Shown piece after piece: positions 1 to 64,000 of a DNA stretch of 64,000 nt (position 1 is the first letter of the stretch; every line of letters begins with the position of its first letter). The notes beneath the pieces were generated by a model. The model saw nothing but the letters and a program-made list of their open reading frames with translations. It did not search any database and was not told the DNA's origin. The stretch is from Acidilobus sp. 7A (GTDB lineage: Archaea; Thermoproteota; Thermoprotei_A; Sulfolobales; Acidilobaceae), in the NCBI RefSeq assembly GCF_003431325.1, contig NZ_CP010515.1, positions 1,426,001-1,490,000 on the forward strand, read 5' to 3'. The translations under genes and the position numbers were made by a program.

Positions 1-108
1 GAGGACGTGGGGGAGTTTCACTGGGCGCCATCCTTCGCCTCGCGACTGCCCATCTCTGCTAAAGCGACGCCATCCGAGCTTAATGCCGGTGCCAACATTA
101 AGCTTTAG
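1..108 (+). CDS. C-terminal end of an unidentified protein (partial)
   Basis: An open frame enters from the left edge in frame 1 and ends at TAG (106-108), giving the last 35 residues of a protein (reads EDVGEFHWAPSF..., ends GANIKL). Codon use (AAG, CTT, GCC) resembles neighbouring genes. The competing minus-strand frame is only a 26-codon ORF. I do not recognise the family from this tail. An A/T-rich stretch (about 109-160) separates it from the convergent PGI/PMI gene and could hold terminators for both. Confidence 0.45.
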   Translation, partial: EDVGEFHWAPSFASRLPISAKATPSELNAGANIKL

Positions 109-172
109 AGTAATTTATTTATTATATTGATAATTATAAAATAACTAATATTTGTGCAAAACGCTACAGGCT

Positions 173-1186
173 CTAAGTGAGGCCCGCCTTCTCAAGGGCC
201 TCCTTATACCTGCCAGTTATTGACGTGTCGCGCGGGTCCACGCCGTTAAGGGATGCAAGGTAGACTGAAGTGAAGCCGCCCAGCAGGGAGCCCTGAAGTA
301 GCTGGGCGAGGAGGCCGTTGCCTCTCGGCGTGACCCTGACCAGCGTGTCCCTCTGCTCACTGTAGACCTGCCTAAGAAGCTCTTCAAGCACAGAGCACAC
401 CTTCCCGTCGCCCTCTATGAGGATGAAGCCTTTCCTCTCGCCGTGCTGTTGCTGCCACACCACTAGGTCGTTGTGAGCGGACTCAGGGTAGAACTCCGTC
501 TTAGCAATGGCCTTCGCGTTCTCGCTGAACTCCTGCCTCCACCTGTGAGCTACTATGTCGAAGACGCCGCAACCGGCTATGATGTAGAGGTCTTTGCCCT
601 TCAGCGCCCTCGCTATGGTCTCGCCCTCGCCGCGAGAGGTTGACCTAAGGGCCTCGGCGGCGTCCTTAACCTCGCCCTCGTTGGCGACCTCAACCCCAGC
701 TGCGCTCAGTATGCCAAGGGTGGCCCCAGCCAGCATGCCGAGGGCGGTCCTGGGGTAGTAGCCTGGCTGTATAGTGGCCAGGGGCAGGCCTGTCTCCCTG
801 GCCCAGGCGGCCAACTTGCCGCCGCTTGTTACAGAGAGCACCAGGGCACCCTTGGCATGCGCTTCCCTCGCGCAACTCACGGTCTCATAGGTGTTCCCGC
901 TGTAGCTTATTGCGACTACGAGGTCCTCGCTGCTCAGCCAGGCAGGGGCTCCATCTGCCTTATGGACGATAACGGGGAACCTGGCGCCCTTAGCTGTGGC
1001 TAGGGCCCATATGTAGTCGCCTGTGACGCCACTGCCGCCCATGCCGCACAGCAGCAGGGAGCGCGGGCTGACGTGTGGTGCCTTGGCTTTGACAGCAGAG
1101 CTGTATGACGTGAGCAGCTGGTCGGGCCAGGTCTCATAAAGCTTCAACATTTCCTCAAGGGCCGTCTGTAGAGCCAAATCTATCAC
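173..1186 (-). CDS. Bifunctional phosphoglucose/phosphomannose isomerase (PGI/PMI)
   Basis: A 337-aa protein of the crenarchaeal PGI/PMI family, which interconverts glucose-6-P or mannose-6-P with fructose-6-P in the cytosol. The first SIS domain carries GMGGSG (residues 48-53) and the phosphosugar loop SYSGNTYE; the second half carries QEFSENAK and ESAHND, which match the catalytic Glu/His region of the family. Length equals the usual 300-340 aa. The GTG start (1184-1186) lies 22 nt below a TATA box, so the mRNA is probably nearly leaderless. It supplies fructose-6-P to the same gluconeogenic route as the FBP aldolase/phosphatase and TPI further right. Confidence 0.9.
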   Translation of the reverse strand: MIDLALQTALEEMLKLYETWPDQLLTSYSSAVKAKAPHVSPRSLLLCGMGGSGVTGDYIWALATAKGARFPVIVHKADGAPAWLSSEDLVVAISYSGNTYETVSCAREAHAKGALVLSVTSGGKLAAWARETGLPLATIQPGYYPRTALGMLAGATLGILSAAGVEVANEGEVKDAAEALRSTSRGEGETIARALKGKDLYIIAGCGVFDIVAHRWRQEFSENAKAIAKTEFYPESAHNDLVVWQQQHGERKGFILIEGDGKVCSVLEELLRQVYSEQRDTLVRVTPRGNGLLAQLLQGSLLGGFTSVYLASLNGVDPRDTSITGRYKEALEKAGLT

Positions 1187-1208
1187 TAGGCTAGGAGTTG
1201 CTGCCAGC

Positions 1209-1217
1209 TAATAAAAG
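1209..1217 (-). promoter_or_regulatory. TATA box of the PGI/PMI gene
   Basis: On the minus strand it reads CTTTTATTA, ending 22 nt before the GTG start. This is the spacing expected for an archaeal TATA box driving a leaderless transcript. Confidence 0.55.
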
Positions 1218-1246
1218 GTTGCCCTAAGCTCTTGTAGGAGGGCCCT

Positions 1247-2311
1247 TCAGAACTCGCCGTAGAGAATCCTCATTTCGTCTAGGCTTAGCGCCTCGCCTCT
1301 CTTAGCTTTCTCCTCTATCTCTTTGCGCTTCTCCTCGAGCACCTTGAGCTCTATACCGCGCTGCTTCGATACCTTCAGCTCCTTCAGTCTTACCATCAGC
1401 TCCCTGTACTTGTTGTAGAGGGCGTCCAGTTCGCCAGTGAGTATGTCTATGTTTTTGCTCTTCTCAGAAATAGCCTGTTTAAGTGAATCTATCTGCTTGT
1501 TAAGTTCATCAATCCTAGGTGTGAGCGACGCTATCTGGGCCTTGAAGCTCCCGGCCTTCTGCCTCATCTCAGCTATCTTGTTGTTATACTCATTCAGCTT
1601 CATCTTCAGGGCCTTGACCTCGGCCTCTATCTCCATTATTGATATCTCCTCCTGGCGTGCCTTCCTTATCCTTTCCGCCAACTCCTCAAGGCGCTCTATT
1701 TCCTCGACTAGCTTTTTCTCCTCCTGGGGTGGTAGCACGGACGTCTGCTGCCTCCACTCGAGCTCCTCTATCCTCTTCTGAACTCTCCTGAGGCTGAGCT
1801 TAGCCACGCTGCCCTCCTTGTCTAACAACTGTCTGGCCTCCCTCAGCTGCTCAACCTTAGCCTTGAACTCGTTGACGGCTGACGCCCTCTCCTGGTTGAG
1901 CTTAGCCAGCTGGTCAAGGAGCTCCTTGCGGTCTGACCTCAGCTTAAGGAGCTGGCTTACAAGCTCCTTCTTCTGCTCTATTAGCTTTGCCCTCTGGTCC
2001 CTGAGGCCCTTAACGTCATTAATTAGTTGCATTCTGGCGTTCTTCACTTCAACTACCTTGTCCCTTATCGCGTCAACAAGCTTGTAGAGGTCGTCCTCCT
2101 TCATGTTTGAGATGTCAACTGTTACAAGCTGTCTTATGTCCTCGGGCAGGGCCTCTGGGGGAAGAGGCTGAGGCGTCCTCCTGGGCCTCTGCTGGCCCTG
2201 CCCGACGATACCCTGGCCCTGCGGAGCCTGTTGAGGCGAGCCCTGCTGGGCGTTCGTCTGTGCATCTTCTATCTGTTGCTTGTCTATGGCAAGGCGGTCA
2301 CCGTTCTCCAA
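1247..2311 (-). CDS. Archaeal coiled-coil protein (COG1340-like)
   Basis: About 354 aa: a Gln/Pro-rich N-terminus (roughly residues 10-50), then nearly continuous heptad-repeat coiled coil rich in Lys, Glu and Leu to about residue 340, ending LSLDEMRILYGEF. This matches the uncharacterised archaeal coiled-coil family COG1340, sometimes misnamed phosphoserine phosphatase; no enzymatic motif is visible. The frame opens at a TTG (2332) inside the upstream gene, but GGAGGTG followed 10 nt later by TTG (2309-2311) favours the shorter start. It overlaps the stop of the acyl-CoA synthetase by 14 nt, so the two are probably co-transcribed. Function unknown; a structural or chromosome-associated role would be a guess. 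Confidence 0.75.
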   Translation of the reverse strand: MENGDRLAIDKQQIEDAQTNAQQGSPQQAPQGQGIVGQGQQRPRRTPQPLPPEALPEDIRQLVTVDISNMKEDDLYKLVDAIRDKVVEVKNARMQLINDVKGLRDQRAKLIEQKKELVSQLLKLRSDRKELLDQLAKLNQERASAVNEFKAKVEQLREARQLLDKEGSVAKLSLRRVQKRIEELEWRQQTSVLPPQEEKKLVEEIERLEELAERIRKARQEEISIMEIEAEVKALKMKLNEYNNKIAEMRQKAGSFKAQIASLTPRIDELNKQIDSLKQAISEKSKNIDILTGELDALYNKYRELMVRLKELKVSKQRGIELKVLEEKRKEIEEKAKRGEALSLDEMRILYGEF

Positions 2312-4454
2312 GTTGTTCTTCCACCTCCCCAAGCACTATGCGCGCATCAGCTGCAGTCGCTTGTTCTCTGCGTGCGAATACAGGATTTATATCTACCTCT
2401 TTTATAGACAAGTGGTTGTAAAGTAGGAGACTGACGCGAGAGATTACTTCGGCCAAGCTATCAATGTTCGCCCCCTGCAGGCCCCTGTAGCCCTTCAGCA
2501 GCCTGAAGGCCTTCGTCTCAGACATCATAGAGGCGGCACCTTTGAGTCCCACAGGGGCTAGCCTCATTGAGATGTCACTTATCAGCTCGACCAGAAGACC
2601 TCCTGAGCCAAACGTCACAATTGGGCCAAACTGTGGGTCGTGTATGCCGCCGACTATTACTTCGAATCCTTCGGTCACCATCTTCTGCAGCAGCACGCCC
2701 TTCACCCTGGCACCGGGAGCCAGCCTTCTGACGTTGTCCATTATAGTCCTGTAAGCGTCGACGGCCTCTTGATCGCTCTTAATATTGAGCACAACGCCGT
2801 TAACATCACTCTTATGGATTATGTCAGGGCTCACAACCTTCATAGCTAGTGGGAAGCCGACGCGCGCGGCGCACTCCCTGACCTCAACCTCATCTGACGC
2901 CTTGCAGTACTCCGCCACTGGAATTCCATAGGCCCTCAGCACGTCTAAGGCCTCGTCTTCGAGTAACTTCACGCGGCGCTCCTCCAGCGCTCTCCTTATG
3001 ATACCCTCCACCGCGTCCTTTGCGCCCTCGCTCACATGAGGAATTATATCAACAGGCTCCTCGGCCCCGATGCACCTCGCACACCTCCATAACGTTGAGA
3101 GGGCCCTGGCCGCCCTGTCTGGGAACTCAAACGTTGGCACGCCTACGTCCTCCAGGGCCCTGGCCAGCCTCTCACCGTACTCGGCTCCTATAGTTACAAC
3201 TACCATCGGCACGTCAGGGTGGCGCCTCCTGATGTTCAGTATAGAGTTCAGAGTCTTGTCAAAGTCCATAGTTGGGGGCTGCACAAGTGCTACCAGAAGT
3301 ATCGCGTCAGCGTCCCCATTATTTATGAGGGTCTCAGCTACAGCCTCTATCTGCTCGGGCCTGCTGTCCCCCGTCAGGTCGAAGGGGTTCTTGAGCGACA
3401 CCCTGTAGGGGAACAGACCCTTGAGGGCCCCTAGGGTGGCCTGTGAGGGCGGGGGAACCAAGAGGCCCCTAGAGGCTATATTATCGGCTGCTATAACTCC
3501 ATGGCCGCCAGAGTTAGTTATAATGGCCACCCTGGGCCCCTTCGGAACGCCGCTAGTGCTGAGCACCTTGGCCGCGTCAAACATGTCCTGCAGGTCTTCA
3601 AGTACTATAGCGTTGGCCTCACGCATGACCTCATAAAAGGTCGCATATGAGCCAGCTATTGACGCCGTGTGGCTCATGGTTGCCCTTGAGCCCTCTGACG
3701 TCCTGCCGCCCTTCAGGATGAGCACGGGCTTTCTGGCCTTGTAAGTGACGTCCCTTATGGCGCTCACCAGCTCCCTGCCCCTGCTCACGCCCTCTAAGTA
3801 CATCAATATCACTTTGATGTCCGGCGACTTGACTAGGTAGTTTAGACTATCAACCTCATCTATATCTACCTTGTTGCCAAAGTTTATTGCCTTGGATATC
3901 CCAATGTTGTTGGCGGCAGCCCAGTCCATGAGGGTCGCGAGGAGGGCTCCGCTCTGGCTGACGATTGCTATGGGGCCAGGCTTAGGTCTCCTCATCCTTT
4001 CCAAGGGCAGGAAGAAGGTGTCAACACCATTAGAGGCGTTGTAGACGCCTATGCAGTTTGGCCCGAGCACCCTTATCGAGTACTTCTTTGCTACGCTGAC
4101 TACCTCCTCCTGTAGCTTGATGCCCTCCTCGGTCCCGGTCTCAGCGAAGCCCCCGCTGAATATTATGACCCCCTTAACGCCCTTTCTTCCTGCGTCATCA
4201 AGGACCGAGGGGGTTGCCATGGCATTCACAGCTATCACGGCGACGTCAACATCTTCCTCTATATCCGAGAGGGAGCGGTAGCTCTTAACGCCATCGACAT
4301 TGTCATACTTAGGGTTTACGACGAACAGCCTCCCGCCGAACTTATGCCTGAGATTATTCAGTATGACTCTACCCATGTTGTCGGCTCTGGGTGAGGCGCC
4401 AACAACTGCAATGCTCTTTGGCTCAAAGAATACCTCAGCCCCTACTGTATACAT
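2298..4454 (-). CDS. ADP-forming acetyl/acyl-CoA synthetase, fused alpha-beta
   Basis: 718 aa. Residues 1-130 form the CoA-binding Rossmann domain (SIAVVGASP), followed by two ligase-CoA domains with the phosphohistidine motif SHTASIAGS (His262 as the expected phosphorylated residue). The last ~230 residues are the ATP-grasp beta part (MKVVSPDIIHKSD, ILLVELISDI-like end). The family makes acyl-CoA, or runs in reverse to make ATP and free acid from acyl-CoA, the usual energy-conserving step of peptide and sugar fermentation in archaea. Substrate (acetate, branched acid, hydroxy acid) cannot be read from sequence. ATG start (4452-4454); a TTAAAAG box lies about 36 nt upstream. Confidence 0.9.
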   Translation of the reverse strand: MYTVGAEVFFEPKSIAVVGASPRADNMGRVILNNLRHKFGGRLFVVNPKYDNVDGVKSYRSLSDIEEDVDVAVIAVNAMATPSVLDDAGRKGVKGVIIFSGGFAETGTEEGIKLQEEVVSVAKKYSIRVLGPNCIGVYNASNGVDTFFLPLERMRRPKPGPIAIVSQSGALLATLMDWAAANNIGISKAINFGNKVDIDEVDSLNYLVKSPDIKVILMYLEGVSRGRELVSAIRDVTYKARKPVLILKGGRTSEGSRATMSHTASIAGSYATFYEVMREANAIVLEDLQDMFDAAKVLSTSGVPKGPRVAIITNSGGHGVIAADNIASRGLLVPPPSQATLGALKGLFPYRVSLKNPFDLTGDSRPEQIEAVAETLINNGDADAILLVALVQPPTMDFDKTLNSILNIRRRHPDVPMVVVTIGAEYGERLARALEDVGVPTFEFPDRAARALSTLWRCARCIGAEEPVDIIPHVSEGAKDAVEGIIRRALEERRVKLLEDEALDVLRAYGIPVAEYCKASDEVEVRECAARVGFPLAMKVVSPDIIHKSDVNGVVLNIKSDQEAVDAYRTIMDNVRRLAPGARVKGVLLQKMVTEGFEVIVGGIHDPQFGPIVTFGSGGLLVELISDISMRLAPVGLKGAASMMSETKAFRLLKGYRGLQGANIDSLAEVISRVSLLLYNHLSIKEVDINPVFARREQATAADARIVLGEVEEQLGER

Positions 4455-4625
4455 TCGTTATCATCCAAACGATGGCAGTATCCTTGGGGTTAAAAGCGTT
4501 AGAGGGTTGACATGGATGTACCTGACGCGACACGCCCTAACACTGGGCCTCAAGGCGGCCTGCTTTGCACGATTTGAAGCAGGGCTGTTTCAGGTCTTGC
4601 CAAGCACGCTGACAAGCGCTAGGTG

Positions 4626-4635
4626 TTAAAATATA
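4626..4635 (+). promoter_or_regulatory. TATA box of the Cdc48-family gene
   Basis: TTAAAATATA lies 36-45 nt before the ATG at 4671, predicting a start of transcription near 4657. The sequence TCCCAGAGT occurs on both sides of that site (about 4646 and 4676), once in the leader and once in the first codons; this may be chance. Confidence 0.55.
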
Positions 4636-4670
4636 TTAGCGCTCTGTCCCAGAGTATTTAGGGCTTTTGC

Positions 4671-6878
4671 ATGTCATCCCAGAGTGTTACGTTAACAGTC
4701 GAGGAGGCATACAGGAGTGACAGGCCAGGCAGGAAAATAGTGAGAATCAGCGACTCAACGATGCGCAAGTTGGGCATAGAGACGGGCGACTTCGTGCTCA
4801 TCAAGAGCCCGAAGGCGATAGAGGTGGGGGTTGCCTGGCCCCTAAGAGGCGAGGGGGAGGAAGTCATAAGGATGGACGGCCACATGAGGCAGGTCCTCGG
4901 CGTGAGCGTTGGGGATAAGGTAGAGGTCATGAGGGCCGACAACCTCAAGCCTGCCAGGAGGATAGAGTTAGCCCCTGTGGGTCAGGCCACCGTGCCTACG
5001 TTCTTTGGGGCTGTGCCCATAAACATGGTTGTCTCGCCTGATGACCTAAGGGACGAGCTCGTGCGCAGGCCTCTGATAAGGGGTGACCTAATCCCGCTCT
5101 CTGATGAAATTCAGCTGGCGGTAGTTGACACCAATCCGACAGACCCCATTTACGTTACTGATGACACGGAGGTCCGCATAAGGAGCGAGCCCGTCAAGCC
5201 CTCAGAGTACCCGCTCCTCAGTAGGGGGACCAGGGTAACCTGGGAGGACATAGGTGACCTTGAGGAGGCCAAGCAGAGGATAAGGGAGATAGTGGAGCTG
5301 CCCATGAAGCACCCTGAGATATTCCAGAGGCTCGGCATAGAGCCGCCCAAGGGCATTCTCATCTACGGTCCTCCTGGCGTTGGCAAGACCCTTCTCGCCA
5401 AGGCGTTAGCCAACGAGATAGGGGCCTACTTTGTGGCAATAAATGGCCCCGAGATAATGAGCAAGTTCTACGGCGAGAGCGAGGAGAGGCTGAGGGAGGT
5501 CTTTAAGGAGGCACAGGAGAACGCACCATCCATAGTCTTCATTGACGAGATAGACTCAATAGCCCCCAAGAGGGAGGAGGTCACCGGCGAGGTCGAGAAG
5601 AGGGTCGTAGCTCAGCTTCTGACACTAATGGACGGCATACAGGAGAGGGGCAAGGTCATCGTAATAGGCGCCACCAACAGGCCTGACGACGTGGACCCAG
5701 CCCTCAGGAGGCCAGGGAGGTTTGACAGGGAGATAGAGATAAGGCCGCCTGACAAGCAGGGCAGGCTTGAGATTCTGCAGGTCCACACGAGGAGCATGCC
5801 GCTTGACAGCGACGTCAACCTAGCTGAGATAGCTGACCTAACGAAGGGCTACACGGGGGCTGACCTGGCCGCCCTAGCTAAGGAGGCAGCCATGGCTGCG
5901 GTTAGGGAGTTCATGAACACAGGCAAGGTTGACCTCTCGAAGCCCGGTGAGATAAAGAAGGAGGTACTCGAGACCCTCAAGGTCAGCAGGAGGCACTTCC
6001 TGGAGGCCATGAAGGTCGTGAGACCAACGCTGATACGTGAGGTGTTCGTGGAGGTCCCGGAGGTCCACTGGAGTGACATAGGCGGCCTGGAGAGCGCGAA
6101 GCAGGAGCTGAGGGAGGTCGTGGAGTGGCCGCTCAAGTACTCCGACGTGTTCCAGAAGATGGGAGTTGAGCCGCCAAAGGGCGTGCTCCTCTTCGGCCCT
6201 CCAGGCACAGGCAAGACCCTCCTCGCTAAGGCCGTTGCAACGGAGAGCGGGGCCAACTTCATAGCCATAAGGGGGCCGGAGGTGCTCAGCAAGTGGGTCG
6301 GCGAGAGCGAGAAGGCCATAAGGGATGTCTTCAGGAGAGCCAGGGAGGTGGCGCCGGTCGTGGTGTTCTTCGATGAGATTGACGCCATTGCGCCTGCAAG
6401 GGGCTACAGCTTCGACAGCGGCGTGACTGACAGGATAGTGAACCAGCTGCTCACCGAGATGGATGGCTTAGTGCCTCTTAACAACGTTGTTGTGTTAGCC
6501 GCTACCAACAGGCCGGACATAGTAGACCCAGCCCTTATGAGGCCCGGCAGGTTTGACAGGATAATCTATGTGCCGCCACCTGACAAGGACTCGCGCAAGC
6601 AGATATTCCAGGTACACCTGAGGAAAGTGCCGCTGGCCAACGATGTTGACATTGACAGGCTGGCTGACCTAACAGAGGGCTACACGGGCGCCGACATAGC
6701 CGCGGTGGTGAGGGAGGCTGTCTTCGCGAAGCTCAGGGAGAAGCTAGAGCCGGGGCCTGTTGAGTGGAGGCACTTCCAGCAGGCCCTGAAGAAGGTCAAG
6801 CCGAGCCTAACGCGCGAGGACGTGGCTAGGTACGAGCAGATGGGTGACAGGCTGAAGAAGCTTGTGCTCTCAACGTGA
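4671..6878 (+). CDS. Cdc48/VAT-type AAA+ ATPase
   Basis: 735 aa with the full Cdc48 layout: N-terminal double-psi barrel and substrate/cofactor domain (1-190), D1 AAA module with Walker A GPPGVGKT (233-240) and Walker B FIDEID, D2 module with GPPGTGKT (509-516) and FFDEID, each with Asn sensor and Arg-finger regions ([14 protein letters not shown] / MRPGRFDR). Hexameric unfoldase that extracts or unfolds proteins and may feed the archaeal proteasome. Two AAA modules and the barrel domain separate it from CdvC/Vps4, which has a MIT domain and one AAA module. Followed after 9 nt by the CYTH gene, probably co-transcribed. Confidence 0.95.
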
Positions 6879-6887
6879 GGCGGGATC

Positions 6888-7424
6888 TTGGACCACGTCG
6901 AGGTTGAGGTCAAGCTGAGGGTTCCCTGCGAGGCGCTAGATGAAATTGCAAAGAGATCGTCAGCGGCAGGGGGAAGCGTTGAGCCTCCTGTTGACGAGAG
7001 GGACGTGTACTATGAGCACCCGTGCAGGGACCTCATGACATCAGACGAGGCCCTAAGGGTGAGGTATGTCAACGGTCTCCCGCTCTCGCTCACATACAAG
7101 GGGCCGAGGGGGCCAGGGGACCTTAAGTCAAGAGAGGAGGTAATAGTCGAAGTCAAGTCAGACCCTGACAAGCTGCTCAGGTTGCTCGGGTTCACGCCGT
7201 CTATAGAGGTTCGCAAGAGAAGAACCTACATAAGCCTGGGCTTCGCCGAGGTCACCTTGGACGTCGTTGAGGACCTGGGGTGTTTCGTTGAGGTGGAGGC
7301 GGCTAACAGTGACGCTAATGAGGTCAGGAGGACCTTGGAGCTCCTCAACATAAAGGGAGAGGCCGTCGCTCAGACCTACGCGGAGCTGATAGCTAAGATA
7401 AAGCGGGAAACTAACGCGATTTAG
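6888..7424 (+). CDS. CYTH-domain protein (CyaB / triphosphatase family)
   Basis: 178 aa, a single CYTH domain. It opens with the metal/triphosphate motif ExExK (E5, E7, K9) and alternates basic and acidic strands (RVRYVNG, LTYKGPR, VRKRRTY, VEVEA) as in the tunnel-fold enzymes. Archaeal members are annotated as class IV adenylate cyclase CyaB, but many CYTH proteins hydrolyse inorganic or organic triphosphates; the substrate here is not determinable. TTG start 9 nt after the stop of the AAA ATPase, so it is likely translated from the same transcript. Confidence 0.8.
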   Translation: MDHVEVEVKLRVPCEALDEIAKRSSAAGGSVEPPVDERDVYYEHPCRDLMTSDEALRVRYVNGLPLSLTYKGPRGPGDLKSREEVIVEVKSDPDKLLRLLGFTPSIEVRKRRTYISLGFAEVTLDVVEDLGCFVEVEAANSDANEVRRTLELLNIKGEAVAQTYAELIAKIKRETNAI

Positions 7425-7440
7425 GAGCTCTTTTCACATG

Positions 7441-7494
7441 GGAGGCTTTTCCATAATATTTTAAGGCTAATGCTGTTCTCGTTGAGAAGCCTCC
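7441..7494. repeat. Inverted repeat between convergent genes
   Basis: GGAGGCTT (7441-7448) is exactly complementary to AAGCCTCC (7487-7494), with a 38-nt A/T-rich loop. It fills the space between the stops of the CYTH gene and rps19e and may act as a two-way 3'-end structure. It contains no C/D boxes. Confidence 0.4.
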
Positions 7495-7502
7495 GCTGTC
7501 CC

Positions 7503-7958
7503 TCAGATATACTTTGCGAGCTCGGGCCTCTCCTTAACAAGCTCGTTGGCTATCTCCTTAGCGACCTCGTCGAGCAGTGAGCGGCCCTTGGGACTGAGCA
7601 CCCTTCCGCGGCCCGCTGTCTTCAAGAGGCCCGCCTGCTCCAGCTGCTGGAGTATTCTCCTTATGTTGCTCCCGCCGCCCTCAGCGAAGCGAGCTGGCCT
7701 TACGCCGTTCCTCTTCCTCCCGCCGTACATTACTCTGAGAGCTCCAACGCCCACAGGCCCGTCAGCCAGGTAGAGCTTCCTAAGTATCGAGGCTGCCCTC
7801 ACATACCACCACCCAGGGTTGTCGGGCGGCCTCTCCCTTGAGACGCCCGTCTTAGCGTAGAGGGCCCACTCAGGCGGCCTCACCTGCTCTACGTTCTTGA
7901 GCCTAGCAGCCAGGCGCTCTATCAGCCTGTCAGCTGGGACGTCGGTTACGCTTACCAC
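7503..7958 (-). CDS. rps19e: 30S ribosomal protein S19e (eS19)
   Basis: 151 aa, usual length for archaeal eS19. Recognised by VSVTDVPAD, PPEWALYAKTG, WWYVRAASILRKLY and the winged-helix end with GRSLLDEVA. It is an archaeal/eukaryotic small-subunit protein needed for late 30S maturation. GTG start preceded by a GGGGGT SD. Transcribed away from the DUF447 gene from a shared A/T box. Confidence 0.95.
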   Translation of the reverse strand: MVSVTDVPADRLIERLAARLKNVEQVRPPEWALYAKTGVSRERPPDNPGWWYVRAASILRKLYLADGPVGVGALRVMYGGRKRNGVRPARFAEGGGSNIRRILQQLEQAGLLKTAGRGRVLSPKGRSLLDEVAKEIANELVKERPELAKYI

Positions 7959-7990
7959 ATTTACCCCCTACGGGAAGCCTTTTCAGCGCG

Positions 7991-8001
7991 TAGAATTAAA
8001 A
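7991..8001. promoter_or_regulatory. Shared A/T box between rps19e and the DUF447 gene
   Basis: TAGAATTAAAA on the plus strand reads TTTTAATTCTA on the minus strand. It lies about 33-43 nt before the rps19e GTG and about 20-30 nt before the GTG at 8021. It is the only TATA-like element in the 50-nt gap, so one box probably serves both directions. Confidence 0.5.
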
Positions 8002-8020
8002 GCGTTTAGTGGCGAAGCCG

Positions 8021-8674
8021 GTGATAAAGGGGGCATACTATGAGTTCATAGCGTTCCCCTGCAGCGTCAATGGGCGCTATTCAATGCCGCTTGGAGTTGT
8101 CTTTGATGAGAAAAAGCAGTTTACGGTTTACAAGGATACAGGGTTCCTCAGGTTCCTCGGCAAGGAGGGGGTCCTCCTGCTGCTCTCACCCTCAGACCCC
8201 CTGCTCTTTGTAAAGAGTGTGGCCCACGCCTTGGAGCTTGAGGTCAGGTGGGATGAGGCAAGCGGGTGCCCAGAGCTTAAGGGGCTGGGAGGAGTCTACA
8301 GATGTCATTATCATCAGCTCAGCGACAGAGGCAATAGCGTGACCTACTCCTGCAGCCTTGAGGAGGTCGAGCCGCCCCAGGTCCCCTACACCAGGGCCTA
8401 TGGGTGCCTCGTGGAGCTTCTCGTGCTCCTGACCAAGGCTAGGGCTGGGGTCTACGAGGGCTGGTACCTTGAGTACGCGCGGGGCCTTAAGTGGTGCGTC
8501 GAGCACTCAACCAGGGGGTCGCCTGAGTACGTCAACACAGCTAATGCAATACTGCAGGAGCTTGAGTCAATTGTTAGCCCGGGCGCTGGCAGCCGTGGAG
8601 GTCTACAGGGAGGTGGCACAGAGGGAGCTCGGCTACCCAGAGGTCAAGGAGCTCACGTCAGCGATGCACTTTGA
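8021..8674 (+). CDS. DUF447-type (flavin-reductase-like fold) protein
   Basis: About 217 aa. The N-terminus (AYYEFIAFPCSVNGRYSMPLGVVF) resembles the DUF447 family of archaea and methylotrophs, which often occurs near pterin genes; biochemical role unknown. A GTG at 8009 extends the frame four codons but sits only 8 nt from the TATA-like box, so the GTG at 8021 is preferred as a leaderless start. The last ~35 residues are Gly/Arg-rich, unlike the rest, and are read through the beginning of the next gene. They look like tail acquired by loss of a stop or by a frameshift. Confidence 0.6.
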   Translation: MIKGAYYEFIAFPCSVNGRYSMPLGVVFDEKKQFTVYKDTGFLRFLGKEGVLLLLSPSDPLLFVKSVAHALELEVRWDEASGCPELKGLGGVYRCHYHQLSDRGNSVTYSCSLEEVEPPQVPYTRAYGCLVELLVLLTKARAGVYEGWYLEYARGLKWCVEHSTRGSPEYVNTANAILQELESIVSPGAGSRGGLQGGGTEGARLPRGQGAHVSDAL

Positions 8675-9278
8675 GGGCATCATTACGTGTGACGAGCTTT
8701 GCGCTAAGCTGCATAAACTATTAGAGACCATCTCTGACAATCACGTCTGCGTTGCAGGCCCCCTGGCGCGCCCCGAGAGGCTGAGAGGCTGCCCTGTGCT
8801 CCTGGCCCCTGAGGGAGGAGTTCCACCGCTTATGGAGGCTGGGCTGAGGCCCCTTGCTGTCACCACTGACGCCGACTCGTCCTTGAGCATACTCAATCGT
8901 ATAGTTGAGATCTCGGACTACATTATGCTTCACGTTCATGGTGATAACCTCCTGAGGGCGTCAGCGCTTGTCAGCAGCGTCCCGCGGGCTAAGCTCCTGC
9001 TCACCTCCCAGGTGGACACGCCATTTTGTATATACCCCTCAGGGGCCTTCACCGATGGCGACAGGGCCGCAGCTATAGCTATGGAGATGGGGGCGAGCTC
9101 TATTAGGCTTGTAGGCTTTGACTTCAGCTCCGTGACATGTGGACACAAGGACTACTGCGACAGTGATGAGAAGTCGGCTAAACTCAGGACTGGAGAGAGG
9201 GTGCTCCTCAAGGTAGCGGGGAGGTTCGGTTATCACTTAACAAAAGACCTTGAAGGGAACCTCCTGCTGCTTAAGTGA
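8571..9278 (+). CDS. 6-hydroxymethylpterin diphosphokinase, MptE-like (DUF115)
   Basis: About 235 aa. The core TTDADSSLSILNRI...MLHVHGDN and GFDFSS match the DUF115/COG1634 family, whose characterised archaeal member MptE transfers pyrophosphate to 6-hydroxymethyl-dihydropterin in tetrahydropterin-cofactor synthesis. The frame is open from 8469, but upstream residues are low-complexity readthrough of the DUF447 frame. The TTG at 8571 with GGAG 10 nt upstream gives the family's normal length. It overlaps the preceding gene by 104 nt. Together with DUF447 and the DHPS-like protein near 44 kb it suggests a pterin cofactor pathway. Confidence 0.75.
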   Translation: MLARALAAVEVYREVAQRELGYPEVKELTSAMHFEGIITCDELCAKLHKLLETISDNHVCVAGPLARPERLRGCPVLLAPEGGVPPLMEAGLRPLAVTTDADSSLSILNRIVEISDYIMLHVHGDNLLRASALVSSVPRAKLLLTSQVDTPFCIYPSGAFTDGDRAAAIAMEMGASSIRLVGFDFSSVTCGHKDYCDSDEKSAKLRTGERVLLKVAGRFGYHLTKDLEGNLLLLK

Positions 9279-9323
9279 CTTAGGCTCATTAACTGAAAGG
9301 CCCCTGCCTGAGGGGGACGCGCG

Positions 9324-10598
9324 GTGTCGATAAAGAAGACCATGGAGGGCTTTAAAGTCCTCATAGGTGTTGACGAGGCTTTGAGAATGTTGAAGGAGAG
9401 CGTATCATTTACGCCAGAGATAATTGAAGTTAAAGTTCGTGATGCGCTAGGACTGCCAGTCGCCGAGGACGTGGTGGCGCCGACGGACGTGCCACCCTTT
9501 GATAGGAGCGCAGTTGACGGATATGCCGTTAGAGCCTTAGACACCCTTGGAGCCACTTTGCTGAATCCCATTAGACTTGAGATAGTTGGCGAGGCCGAGG
9601 CTGGCAGCGACCCGTCAAAGCTGCCGCGCGTTGGTGAAGGTCAGGCAGCCGTGATATATACTGGGGCCCCGCTACCACCAGGGGCGGACGCCGTAGTAAT
9701 GGCTGAGGACACCGAGAGAATTGGGAACTACGTCAACATTAAGAGGCAGGTCACACCATTTGCAAACGTCTCAAGGAAGGGCGAGGACTTCACAAGGGGC
9801 GAGGTGGTCATAAGGCGGGGCTGGAAGGTGCAGCCATGGCACATAGGAGCCATGGCGTCACTTAGCATAACTAAAGTCAAGGTTTACAGGAGTATAAGGG
9901 TTGCGGTGCTCTCAACTGGCTCTGAAGTCGTGGAGCTCGAGGACCCCAGGGCCGGCTCGCCAGGAACTATAATAAACAGCACTAAGCCCATGCTCATATC
10001 GATGCTGGAGTCTGATGGCTTCGAAGCGCTGGACTTGGGGACTGTGCCAGACGACGTGGAAATAATAGAGGAAAGGGTGAGGCAGGGTATCAAGGAGGCT
10101 GACGCCGTGATAACCACCGGAGGCACAAGCATTGGCGCTCATGACCTTGTCCCTGAGGCCGTATCGAGGCTTGGCAAGGTGCTGTTCAATGGGGTCAGGA
10201 TGAGGCCCGGCAAGCCGACCGGGGCAGGCGTGATCAACGGAAAGCCTGTCTTCATGCTGTCAGGCTTCCCAGTGGCCTCCTTAGCAGGTTATATGGCGTT
10301 TGTTAAGCCCACGTTAAGGCATATGACAGGGACGCCCGAGGAGCCGCTTCCAGTTGTCAGGGGCAAGATTACAAGGAGAATTGCTAACGTTGCAGGAGTG
10401 AGGACCTACCTTAGGGCGAGGGCTTACGTTAATGAGAGGGGAGAGCTGATGGTAGAGCCCTTGGCGATAACGGCCTCAGGAGTCCTTCGTACGCTGACAG
10501 ACGCAAACGCGCTACTCATAATGAACGAGGACATAGAGGGCTACGACACAGGAGATGAGGTGGAAGTGGTTCTGCTTTCTCCAATTCTTCAAAGTTAA
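9324..10598 (+). CDS. moeA: Molybdopterin molybdenumtransferase MoeA
   Basis: 424 aa with the four-domain MoeA layout: the VPPFDRSAVDGYAVRA motif, the TGAPLPPGADAVV segment, the central MoCF/MogA-like domain (VAVLSTGSEVV, TTGGTSIGAHD, FNGVRMRPGKPTGAG) and the C-terminal beta domain. It inserts molybdate or tungstate into adenylated molybdopterin. The tungsto-pterin enzyme encoded here is the aldehyde:ferredoxin oxidoreductase at 37-39 kb. GTG start; a small GC hairpin (CCCCTGCCTGAGGGGG) lies in the 45-nt gap before it. Confidence 0.95.
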   Translation: MSIKKTMEGFKVLIGVDEALRMLKESVSFTPEIIEVKVRDALGLPVAEDVVAPTDVPPFDRSAVDGYAVRALDTLGATLLNPIRLEIVGEAEAGSDPSKLPRVGEGQAAVIYTGAPLPPGADAVVMAEDTERIGNYVNIKRQVTPFANVSRKGEDFTRGEVVIRRGWKVQPWHIGAMASLSITKVKVYRSIRVAVLSTGSEVVELEDPRAGSPGTIINSTKPMLISMLESDGFEALDLGTVPDDVEIIEERVRQGIKEADAVITTGGTSIGAHDLVPEAVSRLGKVLFNGVRMRPGKPTGAGVINGKPVFMLSGFPVASLAGYMAFVKPTLRHMTGTPEEPLPVVRGKITRRIANVAGVRTYLRARAYVNERGELMVEPLAITASGVLRTLTDANALLIMNEDIEGYDTGDEVEVVLLSPILQS

Positions 10599-10656
10599 GG
10601 GTGGACTACGAAAACTAAATAGTTCTACTTGTAAATAAAGCTGGGAGAGAAGAGGC

Positions 10657-11433
10657 TTGGTAACTAACATAGAGATCTCAGGCTATACCGAGGAAGTTCT
10701 CGAGGCCCTGGTGAAGGCCGGCATATATGGGAGTAAGACGGAGGCCATAAGGGACGCCGTGAGGAGGCTCATTGAGAGTTATGACTTAAAGGATGTGTCA
10801 CTGAGAGCCTACAAGGGTGGCGGCATCAGCTTTCAGCTGGCTGTTGAGATAAGTAGCCTCAGCGTGGATGAGCTGCTGTGGTATTTCCTGTCGCGCGACA
10901 TGACGCCAATGCTTGGGTCTGATGACGAGACTGAAGTGAAGACCAGTGAGGAGCAGCTGAAGGAGAGGGGCTCCTTAGTTTTTGACCTATCATCGCTTTA
11001 CACGACGCTGGAGCTTGATATAAGCGACGTCGTGAGCAGGTTAGGGAAGAGGCTATCCGTATCATCAAAGACTATGGAGAGGGCCAAGGCCCTCACGCTT
11101 AGGCTCTCAAAGATGAGGGGTGTAGTATATAGCTTTAGCGGCTTTGAAGTGGTTAATGTGAATAAGTCTCTGGCAGAATTTTCTAGGAAGAACGGTATTT
11201 CGCTTCAAGAGGCCCACTCTATGTATGTTGCCAAGAAACTGGGGGCTCTTTTAATTAGCGATGACTTAAGGACTAGACAGGTCTCAAGGACTCATGGGGT
11301 GGCAGCGGCGCCCACGCTGTCCCTTATTCTCTACGCCCGCGACGCGGGCATAGTGTCAGATGCAAAGCTAAAAGAGCTGGTGACCAAGATGGCAACAATA
11401 CCCTATGTCGTGCCTAAGGCAATGTTAATATGA
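10657..11433 (+). CDS. Ribbon-helix-helix / PIN-like fusion protein
   Basis: 258 aa. Residues 1-45 form a ribbon-helix-helix DNA-binding domain (TNIEISGYTEEVLEALVKAG, SKTEAIRDAVRRLI). After a linker, residues ~107-258 look like a PIN nuclease fold: VFDLSSLY, then QEAHSMYVAKKLG, LLISDDLRTRQVSR and APTLSLILYARDAG, supplying the expected D, E and D residues. These two domains are normally separate antitoxin and toxin proteins; here they are one chain. It could be an autoregulated fusion or a transcription factor that kept a dead PIN fold. TTG start preceded by an SD-like AGAGG. Confidence 0.65.
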   Translation: MVTNIEISGYTEEVLEALVKAGIYGSKTEAIRDAVRRLIESYDLKDVSLRAYKGGGISFQLAVEISSLSVDELLWYFLSRDMTPMLGSDDETEVKTSEEQLKERGSLVFDLSSLYTTLELDISDVVSRLGKRLSVSSKTMERAKALTLRLSKMRGVVYSFSGFEVVNVNKSLAEFSRKNGISLQEAHSMYVAKKLGALLISDDLRTRQVSRTHGVAAAPTLSLILYARDAGIVSDAKLKELVTKMATIPYVVPKAMLI

Positions 11434-11460
11434 GGCCAGATCCATTTAAGCTTATTAAAG

Positions 11461-12072
11461 GTGGTAATATCAATTGAAAATAGGTCCCTCGTATTGGCGG
11501 GCAGAGCTTTGTCGAAAGGCCTTGGCACAGCGCTGGTCATAGCAATAGACAGCAGCGCCAGCATGATGTTGAAGGACGTGAAGCCTAACAGGCTTGAGGC
11601 CGCGAAGAGAGGGGCCGTAGTGATACTTAGGTCCATAGTTGGCAACGGCACCCCTACGCTGGTAGGTATAGTGTCATTTTATGGAAGCTCATTCCCCGTG
11701 GTAGACCTGACTGATGACGTCGAAGAGCTAGAGAAGGCCATAAATTCCATCAAGGTCTCTGGCAAGGCTACTAACCTAAGTACGGCAATTAAGGACGCCT
11801 TCTACATGTTTAAGGACGCGCCCCCGGGCTACTCTAGGAGGCTCATAGTAATAAGCGATGGGGACTTTAACGAGGGGCCCGACGCTGATGAGATGCAGTT
11901 CTTAGTTAAGACCAGCAGTATGAGAATTGACTTCCTTGTAATCACTAATAGTCAGCACGTGAAGACCCAACAAATAGAGAAGCTGGCAGGCCTGAGCGGC
12001 GGCAAAGTTTCTTATGCAAAATCCCTTGAGGAGGCTGTTAAGAGTGCCTATAAGCTAGCGCTGGGGGAGTGA
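11461..12072 (+). CDS. von Willebrand factor A (VWA) domain protein
   Basis: 203 aa, a single VWA domain with an intact metal site: DxSxS as D30-S32-S34 (AIDSSASM), the downstream Thr in KATNLSTAI and Asp in VISDGDFNEG. No signal peptide or membrane segment, so cytoplasmic. Such domains usually partner with MoxR-type AAA ATPases, but none is encoded nearby. Start is uncertain: GTG 11461 follows the A/T-rich TTAAGCTTATTAAAG, and the preceding gene ends 27 nt upstream. Role unknown; scaffold for a metal-dependent protein complex is the family-level inference. Confidence 0.75.
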   Translation: MVISIENRSLVLAGRALSKGLGTALVIAIDSSASMMLKDVKPNRLEAAKRGAVVILRSIVGNGTPTLVGIVSFYGSSFPVVDLTDDVEELEKAINSIKVSGKATNLSTAIKDAFYMFKDAPPGYSRRLIVISDGDFNEGPDADEMQFLVKTSSMRIDFLVITNSQHVKTQQIEKLAGLSGGKVSYAKSLEEAVKSAYKLALGE

Positions 12073-12233
12073 CGAGCTGTCATTTAAATGTGGCATGCCA
12101 TTACTCAAGGTACGACATCCATCAAGCCAAGGGCTAGCCGAGAAAGCCGCCGCTCAGAGATCGGAACAAATGCGCGGCATTTAGCCGTGTAGCTTTTAAA
12201 GTCACATCTCAACCTTAGCCACGGTGCTATAGC

Positions 12234-12440
12234 ATGGGTGACAAGAGGGACAAGGTGGTATTCGTCTACATGGGCAAGAGCAAGGGGTACCTGAAGGTGA
12301 GGTTATTTAAGAAGAGAAAAGAAGAGGACCCAGGCAGAGTTGTCATCCTTGGCAGGGTCTCCCAGCCGCTGCCAGGCTATCAGGTGCTGAAGCTAGACGA
12401 CTTTGAGGCCGTTGTCAGGGAGAAGCTTGAGAATGCTTAG
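12234..12440 (+). CDS. Small conserved protein upstream of rpl6 (DUF5622-like)
   Basis: 68 aa, basic N-terminal half (KRDKVVFVYMGKSKGYLKV) and acidic C-terminal half (LDDFEAVVREKLENA). It resembles the short crenarchaeal family DUF5622, by memory only. It has its own promoter (TTTTAAA near 12192-12198) and a GGTG SD 7 nt before ATG. It lies 58 nt before rpl6 in the same direction, so it may be made with the ribosomal operon. Function unknown. Confidence 0.55.
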   Translation: MGDKRDKVVFVYMGKSKGYLKVRLFKKRKEEDPGRVVILGRVSQPLPGYQVLKLDDFEAVVREKLENA

Positions 12441-12498
12441 AACGCTTAAAAGCGAGACCCCATCAAGGGAAGGAGGAACTATAGGCAGGTGCTGAGGG

Positions 12499-13047
12499 TT
12501 GCCAAAGTCTATACACGTCGAGAGGGTAGTGGAGGTGCCACAGGGCGTCACAGTGAGGGTAGAGAGTCTAAAGGTGACTGTGAAGGGACCTAAGGGAGAG
12601 ACGCAGAAGGACTTCTCCCATGCGAGAGGAGTAGGCATCAGGGTTGACGGCAACAAGGTCATAGTTGAGGCCTGGAGCGCCGACACTAAGGCTAGGGCCC
12701 TCGTCGGTACTATAGCTGCGCACATAAAGAACATGATAATCGGGGTCACGAAGGGGTTCAGATATAAGCTTAAGATAATATCTTCGCACTTCCCGATAAC
12801 TGTTAAGGTCGAGAAGAGCCGTGTAGTCATAAACAACTTCCTCGGTGAGAAGGCACCACGCTATGCAACTATTATGCCCGGCGTTACAGTCAAAGTTCAG
12901 GGCCAGGACGTGATAGTGGAGGGCAGCGACGTAGAGGCTGTTGGGCAGACGGCTGCTAACATAGAGAGGGCTACGCGCATCACGGAGTTTGACCGCAGAA
13001 AGTTCATGGATGGTATCTTCATATACTCAAGGGAGGTGGCTAGCTGA
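12499..13047 (+). CDS. rpl6: 50S ribosomal protein L6 (uL6)
   Basis: 182 aa, archaeal uL6: two related alpha/beta domains, with VKGPKGET and the C-terminal signature region ITEFDRRKFMDGIFIY. Binds 23S rRNA near the sarcin-ricin loop. TTG start; GGTG SD 6 nt upstream. First of seven tightly packed ribosomal genes; its last base is the first base of the rpl32e start. Confidence 0.95.
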   Translation: MPKSIHVERVVEVPQGVTVRVESLKVTVKGPKGETQKDFSHARGVGIRVDGNKVIVEAWSADTKARALVGTIAAHIKNMIIGVTKGFRYKLKIISSHFPITVKVEKSRVVINNFLGEKAPRYATIMPGVTVKVQGQDVIVEGSDVEAVGQTAANIERATRITEFDRRKFMDGIFIYSREVAS

Positions 13048-13451
13048 TGTCAAGTGAGGCCAAGCGCCCAGAGGCCTTAGAGGGGAGGAGAAGACTGCAG
13101 GCCCTCGCGAAAAGGAAGCTAAGGCTTCGCTTTATCAGGTACCTCTCGTGGCGCCTCAAGAGGATTGATGACTCATGGCGCAAGCCTAAAGGTATAGACA
13201 ACAAGCTAAGGCAACAGAAGAAGGGCTTTGGAAGGCTGGTCAAGGTGGGCTATGGCACTAACTCAGAGATCAAGGGCCGCCACCCCTCAGGGCTTATACC
13301 TGTGGTGATATCATCAGTGAAGGACTTGGAGGGGCTGAGCCCTGCAGCGCACATAGTTTATATTTCAGCGAAGGTCGGGCTGAGGAAGAGGCTGGAGCTG
13401 CTTGAGGAACTTAAGAAGAGGGGCTTCAGGGTAGCGAACGGCGGTGAGTGA
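13047..13451 (+). CDS. rpl32e: 50S ribosomal protein L32e (eL32)
   Basis: 134 aa, recognised by FIRYLSWRLKRIDDSWRKPKGIDNK and VGYGT...GRHPSGL, the conserved rRNA-binding core of eL32, with the C-terminal KKRGFRVANG. Archaeal/eukaryotic-specific large-subunit protein. Start ATG overlaps the rpl6 stop, indicating translational coupling. Confidence 0.95.
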   Translation: MSSEAKRPEALEGRRRLQALAKRKLRLRFIRYLSWRLKRIDDSWRKPKGIDNKLRQQKKGFGRLVKVGYGTNSEIKGRHPSGLIPVVISSVKDLEGLSPAAHIVYISAKVGLRKRLELLEELKKRGFRVANGGE

Positions 13452-13453
13452 AC

Positions 13454-13918
13454 ATGGACTATAGGTTGCAGAGGAGGCTCGCGGCGGAGATACTGGGCGT
13501 CGGCGAGAGCAGGGTCTTTATAAGCCCAGACCCTGAGGACAGGGAGGAAATAGAGGGGGCCGTGACAAAGGACGACGTCAGAGCACTCATAAAGAGGGGT
13601 CTGATCAGCGCAATACCAGAGAAGGGCAACTCTCACAGGTGGCTTGAGAGGAAGGAGAAGAGAACCAAGGGCCACAGGAGGGGCCAGGGCAAGAGGAAGG
13701 GGACTGCCTTCTCGCGTAGGAAGCCCGAGGAGCTTTGGGTTAACAAGGTCCGCAAGATGAGGTCATACATAAGGTGGCTTAGGGATCACGGCTTAATAAG
13801 CAGGAAGGACTACAGGCAGCTCTACATCCTTATTAAGGGCAACAGGTTCGCAAGCCTCTCAGACCTGAGGAGGTACATTGAGAGCTCAGGCATGGTTAAG
13901 GGAGGTGCAACAAGTTGA
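13454..13918 (+). CDS. rpl19e: 50S ribosomal protein L19e (eL19)
   Basis: 154 aa: N-terminal globular part ([27 protein letters not shown]) and the very basic [11 protein letters not shown] linker that threads into rRNA, then a helical tail. The frame opens at GTG 13448, but the SD GGTGAG lies 7 nt before ATG 13454, which also gives the usual N-terminus. Spacing to neighbours is essentially zero. Confidence 0.95.
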
Positions 13919-14553
13919 AGGGAGGGCCAAAGTATAAGGTCCCGCTGAGGAGGAGAAGGGAGGGCAAGACTGACTACTATGAGAGGATAGCCCTGCTCAG
14001 CTCGAGGAAGCCCAGGATGGTAGTTAGGGTCTCAAACAAGTACGTGTGGGTGCAGTTCATACAGTTTGACCTTAAGGGTGATAAGGTGGTAGCAGCTGCG
14101 CACTCAAAGGAGCTTTCAAAGCTCTACGGCTGGAAGGGAGGTGGCAAGAGCACCTGCGCTGTCTATCTTACGAGCTTCCTGGCCGCGGCCAGGGCCCTCA
14201 GCAAGGGGGTCACAGAGGCAGTCCTCGACATAGGCCTGAGGAGACCGACCAAGGGCGCTAGAGTGTTCGCAGCCCTAAGGGGTGCCCTTGACGCTGGCGT
14301 TCACGTGCCCCACAGCGACGAGGTGCTTCCAAGTGATGAGAGGATAAAGTGTGAGCACGTGGCCTCATATGCTGCCGAGCTAAACAAGAACGATCCAGAG
14401 AGGTACAAGAGGCTGTTCTCAGCCCAGATAGCCAGGCTACCACCTGAGGAGATCCCGAAGAACTTTGATGAGGTCTTAGAAAATATAAAGAAGGAGTACG
14501 CAGCTGTGCTCGAGGCGGCTAGCAAGAAGGCTGAGCAGGTGGTGGAGAAATGA
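13915..14553 (+). CDS. rpl18: 50S ribosomal protein L18 (uL18)
   Basis: 212 aa, the long archaeal form of uL18 (eukaryotic uL18/L5-like) that binds 5S r[35 protein letters not shown], and the C-terminal extension ending [18 protein letters not shown] start with a strong GGAGGTG SD inside the end of rpl19e; 4-nt overlap with that gene. Confidence 0.95.
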
Positions 14554-15203
14554 GCGAGCAGACCAGCGCGGCTGGACCCACGACGCCACAGGCTGAGGAG
14601 TGGGTCCCTAAGACTAAAGTTGGACAGTTCGTAAAGGAGGGCAAGATAGCATCAATAGATGAGATATTCAGGAGGAACCTGCCGATACTTGAGCCGGAGA
14701 TAGTTGACGTCCTGTTGCCGAACCTCCAGATGGAAGTTCTTGACATATCTCACGTCCAGAAGATGACGGACGCCGGCAGAGTTACAAGGTTCAGGGCAGT
14801 TGTTGTAGTAGGTAACAGGGACGGCTACGTCGGCCTTGGAAAGGGCAAGGCCAGGCAGCTCAGGGAGGCCCTTGACAAGGCAGTGAGGAACGCCAAGCTC
14901 AACATAACGCCCGTGAGGAGGGGCTGCGGCAGCTGGGAGTGCACCTGTGGGGAGCCCCACAGCGTGCCCTTCACAGTGGAGGGCAAGAGCGGAAGCGTGA
15001 GGATCGTGCTGAAGCCAGCGCCCAAGGGGACAGGCCTCGTGGCTGGCAACGTGGCTAAGGTTGTGCTCTCGCTGGCAGGGATAAGGGACGTGTGGTCACA
15101 GAGCTACGGTGAGACTAGAACAACCTACAACTTCGCGAGGGCCGTCTACATGGCCCTGCGTAACACCTACAAGGTAATCACATACCAGGACTGGACGAGG
15201 TGA
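14550..15203 (+). CDS. rps5: 30S ribosomal protein S5 (uS5)
   Basis: 217 aa, archaeal uS5: double-stranded RNA-binding-like domain ([18 protein letters not shown]) and the C-terminal S5 domain ([25 protein letters not shown]). Two closely spaced Cys pairs ([10 protein letters not shown]) are present. Located at the mRNA entry channel, contributing to decoding accuracy. ATG overlaps the rpl18 stop. Confidence 0.95.
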
Positions 15204-15208
15204 TACAA

Positions 15209-15682
15209 ATGGCGTACCTTATTATAAGGATAAGGGGCGAGCCAGACCAGAGGCCGGACGTCAGGGCCACCCTGGAAGAGCTAAGGCTGAGGAGGATCTT
15301 CACGGCAGTTGTTTACCCTGAGGACATGCGCGGCATAGATGGCATGTTGAGGAAGGCACAGAACACCATAACTTGGGGCGAGGCCAGCGTCGACGTCCTA
15401 GCCGAGCTGATAGGCAGAAGGGGGAGGCTTGTCGGGGAGAGGCCGATAACTGACGAGTGGGTCAAGGAGAAGCTGAAGCTGGGTAGCTTGAGGGAGCTCG
15501 CTGAGAAAGTAGCTAATAATGAGATAGAGTACTATAAGCTTACTGGCTTCGGTGTCAAGCCGTTCTTCAGGCTCCACCCGCCCAGCGGCGGCTTCAAGAG
15601 GTCCGTCAAGAGGCTTTACCCGCAGGGCGAGCTGGGCTACCGCGGCAAGGAGATAAACGAGCTGGTCCTCAGGATGTTCTAA
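15209..15682 (+). CDS. rpl30: 50S ribosomal protein L30 (uL30)
   Basis: 157 aa, the long archaeal uL30: AYLIIRIRGEPDQRPDVRAT at the N-terminus and FRLHPPSGGFKRSVKR near the end. The frame opens at GTG 15200, but GAGGTGAT lies 5 nt before ATG 15209, which is taken as the start. A T-tract follows the gene. Confidence 0.95.
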   Translation: MAYLIIRIRGEPDQRPDVRATLEELRLRRIFTAVVYPEDMRGIDGMLRKAQNTITWGEASVDVLAELIGRRGRLVGERPITDEWVKEKLKLGSLRELAEKVANNEIEYYKLTGFGVKPFFRLHPPSGGFKRSVKRLYPQGELGYRGKEINELVLRMF

Positions 15683-15685
15683 GGC

Positions 15686-15700
15686 TCTTAAGTTTTTAAT
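15686..15700 (+). promoter_or_regulatory. T-tract/TATA between rpl30 and rpl15
   Basis: CTCTTAAGTTTTTAAT begins 4-5 nt after the rpl30 stop. The T5 run may end some transcripts, and TTAAGTTTTTAA is placed about 33-46 nt before the rpl15 ATG, so it may also act as an extra promoter within the operon. Confidence 0.35.
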
Positions 15701-15732
15701 TCCTCCTGCCAGCGTCTGAGGGGCTGAGGCCT

Positions 15733-16194
15733 ATGACCTGGACGATACCTAGGTCAAGGAAGAAGGTCAGGAAGCTGAGGGGCAGGACCCGCTCCATGGG
15801 CTGGGGCCGCATAGGGCAGCACAGGAAGACTGGGAAGAAGGGCGGGAGGGGCGCCGCGGGCATAGGGAAGCACAAGAAGAGCTGGATGCTGAAGTACGCC
15901 CCCGACTGGTTTGGCAGTAGGGGCTTCAAGAACCCCAACAGCAGGGAGGAGCCGAAGTCTATAGACCTGGAGGAGCTCGACAGCCTCGCGTCACTCATGG
16001 TGTCCAAGGGCGAGGCCAAGGTAGAGGAAGGCCTAGTCGTTGTGGACCTCAAGGCGCTTGGCTACGACAGACTCCTGGGCAGCGGCAAGATAACCAATAA
16101 GGTTAAGGTTTTGGTGCCCCACGCCTCTGAGAAAGCAGTTGAGAAGGTCAAGGAGGCAGGGGGAGTGGTGGTAACAGAGGAGGGCGGAGACTGA
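15733..16194 (+). CDS. rpl15: 50S ribosomal protein L15 (uL15)
   Basis: 153 aa, archaeal uL15 (eukaryotic L27a/L28-like): basic Gly-rich N-terminus (RKKVRKLRGRTRSMGWGRIG, KKGGRGAAG) and the C-terminal globular domain ending VKEAGGVVVTEEGGD. In most archaea the next gene is secY; here a small ATPase follows after 5 nt. Confidence 0.95.
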   Translation: MTWTIPRSRKKVRKLRGRTRSMGWGRIGQHRKTGKKGGRGAAGIGKHKKSWMLKYAPDWFGSRGFKNPNSREEPKSIDLEELDSLASLMVSKGEAKVEEGLVVVDLKALGYDRLLGSGKITNKVKVLVPHASEKAVEKVKEAGGVVVTEEGGD

Positions 16195-16199
16195 GGCCC

Positions 16200-16796
16200 G
16201 TGGCCTCATGCGAGCCGGTCTCACCACTTCCTCAGTTCATCTCTAAGCTTATTGACGAGCAGAAGTTTATGGTAGTTTACGGCCCCTTCGGGACAGGCAA
16301 GACCCGCCTAGCGTTTGAGGTAGCCAAGTACATTATGTCACAAGGCCGCAGCGTAAGGGTTATGGCGACAGAGCCAGGCACGCTCTCATACGCTAGAAAC
16401 GTCGTTACGTGTGTCCCGTACGTTATTATTCTTGCTGCCGATCAGCTAGTAAACGAGGTGGTCAGGGCCGCTTCGGAGGGCGCCAGTATAATAATAGACT
16501 CGATAAACTGGCCCTTCAGGTCCCTCACAGGCGGTTATCCTCTGAGGGCGCTTTCCTTTATATCAGCCGTCCTGAGGCAAGTCGGGGGCTTTGCCGTCGG
16601 CCAGGTCTCCGAGGTGCAAGAAGGGGAGTATGAGATGTCCCTTGGGAAGTGGGTTCTGCCCTGGGCTGATGCAATAGCATATACTACAAGGGTAATGTGT
16701 AAGAGGGGACCATGCGTCACGCTAACTTTTATCAAGCCCTACCTTAACTCTCTGATATTTGAGCTCGAGAAGGAGGGTATTAGATGGGTGGCCTAG
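16200..16796 (+). CDS. Small RecA-superfamily ATPase
   Basis: 198 aa with Walker A GPFGTGKT (about residues 29-36) and a Walker B-like strand ASIIIDSIN; the size and RADS-like layout resemble RadB/KaiC-type single-domain ATPases. It lacks the recognisable DNA-binding loops of RadA. Sits between rpl15 and carS, where secY is normally found. GTG start 5 nt after the rpl15 stop, and it overlaps carS by 13 nt, so it is part of the same operon. Role unknown: links to ribosome assembly or membrane-lipid synthesis are context inference only. Confidence 0.7.
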   Translation: MASCEPVSPLPQFISKLIDEQKFMVVYGPFGTGKTRLAFEVAKYIMSQGRSVRVMATEPGTLSYARNVVTCVPYVIILAADQLVNEVVRAASEGASIIIDSINWPFRSLTGGYPLRALSFISAVLRQVGGFAVGQVSEVQEGEYEMSLGKWVLPWADAIAYTTRVMCKRGPCVTLTFIKPYLNSLIFELEKEGIRWVA

Positions 16797-17287
16797 CAGA
16801 GTCGCTCCTGGTGCTGTTCATTTACATAGCGCCAGCCATGGTGGCTAACGGCACCCCTGTTATACTACATGGGCCTCCACCAATCGACTTTGGGAAGAGG
16901 ATGCCTGACGGAAGGAGAGTCTTCGGCGACGGCAAGACCTGGGGAGGCCTTCTCGCGGGGATCACAGCTGGTACCTTTGTGGGCATAGTTGAATGGCCAT
17001 TCCTGGGCGCAGTGCACATAGCGTTCGCGTCCCTGGCCTCCGTAGGCGCGCTCTGCGGCGATCTCTTTGGATCCTTCCTTAAGAGAAGGGTAGGCCTTGA
17101 GAGAGGAGCGGAGGCGCCCGTACTTGACCAGCTGGGCTTTTACATCTTTGCCCTCATATTTCTCTATATAGCTGGTATCAGCTTCTCAATATACGCTGAG
17201 CTGATATGGGCTATAATAATCTACGCGCTACATCGCCTCACCAACTGGGCGGCCTACATGCTGGGCCTCAAATCAGTGCCTTGGTAA
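16784..17287 (+). CDS. carS: CDP-archaeol synthase CarS (DUF46)
   Basis: 167 aa integral membrane protein with about four or five hydrophobic segments. Family motifs are visible: NGTPVI, the cytoplasmic GDGKTWGG loop, and GDLFGSFLKRR followed by DQLGFY. CarS transfers CMP from CTP to digeranylgeranylglyceryl phosphate, the step that activates the archaeal lipid core before head-group addition. The ATG lies within the last codons of the ATPase gene. Confidence 0.9.
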   Translation: MGGLAESLLVLFIYIAPAMVANGTPVILHGPPPIDFGKRMPDGRRVFGDGKTWGGLLAGITAGTFVGIVEWPFLGAVHIAFASLASVGALCGDLFGSFLKRRVGLERGAEAPVLDQLGFYIFALIFLYIAGISFSIYAELIWAIIIYALHRLTNWAAYMLGLKSVPW

Positions 17288-17397
17288 TGAGAAGCTTCTA
17301 ACCTTAAGCTAAGGCGCCTAAGCTACTTGGCTGCGCTTCATGTTTCAGAAACGGAAAGATAAATAAAGCCCAGTCCCCCTGCTCTCTGGGAAGTCCT

Positions 17398-18540
17398 ATG
17401 TCAGGGGGCGCGAGGACCACCCTTAGCGTTATAAAGGCAGACATAGGTAGCATAGCTGGTCACCACAAGGCCCACCCGGACACGCTTCTGGCGGCCTCGA
17501 GGGTCCTTGCTGAGGGTAAGAAGAAGGGCATTATAACAGACTTCTATGTGACTGCCGTGGGCGATGACATACAGCTAATAATGACTCACTCCAAGGGCCC
17601 TAACAGCCCGCAGATCCATGAGCTTGCCTGGGACGCCTTTAAGGAGGCAACAAAGGTGGCCAAGGAGCTTGGCCTCTACGCGGCCGGCCAGGACCTCCTG
17701 AGCGATACTTTCAGCGGCAACGTGAGAGGACTTGGGCCTGGCGTCGCTGAGATGGAGTTTGCGGAGAGGCCATCAGAGCCCGTGGCCATATTCATGGCTG
17801 ACAAGACGGAGCCCAGCGCGTTTAACCTGCCGCTCTATAAGATCTTTGCAGACCCATTTAACACCGTGGGTCTCGTCATAGACCCCAGGATGCATGACGG
17901 CTTTGTCTTCACGGTGCTCGACCTGTATGAGGGCAAGGCCGTAGACCTAGCTGTGCCGGGGGAGCTTTATGACCTCCTGGCCCTCATAGGGACCACCTCC
18001 AGGTACGTCATAAAGTACATCCACAGGAGGGATGGGGAGCCAGCAGCTGTAGTGAGCTCGGAGAGACTTAACCTGATAGCGGGTAAGTACATAGGTAAGG
18101 ACGACCCAGTAATGGCAGTTAGACTTCAGTCGGGCTTCCCAGCCCTAGGCGAGGCGCTTGAGGCCTTCTCATTCCCTCACCTAGTGGCAGGCTGGATGCG
18201 CGGGAGCCACTTTGGGCCCTTGATGCCCGTAGGCCTTAAGGACGCCAAGATGACCAGGTTCGATGGCCCACCGAGGGTTCTTGGACTTGGTTTTAACATA
18301 AAGGAGGGGAGGCTTATCGGGCCCGTTGACCTGTTTGACGACATAGCCTTTGACGAGGCCAGGAGGGAGGCCTCGTTAGTAGCCGAGTACATGAGAAGAC
18401 ATGGGCCTTTCATGCCTCACAGGCTCGGCCCTGACGAGATGGAGTACACCACGTTGCCCGACGTGCTTAAGAGGCTTGAGGGCAGGTTCAGGCCCTTCGA
18501 CCTTGGCTATAAGCCGGTAATAAAGCATGAGGAGCTTTAA
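17398..18540 (+). CDS. fbp: Fructose-1,6-bisphosphate aldolase/phosphatase
   Basis: 380 aa, the bifunctional gluconeogenic enzyme of archaea (FBPase class V). Metal and substrate motifs are visible: SVIKADIGSIAGHH at the N-terminus, AVGDDIQLIMTH, GQDLLSDTFSGNVRG, and MADKTEPSAFN. It condenses triose phosphates to FBP and dephosphorylates it to fructose-6-P in one active site. The next gene is TPI, which supplies the DHAP/GAP pair. ATG start with an A/T box (AAAGATAAATAAA, about 17356-17367) 31 nt upstream. Confidence 0.95.
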   Translation: MSGGARTTLSVIKADIGSIAGHHKAHPDTLLAASRVLAEGKKKGIITDFYVTAVGDDIQLIMTHSKGPNSPQIHELAWDAFKEATKVAKELGLYAAGQDLLSDTFSGNVRGLGPGVAEMEFAERPSEPVAIFMADKTEPSAFNLPLYKIFADPFNTVGLVIDPRMHDGFVFTVLDLYEGKAVDLAVPGELYDLLALIGTTSRYVIKYIHRRDGEPAAVVSSERLNLIAGKYIGKDDPVMAVRLQSGFPALGEALEAFSFPHLVAGWMRGSHFGPLMPVGLKDAKMTRFDGPPRVLGLGFNIKEGRLIGPVDLFDDIAFDEARREASLVAEYMRRHGPFMPHRLGPDEMEYTTLPDVLKRLEGRFRPFDLGYKPVIKHEEL

Positions 18541-18636
18541 GCTGCAGGACTTTCCAGGCCCTAAGGCCTAACCTTTCTACTTCGATCGCATCAAGCCTCT
18601 TTTAGCGGGCGGCCCTCTGAGGGCATGTGAGGGCGT

Positions 18637-19317
18637 ATGGCTAGGCTAGTCTTTGCCATAAACTTCAAGGCCTACGACACGGCCTTTAATGAGAGGGCCG
18701 TTGAGATAGCCAGAGAAGCCTCAAGGGCCTCGTCAAGGCACAACAACGTCAGGATAATACTTATAGTGCCGGGTGTCACAATTTCAAAGGTTTTACCTGT
18801 CTACGAGGATATATACGTAGAGCACGCAGACCCCCTCGACTTTGGGGCCTACACAGGCTACCTGCCAGTTAGCGCTGTTAAGTTCAGCGGAGCCAAGGGA
18901 GTCCTGGTAAACCACAGCGAGCACAAGATTGTCTACAGGGACGTCGCTAAGGTAATAGAGGCTGCGTCGAAGGACGGCCTAGAGACCATGGCCTGCGCCG
19001 ACACCCCTGGAGAGGCCTCAGGGCTGGCGTTCCTGAGGCCGACGTTCATTGCCATAGAGCCGCCAGAGCTTATAGGCACAGGAGTGTCTGTTTCAAAGGC
19101 TAAGCCTGAGGTCATAACTGACGGTGTTAAAGCTGTCAGGGCAGTGGCTGACATACCGGTCCTCGCGGGTGCCGGCATAACGTATAGGGAGGACGTGACG
19201 CGCGCCGTAGAGCTTGGGGCCAGCGGGGTGCTGCTGGCCAGCGCCGTGATGAAGGCAAAGGAGCCGGGTAAGGTAATAGAGGACTTTGCTGATGCCCTCA
19301 GCTCTGTTGCGCGGTAG
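18637..19317 (+). CDS. tpiA: Triosephosphate isomerase
   Basis: 226 aa, the short archaeal TIM. Active-site residues: N9 and K11 in INFKAY, the His in VNHSEHK and the catalytic Glu in IEPPELIGTG; phosphate loop GAGITYREDV and GASGVLLAS. Equilibrates DHAP and GAP for glycolysis and gluconeogenesis. CTTTTAG box about 32 nt upstream of ATG. Its 3' end overlaps the convergent regulator gene by 20 bp. Confidence 0.95.
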   Translation: MARLVFAINFKAYDTAFNERAVEIAREASRASSRHNNVRIILIVPGVTISKVLPVYEDIYVEHADPLDFGAYTGYLPVSAVKFSGAKGVLVNHSEHKIVYRDVAKVIEAASKDGLETMACADTPGEASGLAFLRPTFIAIEPPELIGTGVSVSKAKPEVITDGVKAVRAVADIPVLAGAGITYREDVTRAVELGASGVLLASAVMKAKEPGKVIEDFADALSSVAR

Positions 19318-19675
19318 GTTGCGGGCTCTCTAGCTCCTTAATCTTAGGCTCTATGTACTTTTCAACTTCGTCAAAGTACTTTCTGCACTCATCAAGCATG
19401 TTCATAAGCTTCGCCGTGTTGAGCCTCACCAGCTTCCTTGGCCTGCCCCTTCCCTCTATCTTTAGCTTGCTTGTGCTCACGATCCCCAGCCCAGTGAGGT
19501 CGTTGATCACCCTCAGGACCAGCGGGTAGCTCACGTTAAGCTCCTTCGTGAGATCCCTTACGCTTATCTCCTTGCGCTCCAGCAGCGCCTCTATTATCTG
19601 TGCCGAGACCTCAGGGTCAGGGACTGAGGCGCACTGTATTAGGGCCTTCAAATACTTAAAGGTCTTACCTTCCAC
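19298..19675 (-). CDS. Winged-helix transcriptional regulator
   Basis: 125 aa. Residues ~25-75 form a winged helix-turn-helix (EISVRDLTKELNVSYPLVLRVINDLTGLG followed by the basic wing EGRGRPRKLVRLN), ArsR/MarR-like. The C-terminal helix (DECRKYFDEVEKYIEPKIKEL) is suited to dimerisation. Effector unknown; only one Cys in the helical tail, so metal sensing is not evident. GTG start. Lies downstream of the acyl-CoA dehydrogenase in the same direction, but with its own A/T-rich promoter region (19690-19735), so control of that gene is only a possibility. Confidence 0.7.
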   Translation of the reverse strand: MEGKTFKYLKALIQCASVPDPEVSAQIIEALLERKEISVRDLTKELNVSYPLVLRVINDLTGLGIVSTSKLKIEGRGRPRKLVRLNTAKLMNMLDECRKYFDEVEKYIEPKIKELESPQPTAQQS

Positions 19676-19732
19676 CTCAGGTCCCGCTTAGCACCTATCA
19701 AACGAAACTTATTAATTTTTCTCTTTTAAATA

Positions 19733-20764
19733 TTAAGACGTAGAGGCCCCCCTGTACTTCTTTACGGCCATGTCACCCACGAAGTCTAGCAGGGCTTCCC
19801 TGGCCCCTGCGCCAATGTCGAGCATCCTAGCGTCCCTGGCCAGCCACTCAAGCCTGGAGCCCTTGTTGAAGCCGGACCCTCCCATGATCTGGACGGCGAC
19901 CCACGTGGCTCTCTGGGCCACCTCAGCGCCGAGAAGCTTCGCCATGGCAGCGTCGTAAGGATCGGGCAGGCCGCCCTCAGCCTTAGCTATAGCCTCGCTT
20001 ATGAGGGCGTCAAGAGCCCTTGACTTTATCTCGAGGTCTGCCAGGGTCCACCTTATCCCTTGGAATTCTCCGAGCTCCTTTCCAAAGATGACCTTCCTAA
20101 GGGCCTTGGGGGCTGCCTCCTCAAGAGCCCCTTCCTTTATTCCGAGGCCTATCATGCCGTACCCGAGCCTCTCATAGTTGACGGTCTCCAGGGCCTCCCG
20201 TACACCCTTGCCCGGCGTTCCAACTCTAACGCCGCGCGACCCCTTGAATACAACCTTTGAGACCCCAGCGCCCCTGAAGGTGTAGAGATCCTGAACCTCA
20301 ACTTCAACGCTCGGGTCCCTCTCCACAAGGTAAAGTGTTGGCCCGCTGGGCCCATTTGCAAGGACTAGGAACCTATCAGCATATGCGGCGTTGCTGGCGA
20401 AGACCTTCTCGCCGGTTATCAGCGCCTCATTTCCCCTCTCCTCGGCGACCGTCTTTAAGTTGGCCTTTATGTCAGTGCCCCCTCCGGGCTCAGTGATGCA
20501 AATGGAGTAGACGTGACCCTCCTGCTTAAGCCTAAAGGCCGCGGCTGAGGAAGACATTATTATGTGGGCCACGGCTGGGCTCCACTTGGAGGCCTCCTTG
20601 ACGATGCTGTAGACGGCCCGGGGCCCCAGGGAAAGCGCGTTGAAGGCCCCCCTAGAGGCTAACTCCTTGATGAGCTCCTCGTCAGCTATGTTCCTTTCGT
20701 CTATCTCTCTAGCCTTCCGCGGGAGGGCTCCGTTTAGGAAGCCTATGATGTCCTCAGAGTTCAT
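19733..20764 (-). CDS. Acyl-CoA dehydrogenase family protein
   Basis: 343 aa from the preferred start. Signatures: CITEPGGGTDIKANLKT (FAD/substrate loop), GEKVFASNAAYADRFLVLA, the helix region EFQGIRWTLADLEIKSRALDA and the end AVQIMGGSGFNKGSRLEWLARDAR. It oxidises an acyl-CoA to the enoyl-CoA, passing electrons to an ETF-like acceptor; chain length is not readable. The frame extends to 20908, through the rpl10e promoter and gene start, so ATG 20764, with GGGGGT SD and a TATA box 28 nt upstream, is the better start. The N-terminal helical domain is short compared with ~380-aa relatives. Confidence 0.85.
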   Translation of the reverse strand: MNSEDIIGFLNGALPRKAREIDERNIADEELIKELASRGAFNALSLGPRAVYSIVKEASKWSPAVAHIIMSSSAAAFRLKQEGHVYSICITEPGGGTDIKANLKTVAEERGNEALITGEKVFASNAAYADRFLVLANGPSGPTLYLVERDPSVEVEVQDLYTFRGAGVSKVVFKGSRGVRVGTPGKGVREALETVNYERLGYGMIGLGIKEGALEEAAPKALRKVIFGKELGEFQGIRWTLADLEIKSRALDALISEAIAKAEGGLPDPYDAAMAKLLGAEVAQRATWVAVQIMGGSGFNKGSRLEWLARDARMLDIGAGAREALLDFVGDMAVKKYRGASTS

Positions 20765-20791
20765 GTGAACCCCCGGACTAGCTCTCTGAGC

Positions 20792-20801
20792 TAAATATTT
20801 A
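20792..20801. promoter_or_regulatory. Palindromic TATA box for two divergent genes
   Basis: TAAATATTTA is identical on both strands. It lies 28 nt from the acyl-CoA dehydrogenase ATG (20764) and 36 nt from the rpl10e ATG (20837). No other TATA-like sequence is in the 72-nt gap, so one box very likely directs transcription both ways. Confidence 0.65.
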
Positions 20802-20836
20802 AGGGCCTTACGTGCGGCTATCCAGGGGAGAAGCCT

Positions 20837-21403
20837 ATGCCCATGAGACCTGGCCGCTGCTACTCGCATGTGACAAGCCAGCCTTACACTAGGAAGGAGT
20901 ACATCCACGGGGCCCCGCAGCCTAAGATTTCCAAGTTCACGGCTGGGACCCCAGCCATACGGAGCAACTATGAGGTGAGGGTTCAGCTTATATCACTTGA
21001 GAGGGGCCAGATGCGCTCAAACGCGCTAGAGGCAGCTAGACTGATGGCCTCAAAGTACCTCTCGGTGACGGCTGGTGATCCTAACTACTTCATGGTGGTT
21101 AAGACCTACCCGCATCAGGTGATAAGGGAGAACAAGATGATGGCGTTCGCCGGAGCGGACAGGCTCCAGGATGGCATGAGACTCTCCTTTGGGACTCCTA
21201 TAGGTACCGCCGCTGTAGTGGAGCCCGGCAGCGTTATAATAGAGGTTTACGGTAAGGCCTCAGACCTTGACAAGATAAAGGAGGCCCTCAGGAGGGCTTC
21301 CGCAAAGATACCGCTCAGGACGCGCATTGTAATTAAGGAGACTAGGAGTAGCGGCTCCGAGGGAGCGCCAGCCGACAAGGGCGGGAACGCTCAGACAAGC
21401 TAG
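20837..21403 (+). CDS. rpl10e: 50S ribosomal protein L10e/L16 (uL16)
   Basis: 188 aa, archaeal uL16: MRPGRCYSHVTSQPYTRKEYI at the N-terminus and the conserved MMAFAGADRLQDGMRLSFG. Sits at the A-site finger/P-site region of the large subunit. SD GGGGAGAAGCCT precedes ATG. It has a Ser/Gly/Ala-rich C-terminal extension of about 20 residues. Confidence 0.95.
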   Translation: MPMRPGRCYSHVTSQPYTRKEYIHGAPQPKISKFTAGTPAIRSNYEVRVQLISLERGQMRSNALEAARLMASKYLSVTAGDPNYFMVVKTYPHQVIRENKMMAFAGADRLQDGMRLSFGTPIGTAAVVEPGSVIIEVYGKASDLDKIKEALRRASAKIPLRTRIVIKETRSSGSEGAPADKGGNAQTS

Positions 21404-21467
21404 TCCCAACAGGGCCCGCGATAATGGTGTTTAGAAGTCCTTTTGTACATAATAGCTCCTCAACGCT

Positions 21468-21794
21468 TTATGCGGCTATCGTGGGCTGCTGGATGTAAAC
21501 CGTTGAAGGCTCCCTGAGGCTCTCAATGCCGTTAGTGGCGGCGTTCTCAAGCGCCGCCTCTACGATCTCGTTGACCAAACTCTCATAAGGCTTTAACTGG
21601 TCAACCTTTATCTCCCTCGCCCCAATTACTATCGATGGTCCATCGCGGCTGCTGCCAAGGTTGGCTAAGTCGCTATTTATCTCAACTAAGATCATAAGCG
21701 AATACTCCCTCCTCAATATCTCGGCAGCGCTGAAAGCAGCCCTCTCAGCTATGACATCATCCCATGGGGTTTCGTTGACCACCAGGCTAAGCAT
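21468..21794 (-). CDS. Hypothetical protein, 108 aa
   Basis: Not recognised. 108 aa, acidic, alternating hydrophobic strands and helices (MLSLVVNETPWDDVIAERA, LMILVEINSDL, PSIVIGAREIKVD, YESLVNEIVEAAL), a pattern suggestive of a small alpha/beta fold; it has no Cys, so a redox thioredoxin role is unlikely. The GTG at 21803 would add three residues; ATG 21794 has GGGTGTG just upstream. Codon use is like its neighbours. Convergent with rpl10e. Confidence 0.5.
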   Translation of the reverse strand: MLSLVVNETPWDDVIAERAAFSAAEILRREYSLMILVEINSDLANLGSSRDGPSIVIGAREIKVDQLKPYESLVNEIVEAALENAATNGIESLREPSTVYIQQPTIAA

Positions 21795-21803
21795 TTTAAA
21801 CAC

Positions 21804-22155
21804 ACCCGGGGCACCGGAAGCCCTTTACTCCAACCGGAATACTGGCTATGGGGTTATATTTATTGCATTAGGCTCTGTAATCCGCCTCCACACATGGTGA
21901 CTTATTGAAGTATTTGTAGTAGTCCTCTATTTAACTATAGGAGCTCGGTTAAGTGCGTATACTTATGCTGTCTGTAAGGTGAGTGTACAATAAGTTAGGG
22001 AGTGATCTTACGCTCAACTAGTAACCTTTTCTGAACGCGCGGCTTATGGCGGAAGGCGTTTCTCCGGGGGACCTTAGGCGCAACATAGCATCTTTAACGT
22101 CTTAGCGCGTCAGGAATAATAACTCGCTCAAGAACAGCTACAGGGAGTGACAGAC
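21804..22155. other. Long intergenic region before glyA
   Basis: About 350 nt with no convincing gene. It is A/T-richer than its surroundings from about 21850 to 22020. A short repeat-complement (GTAAG near 21973, CTTAC near 22008) could form a small hairpin. No C/D boxes, tRNA features or ORF over 25 codons with a start signal were seen. The right end holds the glyA SD. Confidence 0.4.
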
Positions 22156-23457
22156 TTGATAGATAGGGAGTCCTTTATTAAGATCTTTGAGTTGACGAAC
22201 ACCCAGAACCAGTGGAGGCTAAAGGAGACTATAAATCTGATAGCCAGCGAGAACGTCATGAGCCCAGCAGCGATGACTGTCTACATAAACGACTTCATGC
22301 ACAGGTACGCTGAGGGAAAGCCGTTCAAGAGACACTACCAGGGAACTAAATACATAGACGAGCTGGAGGTGCTGGCCGACAAGCTCATGGGGGACCTGAT
22401 GGAGACAGAGATGGTAGACCTTAGACCTGTGAGCGGCACCATAGCTAACGCGGCAGTCTTCAGGGTGCTCGCCCAACCCGGCGAGCAGGCAGTTATAGCT
22501 CCAGTGCAGGCAGGGGCCCACGTGAGCCACACAAAGTTCGGCACCCTGGGCGCGCTTGGAATTAACCAGGTAGAGCTTCCCTATGACGAGGAGAAAATGA
22601 ACGTTGACATAGATAGGGCTGTCAAGGTTATAGAACAGGTCAAGCCGAAGTTCGCTGTGCTAGGCGGGAGCGTCTACCTGTTCCCACACCCTGTCAAGGA
22701 AATAGCGGATGCTGTGCACTCAGTCAATGGGAAGCTCATATATGACGCGGCCCACGTGCTCGGCCTCATAGTAGGAAAGGCCTGGGAAAACCCACTGAAG
22801 CATGGGGCTGACGCGGTCACCGCCTCAACACACAAGACGTTCCCAGGGCCACAGGGCGGCGTGATAGCCTTCTCCGATGAGGCCCTCTACAAGGAGGTGG
22901 GTAAGACTATATTCCCCTGGTTTGTGAGCAGCCATCACCTTCACAGGATACCAGCCACGGCAGTTGTTGCCCTTGAGATGAAGGAGTTTGGACATGACTA
23001 CGCTGAGCAGATAATAAGGAACGCGAAGAGGCTCGCAGAGGCCCTGGCTGAAAGGGGCTTCGCCGTGCTGGGCGAGCACATGGGCTACACTATGAGCCAC
23101 CAGGTCCTCGTAGACGTCTCGAAGCAGGGCGGTGGCGCCAAGGTGGCCAAGGAGCTCGAGGACGCCAACATAATACTTAACAAGAACCTTCTGCCGCACG
23201 ACCCACCGGATGCCGTGAAGAACCCGAGCGGGCTTAGGATAGGCGTCCAGGAGATGACCAGGTTTGGCATGAAGGAGCGGGAGATGGAGCAGATAGCGGA
23301 CTTCATAGAGAGGGTAGTTATAAAGGGCGAGGACCCCCTGAAGGTGAGGGAGGAGGTTAAGGCTTTCAGGTCGCAGTTCACCAAGATACGCTATGCCTAC
23401 ACGCTGGAGGACCTTAAGGGCATATCCTACACAGATGTCGTAAGGCTTTTAGAGTAA
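22156..23457 (+). CDS. glyA: Serine hydroxymethyltransferase
   Basis: About 433 aa, fold-type I PLP enzyme. The PLP lysine is in [12 protein letters not shown] (about residue 227); other signatures are [25 protein letters not shown] and [12 protein letters not shown]. Converts serine and a tetrahydropterin to glycine and the methylene-pterin; in Crenarchaeota the carrier is a modified pterin, which fits the MptE-like and DHPS-like genes in this window. Frame opens at GTG 22147; GGGAGTGA followed by CAGAC and TTG 22156 favours the TTG. Confidence 0.95.
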
Positions 23458-23610
23458 GCTTCCACACTAAATACTCTTATTTAAAGGTATACAATTTTGT
23501 ATTAGAATATTTCGATATGGGATTAGGAGATATTCTCTGCTCACCTTAAACACGCTAACTTAAAACATTCGGACACGGAGTTTATAGTATGAGAGACGAT
23601 TCCAGCTATA

Positions 23611-23620
23611 GTAATTTAAA
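23611..23620 (+). promoter_or_regulatory. TATA box of the peptide ABC ATPase pair
   Basis: TAATTTAAAT lies 42-51 nt before the ATG at 23662 and predicts a transcript starting near 23641. This argues against the more upstream ATG at 23620, which falls within the box. The preceding 150 nt are strikingly A/T-rich. Confidence 0.5.
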
Positions 23621-23661
23621 TGCAGCTTTTGACAGAGTCAGAGGCCCCGAAGGGAGATAAA

Positions 23662-24606
23662 ATGCCGTTGCTTAAAGTGGAGAACCTCAAAATATACTTT
23701 CACATGCCTAGAGGCAACGTTAAAGCTGTGGACGGCGTTGACGTTGAGATAGACGAGGGCGAGATCGTAGGTGTTGCTGGCGAGAGCGGCAGCGGCAAGA
23801 GCACGTTGGCCCTCGGTATAATGAGACTCATAGTGCCCCCAGGTTTTATAGAGGGGGGCAACATATACTTTGAGGGCAAGGAGATTCTTCACATCCCTGA
23901 GAAGGTCTTCAACTCCGAGTACAGGTGGAAGAGGATAGCCATGGTGTTCCAGGGCTCAATGAATGGCTTCACGCCAGTCTTCAAGATAAGGGACCAGATC
24001 AAGGAGGTTCTTGAAGTTCACAACTACAGTGGCGACCCCGACCAGCGCGTCAACGAGCTTATGAAGATGGTTAACCTAGACCCCTCAATAGCTGACAGGT
24101 ACCCTCACGAGCTGAGCGGCGGGCAGAAGCAGAGGGCATTCATAGCCATGGCACTCGCGCTCAATCCGAAGCTTCTGCTGGCCGACGAGCCTACAACGGC
24201 CTTAGACGTCATAACACAAACTCATATAATAAACCTTCTGAAGCAGCTTAAGAAGGAGCTGGGCTTATCTATACTCTTCATAACTCATGACCTGGCCCTC
24301 ATGTCAATGCTGGCCGATAGGATATACGTAATGTACGCAGGCGAGATAGTTGAGGAGGCAACCATCGAGAACATAGTGAAGAACGCCAAGCACCCGTACA
24401 CGCAGCTCCTAATGGAGGCCGTGGCTGACATAAGAAAGGACTACATTAAGGGCATACCGGGCTCGATGCCAGATCTGGCCAACTTGCCGCCGGGTTGCAG
24501 GTTCCACCCGAGGTGCCCCTTCGTCATGGACATATGCAAGAAGGAGGAGCCGAAGCTCAGGGTTGTTGGGAGCAACAAGGTGGCGTGTTGGCTTTACCAG
24601 GGGTGA
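23662..24606 (+). CDS. Peptide/nickel-type ABC transporter ATPase (OppD-like)
   Basis: 314 aa. ABC motifs: Walker A GESGSGKST, Q-loop VFQGSMN, signature LSGGQKQR, Walker B LLLADEPTTALD, H-loop ITHDLAL, and the oligopeptide-specific C-terminal motif GCRFHPRCPFVMDICKKEEP, which in this family can hold an Fe-S cluster. Start chosen at ATG 23662, preceded by GGGAGAT, rather than 23620. It pairs with the next gene (7-nt gap). No substrate-binding protein or permease is adjacent, unusual for this class. Confidence 0.9.
   Translation: MPLLKVENLKIYFHMPRGNVKAVDGVDVEIDEGEIVGVAGESGSGKSTLALGIMRLIVPPGFIEGGNIYFEGKEILHIPEKVFNSEYRWKRIAMVFQGSMNGFTPVFKIRDQIKEVLEVHNYSGDPDQRVNELMKMVNLDPSIADRYPHELSGGQKQRAFIAMALALNPKLLLADEPTTALDVITQTHIINLLKQLKKELGLSILFITHDLALMSMLADRIYVMYAGEIVEEATIENIVKNAKHPYTQLLMEAVADIRKDYIKGIPGSMPDLANLPPGCRFHPRCPFVMDICKKEEPKLRVVGSNKVACWLYQG
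24493..24532 (+). repeat. 40-bp exact direct repeat, copy 1 (in OppD-like gene)
   Basis: Encodes the FHPRCPFVMD segment. The 40 bases are identical to 25474-25513 in the neighbouring OppF-like gene, including third codon positions. Confidence 0.8.
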
Positions 24607-24612
24607 TGGGGT

Positions 24613-25584
24613 GTGGCGGGGGAAGTCCTTATCGAGACGCGGGACCTGAAGGTTTACTTCCAGAAAGGCGGCCTCATGACAAAGAAGAGCTACGTCAAGG
24701 CAGTTGACGGTGTGAGCATACAGATACGCAGGGGCGAGATACTGGGTCTCGTGGGTGAGAGCGGCAGCGGCAAGACAACGCTTGGACGCACCACGATAGG
24801 GCTCCAGCAGCCTACCTCTGGACAGGTCATATACTATGACAGCAGCAGCAGGTCACACGAGATAACTCCAAAGAGGATCACGAAGGAGCTCAGGAGGAAG
24901 CTTCAGATGGTCTACCAGGACCCGTTCTCGTCAATAGATCCATATATGAGGGTCTACGACGCGCTCAGGCAACCCCTGTACTACGCCGGGGTGAAGGATC
25001 CAGCTGAGGCCAGGGAGATAATATATAAGGCCTTTGACGAGGTCGGGCTCCCGCACGACCTGCTTAGCAACTTCGTCTTCCAGCTCAGCGGCGGCCAGAG
25101 GCAGAGGGTGGCCATAGCCAGGGCTCTCATGCTTAACCCTGAGTACCTGGTCGCAGACGAGCCCGTCACAATGCTCGACGCGTCCCTTAAGGGACTGATA
25201 GTTGAGGACCTGAGGAGAATAAACGGCGAGAGGGGCATATCTATACTCTTCATAACCCACGAGCTGCCGGTAGCGAAGGTCATAGCGCACAGGATAGCGA
25301 TAATGTACCTTGGTAAGATAGTGGAGCTCGGGCCCACGAAGAAGGTTGTTGAGAACCCGCTTCACCCATATACACAGGCCCTCCTTCAGGCCTACCCTAA
25401 GCTCGACCCGAGCCTCAGGGATCAGATTATTAAGGTTAACGTGAAGGAGCTGGAGCTCGTGGTGCCTAAGAGCGGTTGCAGGTTCCACCCGAGGTGCCCC
25501 TTCGTCATGGACAGGTGCAAGAATGAGGAACCTCAGCTTAAGATGGTGGAGCCTGATCACTATGTGGCCTGTTTCCTCTATTGA
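24613..25584 (+). CDS. Peptide/nickel-type ABC transporter ATPase (OppF-like)
   Basis: 323 aa. Walker A GESGSGKTT, Q-loop VYQDPFSSIDP, signature LSGGQRQR, Walker B LVADEPVTMLDASL (the common form is SALDVS), H-loop ITHELPV and the same C-terminal GCRFHPRCPFVMDRCKNEEP motif. Forms the heterodimeric motor with the preceding protein. GTG start; GGGG upstream. The partner permeases must be encoded elsewhere or this pair energises a non-standard system with the small membrane protein that follows. Confidence 0.9.
   Translation: MAGEVLIETRDLKVYFQKGGLMTKKSYVKAVDGVSIQIRRGEILGLVGESGSGKTTLGRTTIGLQQPTSGQVIYYDSSSRSHEITPKRITKELRRKLQMVYQDPFSSIDPYMRVYDALRQPLYYAGVKDPAEAREIIYKAFDEVGLPHDLLSNFVFQLSGGQRQRVAIARALMLNPEYLVADEPVTMLDASLKGLIVEDLRRINGERGISILFITHELPVAKVIAHRIAIMYLGKIVELGPTKKVVENPLHPYTQALLQAYPKLDPSLRDQIIKVNVKELELVVPKSGCRFHPRCPFVMDRCKNEEPQLKMVEPDHYVACFLY
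25474..25513 (+). repeat. 40-bp exact direct repeat, copy 2 (in OppF-like gene)
   Basis: Identical to 24493-24532. The flanking sequence of the two genes is clearly diverged, so the exact match points to local gene conversion or unusually strong constraint. Confidence 0.8.
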
Positions 25585-25587
25585 GGG

Positions 25588-25818
25588 GTGGCTCTCCTGA
25601 AAGTTTACTTTAGGTTCTTGATCGTCGGCTTTATAATGATGGGCTTGACATACGTCATAACAGCGCTGGGAATGAAGTATATGAGCCTGCCAATAGAGGT
25701 TCTGGCCTTTGCAGTGGGTCTGGCGGGTGCGATGATACTCTTCAGGGGACTCACAGAGTTCATCAGAGACGTCATCAGCGGCGAGTACAAGAAGAAGAGC
25801 AGGAACGAGGACGAGTGA
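25588..25818 (+). CDS. Small two-helix membrane protein
   Basis: 76 aa. Two hydrophobic segments (about residues 8-27, FRFLIVGFIMMGLTYVITAL, and 35-52, PIEVLAFAVGLAGAMILF) and a charged cytoplasmic tail (EYKKKSRNEDE). GTG start 3 nt after the OppF-like gene, so co-expressed with it. I recognise no family. It could anchor or regulate the two ATPases, but this is context only. Confidence 0.6.
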   Translation: MALLKVYFRFLIVGFIMMGLTYVITALGMKYMSLPIEVLAFAVGLAGAMILFRGLTEFIRDVISGEYKKKSRNEDE

Positions 25819-25976
25819 GGTTATAGGTGTTCAGGTTTCACAGGGCTCGGTAAATGCTATCGGGCCCTCCGCCTTGGCCTCGTGGCCCTCAGGGCCCCTT
25901 TCATCAGGGTCCGCATCACGGGGCTCCGCCCCTTAGATCCCTTGCTGCGTGAGGGCTCGCTACTGTGTTAAGCAGC

Positions 25977-26064
25977 TGGTGCGGGGGGTGGGCTTCGAAC
26001 CCACGCAGGCCTACGCCAACGGGTCTTAGGCCCGTCCCCTTTGGCCAGGCTCGGGCACCCCCGC
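25977..26064 (-). tRNA. tRNA-Leu (UAA)
   Basis: Class II tRNA read on the minus strand. Acceptor stem GCGGGGG/CCCCCGC, T arm GTGGG-TTCGAAG-CCCAC, anticodon stem-loop ACGGG-CCTAAGA-CCCGT with anticodon UAA, and a long variable arm, as expected for leucine. Discriminator A73 is followed by an encoded CCA (25977-25979). No intron is present. It reads UUA/UUG leucine codons. It lies between the small membrane protein and cdvA, with an A/T-rich upstream region at 26070-26110. Confidence 0.93.
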
Positions 26065-26133
26065 GCCAGGAACTCTTAACTTGTTAGAGAGGAATTAAGG
26101 CATTCGCTGAGCTGGTAAAGAGAACTAAGGCGT

Positions 26134-26853
26134 TCAGGCCTCTATCTTCACGACCATGGTTTGTTGCTGCCCGCTGGGCGCGCTCTGCGGGGCTGGGGTA
26201 GTCGACGCCGTCTGCTGGACGGGCGCCTTCTGGACCTCGCCCTCGCTGGCCAGCTGCACCACCTTGTCGAGCTTGTCTACGAGGTCCTTGGCCGCTTTCT
26301 TCTCCTCGCTTAGGCTCTCCTGCAGCTTCCTCAGGTGATTCATGCTCTGCGTGTAGGCCCTCTCGCCGACCTCGCCGCTGAAGTAGGAGATGCCTATGGT
26401 AGCAACGGCCCTGGCGAGCTTAAGGCTCTCGTCGTCTATCTCGCCTATCCTGGCCTCGACCCTCTTCCTCACCTCGTCGGCCTTGAGCTTGAGAGCCTTT
26501 ATGTCATCCTCCAGCTTCCTCTTCATGGGCTCAACGACAAGTGCTGGCAGATCATTTCTGCTGTTTATAGACTCAAGGGCCTTCCTCCTCTTGTAGGCTC
26601 TGTCAAGCTCCTCTATGATCTGAAGTACCTCAAACTTCCACTCGGACGTCACGTAGACCTTGTCGTCACTGACCTTTACTCTCTCCCCCTCTATCACCTG
26701 GAGCGGCAGGTCCTCGGGCTTTACTATTATTGAGGTGATCCTGCCGTCTATGTCGCTCTCGACGGCTATCAGCGTTCCAAGGCTCCTGTTAAAGTCATCA
26801 AAGACCTGAGAACCTATGAACTTTGAGACCTCGTCGACCTTAGGCGAGGGCAT
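26134..26853 (-). CDS. cdvA: Cell division protein CdvA
   Basis: 239 aa. N-terminal PRC-barrel-like domain (residues 1-75: FIGSQVFDDFNRSLGTLIAV, ISTIIVKPEDLPLQV-type strands), a long coiled coil (about 75-195) and a Gln/Pro/Thr-rich linker ending in TMVVKIEA. This is the CdvA layout; the protein assembles at mid-cell with DNA and membrane and recruits ESCRT-III. The C-terminal tail is where the ESCRT-III-binding peptide lies in Sulfolobus. ATG 26853 with GGTG 6 nt upstream is preferred over the TTG at 26865. Divergent from the cdvB-type gene. Confidence 0.85.
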   Translation of the reverse strand: MPSPKVDEVSKFIGSQVFDDFNRSLGTLIAVESDIDGRITSIIVKPEDLPLQVIEGERVKVSDDKVYVTSEWKFEVLQIIEELDRAYKRRKALESINSRNDLPALVVEPMKRKLEDDIKALKLKADEVRKRVEARIGEIDDESLKLARAVATIGISYFSGEVGERAYTQSMNHLRKLQESLSEEKKAAKDLVDKLDKVVQLASEGEVQKAPVQQTASTTPAPQSAPSGQQQTMVVKIEA

Positions 26854-26883
26854 TCGCAGCACCAAGGAGGTCTAGCAACCCTG

Positions 26884-26892
26884 TATATAAAA
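26884..26892 (-). promoter_or_regulatory. TATA box of cdvA
   Basis: TTTATATAC-type element on the minus strand, about 31-39 nt before ATG 26853, preceded by CG as in a BRE-poor promoter. A separate CTTTAAG (about 26922-26930) faces the other way and would serve cdvB. Confidence 0.5.
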
Positions 26893-26977
26893 CGTGGAAG
26901 CCCGCTTAATGCCGTCTGTCCCCCTTTAAGTCCATGTGGTCAATTGGGCTGTTGGACAAGAAGGTCGGTGATAGATC

Positions 26978-27658
26978 GTGAGCGGCATAGAGAGCTGGTC
27001 CAAGAGGTGGAACGAGGAACCCAAGAGGGAGACGATAGCCGAGAAGGTCAAGAACTTCGTGTCCCCGCCCCCGCCTCTTAAGAGGCAGATCATGCTTGCC
27101 AGCTACAGGGTAGCCGCGCAGATGAACAAGCTTGACTACACACTCAGCAAGCTGCAGGCCTACGACAGGCAGCTATTCGAGAAAGTAGTAAACAGCCTGA
27201 CTGAGGGCGACAGGAGCAGGGCCGCCATGTATGCCAACGAGGTCGCCGAGGTCAGGAGGATGACAAAGGTAATAATGACCGTCAGGTATGCGCTGGAGAA
27301 GGTGAAGCTTAGGCTCGACACGACCCTGATAATGGGCGACGTCAACGCTGACCTCGCGCCAGCCATAGTGGCCCTGAAGCAGGTTGCAGGGTACCTCAGG
27401 GGCACCATGCCAGATGTGTTCACTGACCTCATGGATATAGACGAGGAGCTGCAGACCGCCGTGACTCAGTACACCAGCGGCGCCGTGCCGATGTTCGACA
27501 ACGAGTTCGTGACCGACGAGGCGCAGAAGATACTGAAGGAGGCCAGCATAGTGGCGGAGCAGAGGATGAAGCAGGAGTTCCCGGAGCTGCCCTCAGTGGA
27601 GGGCGCTCCAACGTCAACAACGCAGCAGGGGAGCGCCACAGCCGGAGCCTCAAAGTGA
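26978..27658 (+). CDS. ESCRT-III-family cell division protein (CdvB-type)
   Basis: 226 aa, Snf7/ESCRT-III fold: basic first helix hairpin (LKRQIMLASYRVAAQMNKL to KVKLRLDTTL, residues 34-117), then acidic helices (DIDEELQTAV). A MIM2-like FPELPSV at 201-207 is the type of motif that docks on the MIT domain of CdvC/Vps4. The C-terminus is a short Ser/Thr/Gln tail with no winged-helix domain, so it resembles the CdvB1/B2 paralogues more than CdvB itself, which uses that domain to bind CdvA. GTG start with a clear GGTGAT SD. No cdvC follows. Confidence 0.85.
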   Translation: MSGIESWSKRWNEEPKRETIAEKVKNFVSPPPPLKRQIMLASYRVAAQMNKLDYTLSKLQAYDRQLFEKVVNSLTEGDRSRAAMYANEVAEVRRMTKVIMTVRYALEKVKLRLDTTLIMGDVNADLAPAIVALKQVAGYLRGTMPDVFTDLMDIDEELQTAVTQYTSGAVPMFDNEFVTDEAQKILKEASIVAEQRMKQEFPELPSVEGAPTSTTQQGSATAGASK

Positions 27659-27783
27659 AGGCTGGCGTCCCCTTATCTTACATTTATTAATTTTATTTGA
27701 TAACAATAAGCTCTGTTGTGGCTTTTTGACCGAGCGAAAAGGGCGAAAGGGGCCGCTAAGGCAAGGTTACTTTGATGTTACAG

Positions 27784-27820
27784 CCGAAAGCCTCACCCTT
27801 CAGGGCGGGGAGGAGGTCAG
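27784..27820 (+). mobile_element. Orphan IS605/TnpB-type right end (omega-RNA 3' hairpin-like)
   Basis: CCGAAAGCCTCACCCTTCAG...GGAGGAGGTCA forms an imperfect hairpin closed by CCC-TTCA-GGG. It closely resembles the GC hairpin plus GGAGGxxGTCA that ends archaeal IS200/IS605-type elements and the guide scaffold of TnpB RNA. No tnpA or tnpB lies nearby, so this is a remnant or a solitary RNA. The recognition is from memory of such ends. A/T-rich sequence lies to its left (27680-27720). Confidence 0.45.
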
Positions 27821-27905
27821 TTTGACTAGGTCTCTCGCCTAAAGGCTGACGCCTCCTAAATATAGCCTTCCCCGTTTACTTTACTGTTAGTTGAGAGGGG
27901 TCAAC

Positions 27906-28661
27906 TTGGCCGGCGAGGACGCGGTGACAGAGGCGCTGAGGAAGGCGCTTGACCTAACGCTCTATGAGGCCAAGCTTTACATAGCGCTGCTCCAGGGGGC
28001 CAAGGATCCTAAGGAGGCCAGTGTCATGAGCGGCGTGCCCCTTCCAAGGATATACGACATCGTAAGGGTGCTCGAGTCCAAGGGCATGGTGTACAGGGAG
28101 CCCAACGGCTGGTACAAGGCGGTGAGCCCTCAGTCCCTTGCTGCCATGAGCATAGTTAAAGTTGAGGAGGACATGAGAAGGAAGGTAAAGGAGATTGAGA
28201 ACGCCGTTAAGATGCTGGAGAAGTATGAGAAGCCGTCGCAGCGCTCAGCGACCATTGTGAAGGGATTCCTTAACATGATAAGTGCGGCCGTTGATTACTT
28301 CAAGGGCTCTACCACGGTTTATGTAACGGTAGCTTATGTACTTACAAGCACGGAGCAGCTTAGCAAGCTCCTCAGCTCTCTCTTAACCTACGTGACTGAG
28401 GTCAGAGTCCTCGCAGGGCTCACATCACTGCAGGTGCCGCAGATACCGGGCGTTAAGGTTTGGGACGGCGTCAACGGCATATACTTGGACTCCCTCGTCT
28501 CTAAGTCAGCGATTATGGTGATCTTAAGGGATCCCACAGCTGATGAACCCGTGAGCCTCTTGGTTAACGATCAGCTGCAGGCGGGCTTCTCTTTTAAGTC
28601 GCTCAGCGCTATTTGGCAGGCCAAGGAGCAGGCTAATGGGTCGACCATCGAGGACCTCTAG
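27906..28661 (+). CDS. TrmB-family transcriptional regulator
   Basis: 251 aa. N-terminal TrmB winged helix (ALDLTLYEAKLYIALLQG, SGVPLPRIYDIVRVLESKG, YKAVSPQSL), a coiled-coil dimerisation helix (EEDMRRKVKEIENAVKMLEKY) and a C-terminal effector-like domain with an internal Leu-rich core. TrmB proteins respond to sugars or act as global regulators in archaea. The frame opens at TTG 27891; GAGGGGT followed by CAAC and TTG 27906, plus TATA CTAAATATAG (27856-27865), favours the second TTG. Upstream of reverse gyrase in the same direction, with a 200-nt gap. Confidence 0.8.
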   Translation: MAGEDAVTEALRKALDLTLYEAKLYIALLQGAKDPKEASVMSGVPLPRIYDIVRVLESKGMVYREPNGWYKAVSPQSLAAMSIVKVEEDMRRKVKEIENAVKMLEKYEKPSQRSATIVKGFLNMISAAVDYFKGSTTVYVTVAYVLTSTEQLSKLLSSLLTYVTEVRVLAGLTSLQVPQIPGVKVWDGVNGIYLDSLVSKSAIMVILRDPTADEPVSLLVNDQLQAGFSFKSLSAIWQAKEQANGSTIEDL

Positions 28662-28792
28662 GCCCTTGTCGGCAAAGTTAACTTAACGTCACAATCCGTG
28701 GCCTTAGGTCTCGCGCTGGCCTTGACCCTCCTGAGCCCTCAGCCTGCGTCGGCCTCCCTGAACAGGAGACGAAGGCCTGGTTGACCGGCAGA

Positions 28793-28807
28793 AACTTCAC
28801 AGAAGTT
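28793..28807. promoter_or_regulatory. Palindromic site upstream of the reverse gyrase promoter
   Basis: AACTTC-ACA-GAAGTT is a perfect 6-bp inverted repeat with a 3-nt spacer, placed 14 nt upstream of the likely TATA (CTTAATACC, 28821-28829). Its position suits an operator or activator site; the factor is unknown. Confidence 0.4.
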
Positions 28808-28863
28808 GAACCTGGAAACCCTTAATACCCTAGCTCCCTAGAAACCAGTTAACATGGTAATAT

Positions 28864-31800
28864 ATGGGAGAAGCTGTGCCAACCCTGCTGCCAGTATATG
28901 AAAGAATGTGTCCTAACTGCGGAAGGGAAATAACAGCTGACAGACTTGAGAAGGGCCTCCCCTGCAAGGAGTGTCTCCCTACGGAGATCAACACTAATGA
29001 TGTGATAGAGATAGGCCTGGAGCTCTCAAGAAGGGGGAACCTCAAGGGGTACAACTTCCTCTACATAATGGAGAGGGACTTCAGGGAGTTCTCGAAGTTC
29101 TTTGAGGAGAAGTACGGCTTCAAGCTCTCGAGCGCGCAGAGGAGCTGGGCTAGGAGACTCCTCTCGAATGAGAGCTTCTCCATAGTAGCCCCCACTGGGG
29201 TAGGCAAGACAACTCTCCTGATGGCATACGCCGCCTTCATGTCATCCAAGAGGGGGCAGAAGGTCATCTACATAGTTCCAACGGAGAACCTAGTCGTTCA
29301 GACAGCCGAGAGGCTGTCCTTGATGCTAGGGGATGGGGTGGTATTCTACTACAGCAGCATGCCGAAGGGCCAGAGGGACGAGATGCTGGAGAGAATAAAG
29401 GGCGGGAAGTTTTCGGTGACTGTCATAACTCCAGGATTTATGACTAGGAACTTTGACGTATTGAAGGCCTCGGCACCATTCGACATAATGGTAGTTGACG
29501 ACGTCGACAGTCTTCTGAGAAACAGCAAGAACATAGACAGGGCCCTGATGCTCATAGGGTTTGACGAGGAGACCATCCAGACCGCCTTGAAGGTGGTCCA
29601 GGAGAGGCTGGAGCTGGCAGCCCTTGAGGCCTCAGGTAGGGGCGAGGAGAGAATTAAGCAGCTGCAGGGTGACATAAGCTCGCTCACACTCAAGATAACA
29701 GAGAAGGTCCTCGAGGGGCACAAGGGCCAGCTGGTGATAGCCTCTGCTACGGGCAGGCCGAAGGGCATCAAACACCTGATCTTCAGGGAGCTCCTGGGCT
29801 TTGAGGTGGGAGGGGGCACTGATTACCTCAGGAATGTGATTGACAGCTATATAGTAACGTCGAACGTTGTTGGCACTGCTGTAGAGGTTGTCAGGAAGCT
29901 GGGCAAGGGAGGCATCATATTCGTCTCTCAGGCCCTCGGGAAGGCCTACGTTAAGGAGCTCGTTGCAAGGTTAAGCGAATCTAACGTAAGAGCCGTACAG
30001 GCGCTTACGAACTCGCGGAGGGCCGTTGAGAAGCTCGCCTCGGGCGAGGCCGACGTCGCGATAGGCGTAGCGAGCAGGTATGGGACTCTCGTCAGGGGCT
30101 TAGATCTGCCTGAGGTGATAAGGTACGCGGTATTCCTCGGCACTCCAGCCATCAGGGTTGAGCTTGGCACAGCCCTGCTCTCGCCCAGGAGGCTCCTGAG
30201 GGCCCTCCTCTTCCTTGAGGAGAGGGACCAGAGCTTCAAGGGGTACAGGGAGAAGCTTGAGGGCCTCTTGAAGAGCTATAACGTTGACAGTAACGTAGTG
30301 GCAGCTGCAATAAGGGGGCAACTGGAGGCCAGGGGGAGGCTTGAGGAGCTGAAGGAGCTAGTGCTTGAGGCCTCAGCCAAGGCAGCCCAGGCGCTCTCGG
30401 GCATGCTGAGTGAGGACGGCCAGGTGCTTAGGATAGGCACGATGGTGCTCAGGAGGGAGGGTGACAAGGTGTGGCTGTACTCACCTGACGCACCGTCCTA
30501 TCTTCAGGCCAGCGGGAGGACAAGCAGGCTGTTCCGCGGTGCCATGACGAAGGGTCTCTCGGTGGTCATTGATAGCATTAAGGATCTAATCGATGCTATG
30601 CAGGACAGGCTCAGGTGGATGAGCCAGGCCTCGTTTGTGGAGTTCAGCTCGCTTAAGCTGGACGAGGTCATGCATGATATTGAGGAGAGCAGAAAGGAGA
30701 CCGGCAACAGAAAGACCGTTAACATAGTCACGGAGCTCATAGTTGTGGAGTCTCCAACAAAAGCGAAGACTATAGCTAACTTCTGGGGCAGGCCTGCCAG
30801 GAGGTCTGAGGGAAGGGTCAACATTTATGAGACCACGGTGGTTGACCAGGAGACAAGCACTGTGCACCTCATAATGATAACGGCCTCTAAGGGCCACATC
30901 TACGACCTTGTGGTCGAGGGCAGCACAGAGAACAACAGTATATTTGGAGTCAGGTTCAACGAGCACATAGAGCCTCTCTACGCTACAATTAAGAGGTGCC
31001 TGAGCTGCGGCTACCAGTTCACGGAGGACGTTGACAGGTGCCCAAGGTGTGGCTCCACCGCAATAATTGACTCAAAGGGCGTGGCTGACACGCTTAGGAA
31101 GCTGGCCACGCAGGTCGATAGGGTCATAATAATGACTGACCCTGACAGGGAGGGTGAGAAGATAGCCTGGGACCTCTACCTGACAATGAGGCCCTACAAC
31201 CAGAGCATATACAGAAGCGCCTTCCACGAGGTCACGCCAGGCGCCTTCATGGAGGCCCTGAGGCACCCAGGCAACATAGCCATCAACCTAGTTAACGCAC
31301 AGATAGCCAGGAGGATAGATGACAGGTGGATAGGCTTTACGACAAGCCAGTACCTGTGGCTTGTTATGAACAAGAACTGGCTCGGGGCCGGCAGGGTTCA
31401 GACGCCCGTGCTGGGGTGGATTATAAGCAGGTATAACGAGTATAAGGATGTCATGGGCTATAAGGTCAGAGCGCTCCTGCCGTCTGGCACGCCTGTAATT
31501 TTCTACACTAAGTCGTCTGAGGACGCCGAGGAGGCATCAAAGCTCAACGTTGCAGCTGCCATCACCGAGAGAGTGTGGCAGGAGGACTCAAACCCAATGC
31601 CACCCTACACCACTGATGAGATGATATTTGACGCCTCAGCAAAGCTTGGGTACTCGGCAGAGCTCACTATGAAGCTTGCCCAGGACCTCTTCTATTCAGG
31701 CCTCATAACGTACCACAGAACTGACTCAACAAGAATATCAGAGGCCGGCATGCAGGTGGCCAGGCAGTACCTGGAGTCTCATGGACTTGGCAGCTACTTC

Positions 31801-32520
31801 AAGCCCAGGAGCTGGGGCACGGGCGGGGCGCACGAGGCCATAAGGCCCACGAGGCCGTTAAGCGCAGAGGAGGTTGAGAGGGCGATACTTGATGGCTCCC
31901 TGAGGGTCCCCATGGCCCTCTCTGGAGCCCACTACAGGCTATACCAGCTGATATTTGAGAGGTTCTTGGCGAGTCAGATGGTGCCGGCCACCCTTGAGAA
32001 GGCCTCCGTGACCCTGAGGCTCGGGAAGCTCTCCCAGAGCCTTGAGGTGGTGACCTCAATCGTCAAGGATGGCTACACTGCTATAACGAAGCCGAAGGTA
32101 GAGGGCTGGGTTCAAAGGGAGGCAGGCAAGGAGTATGAGGTGCCGTTGAGCAACGTGGTTATGTTCAAGGGGAGCCTGGTGCAGCCCTACAGGAGTGGCG
32201 ACGTTGTGATGCTGATGAAGAAGAAGAACATAGGCAGGCCCAGCACATATGCGAAAGTGATAGAGGCTAACATAAGGCACGGCTACGTGATTGAGACCAA
32301 GAGGCTGAGGTTCCTCATACCGACGCGCCTTGGTATAGAGGTCTACAAGCTGTTGAGCAGCTCGCCGTTTAGCACACTGCTAGACGAGGAGGCCAGCAGG
32401 CGCTTGGAGGAGGGCCTTGACTTGATAGAGTTGGGCTCTCAGGACCCGGCGAAGTTTGTGCTGGCGCTCAGGGACGAGCTCTACAGGAAGCTGAGCGAAG
32501 TCAACCTCAGGCTGAAGTGA
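28864..32520 (+). CDS. rgy: Reverse gyrase
   Basis: 1218 aa, the full two-part enzyme. N-terminal zinc finger (CPNCGREI...CKECL), helicase-like module with Walker A PTGVGKT (110-116) and DDVDSLL, a latch region, then a type IA topoisomerase module starting at VVESPTKAKTI with Toprim DPDREGEK and a second zinc finger (CLSCGYQF...CPRCG). The catalytic tyrosine is Tyr950 in YHRTDSTRIS. It introduces positive supercoils using ATP and is the hallmark of hyperthermophiles. Near-leaderless ATG. Its last 14 bp overlap the convergent panB gene. Confidence 0.97.
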   Translation: MGEAVPTLLPVYERMCPNCGREITADRLEKGLPCKECLPTEINTNDVIEIGLELSRRGNLKGYNFLYIMERDFREFSKFFEEKYGFKLSSAQRSWARRLLSNESFSIVAPTGVGKTTLLMAYAAFMSSKRGQKVIYIVPTENLVVQTAERLSLMLGDGVVFYYSSMPKGQRDEMLERIKGGKFSVTVITPGFMTRNFDVLKASAPFDIMVVDDVDSLLRNSKNIDRALMLIGFDEETIQTALKVVQERLELAALEASGRGEERIKQLQGDISSLTLKITEKVLEGHKGQLVIASATGRPKGIKHLIFRELLGFEVGGGTDYLRNVIDSYIVTSNVVGTAVEVVRKLGKGGIIFVSQALGKAYVKELVARLSESNVRAVQALTNSRRAVEKLASGEADVAIGVASRYGTLVRGLDLPEVIRYAVFLGTPAIRVELGTALLSPRRLLRALLFLEERDQSFKGYREKLEGLLKSYNVDSNVVAAAIRGQLEARGRLEELKELVLEASAKAAQALSGMLSEDGQVLRIGTMVLRREGDKVWLYSPDAPSYLQASGRTSRLFRGAMTKGLSVVIDSIKDLIDAMQDRLRWMSQASFVEFSSLKLDEVMHDIEESRKETGNRKTVNIVTELIVVESPTKAKTIANFWGRPARRSEGRVNIYETTVVDQETSTVHLIMITASKGHIYDLVVEGSTENNSIFGVRFNEHIEPLYATIKRCLSCGYQFTEDVDRCPRCGSTAIIDSKGVADTLRKLATQVDRVIIMTDPDREGEKIAWDLYLTMRPYNQSIYRSAFHEVTPGAFMEALRHPGNIAINLVNAQIARRIDDRWIGFTTSQYLWLVMNKNWLGAGRVQTPVLGWIISRYNEYKDVMGYKVRALLPSGTPVIFYTKSSEDAEEASKLNVAAAITERVWQEDSNPMPPYTTDEMIFDASAKLGYSAELTMKLAQDLFYSGLITYHRTDSTRISEAGMQVARQYLESHGLGSYFKPRSWGTGGAHEAIRPTRPLSAEEVERAILDGSLRVPMALSGAHYRLYQLIFERFLASQMVPATLEKASVTLRLGKLSQSLEVVTSIVKDGYTAITKPKVEGWVQREAGKEYEVPLSNVVMFKGSLVQPYRSGDVVMLMKKKNIGRPSTYAKVIEANIRHGYVIETKRLRFLIPTRLGIEVYKLLSSSPFSTLLDEEASRRLEEGLDLIELGSQDPAKFVLALRDELYRKLSEVNLRLK

Positions 32521-33370
32521 CCGACTTTCCCTTGAGCAGCTCAGCCAACCTCTCGTGCTCCCCCTCCTTCATGTGCCAGTACATGCCATCCTGAGGGAAC
32601 TTGCCCTCCTCAACCTCGCTCTTATATGCCTTCACAGCGCTCAGCATTATGGACCTTAGGTCAACGTAGCGTTTAGCGAAGGGCGGTGAGGCGTCGGAGA
32701 GGCCAAGTACATCATGGATTACAAGGATCTGACCGTCACATGCTGGCCCTGAGCCTATACATATGGTTGGCACGCTCACCCTCTTAGTTATCTCAGCAGC
32801 GACCTCAGAGGCCGTGTACTCTATAACTATGGAGAAGGCCCCAGCCTCAGCTATTGCCTGGGCGTCATCTATGATAGACCTGGCCTCGCCCGCCGACTTG
32901 CCCATGAGCCTGTAGCCCCCGAGCAGCTTGTGCTTCTGCGGCGTGAGGCCCACGTGCCCCATGACCGGTATCCCTGCCCTGCCCATAGCCTTCACAACGT
33001 CAACGTAGTCTGAGCCGCCCTCCAACTTAACGGCGTCGGCCCCCACTCTAAGGAACTCGCCCGCATTCTTGACAGCCTCAGTGACGCTGGCCTCATAGCT
33101 CAGGAACGGCATGTCTGCCACTAAGAGGGCCCTTGGCTGCGCCCTTGCCACAGCCGCGGTGTGCCTCAGCATGTCATGCATGTCGACCTGAAGGGTTGAT
33201 GGGTTGCCAAGCATGACCATCGAGAGCGAGTCGCCAACTAATATAATGTCAACGCCAGCCTCATCAACGATCTTAGCAGTTGGGTAGTCATAGGCTGTTA
33301 TCGCCACTATTGGCTTCTTCCCCTTCATTCCAACTACCTTGCGCACGGTGACCTTCTCCCTCTCAGCCAC
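32507..33370 (-). CDS. panB: 3-methyl-2-oxobutanoate hydroxymethyltransferase PanB
   Basis: 287 aa TIM barrel. Signatures: ITAYDYPTAKIVDEAGVD, LVGDSLSMVMLG (metal Asp), MPFLSYEAS, VKLEGG, MGHVGLTPQ and the catalytic Glu in VIEYTASE. Transfers a hydroxymethyl group from methylene-tetrahydropterin to 2-ketoisovalerate, giving ketopantoate for CoA. GTG start, overlapping the end of the ketopantoate reductase gene by 37 bp, so the two are translated from one mRNA. Confidence 0.95.
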   Translation of the reverse strand: MAEREKVTVRKVVGMKGKKPIVAITAYDYPTAKIVDEAGVDIILVGDSLSMVMLGNPSTLQVDMHDMLRHTAAVARAQPRALLVADMPFLSYEASVTEAVKNAGEFLRVGADAVKLEGGSDYVDVVKAMGRAGIPVMGHVGLTPQKHKLLGGYRLMGKSAGEARSIIDDAQAIAEAGAFSIVIEYTASEVAAEITKRVSVPTICIGSGPACDGQILVIHDVLGLSDASPPFAKRYVDLRSIMLSAVKAYKSEVEEGKFPQDGMYWHMKEGEHERLAELLKGKSVTSA

Positions 33371-34302
33371 CGTGAGGCCACCTCGACAGCTCTGTAGGCT
33401 GTAAGGTTAATTACGGCACGTGACGCAGTCTTAAGGGACTCCTCCCACACGGCCAAGTTTATGTACCTGAGCTCCGTATCCCTCCCAGCCGCTAGGTCCT
33501 GGACTGTCGAGCTGCAGTTCTCAGCGGTTTCCCTTGCGGTCCTCATGGTGGCTTCCACGGGGTCCTCGGCCAGCTCTATGCCGAGCCCCTCTGCGACGAG
33601 CCCCGTCTCCCTAGCTAGGTCACCCGCCAGCTGGGCAGCCGGCAGGTCTTTAGCAATGACACCGTTCTTATCCCACGATAGTGCCGTGACAGGGTTTATG
33701 GCGCTGTTAACTGCGAGCTTCAACCACCGCTCTGAGTCAAAATCCTTGGGGTTTACGACCTCAGCGTCGAGGCCGCCAGCCTTTATTATAGTTGATAGCT
33801 GTGACAGCAGCTCAGGGTCGCACCCTGTCCTGCACCCAATGACGACTCTCCTACCCCCAGTGTAAATAGACGAACACTTGGACGTCCTAGTACTGCCATA
33901 GTAGAGTACCATGCCAGCTGCCCTGCTGCCCACCCTGCCCTCAAGGAGCTCGAGGGCGCCAAGGCCGTTGTGGGGCGACACTAGGAGCCTTGGCTCAAGC
34001 CTTAGTGCCCCCTCAAGCGCGCCACTGGCGTCATAGGACTTCGTGAACAGCATAGCGACGTCGTAAGGTCCCCTCACGGAGTCCCAGCCGCAGACCTTGA
34101 CAGGGCCCCTCCAGAGCCCCTTTACCAGGAGCTCCCTGGTTTCACAGCCCCTGGTGCCTCTGTCGATTATGTCAACTTCGGCGCCCCCAAGCCTCAGCGC
34201 CGCTACCATCACTGAACCGGCAGCGCCGCAGCCCCCAACTACCGCGACCCTGAGGCGAGCCTCGATTGTTATGCCCGCCAGATATGTTAGACTCAAGCAC
34301 AA
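33334..34302 (-). CDS. panE: 2-dehydropantoate 2-reductase (ketopantoate reductase)
   Basis: About 322 aa. Rossmann motif VAVVGGCGAAGS near the N-terminus, the middle SPHNGLGALELL segment and the C-terminal helical domain with KLAVNSAINPVTALSW, where the catalytic Lys and Asn of PanE lie. Reduces ketopantoate to pantoate, the step after PanB. It carries a 16-residue leader before the Rossmann strand; no start nearer the fold was found, so TTG 34302 (or TTG 34296) is used, close to the predicted transcript start. Promoter box shared with the Alba-like gene. Confidence 0.9.
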   Translation of the reverse strand: MCLSLTYLAGITIEARLRVAVVGGCGAAGSVMVAALRLGGAEVDIIDRGTRGCETRELLVKGLWRGPVKVCGWDSVRGPYDVAMLFTKSYDASGALEGALRLEPRLLVSPHNGLGALELLEGRVGSRAAGMVLYYGSTRTSKCSSIYTGGRRVVIGCRTGCDPELLSQLSTIIKAGGLDAEVVNPKDFDSERWLKLAVNSAINPVTALSWDKNGVIAKDLPAAQLAGDLARETGLVAEGLGIELAEDPVEATMRTARETAENCSSTVQDLAAGRDTELRYINLAVWEESLKTASRAVINLTAYRAVEVASRWLRGRRSPCAR

Positions 34303-34332
34303 AAAGGCTAATAGGGACGCCTCACTGTTTAG

Positions 34333-34341
34333 CTTAAAAAC
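34333..34341. promoter_or_regulatory. Shared A/T box between panE and the Alba-like gene
   Basis: CTTAAAAAC on the plus strand, GTTTTTAAG on the minus strand. It lies 32 nt from the TTG of the Alba-like gene and 31 nt from the panE TTG, the only TATA-like element in the 70-nt gap. Confidence 0.5.
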
Positions 34342-34372
34342 CTGTAGTTCAAGATCTTATGGGGGATGGCTA

Positions 34373-34639
34373 TTGGAGGGCAGGAGCAGAATTAACGTGT
34401 CATCAAGCGGCACGGCTGAGGACTACGCGCTTCAGGCAATACTTGAATTTAATAAGGGCTTCAAGCAGGTTGAGCTCTATGCGGACAGCGACGACGCGTG
34501 CAAGCTTATAGACGCATACCTTATTATGAAGCAGAGGATGGGGGAGGCCCTTAGGCTGGCCTCAGCAGACGTGGGCTCCTCAAGGCCGAGGGGCAGGAAC
34601 CAGGGCTACATGAGCATAATACTTGAAAGGCTTGCATGA
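34373..34639 (+). CDS. Alba-like nucleic-acid-binding protein
   Basis: 88 aa. The pattern EDYALQAILEFNKGFKQVEL, then ADSDDACKLIDAYLIMKQR and a closing strand RNQGYMSIILERL matches the Alba fold (helix-strand-helix-strand order, length ~90). The usual N-terminal Lys pair is replaced by SSSGTAED, and the loop SSRPRGRN is basic. Alba proteins coat DNA or bind RNA; this would be a divergent member. The plus frame is open further upstream through panE, but TTG 34373 has GGGGGAT 5 nt before it and a TATA box at the right distance. Confidence 0.6.
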   Translation: MEGRSRINVSSSGTAEDYALQAILEFNKGFKQVELYADSDDACKLIDAYLIMKQRMGEALRLASADVGSSRPRGRNQGYMSIILERLA

Positions 34640-34712
34640 GGCTCCTGCAGGGCCCCCTTGAGAAGGGAACGCTTTTAAGACGTCGCGGCAGTAGCTTCAC
34701 AGGTGAAGGTAA

Positions 34713-35120
34713 ATGAGCATTCAGTTCGCCACGCTGGGGGACCTTAAGAAGGGCAACTATATAGTGATAGATGGCGAGCCCTGCAGGATAGTTGAGATAA
34801 CTAAGGCTAAGACAGGGAAGCACGGGAGCGCCAAGGCTCACGTGGTGGCGATAGGCCTCTTCTCTGGCACCAAGAAGACCCTAGTGGCTCCGACGGACAC
34901 GCAGGTGCAGGTGCCAATCATAGAGAAGAGGAACGGCCAGATACTTGCAGACCTGGGGGACTCGGTGCAACTAATGGACATGGAGACCTACGACACGATA
35001 GAGGTTGAGAAACCCAAGGATGACCCAGAGCTGCTTGAGAGGCTTAAGCCGGGCGCCCAGATAGAGTACTGGCTCATAATGGGGAAGCCTAAGATAATGA
35101 GGACTAGGCCGGAGGAGTAA
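34713..35120 (+). CDS. eif5a: Translation initiation factor 5A (aIF5A)
   Basis: 135 aa, with the N-terminal SH3-like domain carrying the hypusination/deoxyhypusination loop KTGKHGSAK (Lys36) and a C-terminal OB fold. It relieves ribosome stalling at proline-rich stretches. Good promoter (CTTTTAAGACG, 34671-34681) and SD (AGGTGAAGG) before ATG. A T/A-rich sequence follows the stop. Confidence 0.95.
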
Positions 35121-35169
35121 ACAGTTAAAGCTTAAAAAAGAACCTGAAAGGTCTCAAGGCCTAACTTGT

Positions 35170-36126
35170 TTACTGTGCCTCACCCTTGAGCTCGTCGCCA
35201 ACTAACTCCTTGTACCTGTTCCTCACGGTAACCTCAGTCACACCAGCGACGTGGGCTATCTCCTTCTGCGTCCTCCTCAGGCCGTTCCTGAGTGCCGCCA
35301 GGTAAACTGCGGCTGCCGCCAGGCCGCTGGGGTCCTTGCCGGCTGTGACCCCCTTGCTCCTGGCCTCCCTAAGTATCTTGGCGGCCTCTATAGTAACGTA
35401 GTCGGGAAGCCCGAGGGTGCTGATTATCCTGCTGATGAAGAGCTCAGGTTCTATAACCGGGATCTCAACGTCCAGGTCCCTCACAAGGAGCCTATAGCAG
35501 CGGGCCACCTCCCTCTTGGTGTCAGCGTTCTTGTTCGGCAGGTTCTTAACTATGTCATCAATTGTGCACGGTATCTTAAGCTTACGGCAGGCCGCGTAGA
35601 TGGTTGCTGCCACCACGCTCTCTATACTTCTTCCCCTCGTCAGGCCCTTCTCAGTGGCCTCCCTATACAGCTTGGAGGCCTCCTCCTTGATGCTGTCTGA
35701 GAGCTCCATCCTGGTCGCTATCTCGTCTAGGATCTTCAGGGCCTGGTTTATGTTCTTCTCTATGCCGCTGAGGGTCCTCCCCATCTTGAAGCTACGCTGA
35801 AGCCTTAGGTTCTCGATTCTCTTCGACAGGCCCCTTATCCTCTTGCCGCTGCCCTCGTGGAAGCTGCCCAGGTAAACGTCAAGTCCCATGTTTGGCTTAG
35901 CGAGGGACAGGGGACCTCCAACCCTGGTCCTCCTGGCCCTCTCGTCAGGAGTGTAGGCCCTCCACTCTGCCTCGTCGCCTATGACCTGCTCCTCTATTAT
36001 CTCGCCTGTGTCAAGGCATATTCTGGCTCCTGTATTAGGGTCGTATATTATGTGCTCAGGGGGGCACTTGGAAGGCCCAGGGGCAGCGGACCCCTGGGCC
36101 TTCTTAGGCTGATCAGCCTCCGACAA
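35170..36126 (-). CDS. tfb: Transcription initiation factor B (TFB)
   Basis: 318 aa. N-terminal zinc-ribbon-like segment keeps only two Cys (C21, C37) and one His (H25) in KCPPEHIIYD...ARICLDTGEIIEE; this reduced form is known from crenarchaeal TFBs. B-finger region RVGGPLSLAKPNMGLDVYLG is followed by two cyclin-like repeats (TRGRSIESVVAATIYAACRKL and TAGKDPSGLAAAAVYLAAL) and the BRE-recognition helix AGVTEVTVRNRYKEL. TTG start preceded by GAGGT. Recruits RNA polymerase to TBP-bound promoters. Confidence 0.95.
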   Translation of the reverse strand: MSEADQPKKAQGSAAPGPSKCPPEHIIYDPNTGARICLDTGEIIEEQVIGDEAEWRAYTPDERARRTRVGGPLSLAKPNMGLDVYLGSFHEGSGKRIRGLSKRIENLRLQRSFKMGRTLSGIEKNINQALKILDEIATRMELSDSIKEEASKLYREATEKGLTRGRSIESVVAATIYAACRKLKIPCTIDDIVKNLPNKNADTKREVARCYRLLVRDLDVEIPVIEPELFISRIISTLGLPDYVTIEAAKILREARSKGVTAGKDPSGLAAAAVYLAALRNGLRRTQKEIAHVAGVTEVTVRNRYKELVGDELKGEAQ

Positions 36127-36173
36127 ACCTCTAACCCCCTAAATATTTTGCCACTATTACTAGGAGAGCAAAG

Positions 36174-36283
36174 CTTATAAACTAAGATGCCTGAGCTCAC
36201 AGAACATCCCAAGGTGACATCTGGTCACTAGGATAAGGCCCTGTGCTAAAGGGAACCTGCAGCGCAGCTAACAACTAGCACAG
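36174..36283 (+). other. Intergenic segment with promoter-like box and two hairpins
   Basis: Within the 226-nt gap between tfb and the GTPase gene. CTTATAAAC (36174-36182) is TATA-like on both strands. GTGAC-ATCTG-GTCAC (36216-36230) and CTGTGCTA (36241-36248) paired with TAGCACAG (36276-36283) are exact inverted repeats. No ORF fits. A small structured RNA or a structured leader of the GTPase mRNA is possible. Confidence 0.35.
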
Positions 36284-36352
36284 AGCTTATGTACGCGTGA
36301 AGCTAGAGCCTTACAGAGAATAGCCAGGGAGGCAGAGTAAAGGGGACAAAAG

Positions 36353-37132
36353 ATGGAGCTCGCAGATTGGAGAACGCTCGCCAGGGTGATAAAGAGGTCA
36401 GACGGCGTAATAGAGGTGCTTGATGCAAGGGACCCCCTGGGCACGAGGAGCCTGAGAGCCGAGGGGATAGCCAGGGCCTTCGGAAAGAAGGTCATAATAG
36501 CTATAAACAAGGTTGACCTCATACCGAAGGACGTGGCCAAGAGGTGGCTTGACTACTTCGATTCGCTCGGCCTAAGGGCTGTCCTCGTCTCAAGCCTGAG
36601 GGGCTATGGCAAGGGGACCCTTAAGGCTGAAATGTTGAAGGTCTCCTCAGGCGGAACCTCGACATTTTCAGTGGTTGGGTACCCCAAGACAGGCAAGTCA
36701 AGCGTAATCAATATGTTCAAGGGTTATAGGAGCGCCAGCGTCAGCAAGGTGCCGGGCAGCTGGGGCCACACCAAGGGCTACACTATATATAGGGTCGCTA
36801 AGGACATCTACGTAATTGACACTCCAGGCACAATACCCGTTGAAGGCGACGAGCTGGAGTCGATAATAAGGGGCAGGAGCCCTGAGGAGCTAAGGGACCC
36901 TGTGAGGCCGGCAGTCCTCCTGATAGAGAGGGCCCTGAGGTACAACCCAAACTCCATAGCTGAGGCCTACGGCGTGCTTGAGATCGATCCCTATAAGATA
37001 CTGGAGCGGATTGCTATGAGGAGGATGTGGATATACAAGAGCACCCATGAGCCAAACATAGAGGAGGCGGCTAGGACCGTGATAAGGGACTACCACAGGG
37101 GCAAGCTCTGGTTCTACGTCCCGCCGCCCTAA
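36353..37132 (+). CDS. Circularly permuted GTPase (YlqF/RbgA-like)
   Basis: 259 aa. GTPase motifs occur in the permuted order G4 (INKVDLI), G1 (VGYPKTGKSS), G3 (VIDTPGT), the hallmark of the YlqF/YawG family that acts in large-subunit ribosome assembly. DGVIEVLDARDPLGTRS is the conserved N-terminal signature. The C-terminal helical part is shorter than in bacterial RbgA. ATG start; SD AGGGGAC 5 nt upstream. Convergent with, and overlapping by 4 bp, the oxidoreductase gene. Confidence 0.9.
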   Translation: MELADWRTLARVIKRSDGVIEVLDARDPLGTRSLRAEGIARAFGKKVIIAINKVDLIPKDVAKRWLDYFDSLGLRAVLVSSLRGYGKGTLKAEMLKVSSGGTSTFSVVGYPKTGKSSVINMFKGYRSASVSKVPGSWGHTKGYTIYRVAKDIYVIDTPGTIPVEGDELESIIRGRSPEELRDPVRPAVLLIERALRYNPNSIAEAYGVLEIDPYKILERIAMRRMWIYKSTHEPNIEEAARTVIRDYHRGKLWFYVPPP

Positions 37133-38967
37133 CCCAGCCTTACGTACTTCTCCAGCTCCGGTATGACGTAGTCGAGGCCGAGCCTATGCAGGGTCTCCCT
37201 GGTTGGGACGCCGTTGTGATCCCAGCCCCTCAGGTCATAGTAGTAGTCAAGCAACTGGTTGTACTTGTCATAGTCTAGGTGCGCCCCGGCCAGCGGTCCC
37301 TTGGTTAAAGGCTTCTTGAACCACTTCACGGGCGGCATATCATAGTCCCTGCTCCAGCCCCCTTTCTCTCTTATCCAGATGGCCCTCATGAGTGCGTAAA
37401 TTCTGTCTCCAAGCGCGTAGAGGTCGTCCCAGCTGTACTTGACGCCCGTGGAGTAGTACAGGAGCAGCGGATAGTGGTCGAGGCTGAGGCCCACCTCTAC
37501 CCATGGTAGCCTACACGTGGTGAAGCTCTCGAAGAGCCCTCCCCTTATCCTCTGGAGCTCTATTACCTTGGCTGCTTTCTCCTTTGAGTAGGCGAACCTG
37601 TCGTTCTGGACCTCCCAGCTTATCACCCAGGCGTCCTTGTGATGCGCCCCAATGGGGCTTGTGGCGAACGCTAGGGCCATGCCTGGGGCGGCGTGGCAGT
37701 CGTAGGCGCTGACCCCAAGGCCCTTGACGTCCATTGAGAAATCGCAGCCGCCCACCTTCCTGCAGGCCCCGGAGCTGGCCTCTGCCAGTAGGTTCCCCAG
37801 CGGGGTTGACCTTCTGGCTATCTGATAGGCGACGTCAGCCAACGTCTTTATGTCGCCCCACTCCAGCTTATGTCCGCCGTCGTAGTCCTTCAGGAGGCCG
37901 GCCTGGCTCGCCTCTATGGCCCAGCTGAGGGTAGTTCCAAGGCTCTCGGTGTCGTAGCCCACCTGGTCACCTATCCTGTTTAGGTATGCGGCGTCAGCGA
38001 GGTGATCTATTCCAACGTTGCTGCCGAGCAGTGCGACGTTCTCATAGTCAAGCTCGCTCTTAACCCCCTCCCTATCAAGGACCACGTTGCCGCACTGCAT
38101 GTTGCAGTTAGGGCAGCCCCTCTGATCGACCTTCATGGACTCCATGGTGAAGCCGTCTATGCCTTTGAAGCCTTCGAAGACGCCCTCATCGAAGTTATAG
38201 GCGGGGAGGACGCTGGTCTCCTGCGCCCAGTCTATGGTGTACATGGTGCCCTGACGCATCCAGAACTGATACCCTGGCCTGTTCTTTATCTCTATCAAGG
38301 CCTTAGCTGCCTCGACGTTGTACTGCTTGTCATCGTAGAGGTCAGCCTTCTCGCTGCCCCTTATTACCACAGCTTTAATCTTCTTTGAGCCCATAACAGC
38401 CCCTATGCCCGGCCTCCCGCCGCTCCTGCCCTCCTGACTTATCACGGTGGCGAACTTCACAAGGTTCTCCCCGGCAGGCCCTATCTCCACTATGCCCGCG
38501 AAGCGACCGTAGCGCTTTCTTAGCCTCTCCTCGGTTGTCCACGTGTCGAGGCCCCACAGGTCGTCCGCGCTCTCAAAATCGACCTTGGTACCCTCTATGT
38601 TAATTATTACAGGCTTGTCCGAGGCGCCACTGAAGACTATGGCGTCTAGTCCCGCCTTCCTCATCTCATTTGAGAAGAGCGTGCCTATGTTTCCATCTCC
38701 ATAGCCCCCAGTCAGGGGGCTCTTGGCTGCCACCTGTAGCTTTCCCGTGCTTGGCCCCGGGAGGCTGCTGAGCGGCCCTATGGCGAATATGAGGAGGTTG
38801 TCAGGTCCAAGGGGTTCGGCGCCGGGCTTCATGTACTCCCACATAATCCTGGCAGCCAGCCCCCTGCCGCCCAGGTACATGAGGGCCCACTCGGCCGGGT
38901 AGTTAACGACCTTCGACTCCCTCCTAGTCACGTCTAACCACAGCAGCCTGCCGCTCCATCCCTTCAT
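37129..38967 (-). CDS. Aldehyde:ferredoxin oxidoreductase (tungsten, AOR family)
   Basis: 612 aa. The N-terminal pterin-binding domain contains LGGRGLAARIMW and GPLSSLPGPSTGK; the [4Fe-4S] cluster ligands are C285, C288 and C292 (CPNCNMQC) with C485 as fourth. DCHAAPGMALAFATSP is the second pterin loop. Oxidises aldehydes to acids with ferredoxin as acceptor. Depends on the cofactor made by MoeA. Promoter TTTATAAATC on the minus strand about 36-45 nt before ATG. The exact aldehyde (glyceraldehyde-3-P, acetaldehyde or others) cannot be told. Confidence 0.92.
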   Translation of the reverse strand: MKGWSGRLLWLDVTRRESKVVNYPAEWALMYLGGRGLAARIMWEYMKPGAEPLGPDNLLIFAIGPLSSLPGPSTGKLQVAAKSPLTGGYGDGNIGTLFSNEMRKAGLDAIVFSGASDKPVIINIEGTKVDFESADDLWGLDTWTTEERLRKRYGRFAGIVEIGPAGENLVKFATVISQEGRSGGRPGIGAVMGSKKIKAVVIRGSEKADLYDDKQYNVEAAKALIEIKNRPGYQFWMRQGTMYTIDWAQETSVLPAYNFDEGVFEGFKGIDGFTMESMKVDQRGCPNCNMQCGNVVLDREGVKSELDYENVALLGSNVGIDHLADAAYLNRIGDQVGYDTESLGTTLSWAIEASQAGLLKDYDGGHKLEWGDIKTLADVAYQIARRSTPLGNLLAEASSGACRKVGGCDFSMDVKGLGVSAYDCHAAPGMALAFATSPIGAHHKDAWVISWEVQNDRFAYSKEKAAKVIELQRIRGGLFESFTTCRLPWVEVGLSLDHYPLLLYYSTGVKYSWDDLYALGDRIYALMRAIWIREKGGWSRDYDMPPVKWFKKPLTKGPLAGAHLDYDKYNQLLDYYYDLRGWDHNGVPTRETLHRLGLDYVIPELEKYVRLG

Positions 38968-39173
38968 CTCGCGTTACCAATCGTTTGATGTGAGGGAGGA
39001 AGATTTATAAAGTATAGTTTTGTGCCATATATAAGTACCCACATGTAGGCATGAAGATGCACATGGGGCCTAATCCTTGCAGGCCGCCCAGGGTCAGCGC
39101 AGCCTTAACGACTGTAACTTAGGGCATTAGAATAATAGGCCTGGACCTCCCAGGTCAGACTCAGGTGCAGAAC

Positions 39174-39623
39174 GTGTCGTCCAGGCAAGACTTAACAGAG
39201 TTCCTGCGTAACCTGGATAGATGGGTGCTTATGCAGCAGAGCGTGCTTCAGACGTTCAAGGAGAACGAGAAGAAGGTTTCTCAGTCGGACAGGCTCGAAC
39301 TCATAGTTAACACCAGGCTTGCCTTCAGCCACATGATGAGAACAATAAAGGCCTTCGACGACTGGCTCCAGGACCCCTTCATAACCACTAACGCACCCAA
39401 GGACCTCCTGGTGGAGGTGTGGGAGAGGACCGTCAAGATACTCGAGGATCTTCTCGAGCTTGACATAGAGCATACGTCAGGCATGAAGAAGACCCTCGAC
39501 GAATACTCAAAAAACGGCCAGCTCAACCCGATATTGACAAGGCTGAGAGAGATAGGGTCCACAATAGGAACTGAGCAGGAGAGGGGTCGCGGCGAGGTAG
39601 GGGGTACAACCATATCGTTCTAG
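39174..39623 (+). CDS. DUF2153-like crenarchaeal protein
   Basis: 149 aa, almost wholly helical: LTEFLRNLDRWVLMQQSVLQ, SDRLELIVNTRLAFSHMMRT, KAFDDWLQDPFIT, then an acidic helix (WERTVKILEDLLELDIEHT). The LAFSHMMRTIKAFDDWLQDP core recalls family DUF2153 of Thermoproteota; function unknown. GTG 39174 has GGTG 6 nt upstream and is preferred over GTG 39165. About 200 nt of noncoding DNA with two TATA-like boxes (39026-39034 and about 39130) precede it. Confidence 0.6.
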   Translation: MSSRQDLTEFLRNLDRWVLMQQSVLQTFKENEKKVSQSDRLELIVNTRLAFSHMMRTIKAFDDWLQDPFITTNAPKDLLVEVWERTVKILEDLLELDIEHTSGMKKTLDEYSKNGQLNPILTRLREIGSTIGTEQERGRGEVGGTTISF

Positions 39624-39927
39624 GCGATCAACTGAGCGGCAGCGTGAAGACCTTTTTATTTTAAGACGTCTGAACATGAGTACCTCTATCGACTAGGATG
39701 ATAGCCTCTACTCACCTGCAGGGCCCAGCGTTTAATTAGGGCAGCTTAAAACCTAGTTTATTTAATCAAAAAGGCTTCGAATAGATCGACGGGCTGCAGA
39801 GAGGCCCTAAGGCCTACAGCCGGTGGCCTTGAACTTAATGAAATAAAGAGCTGGCGGCGACGCCAGCGGGTGCGGGCGCGGGAAACCTTTAAAACTTTGA
39901 GCTATCATAAGCCCTAGGTGATGCTCT
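39624..39927 (+). other. 304-nt intergenic region with terminator and stable hairpins
   Basis: Starts with a T-rich terminator (TTTTTATTTT, 39653-39662). Farther right, GCTGGCG-GCGA-CGCCAGC (39848-39865) is a perfect 7-bp hairpin with a GNRA loop, and AGGCC-CTAA-GGCCT inside GGCTG/CAGCC (about 39793-39824) is a second nested hairpin. TATA-like CTTAAAACC/TTTATTTAAT (about 39745-39765) lies upstream of both. No ORF or tRNA fits; a structured RNA is possible. The right end holds the rps25e promoter (CTTTAAAAC) and SD. Confidence 0.4.
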
Positions 39928-40230
39928 GTGTCCGAGCAACCTAAGAAGCAGGCCCAGGCCAAGAGGCCCTCCGGCGGCAGGGCGGCTAAGCAACAGCAGG
40001 CCAGGGCGCAGGCGGCGCCTCAGCTTGACGTGACCCAGGAGCTCATAAACAGAGCCAAGAGAGACATAGGTAAGATGAGCTATGTCACCCCATCGAAGCT
40101 CGCCGCTAGCCTAAACGTGAAGCTATCGCTTGCAAGGAAGGTGCTGAAGAGACTGGCTGCTGATGGCGTTGTCGACGTGCGTGTGAAGAACAGGAGAATA
40201 ATTGTCGTCGTTCCTAAGTCATCGTCTTAG
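39928..40230 (+). CDS. rps25e: 30S ribosomal protein S25e (eS25)
   Basis: 100 aa: Lys/Gln/Ala-rich N-terminal tail (1-30) and a winged-helix core (LINRAKRDIGKMSYVTPSKLAASLNVKLSLARKVLKRLAADG). Archaeal/eukaryotic small-subunit protein near the E site. GTG start with GGTGATG 5 nt upstream. Convergent with the ribonucleotide reductase gene, sharing the last 4 bp. Confidence 0.93.
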   Translation: MSEQPKKQAQAKRPSGGRAAKQQQARAQAAPQLDVTQELINRAKRDIGKMSYVTPSKLAASLNVKLSLARKVLKRLAADGVVDVRVKNRRIIVVVPKSSS

Positions 40231-42494
40231 AGGTCGCAAGTAGGGCAACCGCCGGCGTACTCCTCACTAACGGCAGAGATCGTAGAGTCTCCTACGTTTA
40301 TGGCCCCTGGGATCATCCTTGCCTTAGCCCTTATTTTCAGCGCTGGGGGCTCCTTGATCAGAGAGTCAAGGTCGCCGCTGACCTTGAGGACCTGAGCGCC
40401 TTTGCTTTGGTCTCTGAATACAGTTATGCCTTTGCACTTAAGCCTCCAGGCCTCAAGGAAGACCCCCTTAACGTCGTCAAGGGTAGCGTCCTTCCTCATG
40501 TTAACGGTCTTGCTGACGGCGTTGTCAACCCACCTCTGGAAGACCGCCTGCATCTTCACGTGCCAGCGCCAGTCCATATCCAGGGCCGTTGCCAACACGT
40601 CCTGGTACTCCTTGGGGACCCAGTCGAGCCCTCTCACAGACCCGCCGTGCCTTATTATCTCCTTCACCCTCTCAGGCGTCAGGTTGTTTGAGGATTCAAG
40701 CCAATCCTTCAGGAACCTGTTAACCTCTATCCAGGAGAACAGGGAGCTCTGCCTGATGTATACGAGTGAGTAGAAAGGCTCTATGCTGCTGCTGGCGTTG
40801 GCTATTATGCTTATGCTCCCCGTGGGGGCTATAGTAGTTACAGTGGCGTTCCTCGTGCCTTCTATCATCTCCAACCTAACCCTGTCCCAGTCAAGCTTAG
40901 GCCTTGACTCAACTATGGTGTGAACGTGCTCAGAGACCTTGGACTCGTCATATATCATGGAAGGGCTGAGCTGGGGCTCAAAGTTGAATCTGCCCTCCTT
41001 GTGTATGCTCCCTGGGAACTCAGGGTATGGGCCTCTCTCAGCCGAGAGCCTGTTGCTCTCGTCCCTAGCTACATAGGCTATAAACTCCATGAGCTTATCT
41101 GCTAGGAAAAGTGCGGAGTCGCTGTCGTAGGGCACTTTAAGCTCAGCCAACATGTCGGCCCAGCCCATAACTCCAAGGCCTACCTTCCTATTGCGCTTGA
41201 CCGCCGCCTCTATCTCAGGCCTGGGGTACCAGGAGGCCTCTATGACATCGTCTAGGAATCTCACGGCGACTCTTATGTCGTGCTCGAGCAGCTCCCAGTC
41301 TATGGAGCCGTCCTTGATGAAGCGCCCAAGGTTAATAGAGCCCAGGTTGCAGGCCTCATGGCTCAGGAGCGGCGTCTCGCCGCACGGGTTTGTTGCCCTT
41401 ATTCTGCCGAGCCTCGGGGTTGGGTTGTGTTCATTTATAGTGTCAAGGAACACAAGCCCTGGGTCGCCGCTCTCCCAGGCCGCCCTGACGGCTTCATTAA
41501 GGACCTCTGTGGCGCTGACGCTTCTCTTAGGTTTACATCTTCTCCATATGTCAGCTAGGTCGCCGCTGAGGGCCCCCACAAGCTGGGGGCACTCGCTGGG
41601 GTCGTATAGGTTCCACTGGGAACCATTAACGGCTGCCATAATGAAGGCGTCGTGCACTCCCACGCTTATGTTGAAGTTCTCGAGGCCCCCTGGCAGCTTC
41701 GAGTTTATGAAGTCCTCAAGGTCGATGTGGGTGTCGTGAAGTACGCCCATCATGGCGGCCCTCCTCCTACCCCCCTCCTTTATTACGTCCGCAACCTCGT
41801 CGAAGAGCCTCATGAAGCTCACCGGGCCGCTCGCAGTGCCACCAAAGGACAGCGGCGCCCCCCTCCCCCTCAGCGGCGTGAAGTCGAAGCCCGCCCCGGC
41901 GCCCGTCTTGAAGATCCAGGCAGCAGCGTTGAGGGCAGAGAATATGGAGTCCATATCGTCCTCCACTGGAATCACAAAGCATGCCGCCAGCTGGTGGTAC
42001 TTGGTCCCAGAGTTCATGAGGGTTGGACTGTTAGGCATGAACTTGCCTGACGACATAATCTCATAGAACTCCTGCCTGACAGAGTCCATGTGACCTCCAA
42101 GGCTCAGCTCCGGCCCAGCTACAAAGGAGGCGACTCTCTCAAGCATCTCATTAGGCGTCTCAACAACGCGCCCCTCGCGCTTCACCAGGTACCTCTCGTA
42201 AAGCAGGTTAAGCCCGACCCAGCTGGCCCAGGACTCGAGGCCCTCAAGCTTCTCAGGGGGATGCTGGCCCCTCTCCTCGTAAATTCTGTATAATATTAAC
42301 CTCCTCGCGGCCTCCTCCCACCTGCTGTCCATGAGGTCCCATGAGGCGAAAGAGCTAAGGGCTCTGGTGAATAGGTCGCTTGGGCTGGCCGTCGGGTAGC
42401 GCAGGAGCTCAAACTCTATCTCTGAGGGGTCGAGGCCTGCGCCTTTGGCTGCCTGCTTGGCCCATGTTATGACCTTGGTTCTGTTAACATCCAT
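40227..42494 (-). CDS. nrdJ: Adenosylcobalamin-dependent (class II) ribonucleoside-diphosphate reductase
   Basis: 755 aa. Key parts: SGKFMPNSPTLMNSG, the redox Cys in LAACFVIPVEDDMDS, KTGAGAGFDFTPLRGRG, the finger loop NPCGETPLLSHEACNLGSINL with the thiyl-radical Cys, APTGSISIIA and the shuttling pair CPTC near the C-terminus. Class II enzymes make their radical with vitamin B12 and need no separate small subunit; none is encoded nearby. Makes deoxyribonucleotides for DNA synthesis. Implies B12 uptake or synthesis elsewhere. Confidence 0.95.
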   Translation of the reverse strand: MDVNRTKVITWAKQAAKGAGLDPSEIEFELLRYPTASPSDLFTRALSSFASWDLMDSRWEEAARRLILYRIYEERGQHPPEKLEGLESWASWVGLNLLYERYLVKREGRVVETPNEMLERVASFVAGPELSLGGHMDSVRQEFYEIMSSGKFMPNSPTLMNSGTKYHQLAACFVIPVEDDMDSIFSALNAAAWIFKTGAGAGFDFTPLRGRGAPLSFGGTASGPVSFMRLFDEVADVIKEGGRRRAAMMGVLHDTHIDLEDFINSKLPGGLENFNISVGVHDAFIMAAVNGSQWNLYDPSECPQLVGALSGDLADIWRRCKPKRSVSATEVLNEAVRAAWESGDPGLVFLDTINEHNPTPRLGRIRATNPCGETPLLSHEACNLGSINLGRFIKDGSIDWELLEHDIRVAVRFLDDVIEASWYPRPEIEAAVKRNRKVGLGVMGWADMLAELKVPYDSDSALFLADKLMEFIAYVARDESNRLSAERGPYPEFPGSIHKEGRFNFEPQLSPSMIYDESKVSEHVHTIVESRPKLDWDRVRLEMIEGTRNATVTTIAPTGSISIIANASSSIEPFYSLVYIRQSSLFSWIEVNRFLKDWLESSNNLTPERVKEIIRHGGSVRGLDWVPKEYQDVLATALDMDWRWHVKMQAVFQRWVDNAVSKTVNMRKDATLDDVKGVFLEAWRLKCKGITVFRDQSKGAQVLKVSGDLDSLIKEPPALKIRAKARMIPGAINVGDSTISAVSEEYAGGCPTCDL

Positions 42495-42582
42495 TGAGTA
42501 CCCCTCTACTTATTTGCGGGGAAAATTAATTAATTCGTAGCATTTGCAGGAGGTTTCGTGGGACACGTTACGGATGGTGCTA

Positions 42583-42591
42583 CATAAAAGC
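42583..42591 (+). promoter_or_regulatory. TATA box of the DAO-type flavoprotein gene
   Basis: ATAAAAGCG-type element; it predicts a transcript start near 42612, only ~10 nt before the proposed ACG start and directly upstream of the GGGGAGGT SD. This rules out start codons further upstream and makes the ATG at 42689 a poor candidate. Confidence 0.5.
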
Positions 42592-42622
42592 GGGCTCTAA
42601 CGTATACCGTTGGGGAGGTCTT

Positions 42623-43906
42623 ACGTACGATTACATAGTAGTTGGGGCTGGGATAACTGGCCTGGCCACAGCCTATTACATAAAGGTCATGAGCCCTGAC
42701 TCCTCGATTATAGTTATAGACCGCGAGAACTCCCCAGGGGCTGGCGACACCTCTAAGAGTGCCGCTGCCTTCAGGGCAGCCTTCACTAATAGGACAAACC
42801 TAATGCTGGCCAAGGGCGGCATAGCCTTCTATGAAGGCGTCCAAAAGGGCGGCTTCGACCTCGGCATGAGAAAGGTTGGGTACCTCTTTGCTGTTGACGA
42901 GCAGACAGAGTCCGTCGTGAGGCAGGGGGTTAAGGCTGCTGAGGCCGAGGGCGTTCATGTCAGGGAGGTCAGCCCTGAACTGTTGGAGAAGGCTCTGCGC
43001 ATGAGGACCTCTGTTAAGGACGTCGAGGAGTCGAAGCTTGTAGGCGTTGGCGACATAGTCAACTCATACCTGTTTGAGGATGCTGGAATAATGGATGCCG
43101 AGAAGCTTGTAGACTACTACTACCTCAAACTTAAGTCAATGGGCACGGAGTTCATATTCGGCGTTCCAGTGAAGGAGTTCGTAGTATCAGCAACGAACCC
43201 GCTCGGCATAGAGGGTGAGCCCTTCCCGTGGGAGGACGCTAAGGTCAGCGGCGTCAGGCTCGGGGACGGAAGGTATATAGAGGCGCACAGGAAAGTTGTT
43301 GCGGCGATGGGCGTTTGGGCAAACGACCTGCTTAACAGGATAGGCGTGGACACCTACAGCAGGCCCAAGAAGAGGCAGCTGTTCGCTGTTAAGGCAGACG
43401 GGCAGGAGCTTAAGTCCATACTTTACGCTGAAGGCTTCAGTGCAGAGAAGGTTATGCCGTTCCTGATCCTTCCCAAGGGGGCCTATGTGAGGCCCAACCC
43501 CTCCGAGGGCACGTTCTGGATAGGCCTGGCTGACGAGCTGGGGAGGCCCTTCTTAAGGGAGGAGGACCCAAAGGCCGAGGAGAGGTACTACACCTACGGC
43601 ATACTGCCAGTGCTAGGCACCTACATGCCCCAGCTGGGCCTGAAGTACCCTGAGGCCTCCTGGGCGGGCCACTACGACATAAGCTTTGACGGCATGCCAA
43701 TAGTTTATGAGCCTTACAGGAGCGGGCTCGTAGTGGTTGCCGGGACCAGCGGGAGCGGCATCATGAAGGGTGACTCCATAGGCAGGGTCGCCGCGGGCCT
43801 CGCGCTTGATAAGGAGGAGGTAGAGCTTGGCGACGGCAGCGTCATAAGGACGTCAGTCCTAGGCCTAGAGGGGAGGGGGTCTGAGAGGGAGCTGTTGATT
43901 CTATGA
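42623..43906 (+). CDS. FAD-dependent oxidoreductase, DAO family (probable ACG start)
   Basis: About 427 aa. The dinucleotide-binding strand-loop-helix DYIVVGAGITGLATAYYIK is encoded at 42629-42685, upstream of the first ATG (42689), so the protein must start earlier. In frame, no ATG, GTG or TTG exists between the upstream stop (42527) and that motif. ACG at 42623 directly before YDYIVV, with GGGGAGGT 3 nt upstream, gives the normal family N-terminus. Other DAO features: GDTSKSAAAFRAAFTN, VVAAMGVWANDLL, and the C-terminal GHYDISFDGMPIV...AGTSGSGIMKG. Oxidises an amine, amino acid or hydroxy acid; substrate unknown. Its stop overlaps the next gene's ATG. Confidence 0.75.
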   Translation, partial: TYDYIVVGAGITGLATAYYIKVMSPDSSIIVIDRENSPGAGDTSKSAAAFRAAFTNRTNLMLAKGGIAFYEGVQKGGFDLGMRKVGYLFAVDEQTESVVRQGVKAAEAEGVHVREVSPELLEKALRMRTSVKDVEESKLVGVGDIVNSYLFEDAGIMDAEKLVDYYYLKLKSMGTEFIFGVPVKEFVVSATNPLGIEGEPFPWEDAKVSGVRLGDGRYIEAHRKVVAAMGVWANDLLNRIGVDTYSRPKKRQLFAVKADGQELKSILYAEGFSAEKVMPFLILPKGAYVRPNPSEGTFWIGLADELGRPFLREEDPKAEERYYTYGILPVLGTYMPQLGLKYPEASWAGHYDISFDGMPIVYEPYRSGLVVVAGTSGSGIMKGDSIGRVAAGLALDKEEVELGDGSVIRTSVLGLEGRGSERELLIL

Positions 43907-45198
43907 GGATCCTAGTGGTCCTCTCAGAGGAGGCTGCGAAGTTTAAGGGCTCGCTGAAGAGCATTGGCACATCAGTTGAAGTGCTGGAAGTGAAGGACCT
44001 ACTGTTCTTGAGACCAAGCGACCTTAGGCAGCTGCTGCCAGCTGGCTTTGAGAGCATTTATGACTACGTCATTTTACCAGGCAGCTACCCGTGGGACGCT
44101 GGCCTGGTAGGCCCCAACGTCTTCAAGGGGCCGGAGGGCCTAGGTCTCCTTGCAAGGCTCCTCATGGAGGGTGGGCACCTGCAGTTTAGCAAGCAGGAGG
44201 CGCTAGAGAAGTACATGCCTAGCAAGGTGAGCTCCTTAGCGCGCAGGGACCTCGAGGCCGTTAACTCGTCACCGGAGCTGCTTCCAGCGACGCCGCCGCC
44301 CATGAGGGTGCTGGCAGAGATCCCGCTCAGCGGCGCAGAGAGCCCTGGAGAGCTTTTGGATAAAGCAAGGAGCCTTGTGGCCGACGGCGCCGACATTGTG
44401 GTCCTCGCGCCGCTCACAGATAAAGCTAGGGCAAAGCTAAAGGAGTACTCATCGCGCTTGAGCGACACTGGTATAGCACTAGGCCTGGACGCTGACTATG
44501 AGGTTCTGGCGTCAAGCCCGAGCGGTTTTAGAGTCCTCCTCAGCCTTAGACCTTGGCAGGCCAAGGACGTCAGCTGGGCTAAGGGAAGGTATGTTGTTGT
44601 GCTTTCGGAGGATACGGCGGCCGCAGCAGAGTACGCAGTTCACATTGCCTCTCAGGGCGTCAGGCCTGTGCTTGACCCTGTTATGAAGCCCCCCGTGGTG
44701 CCCGGCGTGTGGGACTCCATGAACAGGCTCAGCGCTCTCAGATATTATGGGTTCCCAAAGATGGTCGGGGTAAGCAACGTGGTTGAGCTAATGGACGCTG
44801 ACACCTCAGGCTCAGCCGCAATGTTAGTCTTCATAGCGGCCGAGCTCGGGGCCTCCTCGCTCCTTGTTGAGGAGGCCAGCACAAAGGCCAGGGGCCTGAC
44901 GGCGGAGGTCAGGAGAGCGGCTGACATGGCGTCCCTGTCACTGCTCTGGCTCAAGCCACCCAAGGATGTTGGGGTGAGCCTGCTCAACTCTAAGGTTAAG
45001 CTCCCTGAGCTCGCGTCCAACGGCTACTCGGTGAGACTAACCTCAAGGGACTCCGTGGAGGTCTCCCTGGGGAGCCGCAGGGTAGCCGTGAGCTGCAGGG
45101 ATCGGTGCCCCCCTAAGGAGCTGGGATTTACGGACCCTTCGCTGATAATAATGATGTACAGGGCCTGTCTCCCATGGTCAGCTGGGTGGAGCTGCTGA
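43903..45198 (+). CDS. Dihydropteroate synthase-like protein (archaeal, DUF6513/TIGR00284 type)
   Basis: 431 aa. N-terminal alpha/beta domain (RILVVLSEEAAKFKGSL, YDYVILPGSYPWDA) as in DUF6513, and a TIM-barrel half resembling dihydropteroate synthase (GADIVVLAPL, GIALGLDADYEVL, RPVLDPVMKPP). This archaeal family is thought to act in tetrahydropterin-cofactor synthesis, though its reaction is not settled. ATG overlaps the stop of the flavoprotein gene (ATGA), so the two are co-translated. Fits with the MptE-like and DUF447 genes at 8-9 kb. Confidence 0.75.
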   Translation: MRILVVLSEEAAKFKGSLKSIGTSVEVLEVKDLLFLRPSDLRQLLPAGFESIYDYVILPGSYPWDAGLVGPNVFKGPEGLGLLARLLMEGGHLQFSKQEALEKYMPSKVSSLARRDLEAVNSSPELLPATPPPMRVLAEIPLSGAESPGELLDKARSLVADGADIVVLAPLTDKARAKLKEYSSRLSDTGIALGLDADYEVLASSPSGFRVLLSLRPWQAKDVSWAKGRYVVVLSEDTAAAAEYAVHIASQGVRPVLDPVMKPPVVPGVWDSMNRLSALRYYGFPKMVGVSNVVELMDADTSGSAAMLVFIAAELGASSLLVEEASTKARGLTAEVRRAADMASLSLLWLKPPKDVGVSLLNSKVKLPELASNGYSVRLTSRDSVEVSLGSRRVAVSCRDRCPPKELGFTDPSLIIMMYRACLPWSAGWSC

Positions 45199-45199
45199 G

Positions 45200-46006
45200 C
45201 TAGCTGAGCAGCCCTGAGAGGGCGCCCCTGAGCTTAGCAAGCGAGTTAACAGGGTAGGTTGCAACAGTGAGGCACCTTATGCATATCGGCGTCAGTGAGG
45301 CGTAGCCCTTCTTAACCACATCGACGTCACTTCCCTCCTCGCCGCCCGAGTACGCAACCTCCAGATCATCTGTCCTCCACCCGAGGACATGATAAACGCC
45401 GTCCTCCTCTCCGTTGTACACCTCCTTGTTTGAGATGTTAGCTATGGGCGCTATGACGAGGCCCTTGGGGTCGCCCCTCGGGAAGTTAAGGTTAATTATT
45501 TCAACATCTACGAGCTCATAGAGCGTGTCGACGAGCCTCGACACGACCTCTGCCGTTATAATGGCGGCCGTCCTCAGGCCCCTCAGGTCCCCCTCGCCCT
45601 TGAGGCCCCTCAGCACGGAGTAGCTAGAGGCCACAGCCTTAACACCGAGGAGCGACGCCTCTATGGCGGCCCCTATGGTGCCACTTGTGAAGAAGTCCGT
45701 GATGCCCATGTTGGGCCCAATGTTAATCCCCGAGACTACTAGGGCTGGCCTGGAGGGAAGGAGGACCTTTATACCTAGGGTCACGGCGTCGGCGGGCCTT
45801 CCATCTATGGCCCACGCGTCCTTAGCGCCTTCAAGCTGGCGCCTCTCTACCCTTACAGTGAACGAGTTTGACTTGCTGGCCCCGCTTACCTGCTTGGCTG
45901 GGGCTACCACGTAGACCTCAAAGCCTCTGGAGGATAGCTCCTCTAGAATATATTGTAGGCCTAAGCTGTCAATTCCGTCGTCGTTGGTCAGCAGTAGCTT
46001 CTCCAT
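45200..46006 (-). CDS. surE: 5'/3'-nucleotidase SurE
   Basis: 268 aa. Metal-binding LLTNDDGID at the N-terminus, SGASKSNSFTV, SGINIGPNMGITDFFTSGTIGAAIEASLLG and the ending region with acidic loop (GGEEGSDVDVVKKGYASLTPI). Hydrolyses nucleoside monophosphates and related phosphate esters. ATG with GTGAGG upstream. Its promoter TATA is flanked by a repeated 9-mer (see separate entry). Convergent with the DHPS-like gene, one base apart. Confidence 0.93.
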   Translation of the reverse strand: MEKLLLTNDDGIDSLGLQYILEELSSRGFEVYVVAPAKQVSGASKSNSFTVRVERRQLEGAKDAWAIDGRPADAVTLGIKVLLPSRPALVVSGINIGPNMGITDFFTSGTIGAAIEASLLGVKAVASSYSVLRGLKGEGDLRGLRTAAIITAEVVSRLVDTLYELVDVEIINLNFPRGDPKGLVIAPIANISNKEVYNGEEDGVYHVLGWRTDDLEVAYSGGEEGSDVDVVKKGYASLTPICIRCLTVATYPVNSLAKLRGALSGLLS

Positions 46007-46041
46007 GTTTTCCTCACTTCTGGCCTTGCAGAGCGCTAAAG

Positions 46042-46076
46042 TTAACGATAAGCGAAGTATAAAAATATTAACGATA
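46042..46076 (-). promoter_or_regulatory. Repeats flanking the surE TATA box
   Basis: TTAACGATA occurs at 46042-46050 and 46068-46076 (plus strand), 26 nt apart, with the A/T box GTATAAAAATA between them. In minus orientation the TATA (TTTTTATAC) lies about 52-60 nt before the surE ATG. The symmetry around the box suggests a repressor or activator site. Confidence 0.4.
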
Positions 46077-46096
46077 GCCGTGGCGTCCCAAACCCG

Positions 46097-46627
46097 CTAG
46101 CCCTCAATGACAGAGAACATATAGCTGATGAGCCTTTCGTCGGCTCCCCTGTCGCACTCGGGCCTCTTGTCAAAGGAGCTCATTGCTGAGAGTATCGAGT
46201 CCTTCTCGTCGTCACCTGTGTACATTTCAACGTACGCAAAGGCGACGGAGTTTTCCTTATCTTGGTGCCTCCTGAGGGTTAAGGAGAGCTCCCCCATGGC
46301 CTCCGCCGCTGATGTCATATCGCCAGCCTCCAGGGAGGACTTCAGCCTGTCCGCCAGGGACCTGATGGTCGCGTGGTCAGCCTCAAGCTCCCCCTCAAGG
46401 GATCTGACGTCCTCCGTGAGCTTCTTGAGCACTGGGAATATGTACAGCTCCTCCTTTGCGAAGTGGCATGATATTATGAAGCTGGATAGGAATTGAAGCA
46501 TAGATGACAGGAACTCGTCGTCAATGCCCACACCTGACTCAAGTCTCGTCCTAGTCCAGTCCAGAATTGAGGCATACCTCTCTATGAGGATGTGCTCGTC
46601 CTGCAGCTCCAGAGTTACAGCCTTCAT
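46097..46627 (-). CDS. Hemerythrin-like (HHE) domain protein
   Basis: 176 aa four-helix protein with the HHE ligand pattern: LQDEHILIERY, CHFAKEELYIFP, ADHATIRSLAD and RRHQDKENSVAFAYVE, i.e. the His and Glu/Asp residues for a di-iron site. Such proteins bind or sense oxygen or nitric oxide or handle iron; which one is not known. The frame extends 26 codons further, but GGGGGAA directly before ATG 46627 and a TTTATTTCC box about 30 nt upstream fix the start. Divergent from the phosphoesterase. Confidence 0.8.
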   Translation of the reverse strand: MKAVTLELQDEHILIERYASILDWTRTRLESGVGIDDEFLSSMLQFLSSFIISCHFAKEELYIFPVLKKLTEDVRSLEGELEADHATIRSLADRLKSSLEAGDMTSAAEAMGELSLTLRRHQDKENSVAFAYVEMYTGDDEKDSILSAMSSFDKRPECDRGADERLISYMFSVIEG

Positions 46628-46706
46628 TTCCCCCGGGACTCCTGGGAAGGAGCGGAAATAAATCTGAAGGCTTATAGAAGCCAGGGGAGTTGACCTGAAA
46701 TCCACG

Positions 46707-47276
46707 TTGATATTGGCTGACGTTCATTACCCTCACACGGACCTGGGGCTCCTCAGGGAGGCCCTTGACGAGCCTCACGATAGTGTTATCCTGCTCGGCG
46801 ACTCTGTGGATGTGGTCAGCTCACTATCAGCGCTTCTTAGACTTGTAAGCCACGACGGCAAAGTGCCAGTGACCCTCGTGCTTGGTGACAACGAGCAGAG
46901 GCTTGGCATTGGTGGGCTTAGAGAGCACTACGCTTGTGACGGCAGGGCCGTGCTTATTCATGGGCACCAGGGCAACGTGAGCAGCGAGGACCTTACGAAG
47001 ATGTTAGCCAGGCTTGGGGCTAAGGTTAGCAGGAGGCTCGTGCTTTCAGCGTATGCGGCAAGGCTTCACAGGAAGGGACGCTTCGTGGTGGCTGGCCACG
47101 CCCACGTCGCGTGGCACTCAAGGCTCTTCAGGGTTGCCATGATAGGGGCGCTCTCGTTGCCAAGTGGCTCAAGGCCTTTCAATGAGAGGGGCTATGCGCT
47201 GCTCAACGGCTGTCAGCTCCTGGTTAAGGGGGCCTCCGGCGAGCGGCTGTTTTCCGTTAACCTCATTGAGGGCTGA
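46707..47276 (+). CDS. Metallophosphoesterase
   Basis: 189 aa, calcineurin-like fold with all five metal motifs: LADVHYPH, LLGDSVD, LGDNEQ, LIHGHQGN and VAGHAHVAW. The size and LIHGHQGN/GHAHV layout resemble the LpxH/YfcE-like branch, but lipid A is absent in archaea, so the substrate is unknown. TTG start; TATA CTTATAG (about 46671-46677) about 30 nt upstream implies a very short leader. Confidence 0.85.
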   Translation: MILADVHYPHTDLGLLREALDEPHDSVILLGDSVDVVSSLSALLRLVSHDGKVPVTLVLGDNEQRLGIGGLREHYACDGRAVLIHGHQGNVSSEDLTKMLARLGAKVSRRLVLSAYAARLHRKGRFVVAGHAHVAWHSRLFRVAMIGALSLPSGSRPFNERGYALLNGCQLLVKGASGERLFSVNLIEG

Positions 47277-47344
47277 ATCCTTTTCACGTTAGTAGAAATA
47301 CTTCTATCTATATTAGATGTGACAAATCTTTACTGATAAGTTGA

Positions 47345-47432
47345 TGAGCCCCGCGCCGTTGGGCTCCAGGGGGCCTATGACCCGCCTGCCGCTAGGCCTA
47401 GCAGGCTGCCGAGGGCCTACACGAAGGTTCCA
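47345..47432 (+). other. GC-rich, hairpin-forming intergenic segment
   Basis: Part of a 183-nt gap. GAGCCC (from 47346) pairs with GGGCTC; GCCTGC...GCAGGC encloses the palindrome CTAGGCCTAG (about 47390-47412). An A/T-rich stretch with TATATTAGA (about 47311) lies upstream at promoter distance. T-loop-like GGTTCCAAG is present, but no acceptor stem fits a tRNA. Possibly a structured RNA or a 3' structure of thiDN or the phosphoesterase. Confidence 0.3.
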
Positions 47433-47459
47433 AGGATGGGACCCCGAGCAGCGCAGCAC

Positions 47460-48857
47460 TTATCCTGAACGTTCACCCTCGAGCTCGGCAACCTTCTTGG
47501 CTATAGCTATTACCTTCTCAGCGACCTCCATAGCGTTTCTTCCGAAGACGAATGCCCCTGGCTCCTTCCCGAAGTCGCCGCTATCATATATCACGTCGAC
47601 CGGTGCCCCGGCCCTCCTCAGGGCTGAGCTAATTCCCCATGGCAGTGAGCCGCCCTCCGCCTCCTTCACGTCCTTGGGCTCCTCGCGCCTGTCATAGGAC
47701 GACGACCTAAGACCTAGTAGCTCCACAGCCTTCTCTATGTGCTCGTTGAGCGCTATGTTGACCGCCGCCCTGTACTCAGGGTAGAGCCTCATGTAGGCCA
47801 GCAGCGCCCTGGCCACGTGGCTCGAGGCCCCAGGCGTTGGGTCCCCGTGAATTACTATGGTGTCCTTGTACCTAGTTATCCTGCCGGGCACGGCTACTAC
47901 GTCATCAACAGACCTAGCGTACGGCGGCTCTATGGCGACGCCGAAGTTTATCGCTATCTCAGGCACCAGCCTACTAACGTAGCGCTCGTTCTCCTTAAGC
48001 GCGCTGAGCGCCCCCCTCAGCTCCTCTATCGTCAAGTACTTCTGGGCGGGCACGTAGACCCAGGCCGTGGGGTTGACGGGCCCGGCTCCCTTGCCCAGGT
48101 TAAGGCCGTAGACTATGGCTGTTGTTACGAGCTCCTTAGCCTTGACCACAGCGTCAGGGATGCTGAGCCCCTTAGCCAGGTAGGCAGCTATTGCGGCCGA
48201 GAACGTGTCCCCGGTGCCGTGAGTGTCCTTGGTCTCAATCCTCGGGGCCCTGTATTCGCGGAAGTTACCATCATAGTAAAGAATGTCAACGGACTCAGGG
48301 CCCCCAATGTGGCCGCCCTTCACTATCACCGCCCTGACCCCCGTGGCGTCAGCTATTGCCTTGGCGGCCCTCCTGGCGGATTCTGTGTCCATGACCTTCA
48401 GGCCTGAGAGCCTCTCGGCCTCAGGGGCGTTAGGAGTCACCACGGTGGCTCTCGGGAGCAACTCCTTGATTAAGGTCTCTATGGCGTCCTCCCTCAGTAG
48501 CCGGGCCCCGCTCTTGGCAACCATGACAGGGTCGACGACCAGGGGAAAGTCATACGACTTAAGCTCGGCAGCCACGGCGCTCACTATCTCCTTGTTGCTC
48601 AGCATGCCTGTCTTGGCAGCATCTATGCCCATGTCATCGTAGACGACCCTTATCTGGAGCCTAACCATGTCAGGCGTCACATCATAGATGCCAGCCACTT
48701 CGTGGGTGTTCTGTGCCGTGACGCTTGTCACCGCGAGGGTTCCGTGAACCCCGACGGCCGCAAATGTCTTCAGGTCCGCGACGGCCCCAGCTCCCCCGCC
48801 GCTGTCTATGCCAGCTATTGTCATGGCGACGGGTAGCGGTTTATCCCTGCTTTGCAC
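47460..48857 (-). CDS. thiDN: Bifunctional HMP/HMP-P kinase and thiamine-phosphate synthase ThiD-ThiN
   Basis: 465 aa fusion. Residues 1-265 are ThiD, a ribokinase-fold kinase (TIAGIDSGGGAGAVADLKT, VVDPVMVAKSG, anion-hole GTGDTFSAAIAAYLA). Residues ~290-465 are ThiN, the archaeal thiamine-phosphate synthase (FGVAIEPPYARSVDDVVAVPGR, PWGISSALRRAGAPVDVIYD, GKEPGAFVFG). Phosphorylates hydroxymethylpyrimidine twice and joins it to the thiazole phosphate. Overlaps the upstream PurM-like gene by 17 bp. The last thiamine step could be done by the ThiL-like protein at 56 kb. Confidence 0.93.
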   Translation of the reverse strand: MQSRDKPLPVAMTIAGIDSGGGAGAVADLKTFAAVGVHGTLAVTSVTAQNTHEVAGIYDVTPDMVRLQIRVVYDDMGIDAAKTGMLSNKEIVSAVAAELKSYDFPLVVDPVMVAKSGARLLREDAIETLIKELLPRATVVTPNAPEAERLSGLKVMDTESARRAAKAIADATGVRAVIVKGGHIGGPESVDILYYDGNFREYRAPRIETKDTHGTGDTFSAAIAAYLAKGLSIPDAVVKAKELVTTAIVYGLNLGKGAGPVNPTAWVYVPAQKYLTIEELRGALSALKENERYVSRLVPEIAINFGVAIEPPYARSVDDVVAVPGRITRYKDTIVIHGDPTPGASSHVARALLAYMRLYPEYRAAVNIALNEHIEKAVELLGLRSSSYDRREEPKDVKEAEGGSLPWGISSALRRAGAPVDVIYDSGDFGKEPGAFVFGRNAMEVAEKVIAIAKKVAELEGERSG

Positions 48858-49920
48858 CTCTCACCACCTCAAGCGTCCTGAAGAACAGCTGCCAGAACGG
48901 GTCCTGCTCCGGCTGCTGTATAAGCTTTTCAGAGCCGTCGTCGACGAGGTAAACGCCCTTGCCCTCCACGACCTCCCCTATGACGGCCGCCTCTATGCCC
49001 TTAGACCTCAGCAGCTCCAGGGCCCTGTCCTCGTATCCCCTCTTAACTGTGGCTATCAGCGTCCCCTCGCTTATCGACGCAAACGGGTCAACCTTGACGC
49101 CTGTGAGCTCTGAGAAGGCGTTCACGACCTTCATGACGTCTTCCCTGGCGAAGAGCTTCTCCCTGAGGACCCTTATTGAGACGCGGCTCGCCTCAGCCAC
49201 GTCGTTGAGGGCCCCCCAGACCCCGTACTCTGTGGCGTCATGCATGCTTGTGACCCCCTCCCTGAGGCCGAGCTTTGCAAGCGTCAGGGCATCGTCTACA
49301 ACTGACTGGAGCCAGAATATGTCCTTGGCCTTCTCGGCGAACTCATTGCCGTAGTGTTTGACCAGCACCTCCGGAAACATCGAGGCCAGGATGCCGGCCG
49401 TCTCCACGGCGGCCCCCTTGGTCATTATGACTACGTCGCCTGGCCTTGCCATAGCGGGGGAGACGTAGTGGTCTCTCTTGGCGACCCCTATCATGGTGGC
49501 TCCCCCTATCATGGGGTAATCCACGCCGCCGTACCTGCCCGTGTGACCAGCTACGACTGCGACGCCAAGCTTCTCGAGCTCCCTGTGCATCAGGGTCCAG
49601 AGCGTGGCGAACTCCTCGTCAGTCATGCCGAGGGGCAGGTTGAAGTCTGGGAAGAAGTACCGCGGCGGGACGCCAGAGACAGCGACGTCGCTGGCCAGTA
49701 TGTGGACGGCGAACCAGGCGCTCCTCTCCCAGCCGTACTCTGGGACCACATATATTGGGTCGACCTCAAAGATTAGGTCGTAGTCGCCAAGCCTCACGAC
49801 GCCGAAGTCGACCCCGAACTGGGGCCCAACTATCACTGAGGGGTCCTTGGCCCCAAGCTGGGGGTATATAACGCTCTCAAAGAGCCCCCTGTTAACCTTA
49901 CCAATTACTACGTTGTTCAT
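48841..49920 (-). CDS. AIR synthase (PurM)-superfamily protein, HypE-like
   Basis: 359 aa with the two PurM-type halves: N-terminal ATP-binding part (IFEVDPIYVVPEYGWERSAWFAVHILASDVAVSG) and C-terminal part (MHDATEYGVWGALNDVAEAS, ISEGTLIATVKRG). The MHDATE...GALNDVA motif is like HypE/SelD rather than ThiL or PurM. No hydrogenase genes are near, so hydrogenase maturation is doubtful. Coupling to thiDN (17-bp overlap) suggests an ATP-dependent step linked to thiamine or nucleotide metabolism. ATG start. Confidence 0.7.
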   Translation of the reverse strand: MNNVVIGKVNRGLFESVIYPQLGAKDPSVIVGPQFGVDFGVVRLGDYDLIFEVDPIYVVPEYGWERSAWFAVHILASDVAVSGVPPRYFFPDFNLPLGMTDEEFATLWTLMHRELEKLGVAVVAGHTGRYGGVDYPMIGGATMIGVAKRDHYVSPAMARPGDVVIMTKGAAVETAGILASMFPEVLVKHYGNEFAEKAKDIFWLQSVVDDALTLAKLGLREGVTSMHDATEYGVWGALNDVAEASRVSIRVLREKLFAREDVMKVVNAFSELTGVKVDPFASISEGTLIATVKRGYEDRALELLRSKGIEAAVIGEVVEGKGVYLVDDGSEKLIQQPEQDPFWQLFFRTLEVVRGAKQG

Positions 49921-50040
49921 ATGCTCACCTGGTTACTACTATAAGTGGTAGCATCGCCACATGTTAAAAAGTCATAGTCCGCACTCAGCAAGCGTTTAGA
50001 CGCACTACGCGTTAAAAGGCGCCTTCCCCTGTGCAAAAAG

Positions 50041-50104
50041 CGGCCGCTATGAGGAAAGGTTTCGGGGCTGAAACGTGATGAGGGCTAGATTGATCGAGCG
50101 GCCC
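50041..50104 (+). ncRNA. C/D box guide sRNA
   Basis: Terminal stem GGCCGC/GCGGCC (50042-50047 / 50098-50103). C box ATGAGGA (50049-50055), 12-nt guide (50056-50067), D' CTGA (50068-50071), 3-nt spacer, C' GTGATGA (50075-50081), 12-nt guide (50082-50093), D box TCGA (50094-50097). Both guide spaces are exactly 12 nt. C and D deviate from consensus (U5 to G, U2 to C) in a way that swaps the kink-turn U-U for a G-C pair. TATA GTTAAAAGG (50011-50018) places the transcript start at about 50041. The guides would target CCCGAAACC and ATCTAGCC, which from memory occur close together in 23S rRNA. Confidence 0.75.
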
Positions 50105-50124
50105 TCCTGGTCGCTTATTGCGTC

Positions 50125-52095
50125 TCACTTCATTAACTTCTTCAGCTCCTCTGCGGCCTCCTTAACGGCTGTAACTGAGTCCGGGTTGTCTAGCACTGGG
50201 GTCTGCTCGACCTGCTTCCCAAGCACGGCGTCCCTCACGATCCTCCTCATTATCTTGCCGCTCCTCGTCCTCGGCAGGTCATTCACGGGCACCACGGCCT
50301 CAGGTTCAAACGGCTTGCCTAGCCTCTGTGCTACAATAGATTTTATCTGCTCCAGCTGCTCAGGCCCCAGGGTCCTGCCTGGCTTCGGGAGGGCGAAGCA
50401 AACAATCACCTCGCCCTTGACCGGGTGTGGGTAGCCTATACAGGCGCTCTCAGCTACGTCAGGGTGGCTGTTAATTATTGTCTCTATCTCCGCTGGCCCT
50501 ATTCTCTTGCCGGCCACCTTTATTACGTCGTCAGCCCTGCCAAGTATGTACCAGAAGCCGTCCTCATCTATCAGGGCGTAGTCCCCGTGGTACCAGACGC
50601 CAGGGAACCTTGACCAGTAGGTCTCTATATACCTCTCGGGGTCCCTCCAGAGCCCCCTGGTCATGCTGGGGGCCGGCTTCTTGGCCACTAGGTAGCCTGG
50701 CCTGCCCCTCACGGGCATACCGTCGTCATCGTATACGTCGACGTCCATGCCAAGGCCCGGGCCCCAGAGGGTGGTGGGCTTAAGCGGCACCACGGGGCTT
50801 GGCAGCAGGAAGCAGCCCATTATCTCCGTGCCCCCGCTAAGGTTTATCATAGGCCTTCTCTCCTCGCCCACCTCCCTTACGACCCAGTTCCAGGTGTCCT
50901 CGTCTATGGGCTCCCCTGTGTTCCCAAAGGCCCTCAGGCTCGAGAGGTCGTGGGACTCATAGGTCTCGCGTCCCAGCGCCTTCAGCAACCTAGCTGCGGT
51001 CGCCGCGAAGCCCAGGTGAGTGACCTTAAACTTCTCTATTATGGCCCAGACCCTGTCCTTCGTGGGGTAGTCGAGGGCGCCCTCCAGCGACAGATGGGAG
51101 GCGCCAAGGGTCTGGGAGCCCACGACCATCCATGGGCCCATCATCCAGCCCAGGTCAGTTATCCACCAGAGAACGTCCCTGCTGCCGGTCCAGCCCGGCT
51201 TTATGTCAAGGTTAAAGAAGTGTTCCTTGGTGGGCTGAAGCAGCATGCCTGCATGGCTTATCACTGCTCCCTTAGGCTTCCCGGTGGTGCCGCTGGTGAA
51301 CATTAGGATGGCCGGGTCCTCGGCCTCGGTCTCGGCCGGCTCAAACTCAGGCCTCTTGGACGCTATGGCCTTGTCGTACCACAGGTCCCTGCTTTCGTCC
51401 CAAGGCACGTCAACGTTGAGCCTCCTCACGACAACCTGCTTAGCCTGAACCCCAGAGAGCCTGATCGCCTCATCGGAGCTGGGCTTCAGCTTTATGACCT
51501 TGCCTTTCCTGTAGTAGCCGTCAACAGTAACTACAACCTTAGCCTCACTCATCCTAAGCCTGTCGGCCACGGCCTCAGGGGCAAAGCCGCTGAATATGGG
51601 ACTCGCTATGGCACCGACCCTCATGGATGCAAGCATGGCAACCACCGTCTCGGGCATTATAGGTGCGTATATGGCTACCACGTCGCCCTTCTTCACGCCC
51701 AGGTCAACTAGCAGGTTGGAGAACCTGTTGACATGGTCCAGCATCTCGTTGTAGGTGAGCTGCACCACCCTGTCGTCCTCCCCAATCCACGTCATTGCTA
51801 CTCTGTTCCCAAGGCCTCTCTTCACTATCCTATCGAGGACGTTGTACGCTACGTTTATCCTGCCCCCTATGTACCACCTCGTCCACTCGATGCCCTTTGA
51901 CGCGTCGTAGACATCCTTGGGCTCCGAGAACCACTCAAGCTCAAGCCAGTCAGGCAGGTTGCCCCAGAACCACCTTATATCGGAGGTGCTCTGCCTGACG
52001 AGGTCCTGATAACTCTTTATGCCGTGGGCCTGAATGAAGCCCGTCACGTTGGCCTTGTCAACGACATCCTTAGGAGGGGTCCAAATATATGTCAA
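50125..52095 (-). CDS. AMP-forming acyl-CoA synthetase
   Basis: 656 aa, ANL superfamily. N-terminal WFWGNLPDWLELEWFSEP as in acetyl/propionyl-CoA synthetases; P-loop ILMFTSGTTGKPKGAV; GFAATAARLLKALG; WWITDLGWMMG; adenylate-binding HGDYALIDEDGFWYILGRADDVIKVAGKRIGP; catalytic Lys in RTRSGKIMRR. Activates a carboxylic acid to its CoA ester. The acid is unknown. It is divergent from the thiolase-like/DUF35 cluster, so it may supply its substrate. TTG start with a GGTGGGATGAT SD. Confidence 0.92.
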   Translation of the reverse strand: MTYIWTPPKDVVDKANVTGFIQAHGIKSYQDLVRQSTSDIRWFWGNLPDWLELEWFSEPKDVYDASKGIEWTRWYIGGRINVAYNVLDRIVKRGLGNRVAMTWIGEDDRVVQLTYNEMLDHVNRFSNLLVDLGVKKGDVVAIYAPIMPETVVAMLASMRVGAIASPIFSGFAPEAVADRLRMSEAKVVVTVDGYYRKGKVIKLKPSSDEAIRLSGVQAKQVVVRRLNVDVPWDESRDLWYDKAIASKRPEFEPAETEAEDPAILMFTSGTTGKPKGAVISHAGMLLQPTKEHFFNLDIKPGWTGSRDVLWWITDLGWMMGPWMVVGSQTLGASHLSLEGALDYPTKDRVWAIIEKFKVTHLGFAATAARLLKALGRETYESHDLSSLRAFGNTGEPIDEDTWNWVVREVGEERRPMINLSGGTEIMGCFLLPSPVVPLKPTTLWGPGLGMDVDVYDDDGMPVRGRPGYLVAKKPAPSMTRGLWRDPERYIETYWSRFPGVWYHGDYALIDEDGFWYILGRADDVIKVAGKRIGPAEIETIINSHPDVAESACIGYPHPVKGEVIVCFALPKPGRTLGPEQLEQIKSIVAQRLGKPFEPEAVVPVNDLPRTRSGKIMRRIVRDAVLGKQVEQTPVLDNPDSVTAVKEAAEELKKLMK

Positions 52096-52147
52096 ATCAT
52101 CCCACCCTTTATACTACCACCAATTATGTATCCACTAAGGAACACGG

Positions 52148-52165
52148 TTTTTATTCTGATAAAAA
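52148..52165. promoter_or_regulatory. Back-to-back A/T boxes between acyl-CoA synthetase and thiolase-like genes
   Basis: TTTTTAT-TCTG-ATAAAAA is a perfect 7-bp inverted repeat with a 4-nt spacer. The right half lies 27 nt before ATG 52192; the left half, read on the minus strand, lies about 53 nt before the synthetase TTG. Each direction therefore has an equivalent TATA, coupling expression of the two units. Confidence 0.5.
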
Positions 52166-52191
52166 GCACTCTTCATAATAGGCAGGCTGGC

Positions 52192-53367
52192 ATGGGCAAC
52201 GGAAGAGTGGCGGTTATAGGTGTCGGGTCCTATGGCTTTAGGCCATCAACGCCCGAGGTCAGCTTCCAGGGGATGATGTTTGAGTCCTCACAGCGCGCCT
52301 ACGCAGACGCCAACGTTGACCCAAGGAGAGACGTGGATGTATTTGTGGACTGCCAGGAGGACATGTGGGAGGGCATTGCGATAGCTGACGAGTTCGCCCC
52401 AGAGCCCATAGGTGGGGCGCTGAGACCCACGTTTACGGTCGCAGGGGACGGGCTGCAGGGGGTTGCCCACGCCTACATGCTAATAAAGTCAGGGCTCGCT
52501 AACGTGGTCGCAGTGGAGGCCCACGGGAAGCCGAGCGAGATAAAGACGCTCCAGGACATATACTACTTTGCGATGGACCCCCTCCACGTGAGGCCTCTGC
52601 CTACTGGCAACCCATTCTTTATAGCCGGCCTTGACGCTCAGGCGTTTATTTCTAGGACGGGCGCTACAAGGGAGCACCTGGCTATTGTCGCTGTCAAGAA
52701 CAGGAACAACGGCCTGAGGAACGAGAGGGCCCCCTATGCCTCAAGGGTGCGTCTCGACGAGGTGCTCTCGGCGCCTTACTCCGTGTACCCGATGAGTAGA
52801 TACGAGATCGCCGGCTTCTCGGACGCCTCCATCACAGTGGTCCTGGCGAGCGAGGATGCCGCGAGGAAGTTCACTGACAGGGTCGTGTGGCTCGATGGTG
52901 TAGGGTACTCAACGGAGGTCGGCAGCGGCTCACTTGAGTGGCACGAGTGGGGCAGGATGCCCTCGATGAGGAATGCAGCCCTCACTGCCTACAGGCTGGC
53001 GGGGGTCAGTAACCCTGAGAAGGACATAAGCCTTGCTGAGGTGGAGGACCGCTTCAGCTTCATGGAGCTCCTCTCTGTCGAGGAGCTCCTGCTGGCGCCT
53101 GATGGTGAGGCCCACAGGTACCTGGAGAATGGCGACTTTGACTTCAACGGGAGGCTCCCGGTCAACCCAAGCGGCGGGAGCCTCTCAATGGGCGTCCCAC
53201 TTGAGGCCACAGGGCTCGGCAGGTTCCTTGAGGCGGTCATGCAGTTGAGGGGAGAGGCCGGGGCCCACCAGGTTAAGGGAGCCAAGAGGGCGGTCGTGGC
53301 CTCGTGGAGGGGCGTACCCTCATACACGAGCGTTGTTTCTGTTTTATCATCTGACATTGAGGGGTGA
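52192..53367 (+). CDS. Thiolase-fold protein lacking catalytic Cys and His (1)
   Basis: 391 aa, SCP2-thiolase fold: VAVIGVGSYGF..., FESSQRAYADANVDPRRDVDVFV, YEIAGFSDASITVVLASEDAA, NPSGGSLSMGVPLEATGLGR. Where thiolases have the nucleophile (CASG) this protein has TVAGDGLQG, and where they have GHP it has GVP, so both catalytic residues are gone. It cannot be an ordinary thiolase; the cofactorless retro-aldolases that work with DUF35 proteins are the best-known precedent. The frame opens at 52024, but ATG 52192 begins the conserved fold and sits 27 nt after a TATA box. Confidence 0.8.
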   Translation: MGNGRVAVIGVGSYGFRPSTPEVSFQGMMFESSQRAYADANVDPRRDVDVFVDCQEDMWEGIAIADEFAPEPIGGALRPTFTVAGDGLQGVAHAYMLIKSGLANVVAVEAHGKPSEIKTLQDIYYFAMDPLHVRPLPTGNPFFIAGLDAQAFISRTGATREHLAIVAVKNRNNGLRNERAPYASRVRLDEVLSAPYSVYPMSRYEIAGFSDASITVVLASEDAARKFTDRVVWLDGVGYSTEVGSGSLEWHEWGRMPSMRNAALTAYRLAGVSNPEKDISLAEVEDRFSFMELLSVEELLLAPDGEAHRYLENGDFDFNGRLPVNPSGGSLSMGVPLEATGLGRFLEAVMQLRGEAGAHQVKGAKRAVVASWRGVPSYTSVVSVLSSDIEG

Positions 53368-53372
53368 TGGAA

Positions 53373-54551
53373 GTGGTTAGCAACCTGTTTGTGAAGGACA
53401 GGGTAGCGATAGTTGGGGCTGGCCTCACGACGTTTATGAGGCGCGCCCTTGAGACCCCCAGGGAGCTCGCCTGGGAGGCGGCCAGGCAAGCCTTGGATCA
53501 GGCTGGCCTGACCCTGAAGGACATAGACTGCGTTGTCATAGGCTCGGCGCCTGACACTTTCGACGGCGTCCACATGAAGGGCGAGTACCTGGCTGACGGC
53601 TCAGGCGCCATAAATAAGCCGATGACTAGGGTCTACGTGGGCGGCGGCACAGGAGTCTTCGTACCAGTATCGGCGTGGTGGCACGTGGCCAGCGGCCTTT
53701 GCAGGACTGTGCTGGCAGTTAGCGAGGAGAAGATGAGCCCAGCGCACCCGCACCCACAGTACGTCTTCAGGTACATATGGGATCCAATACTTCATAGGCC
53801 GCTTGAGCCCAACTTGATATGGATATTTGCCATGGAGATGAGGAGGTACATGGCCAAGTGCGGCGCCAAGAAGGAGGACATAGCTCTCGTCAGCGTCAAG
53901 AACAAGAGAAACGCCCTTGACAACCCAGCCGCCCAGGTGGCCGCTAACATAACAGTTGACGATGTGCTGAAGAGCGAGCTCCTCGTGTGGCCAGTCAACG
54001 AGCTTGATATATCGCCCGTCAGCGACGGCGCCGCGGCCCTGGTGATAGCCAGCGAGAACGTCGCAAGGCAGGTCACAGACTCGCCCGTCTGGATAGACGG
54101 CGTTGGCTTCACGCTTGACAACCAGCACTGGGAGAACAGGGAGCTGGCGTTCCCGAGGTACCTGAACTACGCCGCAAGGATGGCCTACAGGATGGCCGGC
54201 ATAGAGAGGCCCTGGAAGGAGATAGACGTTGCAGAGCCCTACGACCCGTTTGACTACAAGGAGCTCCACCACATAGAGGGCCTGATGCTCGCCAGGCCCT
54301 GCGAGGCCTGGAAGCTGCTGAAGGAGGGCTACTTCGAGAGGGATGGGGAGCTGCCGACGAGCCCAAGTGGGGGGCTGCTGGGCGTTGGCAACCCAATAGC
54401 TGCGGCCGGCACAATGAAGGTGGCCGAGCTGTTCTGGCAGCTGCGCTACGAGGCCGGCAAGAGGCAGGTCAAGAAGCCCGTCCACAAGGCCGTAGCAAAC
54501 GCGTGGGGTGACCTCATGCAGGCTGGGACAGTTATTGTTTTGAGTAATTGA
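53373..54551 (+). CDS. Thiolase-fold protein lacking catalytic Cys and His (2)
   Basis: 392 aa, paralogous to the previous protein: RVAIVGAGLTTFMRRALETP, WEAARQALDQAGLTLKDIDCVVIG, LAVSEEKMSP, PSGGLLGVGNPIAAAG. The nucleophile position reads YVGGGTGVF instead of CASG, and GHP is GNP. Probably forms a heteromer with protein 1, each half contributing to one active site or one being structural. Start: GTG 53373 with GGGGTGAT 4 nt upstream, preferred over GTG 53364/ATG 53367. The start region overlaps the end of the previous gene. Confidence 0.8.
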   Translation: MVSNLFVKDRVAIVGAGLTTFMRRALETPRELAWEAARQALDQAGLTLKDIDCVVIGSAPDTFDGVHMKGEYLADGSGAINKPMTRVYVGGGTGVFVPVSAWWHVASGLCRTVLAVSEEKMSPAHPHPQYVFRYIWDPILHRPLEPNLIWIFAMEMRRYMAKCGAKKEDIALVSVKNKRNALDNPAAQVAANITVDDVLKSELLVWPVNELDISPVSDGAAALVIASENVARQVTDSPVWIDGVGFTLDNQHWENRELAFPRYLNYAARMAYRMAGIERPWKEIDVAEPYDPFDYKELHHIEGLMLARPCEAWKLLKEGYFERDGELPTSPSGGLLGVGNPIAAAGTMKVAELFWQLRYEAGKRQVKKPVHKAVANAWGDLMQAGTVIVLSN

Positions 54552-54564
54552 GGGGGTGGTGATA

Positions 54565-55104
54565 GTGAGCGAGAGGAAGGGCGAGGTAAAGCTTCCTGGA
54601 ACGAAGCTTAGCACAAAGGAGATGTACTCACTGCTTGGTCTTGTGGAGTCCGCTCCACAGGCCAAGTATGAGTTCTCAGCTGGTCCCTCGCTATCAAAGT
54701 TCCTGCAGGGGCTGAAGGAGGGCAAGATACTGGGCAAAAGGTGCCCGAGGTGCGGCAGGATCTACGTGCCGCCCAGGGACTACTGCGAGTACTGCCACGT
54801 CCCCCTAACCAACTGGGTTGAGGTGCCTGACACAGGCGTTGTGCACACAGCGGTCGTCAGCTACATCTCAACTAAGAGGGAGAGGCTTGAGAAGCCGGAG
54901 GTTGTAGGTGTGATAAGGCTAGACGTGCCGGGCTACAAGGAGGACAGCTACGAGTTCGCAGGGCTCTTCCACAGGCTCTGCATAGACCCTGAGGAAGCTA
55001 AGAAAGACAGCGCCGTTGGGATGAAGGTGAAGGCCAGGTGGAAGCCGAAGGAGCAGAGGACAGGATCTATTTTGGACATTGAGTGCTTTGAGCCCGTGAG
55101 GTGA
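54565..55104 (+). CDS. DUF35 OB-fold protein with zinc ribbon (1)
   Basis: 179 aa. Middle: four-Cys rubredoxin-like zinc ribbon CPRCGRIYVPPRDYCEYC; C-terminal OB fold (VHTAVVSYISTKRERLEKPEVVGVIRLD). An N-terminal ~45-residue extension precedes the usual hook helix (PSLSKFLQGLKEGKILGKR). DUF35 proteins bind thiolase-fold partners and present the CoA substrate. GTG 54565 with GGGGGTG upstream is preferred; 13 nt after the thiolase-like gene. Confidence 0.85.
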   Translation: MSERKGEVKLPGTKLSTKEMYSLLGLVESAPQAKYEFSAGPSLSKFLQGLKEGKILGKRCPRCGRIYVPPRDYCEYCHVPLTNWVEVPDTGVVHTAVVSYISTKRERLEKPEVVGVIRLDVPGYKEDSYEFAGLFHRLCIDPEEAKKDSAVGMKVKARWKPKEQRTGSILDIECFEPVR

Positions 55105-55109
55105 TGGGC

Positions 55110-55568
55110 ATGAGCTGGGACAAGCACGGTAGGCTGCACGACCTGGTCTTCTGGCCTGAGCGTGAGGAGATAGATAAGTACGTCTACACCCCAGGCCTCC
55201 ACGGCCTTGAGCTGGCCAAGGCCTTAGTGGACGGCAAGGTGCTTGGCATGAAGTGCCCTGACGGCAAGGTATACGTCCCGCCCAAGACGTTCTGCCCTGA
55301 CTTCACCGAGGGGCAGCTGGTGGAGATCAAGGGTCCCTGGAGGCTGCTCCACTATACGGTCGTTTATGAGGACCTCTATGGCAACAGGCTGGACAAGTCC
55401 GTAGTCGTAGGCATAATAAAGCCGGACGACGCTGACAACGGCATGATACACATAGTGAATGTCGACCCATCAAAGGTTGTCATTGGCATGGAGCTGAAGC
55501 CCGCGTTCAAGCCGAAGGACCAGAGGAAGGGCACTATAACAGACATAGAGTACTTCGAGCCTGCTTAG
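55110..55568 (+). CDS. DUF35 OB-fold protein with reduced zinc ribbon (2)
   Basis: 152 aa. Same layout as the preceding DUF35 (hook helix GLELAKALVDGKVLGMK, OB fold LLHYTVVYEDLYGNRLDKSVVVGII), but the ribbon reads CPDGKVYVPPKTFCPDF: only two of the four Cys remain, so zinc is probably not bound. A second, divergent subunit could specialise in the partner rather than the metal. ATG 55110 with GAGGTGAT upstream. Its stop overlaps the convergent uppS stop. Confidence 0.85.
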   Translation: MSWDKHGRLHDLVFWPEREEIDKYVYTPGLHGLELAKALVDGKVLGMKCPDGKVYVPPKTFCPDFTEGQLVEIKGPWRLLHYTVVYEDLYGNRLDKSVVVGIIKPDDADNGMIHIVNVDPSKVVIGMELKPAFKPKDQRKGTITDIEYFEPA

Positions 55569-56224
55569 TTCCCGAAGTTCCTCTTTTGAACCCCGAACCA
55601 CTCAAGGGCTTTCTTGAGCTCCTCCCTTGTGAGCTCAGGCCACAGGAGGTCCATGAAGTAGAGCTCAGCGTAGCTTGTCTGAAGCGGGAAGAAGCCGCTG
55701 AGCCTCCTCATGCTCCCAGTCCTTATGACTAGGTCTATCTGGGGCACGCCGGCGCTTATGGAGGGTGCCACCAGGCCCTTAGCTATGACCTGCCTCTCCC
55801 ACTCGCCGCTGTAGCAGACTCCAAGGTGGAGCGAGCCGCCTGAGTAGGAGGCAGTGTGCTCCTCAAGGGCGGCTGCCTCCCTCCTAGACTCGTCAGAGAC
55901 CAGGTTCAGGTCGCCAACCACCTTGACCTTTATCTTCTCTCCGTTTATTACCTCGTCGTTGCGCAGGTCCCTTAGGCCGTTGATTAGGAGGTCCTCTAAC
56001 ACGGCCCTCTCAAGGGATGACCTCCTGGTGCAGTTCTCGTAGCTCATGACGTAGACAACAGCCCTCTTGACGCCCTCCTCTATGACCCACCTCAGGGCCT
56101 GCCTCAGCTTCTCATAGCCCTGCCTGTAGGCCTGAAAGTAGGTGAGGCCGTACTTTTTAGCGAACCTCCTATTGCCATCAGGTATTATGCCTATAGCGTT
56201 TGGTAGCGTAGGTTTTAGAGACGT
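55565..56224 (-). CDS. uppS: Cis-prenyltransferase / undecaprenyl-diphosphate synthase-like (probable ACG start)
   Basis: About 219 aa. The catalytic loop GIIPDGNRRFAKKYG and the following QAYRQGYEKL are encoded upstream of the first ATG (56047), which would delete the active site; the conserved C-terminus is QIDLVIRTGSMRRLSGFFPLQTSYAELYF. In frame, no ATG/GTG/TTG exists between the motif and the predicted transcript start (about 56239). ACG 56222-56224 with GGTG 7 nt upstream gives a normal short N-terminus. Elongates isoprenoid chains for the lipid carrier of N-glycosylation. A plain reading would annotate only the 160-aa truncated form. Confidence 0.8.
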   Translation of the reverse strand, partial: TSLKPTLPNAIGIIPDGNRRFAKKYGLTYFQAYRQGYEKLRQALRWVIEEGVKRAVVYVMSYENCTRRSSLERAVLEDLLINGLRDLRNDEVINGEKIKVKVVGDLNLVSDESRREAAALEEHTASYSGGSLHLGVCYSGEWERQVIAKGLVAPSISAGVPQIDLVIRTGSMRRLSGFFPLQTSYAELYFMDLLWPELTREELKKALEWFGVQKRNFGN

Positions 56225-56260
56225 GACGTTGCACCTGCAGGAGGGTAGGTGGAGGGAAGG

Positions 56261-56268
56261 TTAAAAAG
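56261..56268. promoter_or_regulatory. Shared A/T box between uppS and the thiL-like gene
   Basis: TTAAAAAG on the plus strand, CTTTTTAA on the minus strand. It lies 37 nt from the proposed uppS ACG and 25 nt from the TTG of the thiL-like gene; it is the only TATA-like box in the gap. Confidence 0.5.
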
Positions 56269-56292
56269 AGTTCTCATGCCGTTTGGCCTGGA

Positions 56293-57180
56293 TTGGGCGC
56301 AGTGGGCGAAGAGTCTGTATTAAGAAGGCTGGCGGCGCTTGCGGGCAACTCTGACATCTTTGACATAGATGCGGCGGGGCCTGACGGAATAGTAATTAAC
56401 ATAGACGGCTATGCCGCGTCGGCGAGCAGGCTCCCCTTCATGAGCTGGGAGGACTGGGGCTACAAAGCTGTTATGGCAGCAGCTAGCGACGTCATAGCTG
56501 CTGGGGGAAGGCCTGTAGGCATAGCATACAGCGTCGGCGCGAGCTCTGTCGACCTGCTAGAGCGCGTCGCTGCCGGGGTGGGTGAGGCCTCGAGGGACCT
56601 TGGAGCGAAGGTCTACAAGGGTGATGCTAATAGGCTGACCTCGGATGCCTGGATAGACGTGGCTGTGGTGGGGCTCTCAGGAAGGCAGGTCGGCAGGTCC
56701 GGGGCGAAGCCGGGAGATATGGTCGTCCAGGTCGGCCTCCTCGGCTACGGCGCACTTGCAAACAAGGTGATGAGGTCTGAGCTGAGGGCTGACTCATTGC
56801 CACAGGATCTCCTCCTTAAGGTGAGAAGGCCGAGGGCTCACGTTGAGGCCGCGGAGGCTATATCAACATACGCTCACGCTTCCTCTGATAACAGCGATGG
56901 GTGGCTCCTCACGCTCAGCAATATAGCTTCATCGAGCTCCGTGAAGATATCCATTGAGGAGGTCGTAATAGACCCTAAGCTCGAGGGCCTGGTGAGGCCT
57001 GAGGAGGCCCTGGGGAGCTGGGAGGACTACAACTTAGCCGTCGTAGTGCCGCAGGACCACCTGAAGGAGTTCATGAAAACGTGTGGCTCAACATGCTTTA
57101 CCGTGGGCAGGGTCGAAGAGGGCAGAGGAGTTGAGTTTAAGGGCAAGAAAGTAGAGCCAAGGGGCTGGTCCTGGTGGTGA
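56293..57180 (+). CDS. Thiamine-monophosphate kinase-like protein (ThiL)
   Basis: 295 aa, PurM-superfamily. MSWEDWGYKAVMAAASDVIAAGGRPVG matches the ThiL nucleotide/Mg region, KGDANRLTSDAWIDVAVVG the second motif and ASSDNSDGWLLTL the DxSDG loop. Phosphorylates TMP to the coenzyme TPP, completing the pathway of the ThiD-ThiN fusion at 47-49 kb. The N-terminal metal loop (DIDAAGPDG) is less regular than in typical ThiL, so some doubt remains. Leaderless TTG start. Confidence 0.75.
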   Translation: MGAVGEESVLRRLAALAGNSDIFDIDAAGPDGIVINIDGYAASASRLPFMSWEDWGYKAVMAAASDVIAAGGRPVGIAYSVGASSVDLLERVAAGVGEASRDLGAKVYKGDANRLTSDAWIDVAVVGLSGRQVGRSGAKPGDMVVQVGLLGYGALANKVMRSELRADSLPQDLLLKVRRPRAHVEAAEAISTYAHASSDNSDGWLLTLSNIASSSSVKISIEEVVIDPKLEGLVRPEEALGSWEDYNLAVVVPQDHLKEFMKTCGSTCFTVGRVEEGRGVEFKGKKVEPRGWSWW

Positions 57181-58046
57181 TGAGGGTCTCAGAGGAGAGG
57201 GTAATGTCTGTGGCCTCGGCAATAAGGTTGGCTGGCGTTGACGGTCTGCTGAGACTTGAGGAGCAACTTGACCCTCAGTACGATTATATGCAGAGGCTTG
57301 CAGACAGCGTCGGAAGGGGGCCCGCGAGCGCCTACGCGCTCTTGGTGGCACTGGTCAGCTACAGGCTGACGATGAGGGGGGAGGAATGGTGGAAGTGCGT
57401 CTCAGAGATGCTGGGCAGTAGGGGAAGGCCTAGGAGCGTTGACGAGATAGTTGATAACGTTGTGTGGTTTCTTAACAGCTGCAGCGGCTCCCTTGTGGCG
57501 AGGGACGCTAAGGTCAGGAGGGTCAGGAGGGCCGGCTCAGCTCTCAGAGGTTTGCTTGATGAGATAGCGAGGGACCCAGGCGCGGTGATGAGAAGGCCTC
57601 AGGAGCTACTAAGGGATATAGCCTTCTCACTGGGCTCCAGCGAGGAGAGGAAGACCATCACGTTCTCAGTCAAGATGGCGTACTATGCAGCAAGGCCAAG
57701 AGGGCAGCTCGTGCCCCTAGGCTTTAACATACCAATGCCGGTTGACGTCAGGGTGGCCTGTGTGAGCCTCACCAGCGGCGTTGTGAGCGGGGTAGCGGAC
57801 TACCACGATCTCGTGAGAAGCCCCCGCGAGGCCCAGAGGGCGTGGGAAGAGGTCTCCCAGCTAAGCGGCGTCCCGACGCCACACCTGGACTCCCTGCTCT
57901 GGGTCGTGGGCTGGGCCCCGAGGGACCTCGGCCAGCAGGAGGCCAGGATGAAGGTTAGGGATGTGCTGTCGGCTGTCATGAGTCCTGAGGCCGCCGACGC
58001 AATAGCCACTGAGCTGACCTACATGCCCTGTCGCCCCGCTTATTAG
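57180..58046 (+). CDS. Archaeal 8-oxoguanine DNA glycosylase (AGOG)
   Basis: About 288 aa. Resembles the Pyrobaculum AGOG family: helix-rich, with KTITFSVKMAYYA (Schiff-base Lys) and the hairpin LGFNIPMPVDVRVACVSLTSG (catalytic Asp). Removes 8-oxoguanine and cuts the abasic site. The start is ambiguous: GTG 57174, GTG 57177 and ATG 57180 lie in a row; the ATG, overlapping the stop of the ThiL-like gene, is used. Confidence 0.8.
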   Translation: MRVSEERVMSVASAIRLAGVDGLLRLEEQLDPQYDYMQRLADSVGRGPASAYALLVALVSYRLTMRGEEWWKCVSEMLGSRGRPRSVDEIVDNVVWFLNSCSGSLVARDAKVRRVRRAGSALRGLLDEIARDPGAVMRRPQELLRDIAFSLGSSEERKTITFSVKMAYYAARPRGQLVPLGFNIPMPVDVRVACVSLTSGVVSGVADYHDLVRSPREAQRAWEEVSQLSGVPTPHLDSLLWVVGWAPRDLGQQEARMKVRDVLSAVMSPEAADAIATELTYMPCRPAY

Positions 58047-58163
58047 GCGCCTCACGATAACCGAGAGCTCAACAGGACGCACGTCCAGCTGAAGGACAGG
58101 GCCACGCCTGTTAGCATTAACGCTTTTATGTGAAAGCTAGGCCCCTGCCCTTAGGTGTGGGGC

Positions 58164-58583
58164 TTGGGCGTCTACCAGTACAGGGACCTTAAGAAGCCCA
58201 GCGGTGGCCTGAGGTCGCTTCCGCACAAGAGGAAGAGGAGGTATGCCACGGGCGACTACTTTGTCCCAGCGGTCCTCGGCGAGGCTCGCGAGGTCAGGGT
58301 GAAGAGGGCCATGGGCGGCAACATGAAGGTGGCGCTAAGGGCCGTCAGCGAGGCAGTAGTTAGCGACCCCAAGACAGGGAAGAGTGTCAAGGCTAAGATA
58401 CTTGCCGTCGTCTCAACGCCGGCGAACAGGGAGTACGCGAGGAGGAACATAATAACAAAGGGGACAATAATAAGGACCTCGGCTGGCGTTGCAAGGGTCA
58501 CGTCCAGGCCGGGGCAAGATGGGGTAGTCAACGCAATCCTAATTGAGGGTCAGGCCCCGGCTGGCGCAGCTAAATCAGGTTGA
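58164..58583 (+). CDS. rps8e: 30S ribosomal protein S8e (eS8)
   Basis: 139 aa, archaeal eS8: GVYQYRDLKKPSGG, PHKRKRRYATGDYF, MGGNMKVALR and TSRPGQDGVVNAIL. The frame opens at GTG 58155, but AGGTG 6 nt before TTG 58164 gives the usual MGVYQ start. Followed by a GC hairpin. Confidence 0.93.
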   Translation: MGVYQYRDLKKPSGGLRSLPHKRKRRYATGDYFVPAVLGEAREVRVKRAMGGNMKVALRAVSEAVVSDPKTGKSVKAKILAVVSTPANREYARRNIITKGTIIRTSAGVARVTSRPGQDGVVNAILIEGQAPAGAAKSG

Positions 58584-58587
58584 TTTC

Positions 58588-58604
58588 GCATAGCAAGCCT
58601 ATGC
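58588..58604 (+). terminator. Hairpin just after rps8e
   Basis: GCATAG-CAAGC-CTATGC is a perfect 6-bp stem beginning 5 nt after the rps8e stop. No T-run follows, so it may protect the 3' end rather than terminate. Confidence 0.35.
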
Positions 58605-58776
58605 AAGATGGCCAGCTCGACCTAAAAGAGGTTCCTCATAGCCAAGTGGACAAAAGCCAGATGCACGGTCTTATCTTGCCCTAACACGACTTCTTAGTGC
58701 CTGGAATACTGTTGACGCCCCTCAGCCTCTTAAAACCCTATAAGCCGCGTCTAAGTTTTGAACGCGGGTGAGTGCC

Positions 58777-59700
58777 TTGTCCGTCAGTTACCCGGCCTGG
58801 CACTGGATCCACGAGTGGAGCACGCCAGGGACCTTCCACGCCCACTCCGTGAAGAAAGTTTATGCATTTGGTAGGACAAAGTACCAGACCTACCTGGTAG
58901 TAGAGTTCGATGACCTTGGCAAGGCCCTCGTGATAGACGGCAAGACGCAGTCTGCCGTAGTTGACGAGCATGTTTACCATGAGTCCCTCGTGCAGCCCGC
59001 CATGGTAGCCCATGGCTCTCCCAGGAGCGTCCTAATACTTGGCGGCGGCGAGGGGGCGACGGCGCGCGAGGTCCTCAAGTTCCCCTCCGTTAACAGGGTT
59101 GTCATGGTTGACATAGATGAGGAGATTGTAAATGCCTGCAAGGAGCTGTTGCCAGAGTGGCACAGGGGTGCCTTTGACGACCCAAGGCTCAAGCTTGTGA
59201 TAGATGACGCTGAACATTATGTGAACACTACGTCTGAGAAGTTTGACGTGGTAATAGCTGACCTGGTGGATCCGGAGGAGGGAGGACCTGCGTGGAGGCT
59301 CTACACTAAGGAGTTCTACGAGCTATTAAAGTCGAGGCTCAACAGGGGCGGCGTCTTCGTGACGCAGGCCACGAGCCCAACACTGACGTCCAAGGTTCAC
59401 GCGACCATATTTAACACGGTCAAGGCCGTGTTCAGACACGCCATTTCATATTACGTCTACATAAGGAGCTTTGAGGGCCTCTGGGGCTTTGTGATGGGCT
59501 CTGATGACGCTAACCTTGAGGCCCTTCGCGACATGAATGACGTTGACTCGCGCCTGGCATCCATGGGAGTTAAGGGCAACAGGTTCTACGACTCTGAGAG
59601 CCACCAGTCCATGTTCCACGCGCCCAGGAATGTGAGGGATATACTGGCCTCGTACCACGAGGTCTCGACCCTCAGCAACCCCATCTACCTGCCTGCCTGA
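58777..59700 (+). CDS. speE: Polyamine aminopropyltransferase (spermidine synthase)
   Basis: 307 aa. N-terminal beta-barrel (YQTYLVVEFDDLGKALVIDGKTQSA) and Rossmann-type core with the dcSAM motif VLILGGGEGATAREVLK, acidic VVMVDIDEEIV and DAEHY; gate loop IADLVDPEEGGPAWRLYTKEFY. Transfers aminopropyl groups to diamines/agmatine; thermophiles make long and branched polyamines with such enzymes. The frame opens at GTG 58768; GGGTGAG before TTG 58777 favours the latter. TATA CTTAAAACC about 40 nt upstream. Confidence 0.93.
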   Translation: MSVSYPAWHWIHEWSTPGTFHAHSVKKVYAFGRTKYQTYLVVEFDDLGKALVIDGKTQSAVVDEHVYHESLVQPAMVAHGSPRSVLILGGGEGATAREVLKFPSVNRVVMVDIDEEIVNACKELLPEWHRGAFDDPRLKLVIDDAEHYVNTTSEKFDVVIADLVDPEEGGPAWRLYTKEFYELLKSRLNRGGVFVTQATSPTLTSKVHATIFNTVKAVFRHAISYYVYIRSFEGLWGFVMGSDDANLEALRDMNDVDSRLASMGVKGNRFYDSESHQSMFHAPRNVRDILASYHEVSTLSNPIYLPA

Positions 59701-59771
59701 CGCCTCTGCAAGGGCGCTTCCGCCTAGCCCTCCCCCGCGCTTTTCTTAGGGGGAACCCCTTGGGAGTGGCA

Positions 59772-60020
59772 ATGACAGACGTGGTGAGCTTCATTCAGCA
59801 ACTTACCCAGGAGGTCACGCTAGCTGCATGGGCCCTCTTCCTCCTAACGTGGACTATAGGCTGGACTTTGAGAGGGGCCCCGATACCCCTCTCAAGGCTT
59901 AAGAGGGCGGGCTCGGGGCTCGTTGAGGACTCCATATGGGCGGCCCTGTGGCTCGCCCTGGGCAGCACGGTGTTCACGTTCATAACGTACGTCGTCAAGG
60001 CGGTGGTAGGCTCTCCATGA
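59772..60020 (+). CDS. cedA1: Ced DNA-import pilin-like protein (CedA1)
   Basis: 82 aa with two hydrophobic helices (about residues 18-36, VTLAAWALFLLTWTIGW, and 57-78, WAALWLALGSTVFTF) joined by a short basic loop (RGAPIPLSRLKRAGSG). Size and topology match CedA1, the two-helix subunit reported to form the conjugation-like pilus of the crenarchaeal DNA-import system. Placed immediately before the channel and ATPase genes. ATG 59772 with GGGAGTGG upstream is preferred over TTG 59760. The stop overlaps the next start (ATGA). Confidence 0.75.
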   Translation: MTDVVSFIQQLTQEVTLAAWALFLLTWTIGWTLRGAPIPLSRLKRAGSGLVEDSIWAALWLALGSTVFTFITYVVKAVVGSP

Positions 60021-61405
60021 TTTCCTACAGCTACCTTTTTCAGCTCGCAGTTAAGCTGGCCCTGCTGTCTTTCTACATAGGCGTGCTCATCTATGCCCTC
60101 CCCATACCCGTGAGGGGCCTCAAGAGGTGGGGCGGGACCCTGCTCAGGGACTCCTTCCTCTCATTTGCCCTGGCGATATCGCTGACCGCAATTATGGAGT
60201 TCACGCAGGGCATAGCTGGCATGATGGGTGGCTCGTGGCAGTACTTCGACTCCTGGCTCTTTAATGGAATAGAGCTCCTCCTGAGCCTCAAGATGGCGGC
60301 CCTCTCCCTCTCATCGTTGACCTCATACGTCCCCGGGGCGACGGCGGCGAGGGCTATACTCGGCCCCCTTAACGATGCGCTCACCGCTGACCTGCTGCTG
60401 CTCTTCACGTTGGCCGCCATAGAGGCCATGGTTAGGTACGCGGGCCTCCTGATAGCGCTGATAGGGCTCGTCATGTTTGCCATGCCCTTCAGGCTGGGCA
60501 GGGAGGCCGGGGCCTGGTTCATAGCATTCGTGGTGACCTTCAGTGTAGGCCTTCAGGCAATGCCAGCCTTTGAGTCCTCTATCACCTCAGCGCCATCCGT
60601 TGGCATAAGCCCGAGCGCCGCCTCCCTGGGGCTTGGTTACCAGAGGGTCTACGTAAAGGCGGCTGACGGCAGCCCCCTGGGCGACTCCCTCCTGGAGCTC
60701 TATGCTATGGTTAACAGCAAGGCTGAGAAGGTGGCCCAGTACTGGGTCAACGCCGATGGCACGGCGTATGACCCGGAGTCGCCTCAGCCTCAGCTTGTCT
60801 CAATGCCCAGCGAGGGTCCAGTCTACGGTTACATCATCATAGACGGCGTTGAGACCCTCCTTGACCCCTACCCGTTCAGCCCAGCCAACTACAGCTTCTC
60901 CCAGGAGATAACACTGAGCTCTCCGTACATACTGTACGCCCCAGGCAACGATATAATAGTGTTCACGAATCAGCCTCAGTACGTTCACGTGGTGAGTACT
61001 CCGCGCGGGGCCCTGTTCTTTGCTAACCTAAGCTATGGAGGCATCGTTGAGGTCAGGGCCCCTGACAGCTGTAATGTAAGCATCACGGGCAACGTAAGGC
61101 CTGGCATGGGCTCCTGGACGTGGCTTGGTAACAACGGACAGGAGTGGTACTTCGTAGGTCCCCTGAACCTCACGGCGTCAGTGGCGCTGGAGGGCTGCAG
61201 GCCGCTGAACTTTACAGGGATCACGTATATGGACTACGCCACCCAGTTCTTTGGGCTAAACTACCTCTCCCCTAACCTTGTCGAGGAGCTCATAGCTTAC
61301 TACCTAGTGCTCCCGTTCATGTATGTGGCCACCTTAACTATGGTAACCTATGCCCTGGCCAGGCTGCTTGGCGGCAGGAGGGGCATAATGCCGAGGGTGG
61401 CATAA
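60017..61405 (+). CDS. cedA: Ced DNA-import membrane channel protein (CedA)
   Basis: 462 aa. About six hydrophobic helices in residues 1-205, a large non-membrane domain (about 210-430) with five N-glycosylation sequons (NYS, NLS, NVS, NLT, NFT), and a last helix (LIAYYLVLPFMYVATLTMVTYAL). This is the layout of CedA, the polytopic channel of the crenarchaeal Ced system, VirB6-like in later work. Helices 1-2 (ALLSFYIGVLIY...PIPVRGLKRWGGTLLRDS) resemble CedA1. ATG 60017 overlaps the stop of cedA1; the open frame from 59936 is antisense to the function and rejected. Confidence 0.75.
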   Translation: MISYSYLFQLAVKLALLSFYIGVLIYALPIPVRGLKRWGGTLLRDSFLSFALAISLTAIMEFTQGIAGMMGGSWQYFDSWLFNGIELLLSLKMAALSLSSLTSYVPGATAARAILGPLNDALTADLLLLFTLAAIEAMVRYAGLLIALIGLVMFAMPFRLGREAGAWFIAFVVTFSVGLQAMPAFESSITSAPSVGISPSAASLGLGYQRVYVKAADGSPLGDSLLELYAMVNSKAEKVAQYWVNADGTAYDPESPQPQLVSMPSEGPVYGYIIIDGVETLLDPYPFSPANYSFSQEITLSSPYILYAPGNDIIVFTNQPQYVHVVSTPRGALFFANLSYGGIVEVRAPDSCNVSITGNVRPGMGSWTWLGNNGQEWYFVGPLNLTASVALEGCRPLNFTGITYMDYATQFFGLNYLSPNLVEELIAYYLVLPFMYVATLTMVTYALARLLGGRRGIMPRVA

Positions 61406-61406
61406 C

Positions 61407-62978
61407 TTGAATCCATCTTACGCCTTTGACGTGTTCCTGGCGGTTATAGCGACGGCGACGGCAGCCCTGATGATAAGGAACCTCAGGGCATCAAGGGAGC
61501 TCAGGCTCTCCCTCGGCGTCAGGCACGAGAGAGGACAGCAGATGAGCGTCTACGTTGACGGCAAGAGGCTGGCGGGCATAGCCTATGTGGCTGACGACGT
61601 GCCCAGGGAGGGCTCTGACCTCCCGCTACGCCTCGCCAGGCTTGCCAGGTCATCAAGGCTTTCGGTGACGTTCATAAGCAGCATGTACTCGGTCAGCAAG
61701 AGCTCCCTGATAAAGGAGCTCGAGGAGGAGATAAGGAAGGCCGACTTCGCTTACACAGCCACTAGGCACGTCAAGTACAGGGAGAGGCTCAGCTTCCTTG
61801 AAGGGCTGTACAAGGAGGTGCTCCACTCCCAGGTGCCCTACGTTGGCAGCCTCTCCTTCATAGTCTGGGTTCCCCCTGGCGACAGGGAGGCGGAGCTCAA
61901 CGCGGAGGCATTTAAGGAGCTCGTCGAGGCCGAGGCCCAGGTGAGGCTAAGGAGGGTGAACGCGTCTGACCTGTCGCAGCTGCTTAGCGCCTCTGAGCCA
62001 ACTTGGCTCAGCGAGAGCGGCCATGCCATAATTGTCAACAGGGAGGACATAAACGATGAGAGCGGAGTTGTCATAGGTGAGGACGTCGATGGGCCTGGGA
62101 ACCTGGTCATAATGAGGTGGCCCTACGCCTTCAGGGTCCACGTCGGCGTCTTTGGCCCAACTGGGAGGGGGAAGACCGTCATGCTCTCAGGCGTGGCCGC
62201 CCAGCTCATCTCAAGGCATGCCACCCTCGGCGACCCTAAGGCTATAGTGGTCGTAGATCCAAAGGGCGACCTGGCCTCCATGCTGAAGGACGTGGCAGAC
62301 TCATATATAACGCCCTTGGCCGGGGACTGCGTCCCCATGCCTAGAACTGACGGCGTGGCCGCTAAGCTGATAGAGAGCAGCCGTGAGACCGGCGAGGGGG
62401 CATCGGTGAGCGTCTGCCCTGGCTCCCTCGACCTCAGGGGCCTAGTTGTATATGATCTGCGGGGCCTTCCCAACGAGCTGAGGAACGTCTATGGCTCCCT
62501 GCTCGTCAGCTCCATAGCCATAAGCGCCAGCGAGGGCGCGTCGGGCGGCAGGGTGGTGCTAATGCTTGACGAGGCCTGGCGCTTCAGCAGAGGCTCGGCA
62601 GTTCACATGGAGTTCGCCCTGAGGGAGGGGAGGAGCAAGGGGCTCTATGTGATATACGCTACCCAGTTGCCCTCGGACGTGGGCCGCACGGTCATAGATA
62701 ACACGGGCTACAAGTTTGTCTTCGGCGGCTTCACAAGCTACTACGTCGAGCTCGGCGCTCAGCTGGGGGTCCAGAGGCCTGAGGTGTTGAAGTCGCTGCC
62801 AGTGGGCCACGCGGTCATGATAGACGAGGTGGGCAGAACGAGGGAGGTGAGGGTCCTGGACTTCACGAAACTGCTTAAAAACCTAACCCCCTCACCTACT
62901 GGCGAGGGCGGATTAGATGGGAAAGAGCTTAAGGCAGCAGAGGGCAGGGAAGGGCTCACCGACGTTCAGGAACCCTGA
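61407..62978 (+). CDS. cedB: Ced DNA-import HerA/VirB4-type ATPase (CedB)
   Basis: 523 aa. N-terminal membrane helix (residues 6-24, AFDVFLAVIATATAALMI), a domain to about 230, then the HerA/VirB4 motor with Walker A GPTGRGKT (250-257), VVVDPKGDL, Walker B VVLMLDEAWRF and a C-terminal Gln/Arg region (YATQLPSDV). Matches CedB, the DNA-pumping ATPase of the Ced system. TTG start 2 nt after cedA. The C-terminal ~20 residues overlap rpl2 by 62 bp, an unusually long overlap. Confidence 0.8.
   Translation: MNPSYAFDVFLAVIATATAALMIRNLRASRELRLSLGVRHERGQQMSVYVDGKRLAGIAYVADDVPREGSDLPLRLARLARSSRLSVTFISSMYSVSKSSLIKELEEEIRKADFAYTATRHVKYRERLSFLEGLYKEVLHSQVPYVGSLSFIVWVPPGDREAELNAEAFKELVEAEAQVRLRRVNASDLSQLLSASEPTWLSESGHAIIVNREDINDESGVVIGEDVDGPGNLVIMRWPYAFRVHVGVFGPTGRGKTVMLSGVAAQLISRHATLGDPKAIVVVDPKGDLASMLKDVADSYITPLAGDCVPMPRTDGVAAKLIESSRETGEGASVSVCPGSLDLRGLVVYDLRGLPNELRNVYGSLLVSSIAISASEGASGGRVVLMLDEAWRFSRGSAVHMEFALREGRSKGLYVIYATQLPSDVGRTVIDNTGYKFVFGGFTSYYVELGAQLGVQRPEVLKSLPVGHAVMIDEVGRTREVRVLDFTKLLKNLTPSPTGEGGLDGKELKAAEGREGLTDVQEP
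62874..62882 (+). promoter_or_regulatory. Internal TATA box of rpl2 within cedB
   Basis: CTTAAAAAC lies inside the cedB coding region, 35-43 nt before the rpl2 ATG. It would let the ribosomal gene be expressed independently of the import operon. Confidence 0.45.
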
Positions 62979-63630
62979 CCACATGCACCCAGGCCCAGCC
63001 AGGTACCCAAAGCTCTCGAACGAGACCCTCGAGGGCGAGGTCAAGGAGCTGATCCACGACCCAGGCAGGTATGTCCCCCTGGCGCGCGTGGTGCTCTCAA
63101 AAGGCGAGGAGTTCCTAATGCCGGCCGCCGAGGGCATGTTCGTGGGCCAGAGGGTAAGGGTTGGCCCTGACGCGGAGCCCAAGTTCGGCAACGTGCTTCC
63201 ACTCTCAAAGATACCTGAGGGGACCCCCGTCTTCAACATAGAGCTGAGGCCCGGTGACGGGGGCAAGATAGCGAGGCAGGCCGGCAGCTATGCTGTCGTG
63301 CTCAGCAAGTCGGACAGCACAGTGAAGCTGCTGCTTCCAAGCAAGAGGGAGAAGGAGCTCTCAGGCGACTGCAGGGCCACCATAGGAGTCCCAGCGGGCG
63401 CCGGCAGGATAGAGAAGCCCCTGCTCAAGGCGGGCGTCAGCTACTACAAGTTCAAGGTGAAGGGCGGCAAGTGGCCGACCGTGAGGGGCGTTGCCATGAA
63501 CGCCGCGAACCACCCGTTCGGAGGAGGCTTCCACCAGCATGAGGGTAGGCCCACAACTGTAGCGAGGAACACGCCGCCTGGAAGGAAGGTCGGTCACATA
63601 GCCGCCAGGAGGACTGGAAGAAAGCGTTAG
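62917..63630 (+). CDS. rpl2: 50S ribosomal protein L2 (uL2)
   Basis: 237 aa, archaeal uL2: MGKSLRQQRAGKGSPTFRNP, LPLSKIPEGTPVFNIELRPGDGG, and the peptidyl-transferase-near loop GVAMNAANHPFGGGFHQH. ATG preserves the usual N-terminus even though it lies inside the cedB reading frame. Ends with a basic GHIAARRTGRKR. Confidence 0.95.
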   Translation: MGKSLRQQRAGKGSPTFRNPDHMHPGPARYPKLSNETLEGEVKELIHDPGRYVPLARVVLSKGEEFLMPAAEGMFVGQRVRVGPDAEPKFGNVLPLSKIPEGTPVFNIELRPGDGGKIARQAGSYAVVLSKSDSTVKLLLPSKREKELSGDCRATIGVPAGAGRIEKPLLKAGVSYYKFKVKGGKWPTVRGVAMNAANHPFGGGFHQHEGRPTTVARNTPPGRKVGHIAARRTGRKR

Positions 63631-63745
63631 TGGCCTTTTACTTAGGGCCCAGTAGCCGTGCCCTCTTTGCATACCCTGGGCCCCAGACGCCCTCATAATA
63701 ACTCATCTTTAATTTCCTCCTCGTCAGAACGCCAGCCAGGGCGCC

Positions 63746-64000
63746 TTGAAGCTAAAGGTGCTATATGTAACCTCAAGCGTCGGCCTTGGGCATGTAACCA
63801 GAGACTACAGGCTCTCGAGGCTCCTAAGCGGCTGGGCTGATATAACGTGGCTCACAGCCGGCAGGGCCCTTGAGTACCTAAGGGCCAGGGGCGAGAGGTT
63901 TCACGATGCCTCACAAAGGCTCAGGTGCATAGGGACCTCGCTCATGCATGTAATTAAGGGCTGCAGGGTTACCTACTCGCCGCTTGGCCTCCTGAGAGTC
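63746..64000 (+). CDS. Glycosyltransferase, MurG/GT28-like (partial, N-terminus)
   Basis: 85 codons to the window edge. VLYVTSSVGLGHVTRDYRLSRLL, followed by DITWLTAGRALEYL, is the nucleotide-sugar transferase N-terminal signature (GxGHxxR) of GT-B fold enzymes of the GT1/GT28 kind. The acceptor is unknown; N-glycan or lipid-linked sugar synthesis would fit with uppS. TTG start; A/T box CTTTAATTTCC (63706-63716) at near-leaderless distance. Confidence 0.65.
   Translation, partial: MKLKVLYVTSSVGLGHVTRDYRLSRLLSGWADITWLTAGRALEYLRARGERFHDASQRLRCIGTSLMHVIKGCRVTYSPLGLLRV

Follow-up and report, generated by a model that had tools for sequence, protein, structure and literature searches.

A pilin-like hairpin at the N-terminus of the VirB6-like channel protein CedA in a crenarchaeal Ced locus

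CedA, a VirB6-like channel protein, begins with two helices that are homologous to the entire CedA1, the conjugation-type pilin of the same locus, and diverged from it long ago: the two hairpins agree in register and in their predicted two-helix fold. We regard the homology of the two hairpins as nearly certain. The wider picture, that of a chromosomal crenarchaeal Ced import locus with homologous hairpins in pilin and channel and a base ring made by CedA, is probably correct. The core of the hairpin homology is not new, since Beltran et al. 2023 (PMC9905601) already describe homology between the N-terminus of CedA and almost the entire CedA1, and derive one of the two from the other. A modest new lead is provided by the likeness of pilin and channel within each of the systems Ced and Ted.

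The locus and its gene products

The window, i.e. the whole stretch of 64,000 nucleotides that was analysed, is carried by a single-contig genome of 1.54 Mb whose genes mark it as crenarchaeal; the features of the locus are listed in Table 1. CedA1 scores above the cut-off of the NCBIfam model Ced_CedA1 (NF041797; E 2.2e-36, 123.8 bits, cut-off 100) and matches the PDB pilin 8dfu_B with an E-value of 1.4e-28. The ATG of cedA overlaps the TGA of cedA1, and both reading frames were confirmed together with the peptides quoted from them in the preliminary description. CedA obtains E 9.8e-34 and 117.1 bits against Ced_CedA (NF041796), a model of 259 positions that covers only residues 1-191 of the protein and whose cut-off is 330. 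Because this score is below the cut-off, the curated equivalog call is inapplicable and the protein is labelled a CedA homologue; the homology is nonetheless clear. Pfam holds no model for CedA1 or for CedA. The AlphaFold2 model of the full protein (mean pLDDT 87.9) predicts a polytopic CedA with several long helices.

Table 1. Features of the Ced locus (positions in the window)
Feature	Position	Strand	Basis
cedA1, conjugation-type pilin, 82 aa + stop	59772-60020	+	NCBIfam Ced_CedA1, PDB 8dfu_B
Pilin hairpin, CedA1 residues 14-76 (helix, PIP-x4-KR-x-G turn, helix)	59811-59999	+	Gap-free alignment, offset 8
cedA, VirB6-like channel protein, 462 aa + stop	60017-61405	+	NCBIfam Ced_CedA, AlphaFold2
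Pilin-like hairpin of CedA, residues 6-68	60032-60220	+	Profile match, model, PDB fold match
Turn region of second CedA hairpin, residues 150-178, G-x6-PFR	60464-60550	+	Marginal likeness to hairpin 1 (possibly a weak repeat)
Beta domain of CedA, predicted to be extracellular, residues 207-391	60635-61189	+	Strands in model
HerA/VirB4-like ATPase adjoining cedA, most likely CedB	61407-62978	+	NCBIfam

The NCBIfam matches of the adjoining ATPase, to CedB (E 2.3e-8) and to CedD (E 1.7e-7), are both far under the cut-offs. A stronger CedD candidate is encoded elsewhere in the genome (E 4e-74, though again under the cut-off). Together, cedA1, cedA, the CedB-like ATPase and the distant CedD-like gene look like the Ced DNA-import set. 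In all 30 loci of relatives first examined, cedA1 lies directly upstream of cedA; unlike in the other Ced loci seen, the two genes are far apart in genomes G095 and G137 (loci L073/L074 and L075). The predicted beta domain of CedA, about 185 residues placed before the last helix, is absent from the CedA of family f4 (about 260 aa), and the other families examined in the order have a CedA of full length similar to that of the 462-residue protein. When the whole CedA model was submitted to Foldseek, beta-domain proteins dominated, and no VirB6 appeared among the 50 matches listed.

A hairpin shared by pilin and channel

The hairpin common to CedA1 and CedA extends over about 63 residues without a gap. 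The two single proteins are linked by BLASTP (E 4e-5), and each matches the NCBIfam model of the other, CedA1 that of Ced_CedA (8.9e-8) and CedA that of Ced_CedA1 (9.2e-5). Comparison of profiles built from relatives (28 aligned pilins, 29 aligned channels), the check proposed in the preliminary description, yields a strong match with E 8.3e-11 over 66 columns, again without gaps; restricted to the hairpins, the E-value is 4.4e-13 and the score 65.7. Transmembrane hairpins generally share hydrophobic helices and positive-inside turns, and the likeness might accordingly be due to chance or to features generic to basic-turn membrane hairpins. This explanation, to which we give practically no weight, is refuted by three controls. 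Column shuffles that preserve hydrophobicity never come near the real score (best 22.4; 0 of 100 reach it). The register is unique: in ungapped sliding, offset 8 alone is positive (+65), and the 16 other offsets tried range from -26 to -67. Finally, a genome-wide search with the pilin profile matches cedA1 and the hairpin stretch of cedA, and no other protein. The resemblance of the CedA N-terminus to the pilin, as claimed in the preliminary description, is thus borne out by the hairpin profile match, the shuffles and the unique register; the box drawn around it, 59820-60190, is correctly placed and slightly short of the hairpin limits in Table 1.

The match is not confined to one genome. The CedA profile found CedA in 33 genomes of the same order and, in all 33, the pilin too (E about 1e-5 to 1e-12), including two genomes with unlinked genes. 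Against PDB sequences, the hairpin profile has a single match, 8dfu (E 2.3e-11). At the nucleotide level, comparison of the two hairpins reveals no DNA-level copy (identity 76/189, with 37% of codon third positions matching), and a recent gene copy is rejected on this ground.

The residues in common cluster at the turn and at the turn-side ends of the helices. Six positions of the CedA hairpin are invariant in every sequence aligned, L17, G22, P29, P31, K36 and D45, and all of them land, at the one fixed offset of 8, on pilin residues L25, G30, P37, P39, K/R44 and D53. Five of these six counterparts are invariant as well, position 44 being K or R. Other conserved pilin residues (three Trp, E52, A58, A62, G64 and F68) are absent from CedA in the profile alignment.

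AlphaFold2 predicts the CedA hairpin as two helices, residues 4-27 and 33-69 (pLDDT 89.3), and the same pair is seen in the full-protein model. Among 350,542 PDB chains, the best Foldseek match of this model is the Aeropyrum pernix CedA1 pilus subunit 8dfu (probability 1.00, E 0.034; runner-up E 1.9), with an rmsd of 5.0 Å and a TM-score of 0.53-0.59. The rmsd implies that the predicted and solved hairpins open at different angles and, with the E-value of 0.034, makes the fold match weak taken alone. As far as the model goes, its best match being the solved pilin, the objection that the hairpins might differ in topology is not upheld.

A second hairpin of CedA resembles the first marginally (E 0.008-0.014; 0 and 3 of 100 shuffles equal the real score), and its comparison with the pilin is not significant (E 0.23). 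CedA is therefore not claimed to consist of tandem pilin hairpins.

Origin of the likeness and a candidate base ring

The Ted system offers a second pilin-channel pair, TedC and TedA. Its analysis is limited to eight Ted-type pairs, including the very divergent L093; the profiles exclude a ninth pair, L071, which is more distant. TedC and TedA match each other with full profiles (E 8.6e-4) and with hairpins (E 2.4e-6; 0 of 60 shuffles as good). In the matrix of hairpin profiles, the z-scores are 18.7 for CedA1-CedA and 12.1 for TedC-TedA, as compared to 4.0 for CedA-TedA, a weak match of the two channel hairpins, and -1.8 for CedA1-TedC, i.e. no match of the two pilins; the corresponding mean local scores are 76, 37, 30 and 27. 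The turn motifs differ as well, PIP-x4-KR-x-G in Ced and, in one Ted pair, VP-x4-RGY-x3-WE. A single duplication before the Ced/Ted split should have left the cross-system counterparts closer than the within-system paralogues, unless rates changed.

The preliminary description had suggested that the channel arose by fusion of a pilin-type hairpin to further helices. Its premise, that the hairpins are homologous, stands; the direction it proposed is the less favoured one, because, between Ced and Ted, the channel hairpins retain a weak match that the pilins lack, and the best match of either pilin is with the channel of its own system. The presence of a full pilin hairpin at the extreme N-terminus of CedA and the adjacency of the genes in the loci first examined would both fit such a fusion. 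Beltran et al. 2023 prefer the pilin as the later addition on the ground that monoderm systems have a pore without pili (PMC9905601), and we consider the fusion unlikely.

A somewhat better, still doubtful, prospect is that the pilin of each system has been re-derived from hairpin 1 of the cognate channel, or is held in step with it, because both proteins present one and the same turn to a common partner (the CedB/TedB ATPase, or a ring in which channel and pilin are mixed). It may be, then, and we put it forward tentatively, that pilin and channel hairpin share a system-specific turn motif and are closer to each other than to their counterparts in the other system. The within-system z-scores and local scores and the different turn motifs speak for this proposal, as do the tree, which groups Ced hairpins against Ted hairpins with a support of 99.5, and the slightly greater closeness, within Ced, of pilins and channels of the same family than of other pairings (rank 7 of 720). 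Against it, the alternative tree uniting the pilins of both systems is not rejected (p-AU 0.088), and the tree evidence against their common ancestry is suggestive only; Ted sequences are few and some of their branches very long; gene conversion is not visible at the DNA level. The TedC-TedA match withstands the removal of any single divergent Ted genome (E at most 3e-5), reaches 0.006 when all three are dropped, and weakens to E 0.1 and 0.001 when pilins and channels are taken from disjoint genomes. This reading refines the main explanation and does not contradict it. If true, the channel has repeatedly given rise to a new pilin, or a shared partner keeps both in step, and the base of the pilus would have a concrete docking code. 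Should the within-system likeness be upheld in more lineages, it would suggest that the turn is where pilin and channel have to correspond.

As for the function of the CedA hairpin, a mechanism can be proposed by analogy with bacterial VirB6. In R388, two N-proximal helices serve as the membrane anchor of the VirB6 pentamer (PMC12857230), and VirB6 bears sites for VirB2 recruitment and assembly (PMC12624023). By analogy with this pentamer and its pilin assembly sites, the hairpins of five CedA copies may assemble into a pilin-like ring within the membrane. CedA1-lipid subunits would be added onto this ring, which would be continuous with the lumen of the pilus; the A. pernix CedA1 homologue forms a pilus with bound lipids, according to PMC9905601. 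On assembly, the turn common to both proteins, PIP-x4-KR-x-G-x5-D, would pass from the cytoplasmic side to the lumen, and the CedA hairpin would serve as the docking site of the pilus. The preliminary description had likewise suggested that this hairpin may occupy the place at which a pilin subunit packs. The chances that this base-ring mechanism holds for the CedA hairpins appear to be about even. The homology makes two questions testable in Ced systems: the way in which a conjugation pilus docks on the channel in the membrane, and the order in which pilus and pore arose.

Comparison with known systems

Bacterial VirB2/VirB6 systems resemble Ced in combining a two-helix pilin with a channel protein that has an N-terminal membrane hairpin (PMC12857230). 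A similar profile match of lower significance has been described for VirB2 and VirB6 of A. tumefaciens by Beltran et al. 2023 (PMC9905601). Comparing the single R388 proteins VirB2 and VirB6, a test of low power, detected no similarity; nor did the R388 proteins resemble the Ced or Ted profiles, the VirB6 match having an E-value of 0.23 with a single sequence and low power. Since the single R388 pair shows no similarity, any extension of the likeness to bacteria depends on the published profile match.

In the Ted system of Thermoproteales, as in Ced, the pilin gene (TedC) lies just upstream of the gene for the VirB6-like channel (TedA), and the hairpins of pilin and channel resemble one another. 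A published HHpred link to VirB6 exists for the Ted channel; in the passages of Beltran et al. 2023 (PMC9905601) consulted, we found no statement on a Ted pilin-channel match. Unlike Ced, Ted has another turn motif, its pilin shows no detectable sequence similarity to that of Ced, and the signal peptide of its pilin is cleaved (PMC9905601). Ted-type loci, among them L080 (2264-3766) and L072 (3079-5001), encode, downstream of the gene for the short TedA-like protein, another and longer membrane protein. Its alignment covers most of CedA, the extracellular part included, and is slightly better (E 1.9e-4) than that of the short protein (E 5.9e-4). In L071 (831-4498), pilin, short channel and long channel follow one another, each with a hairpin near the N-terminus and a turn containing Pro/Gly. 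On the minus strand of L085, a frame that by eye looks like a VirB11/GspE ATPase directly precedes a TedC-like pilin (reverse-complement positions 1-789).

The known Ced system of Sulfolobales and Aeropyrum has the genes, gene order and hairpin homology found here, the homology being stated by Beltran et al. 2023 (PMC9905601). The CedA of this locus differs from that of the f4 relatives by its length and its large predicted extracellular beta domain. In one relative (L012), CedA1 is identical, letter for letter over the aligned part, to the pilin chain of 8dfu.
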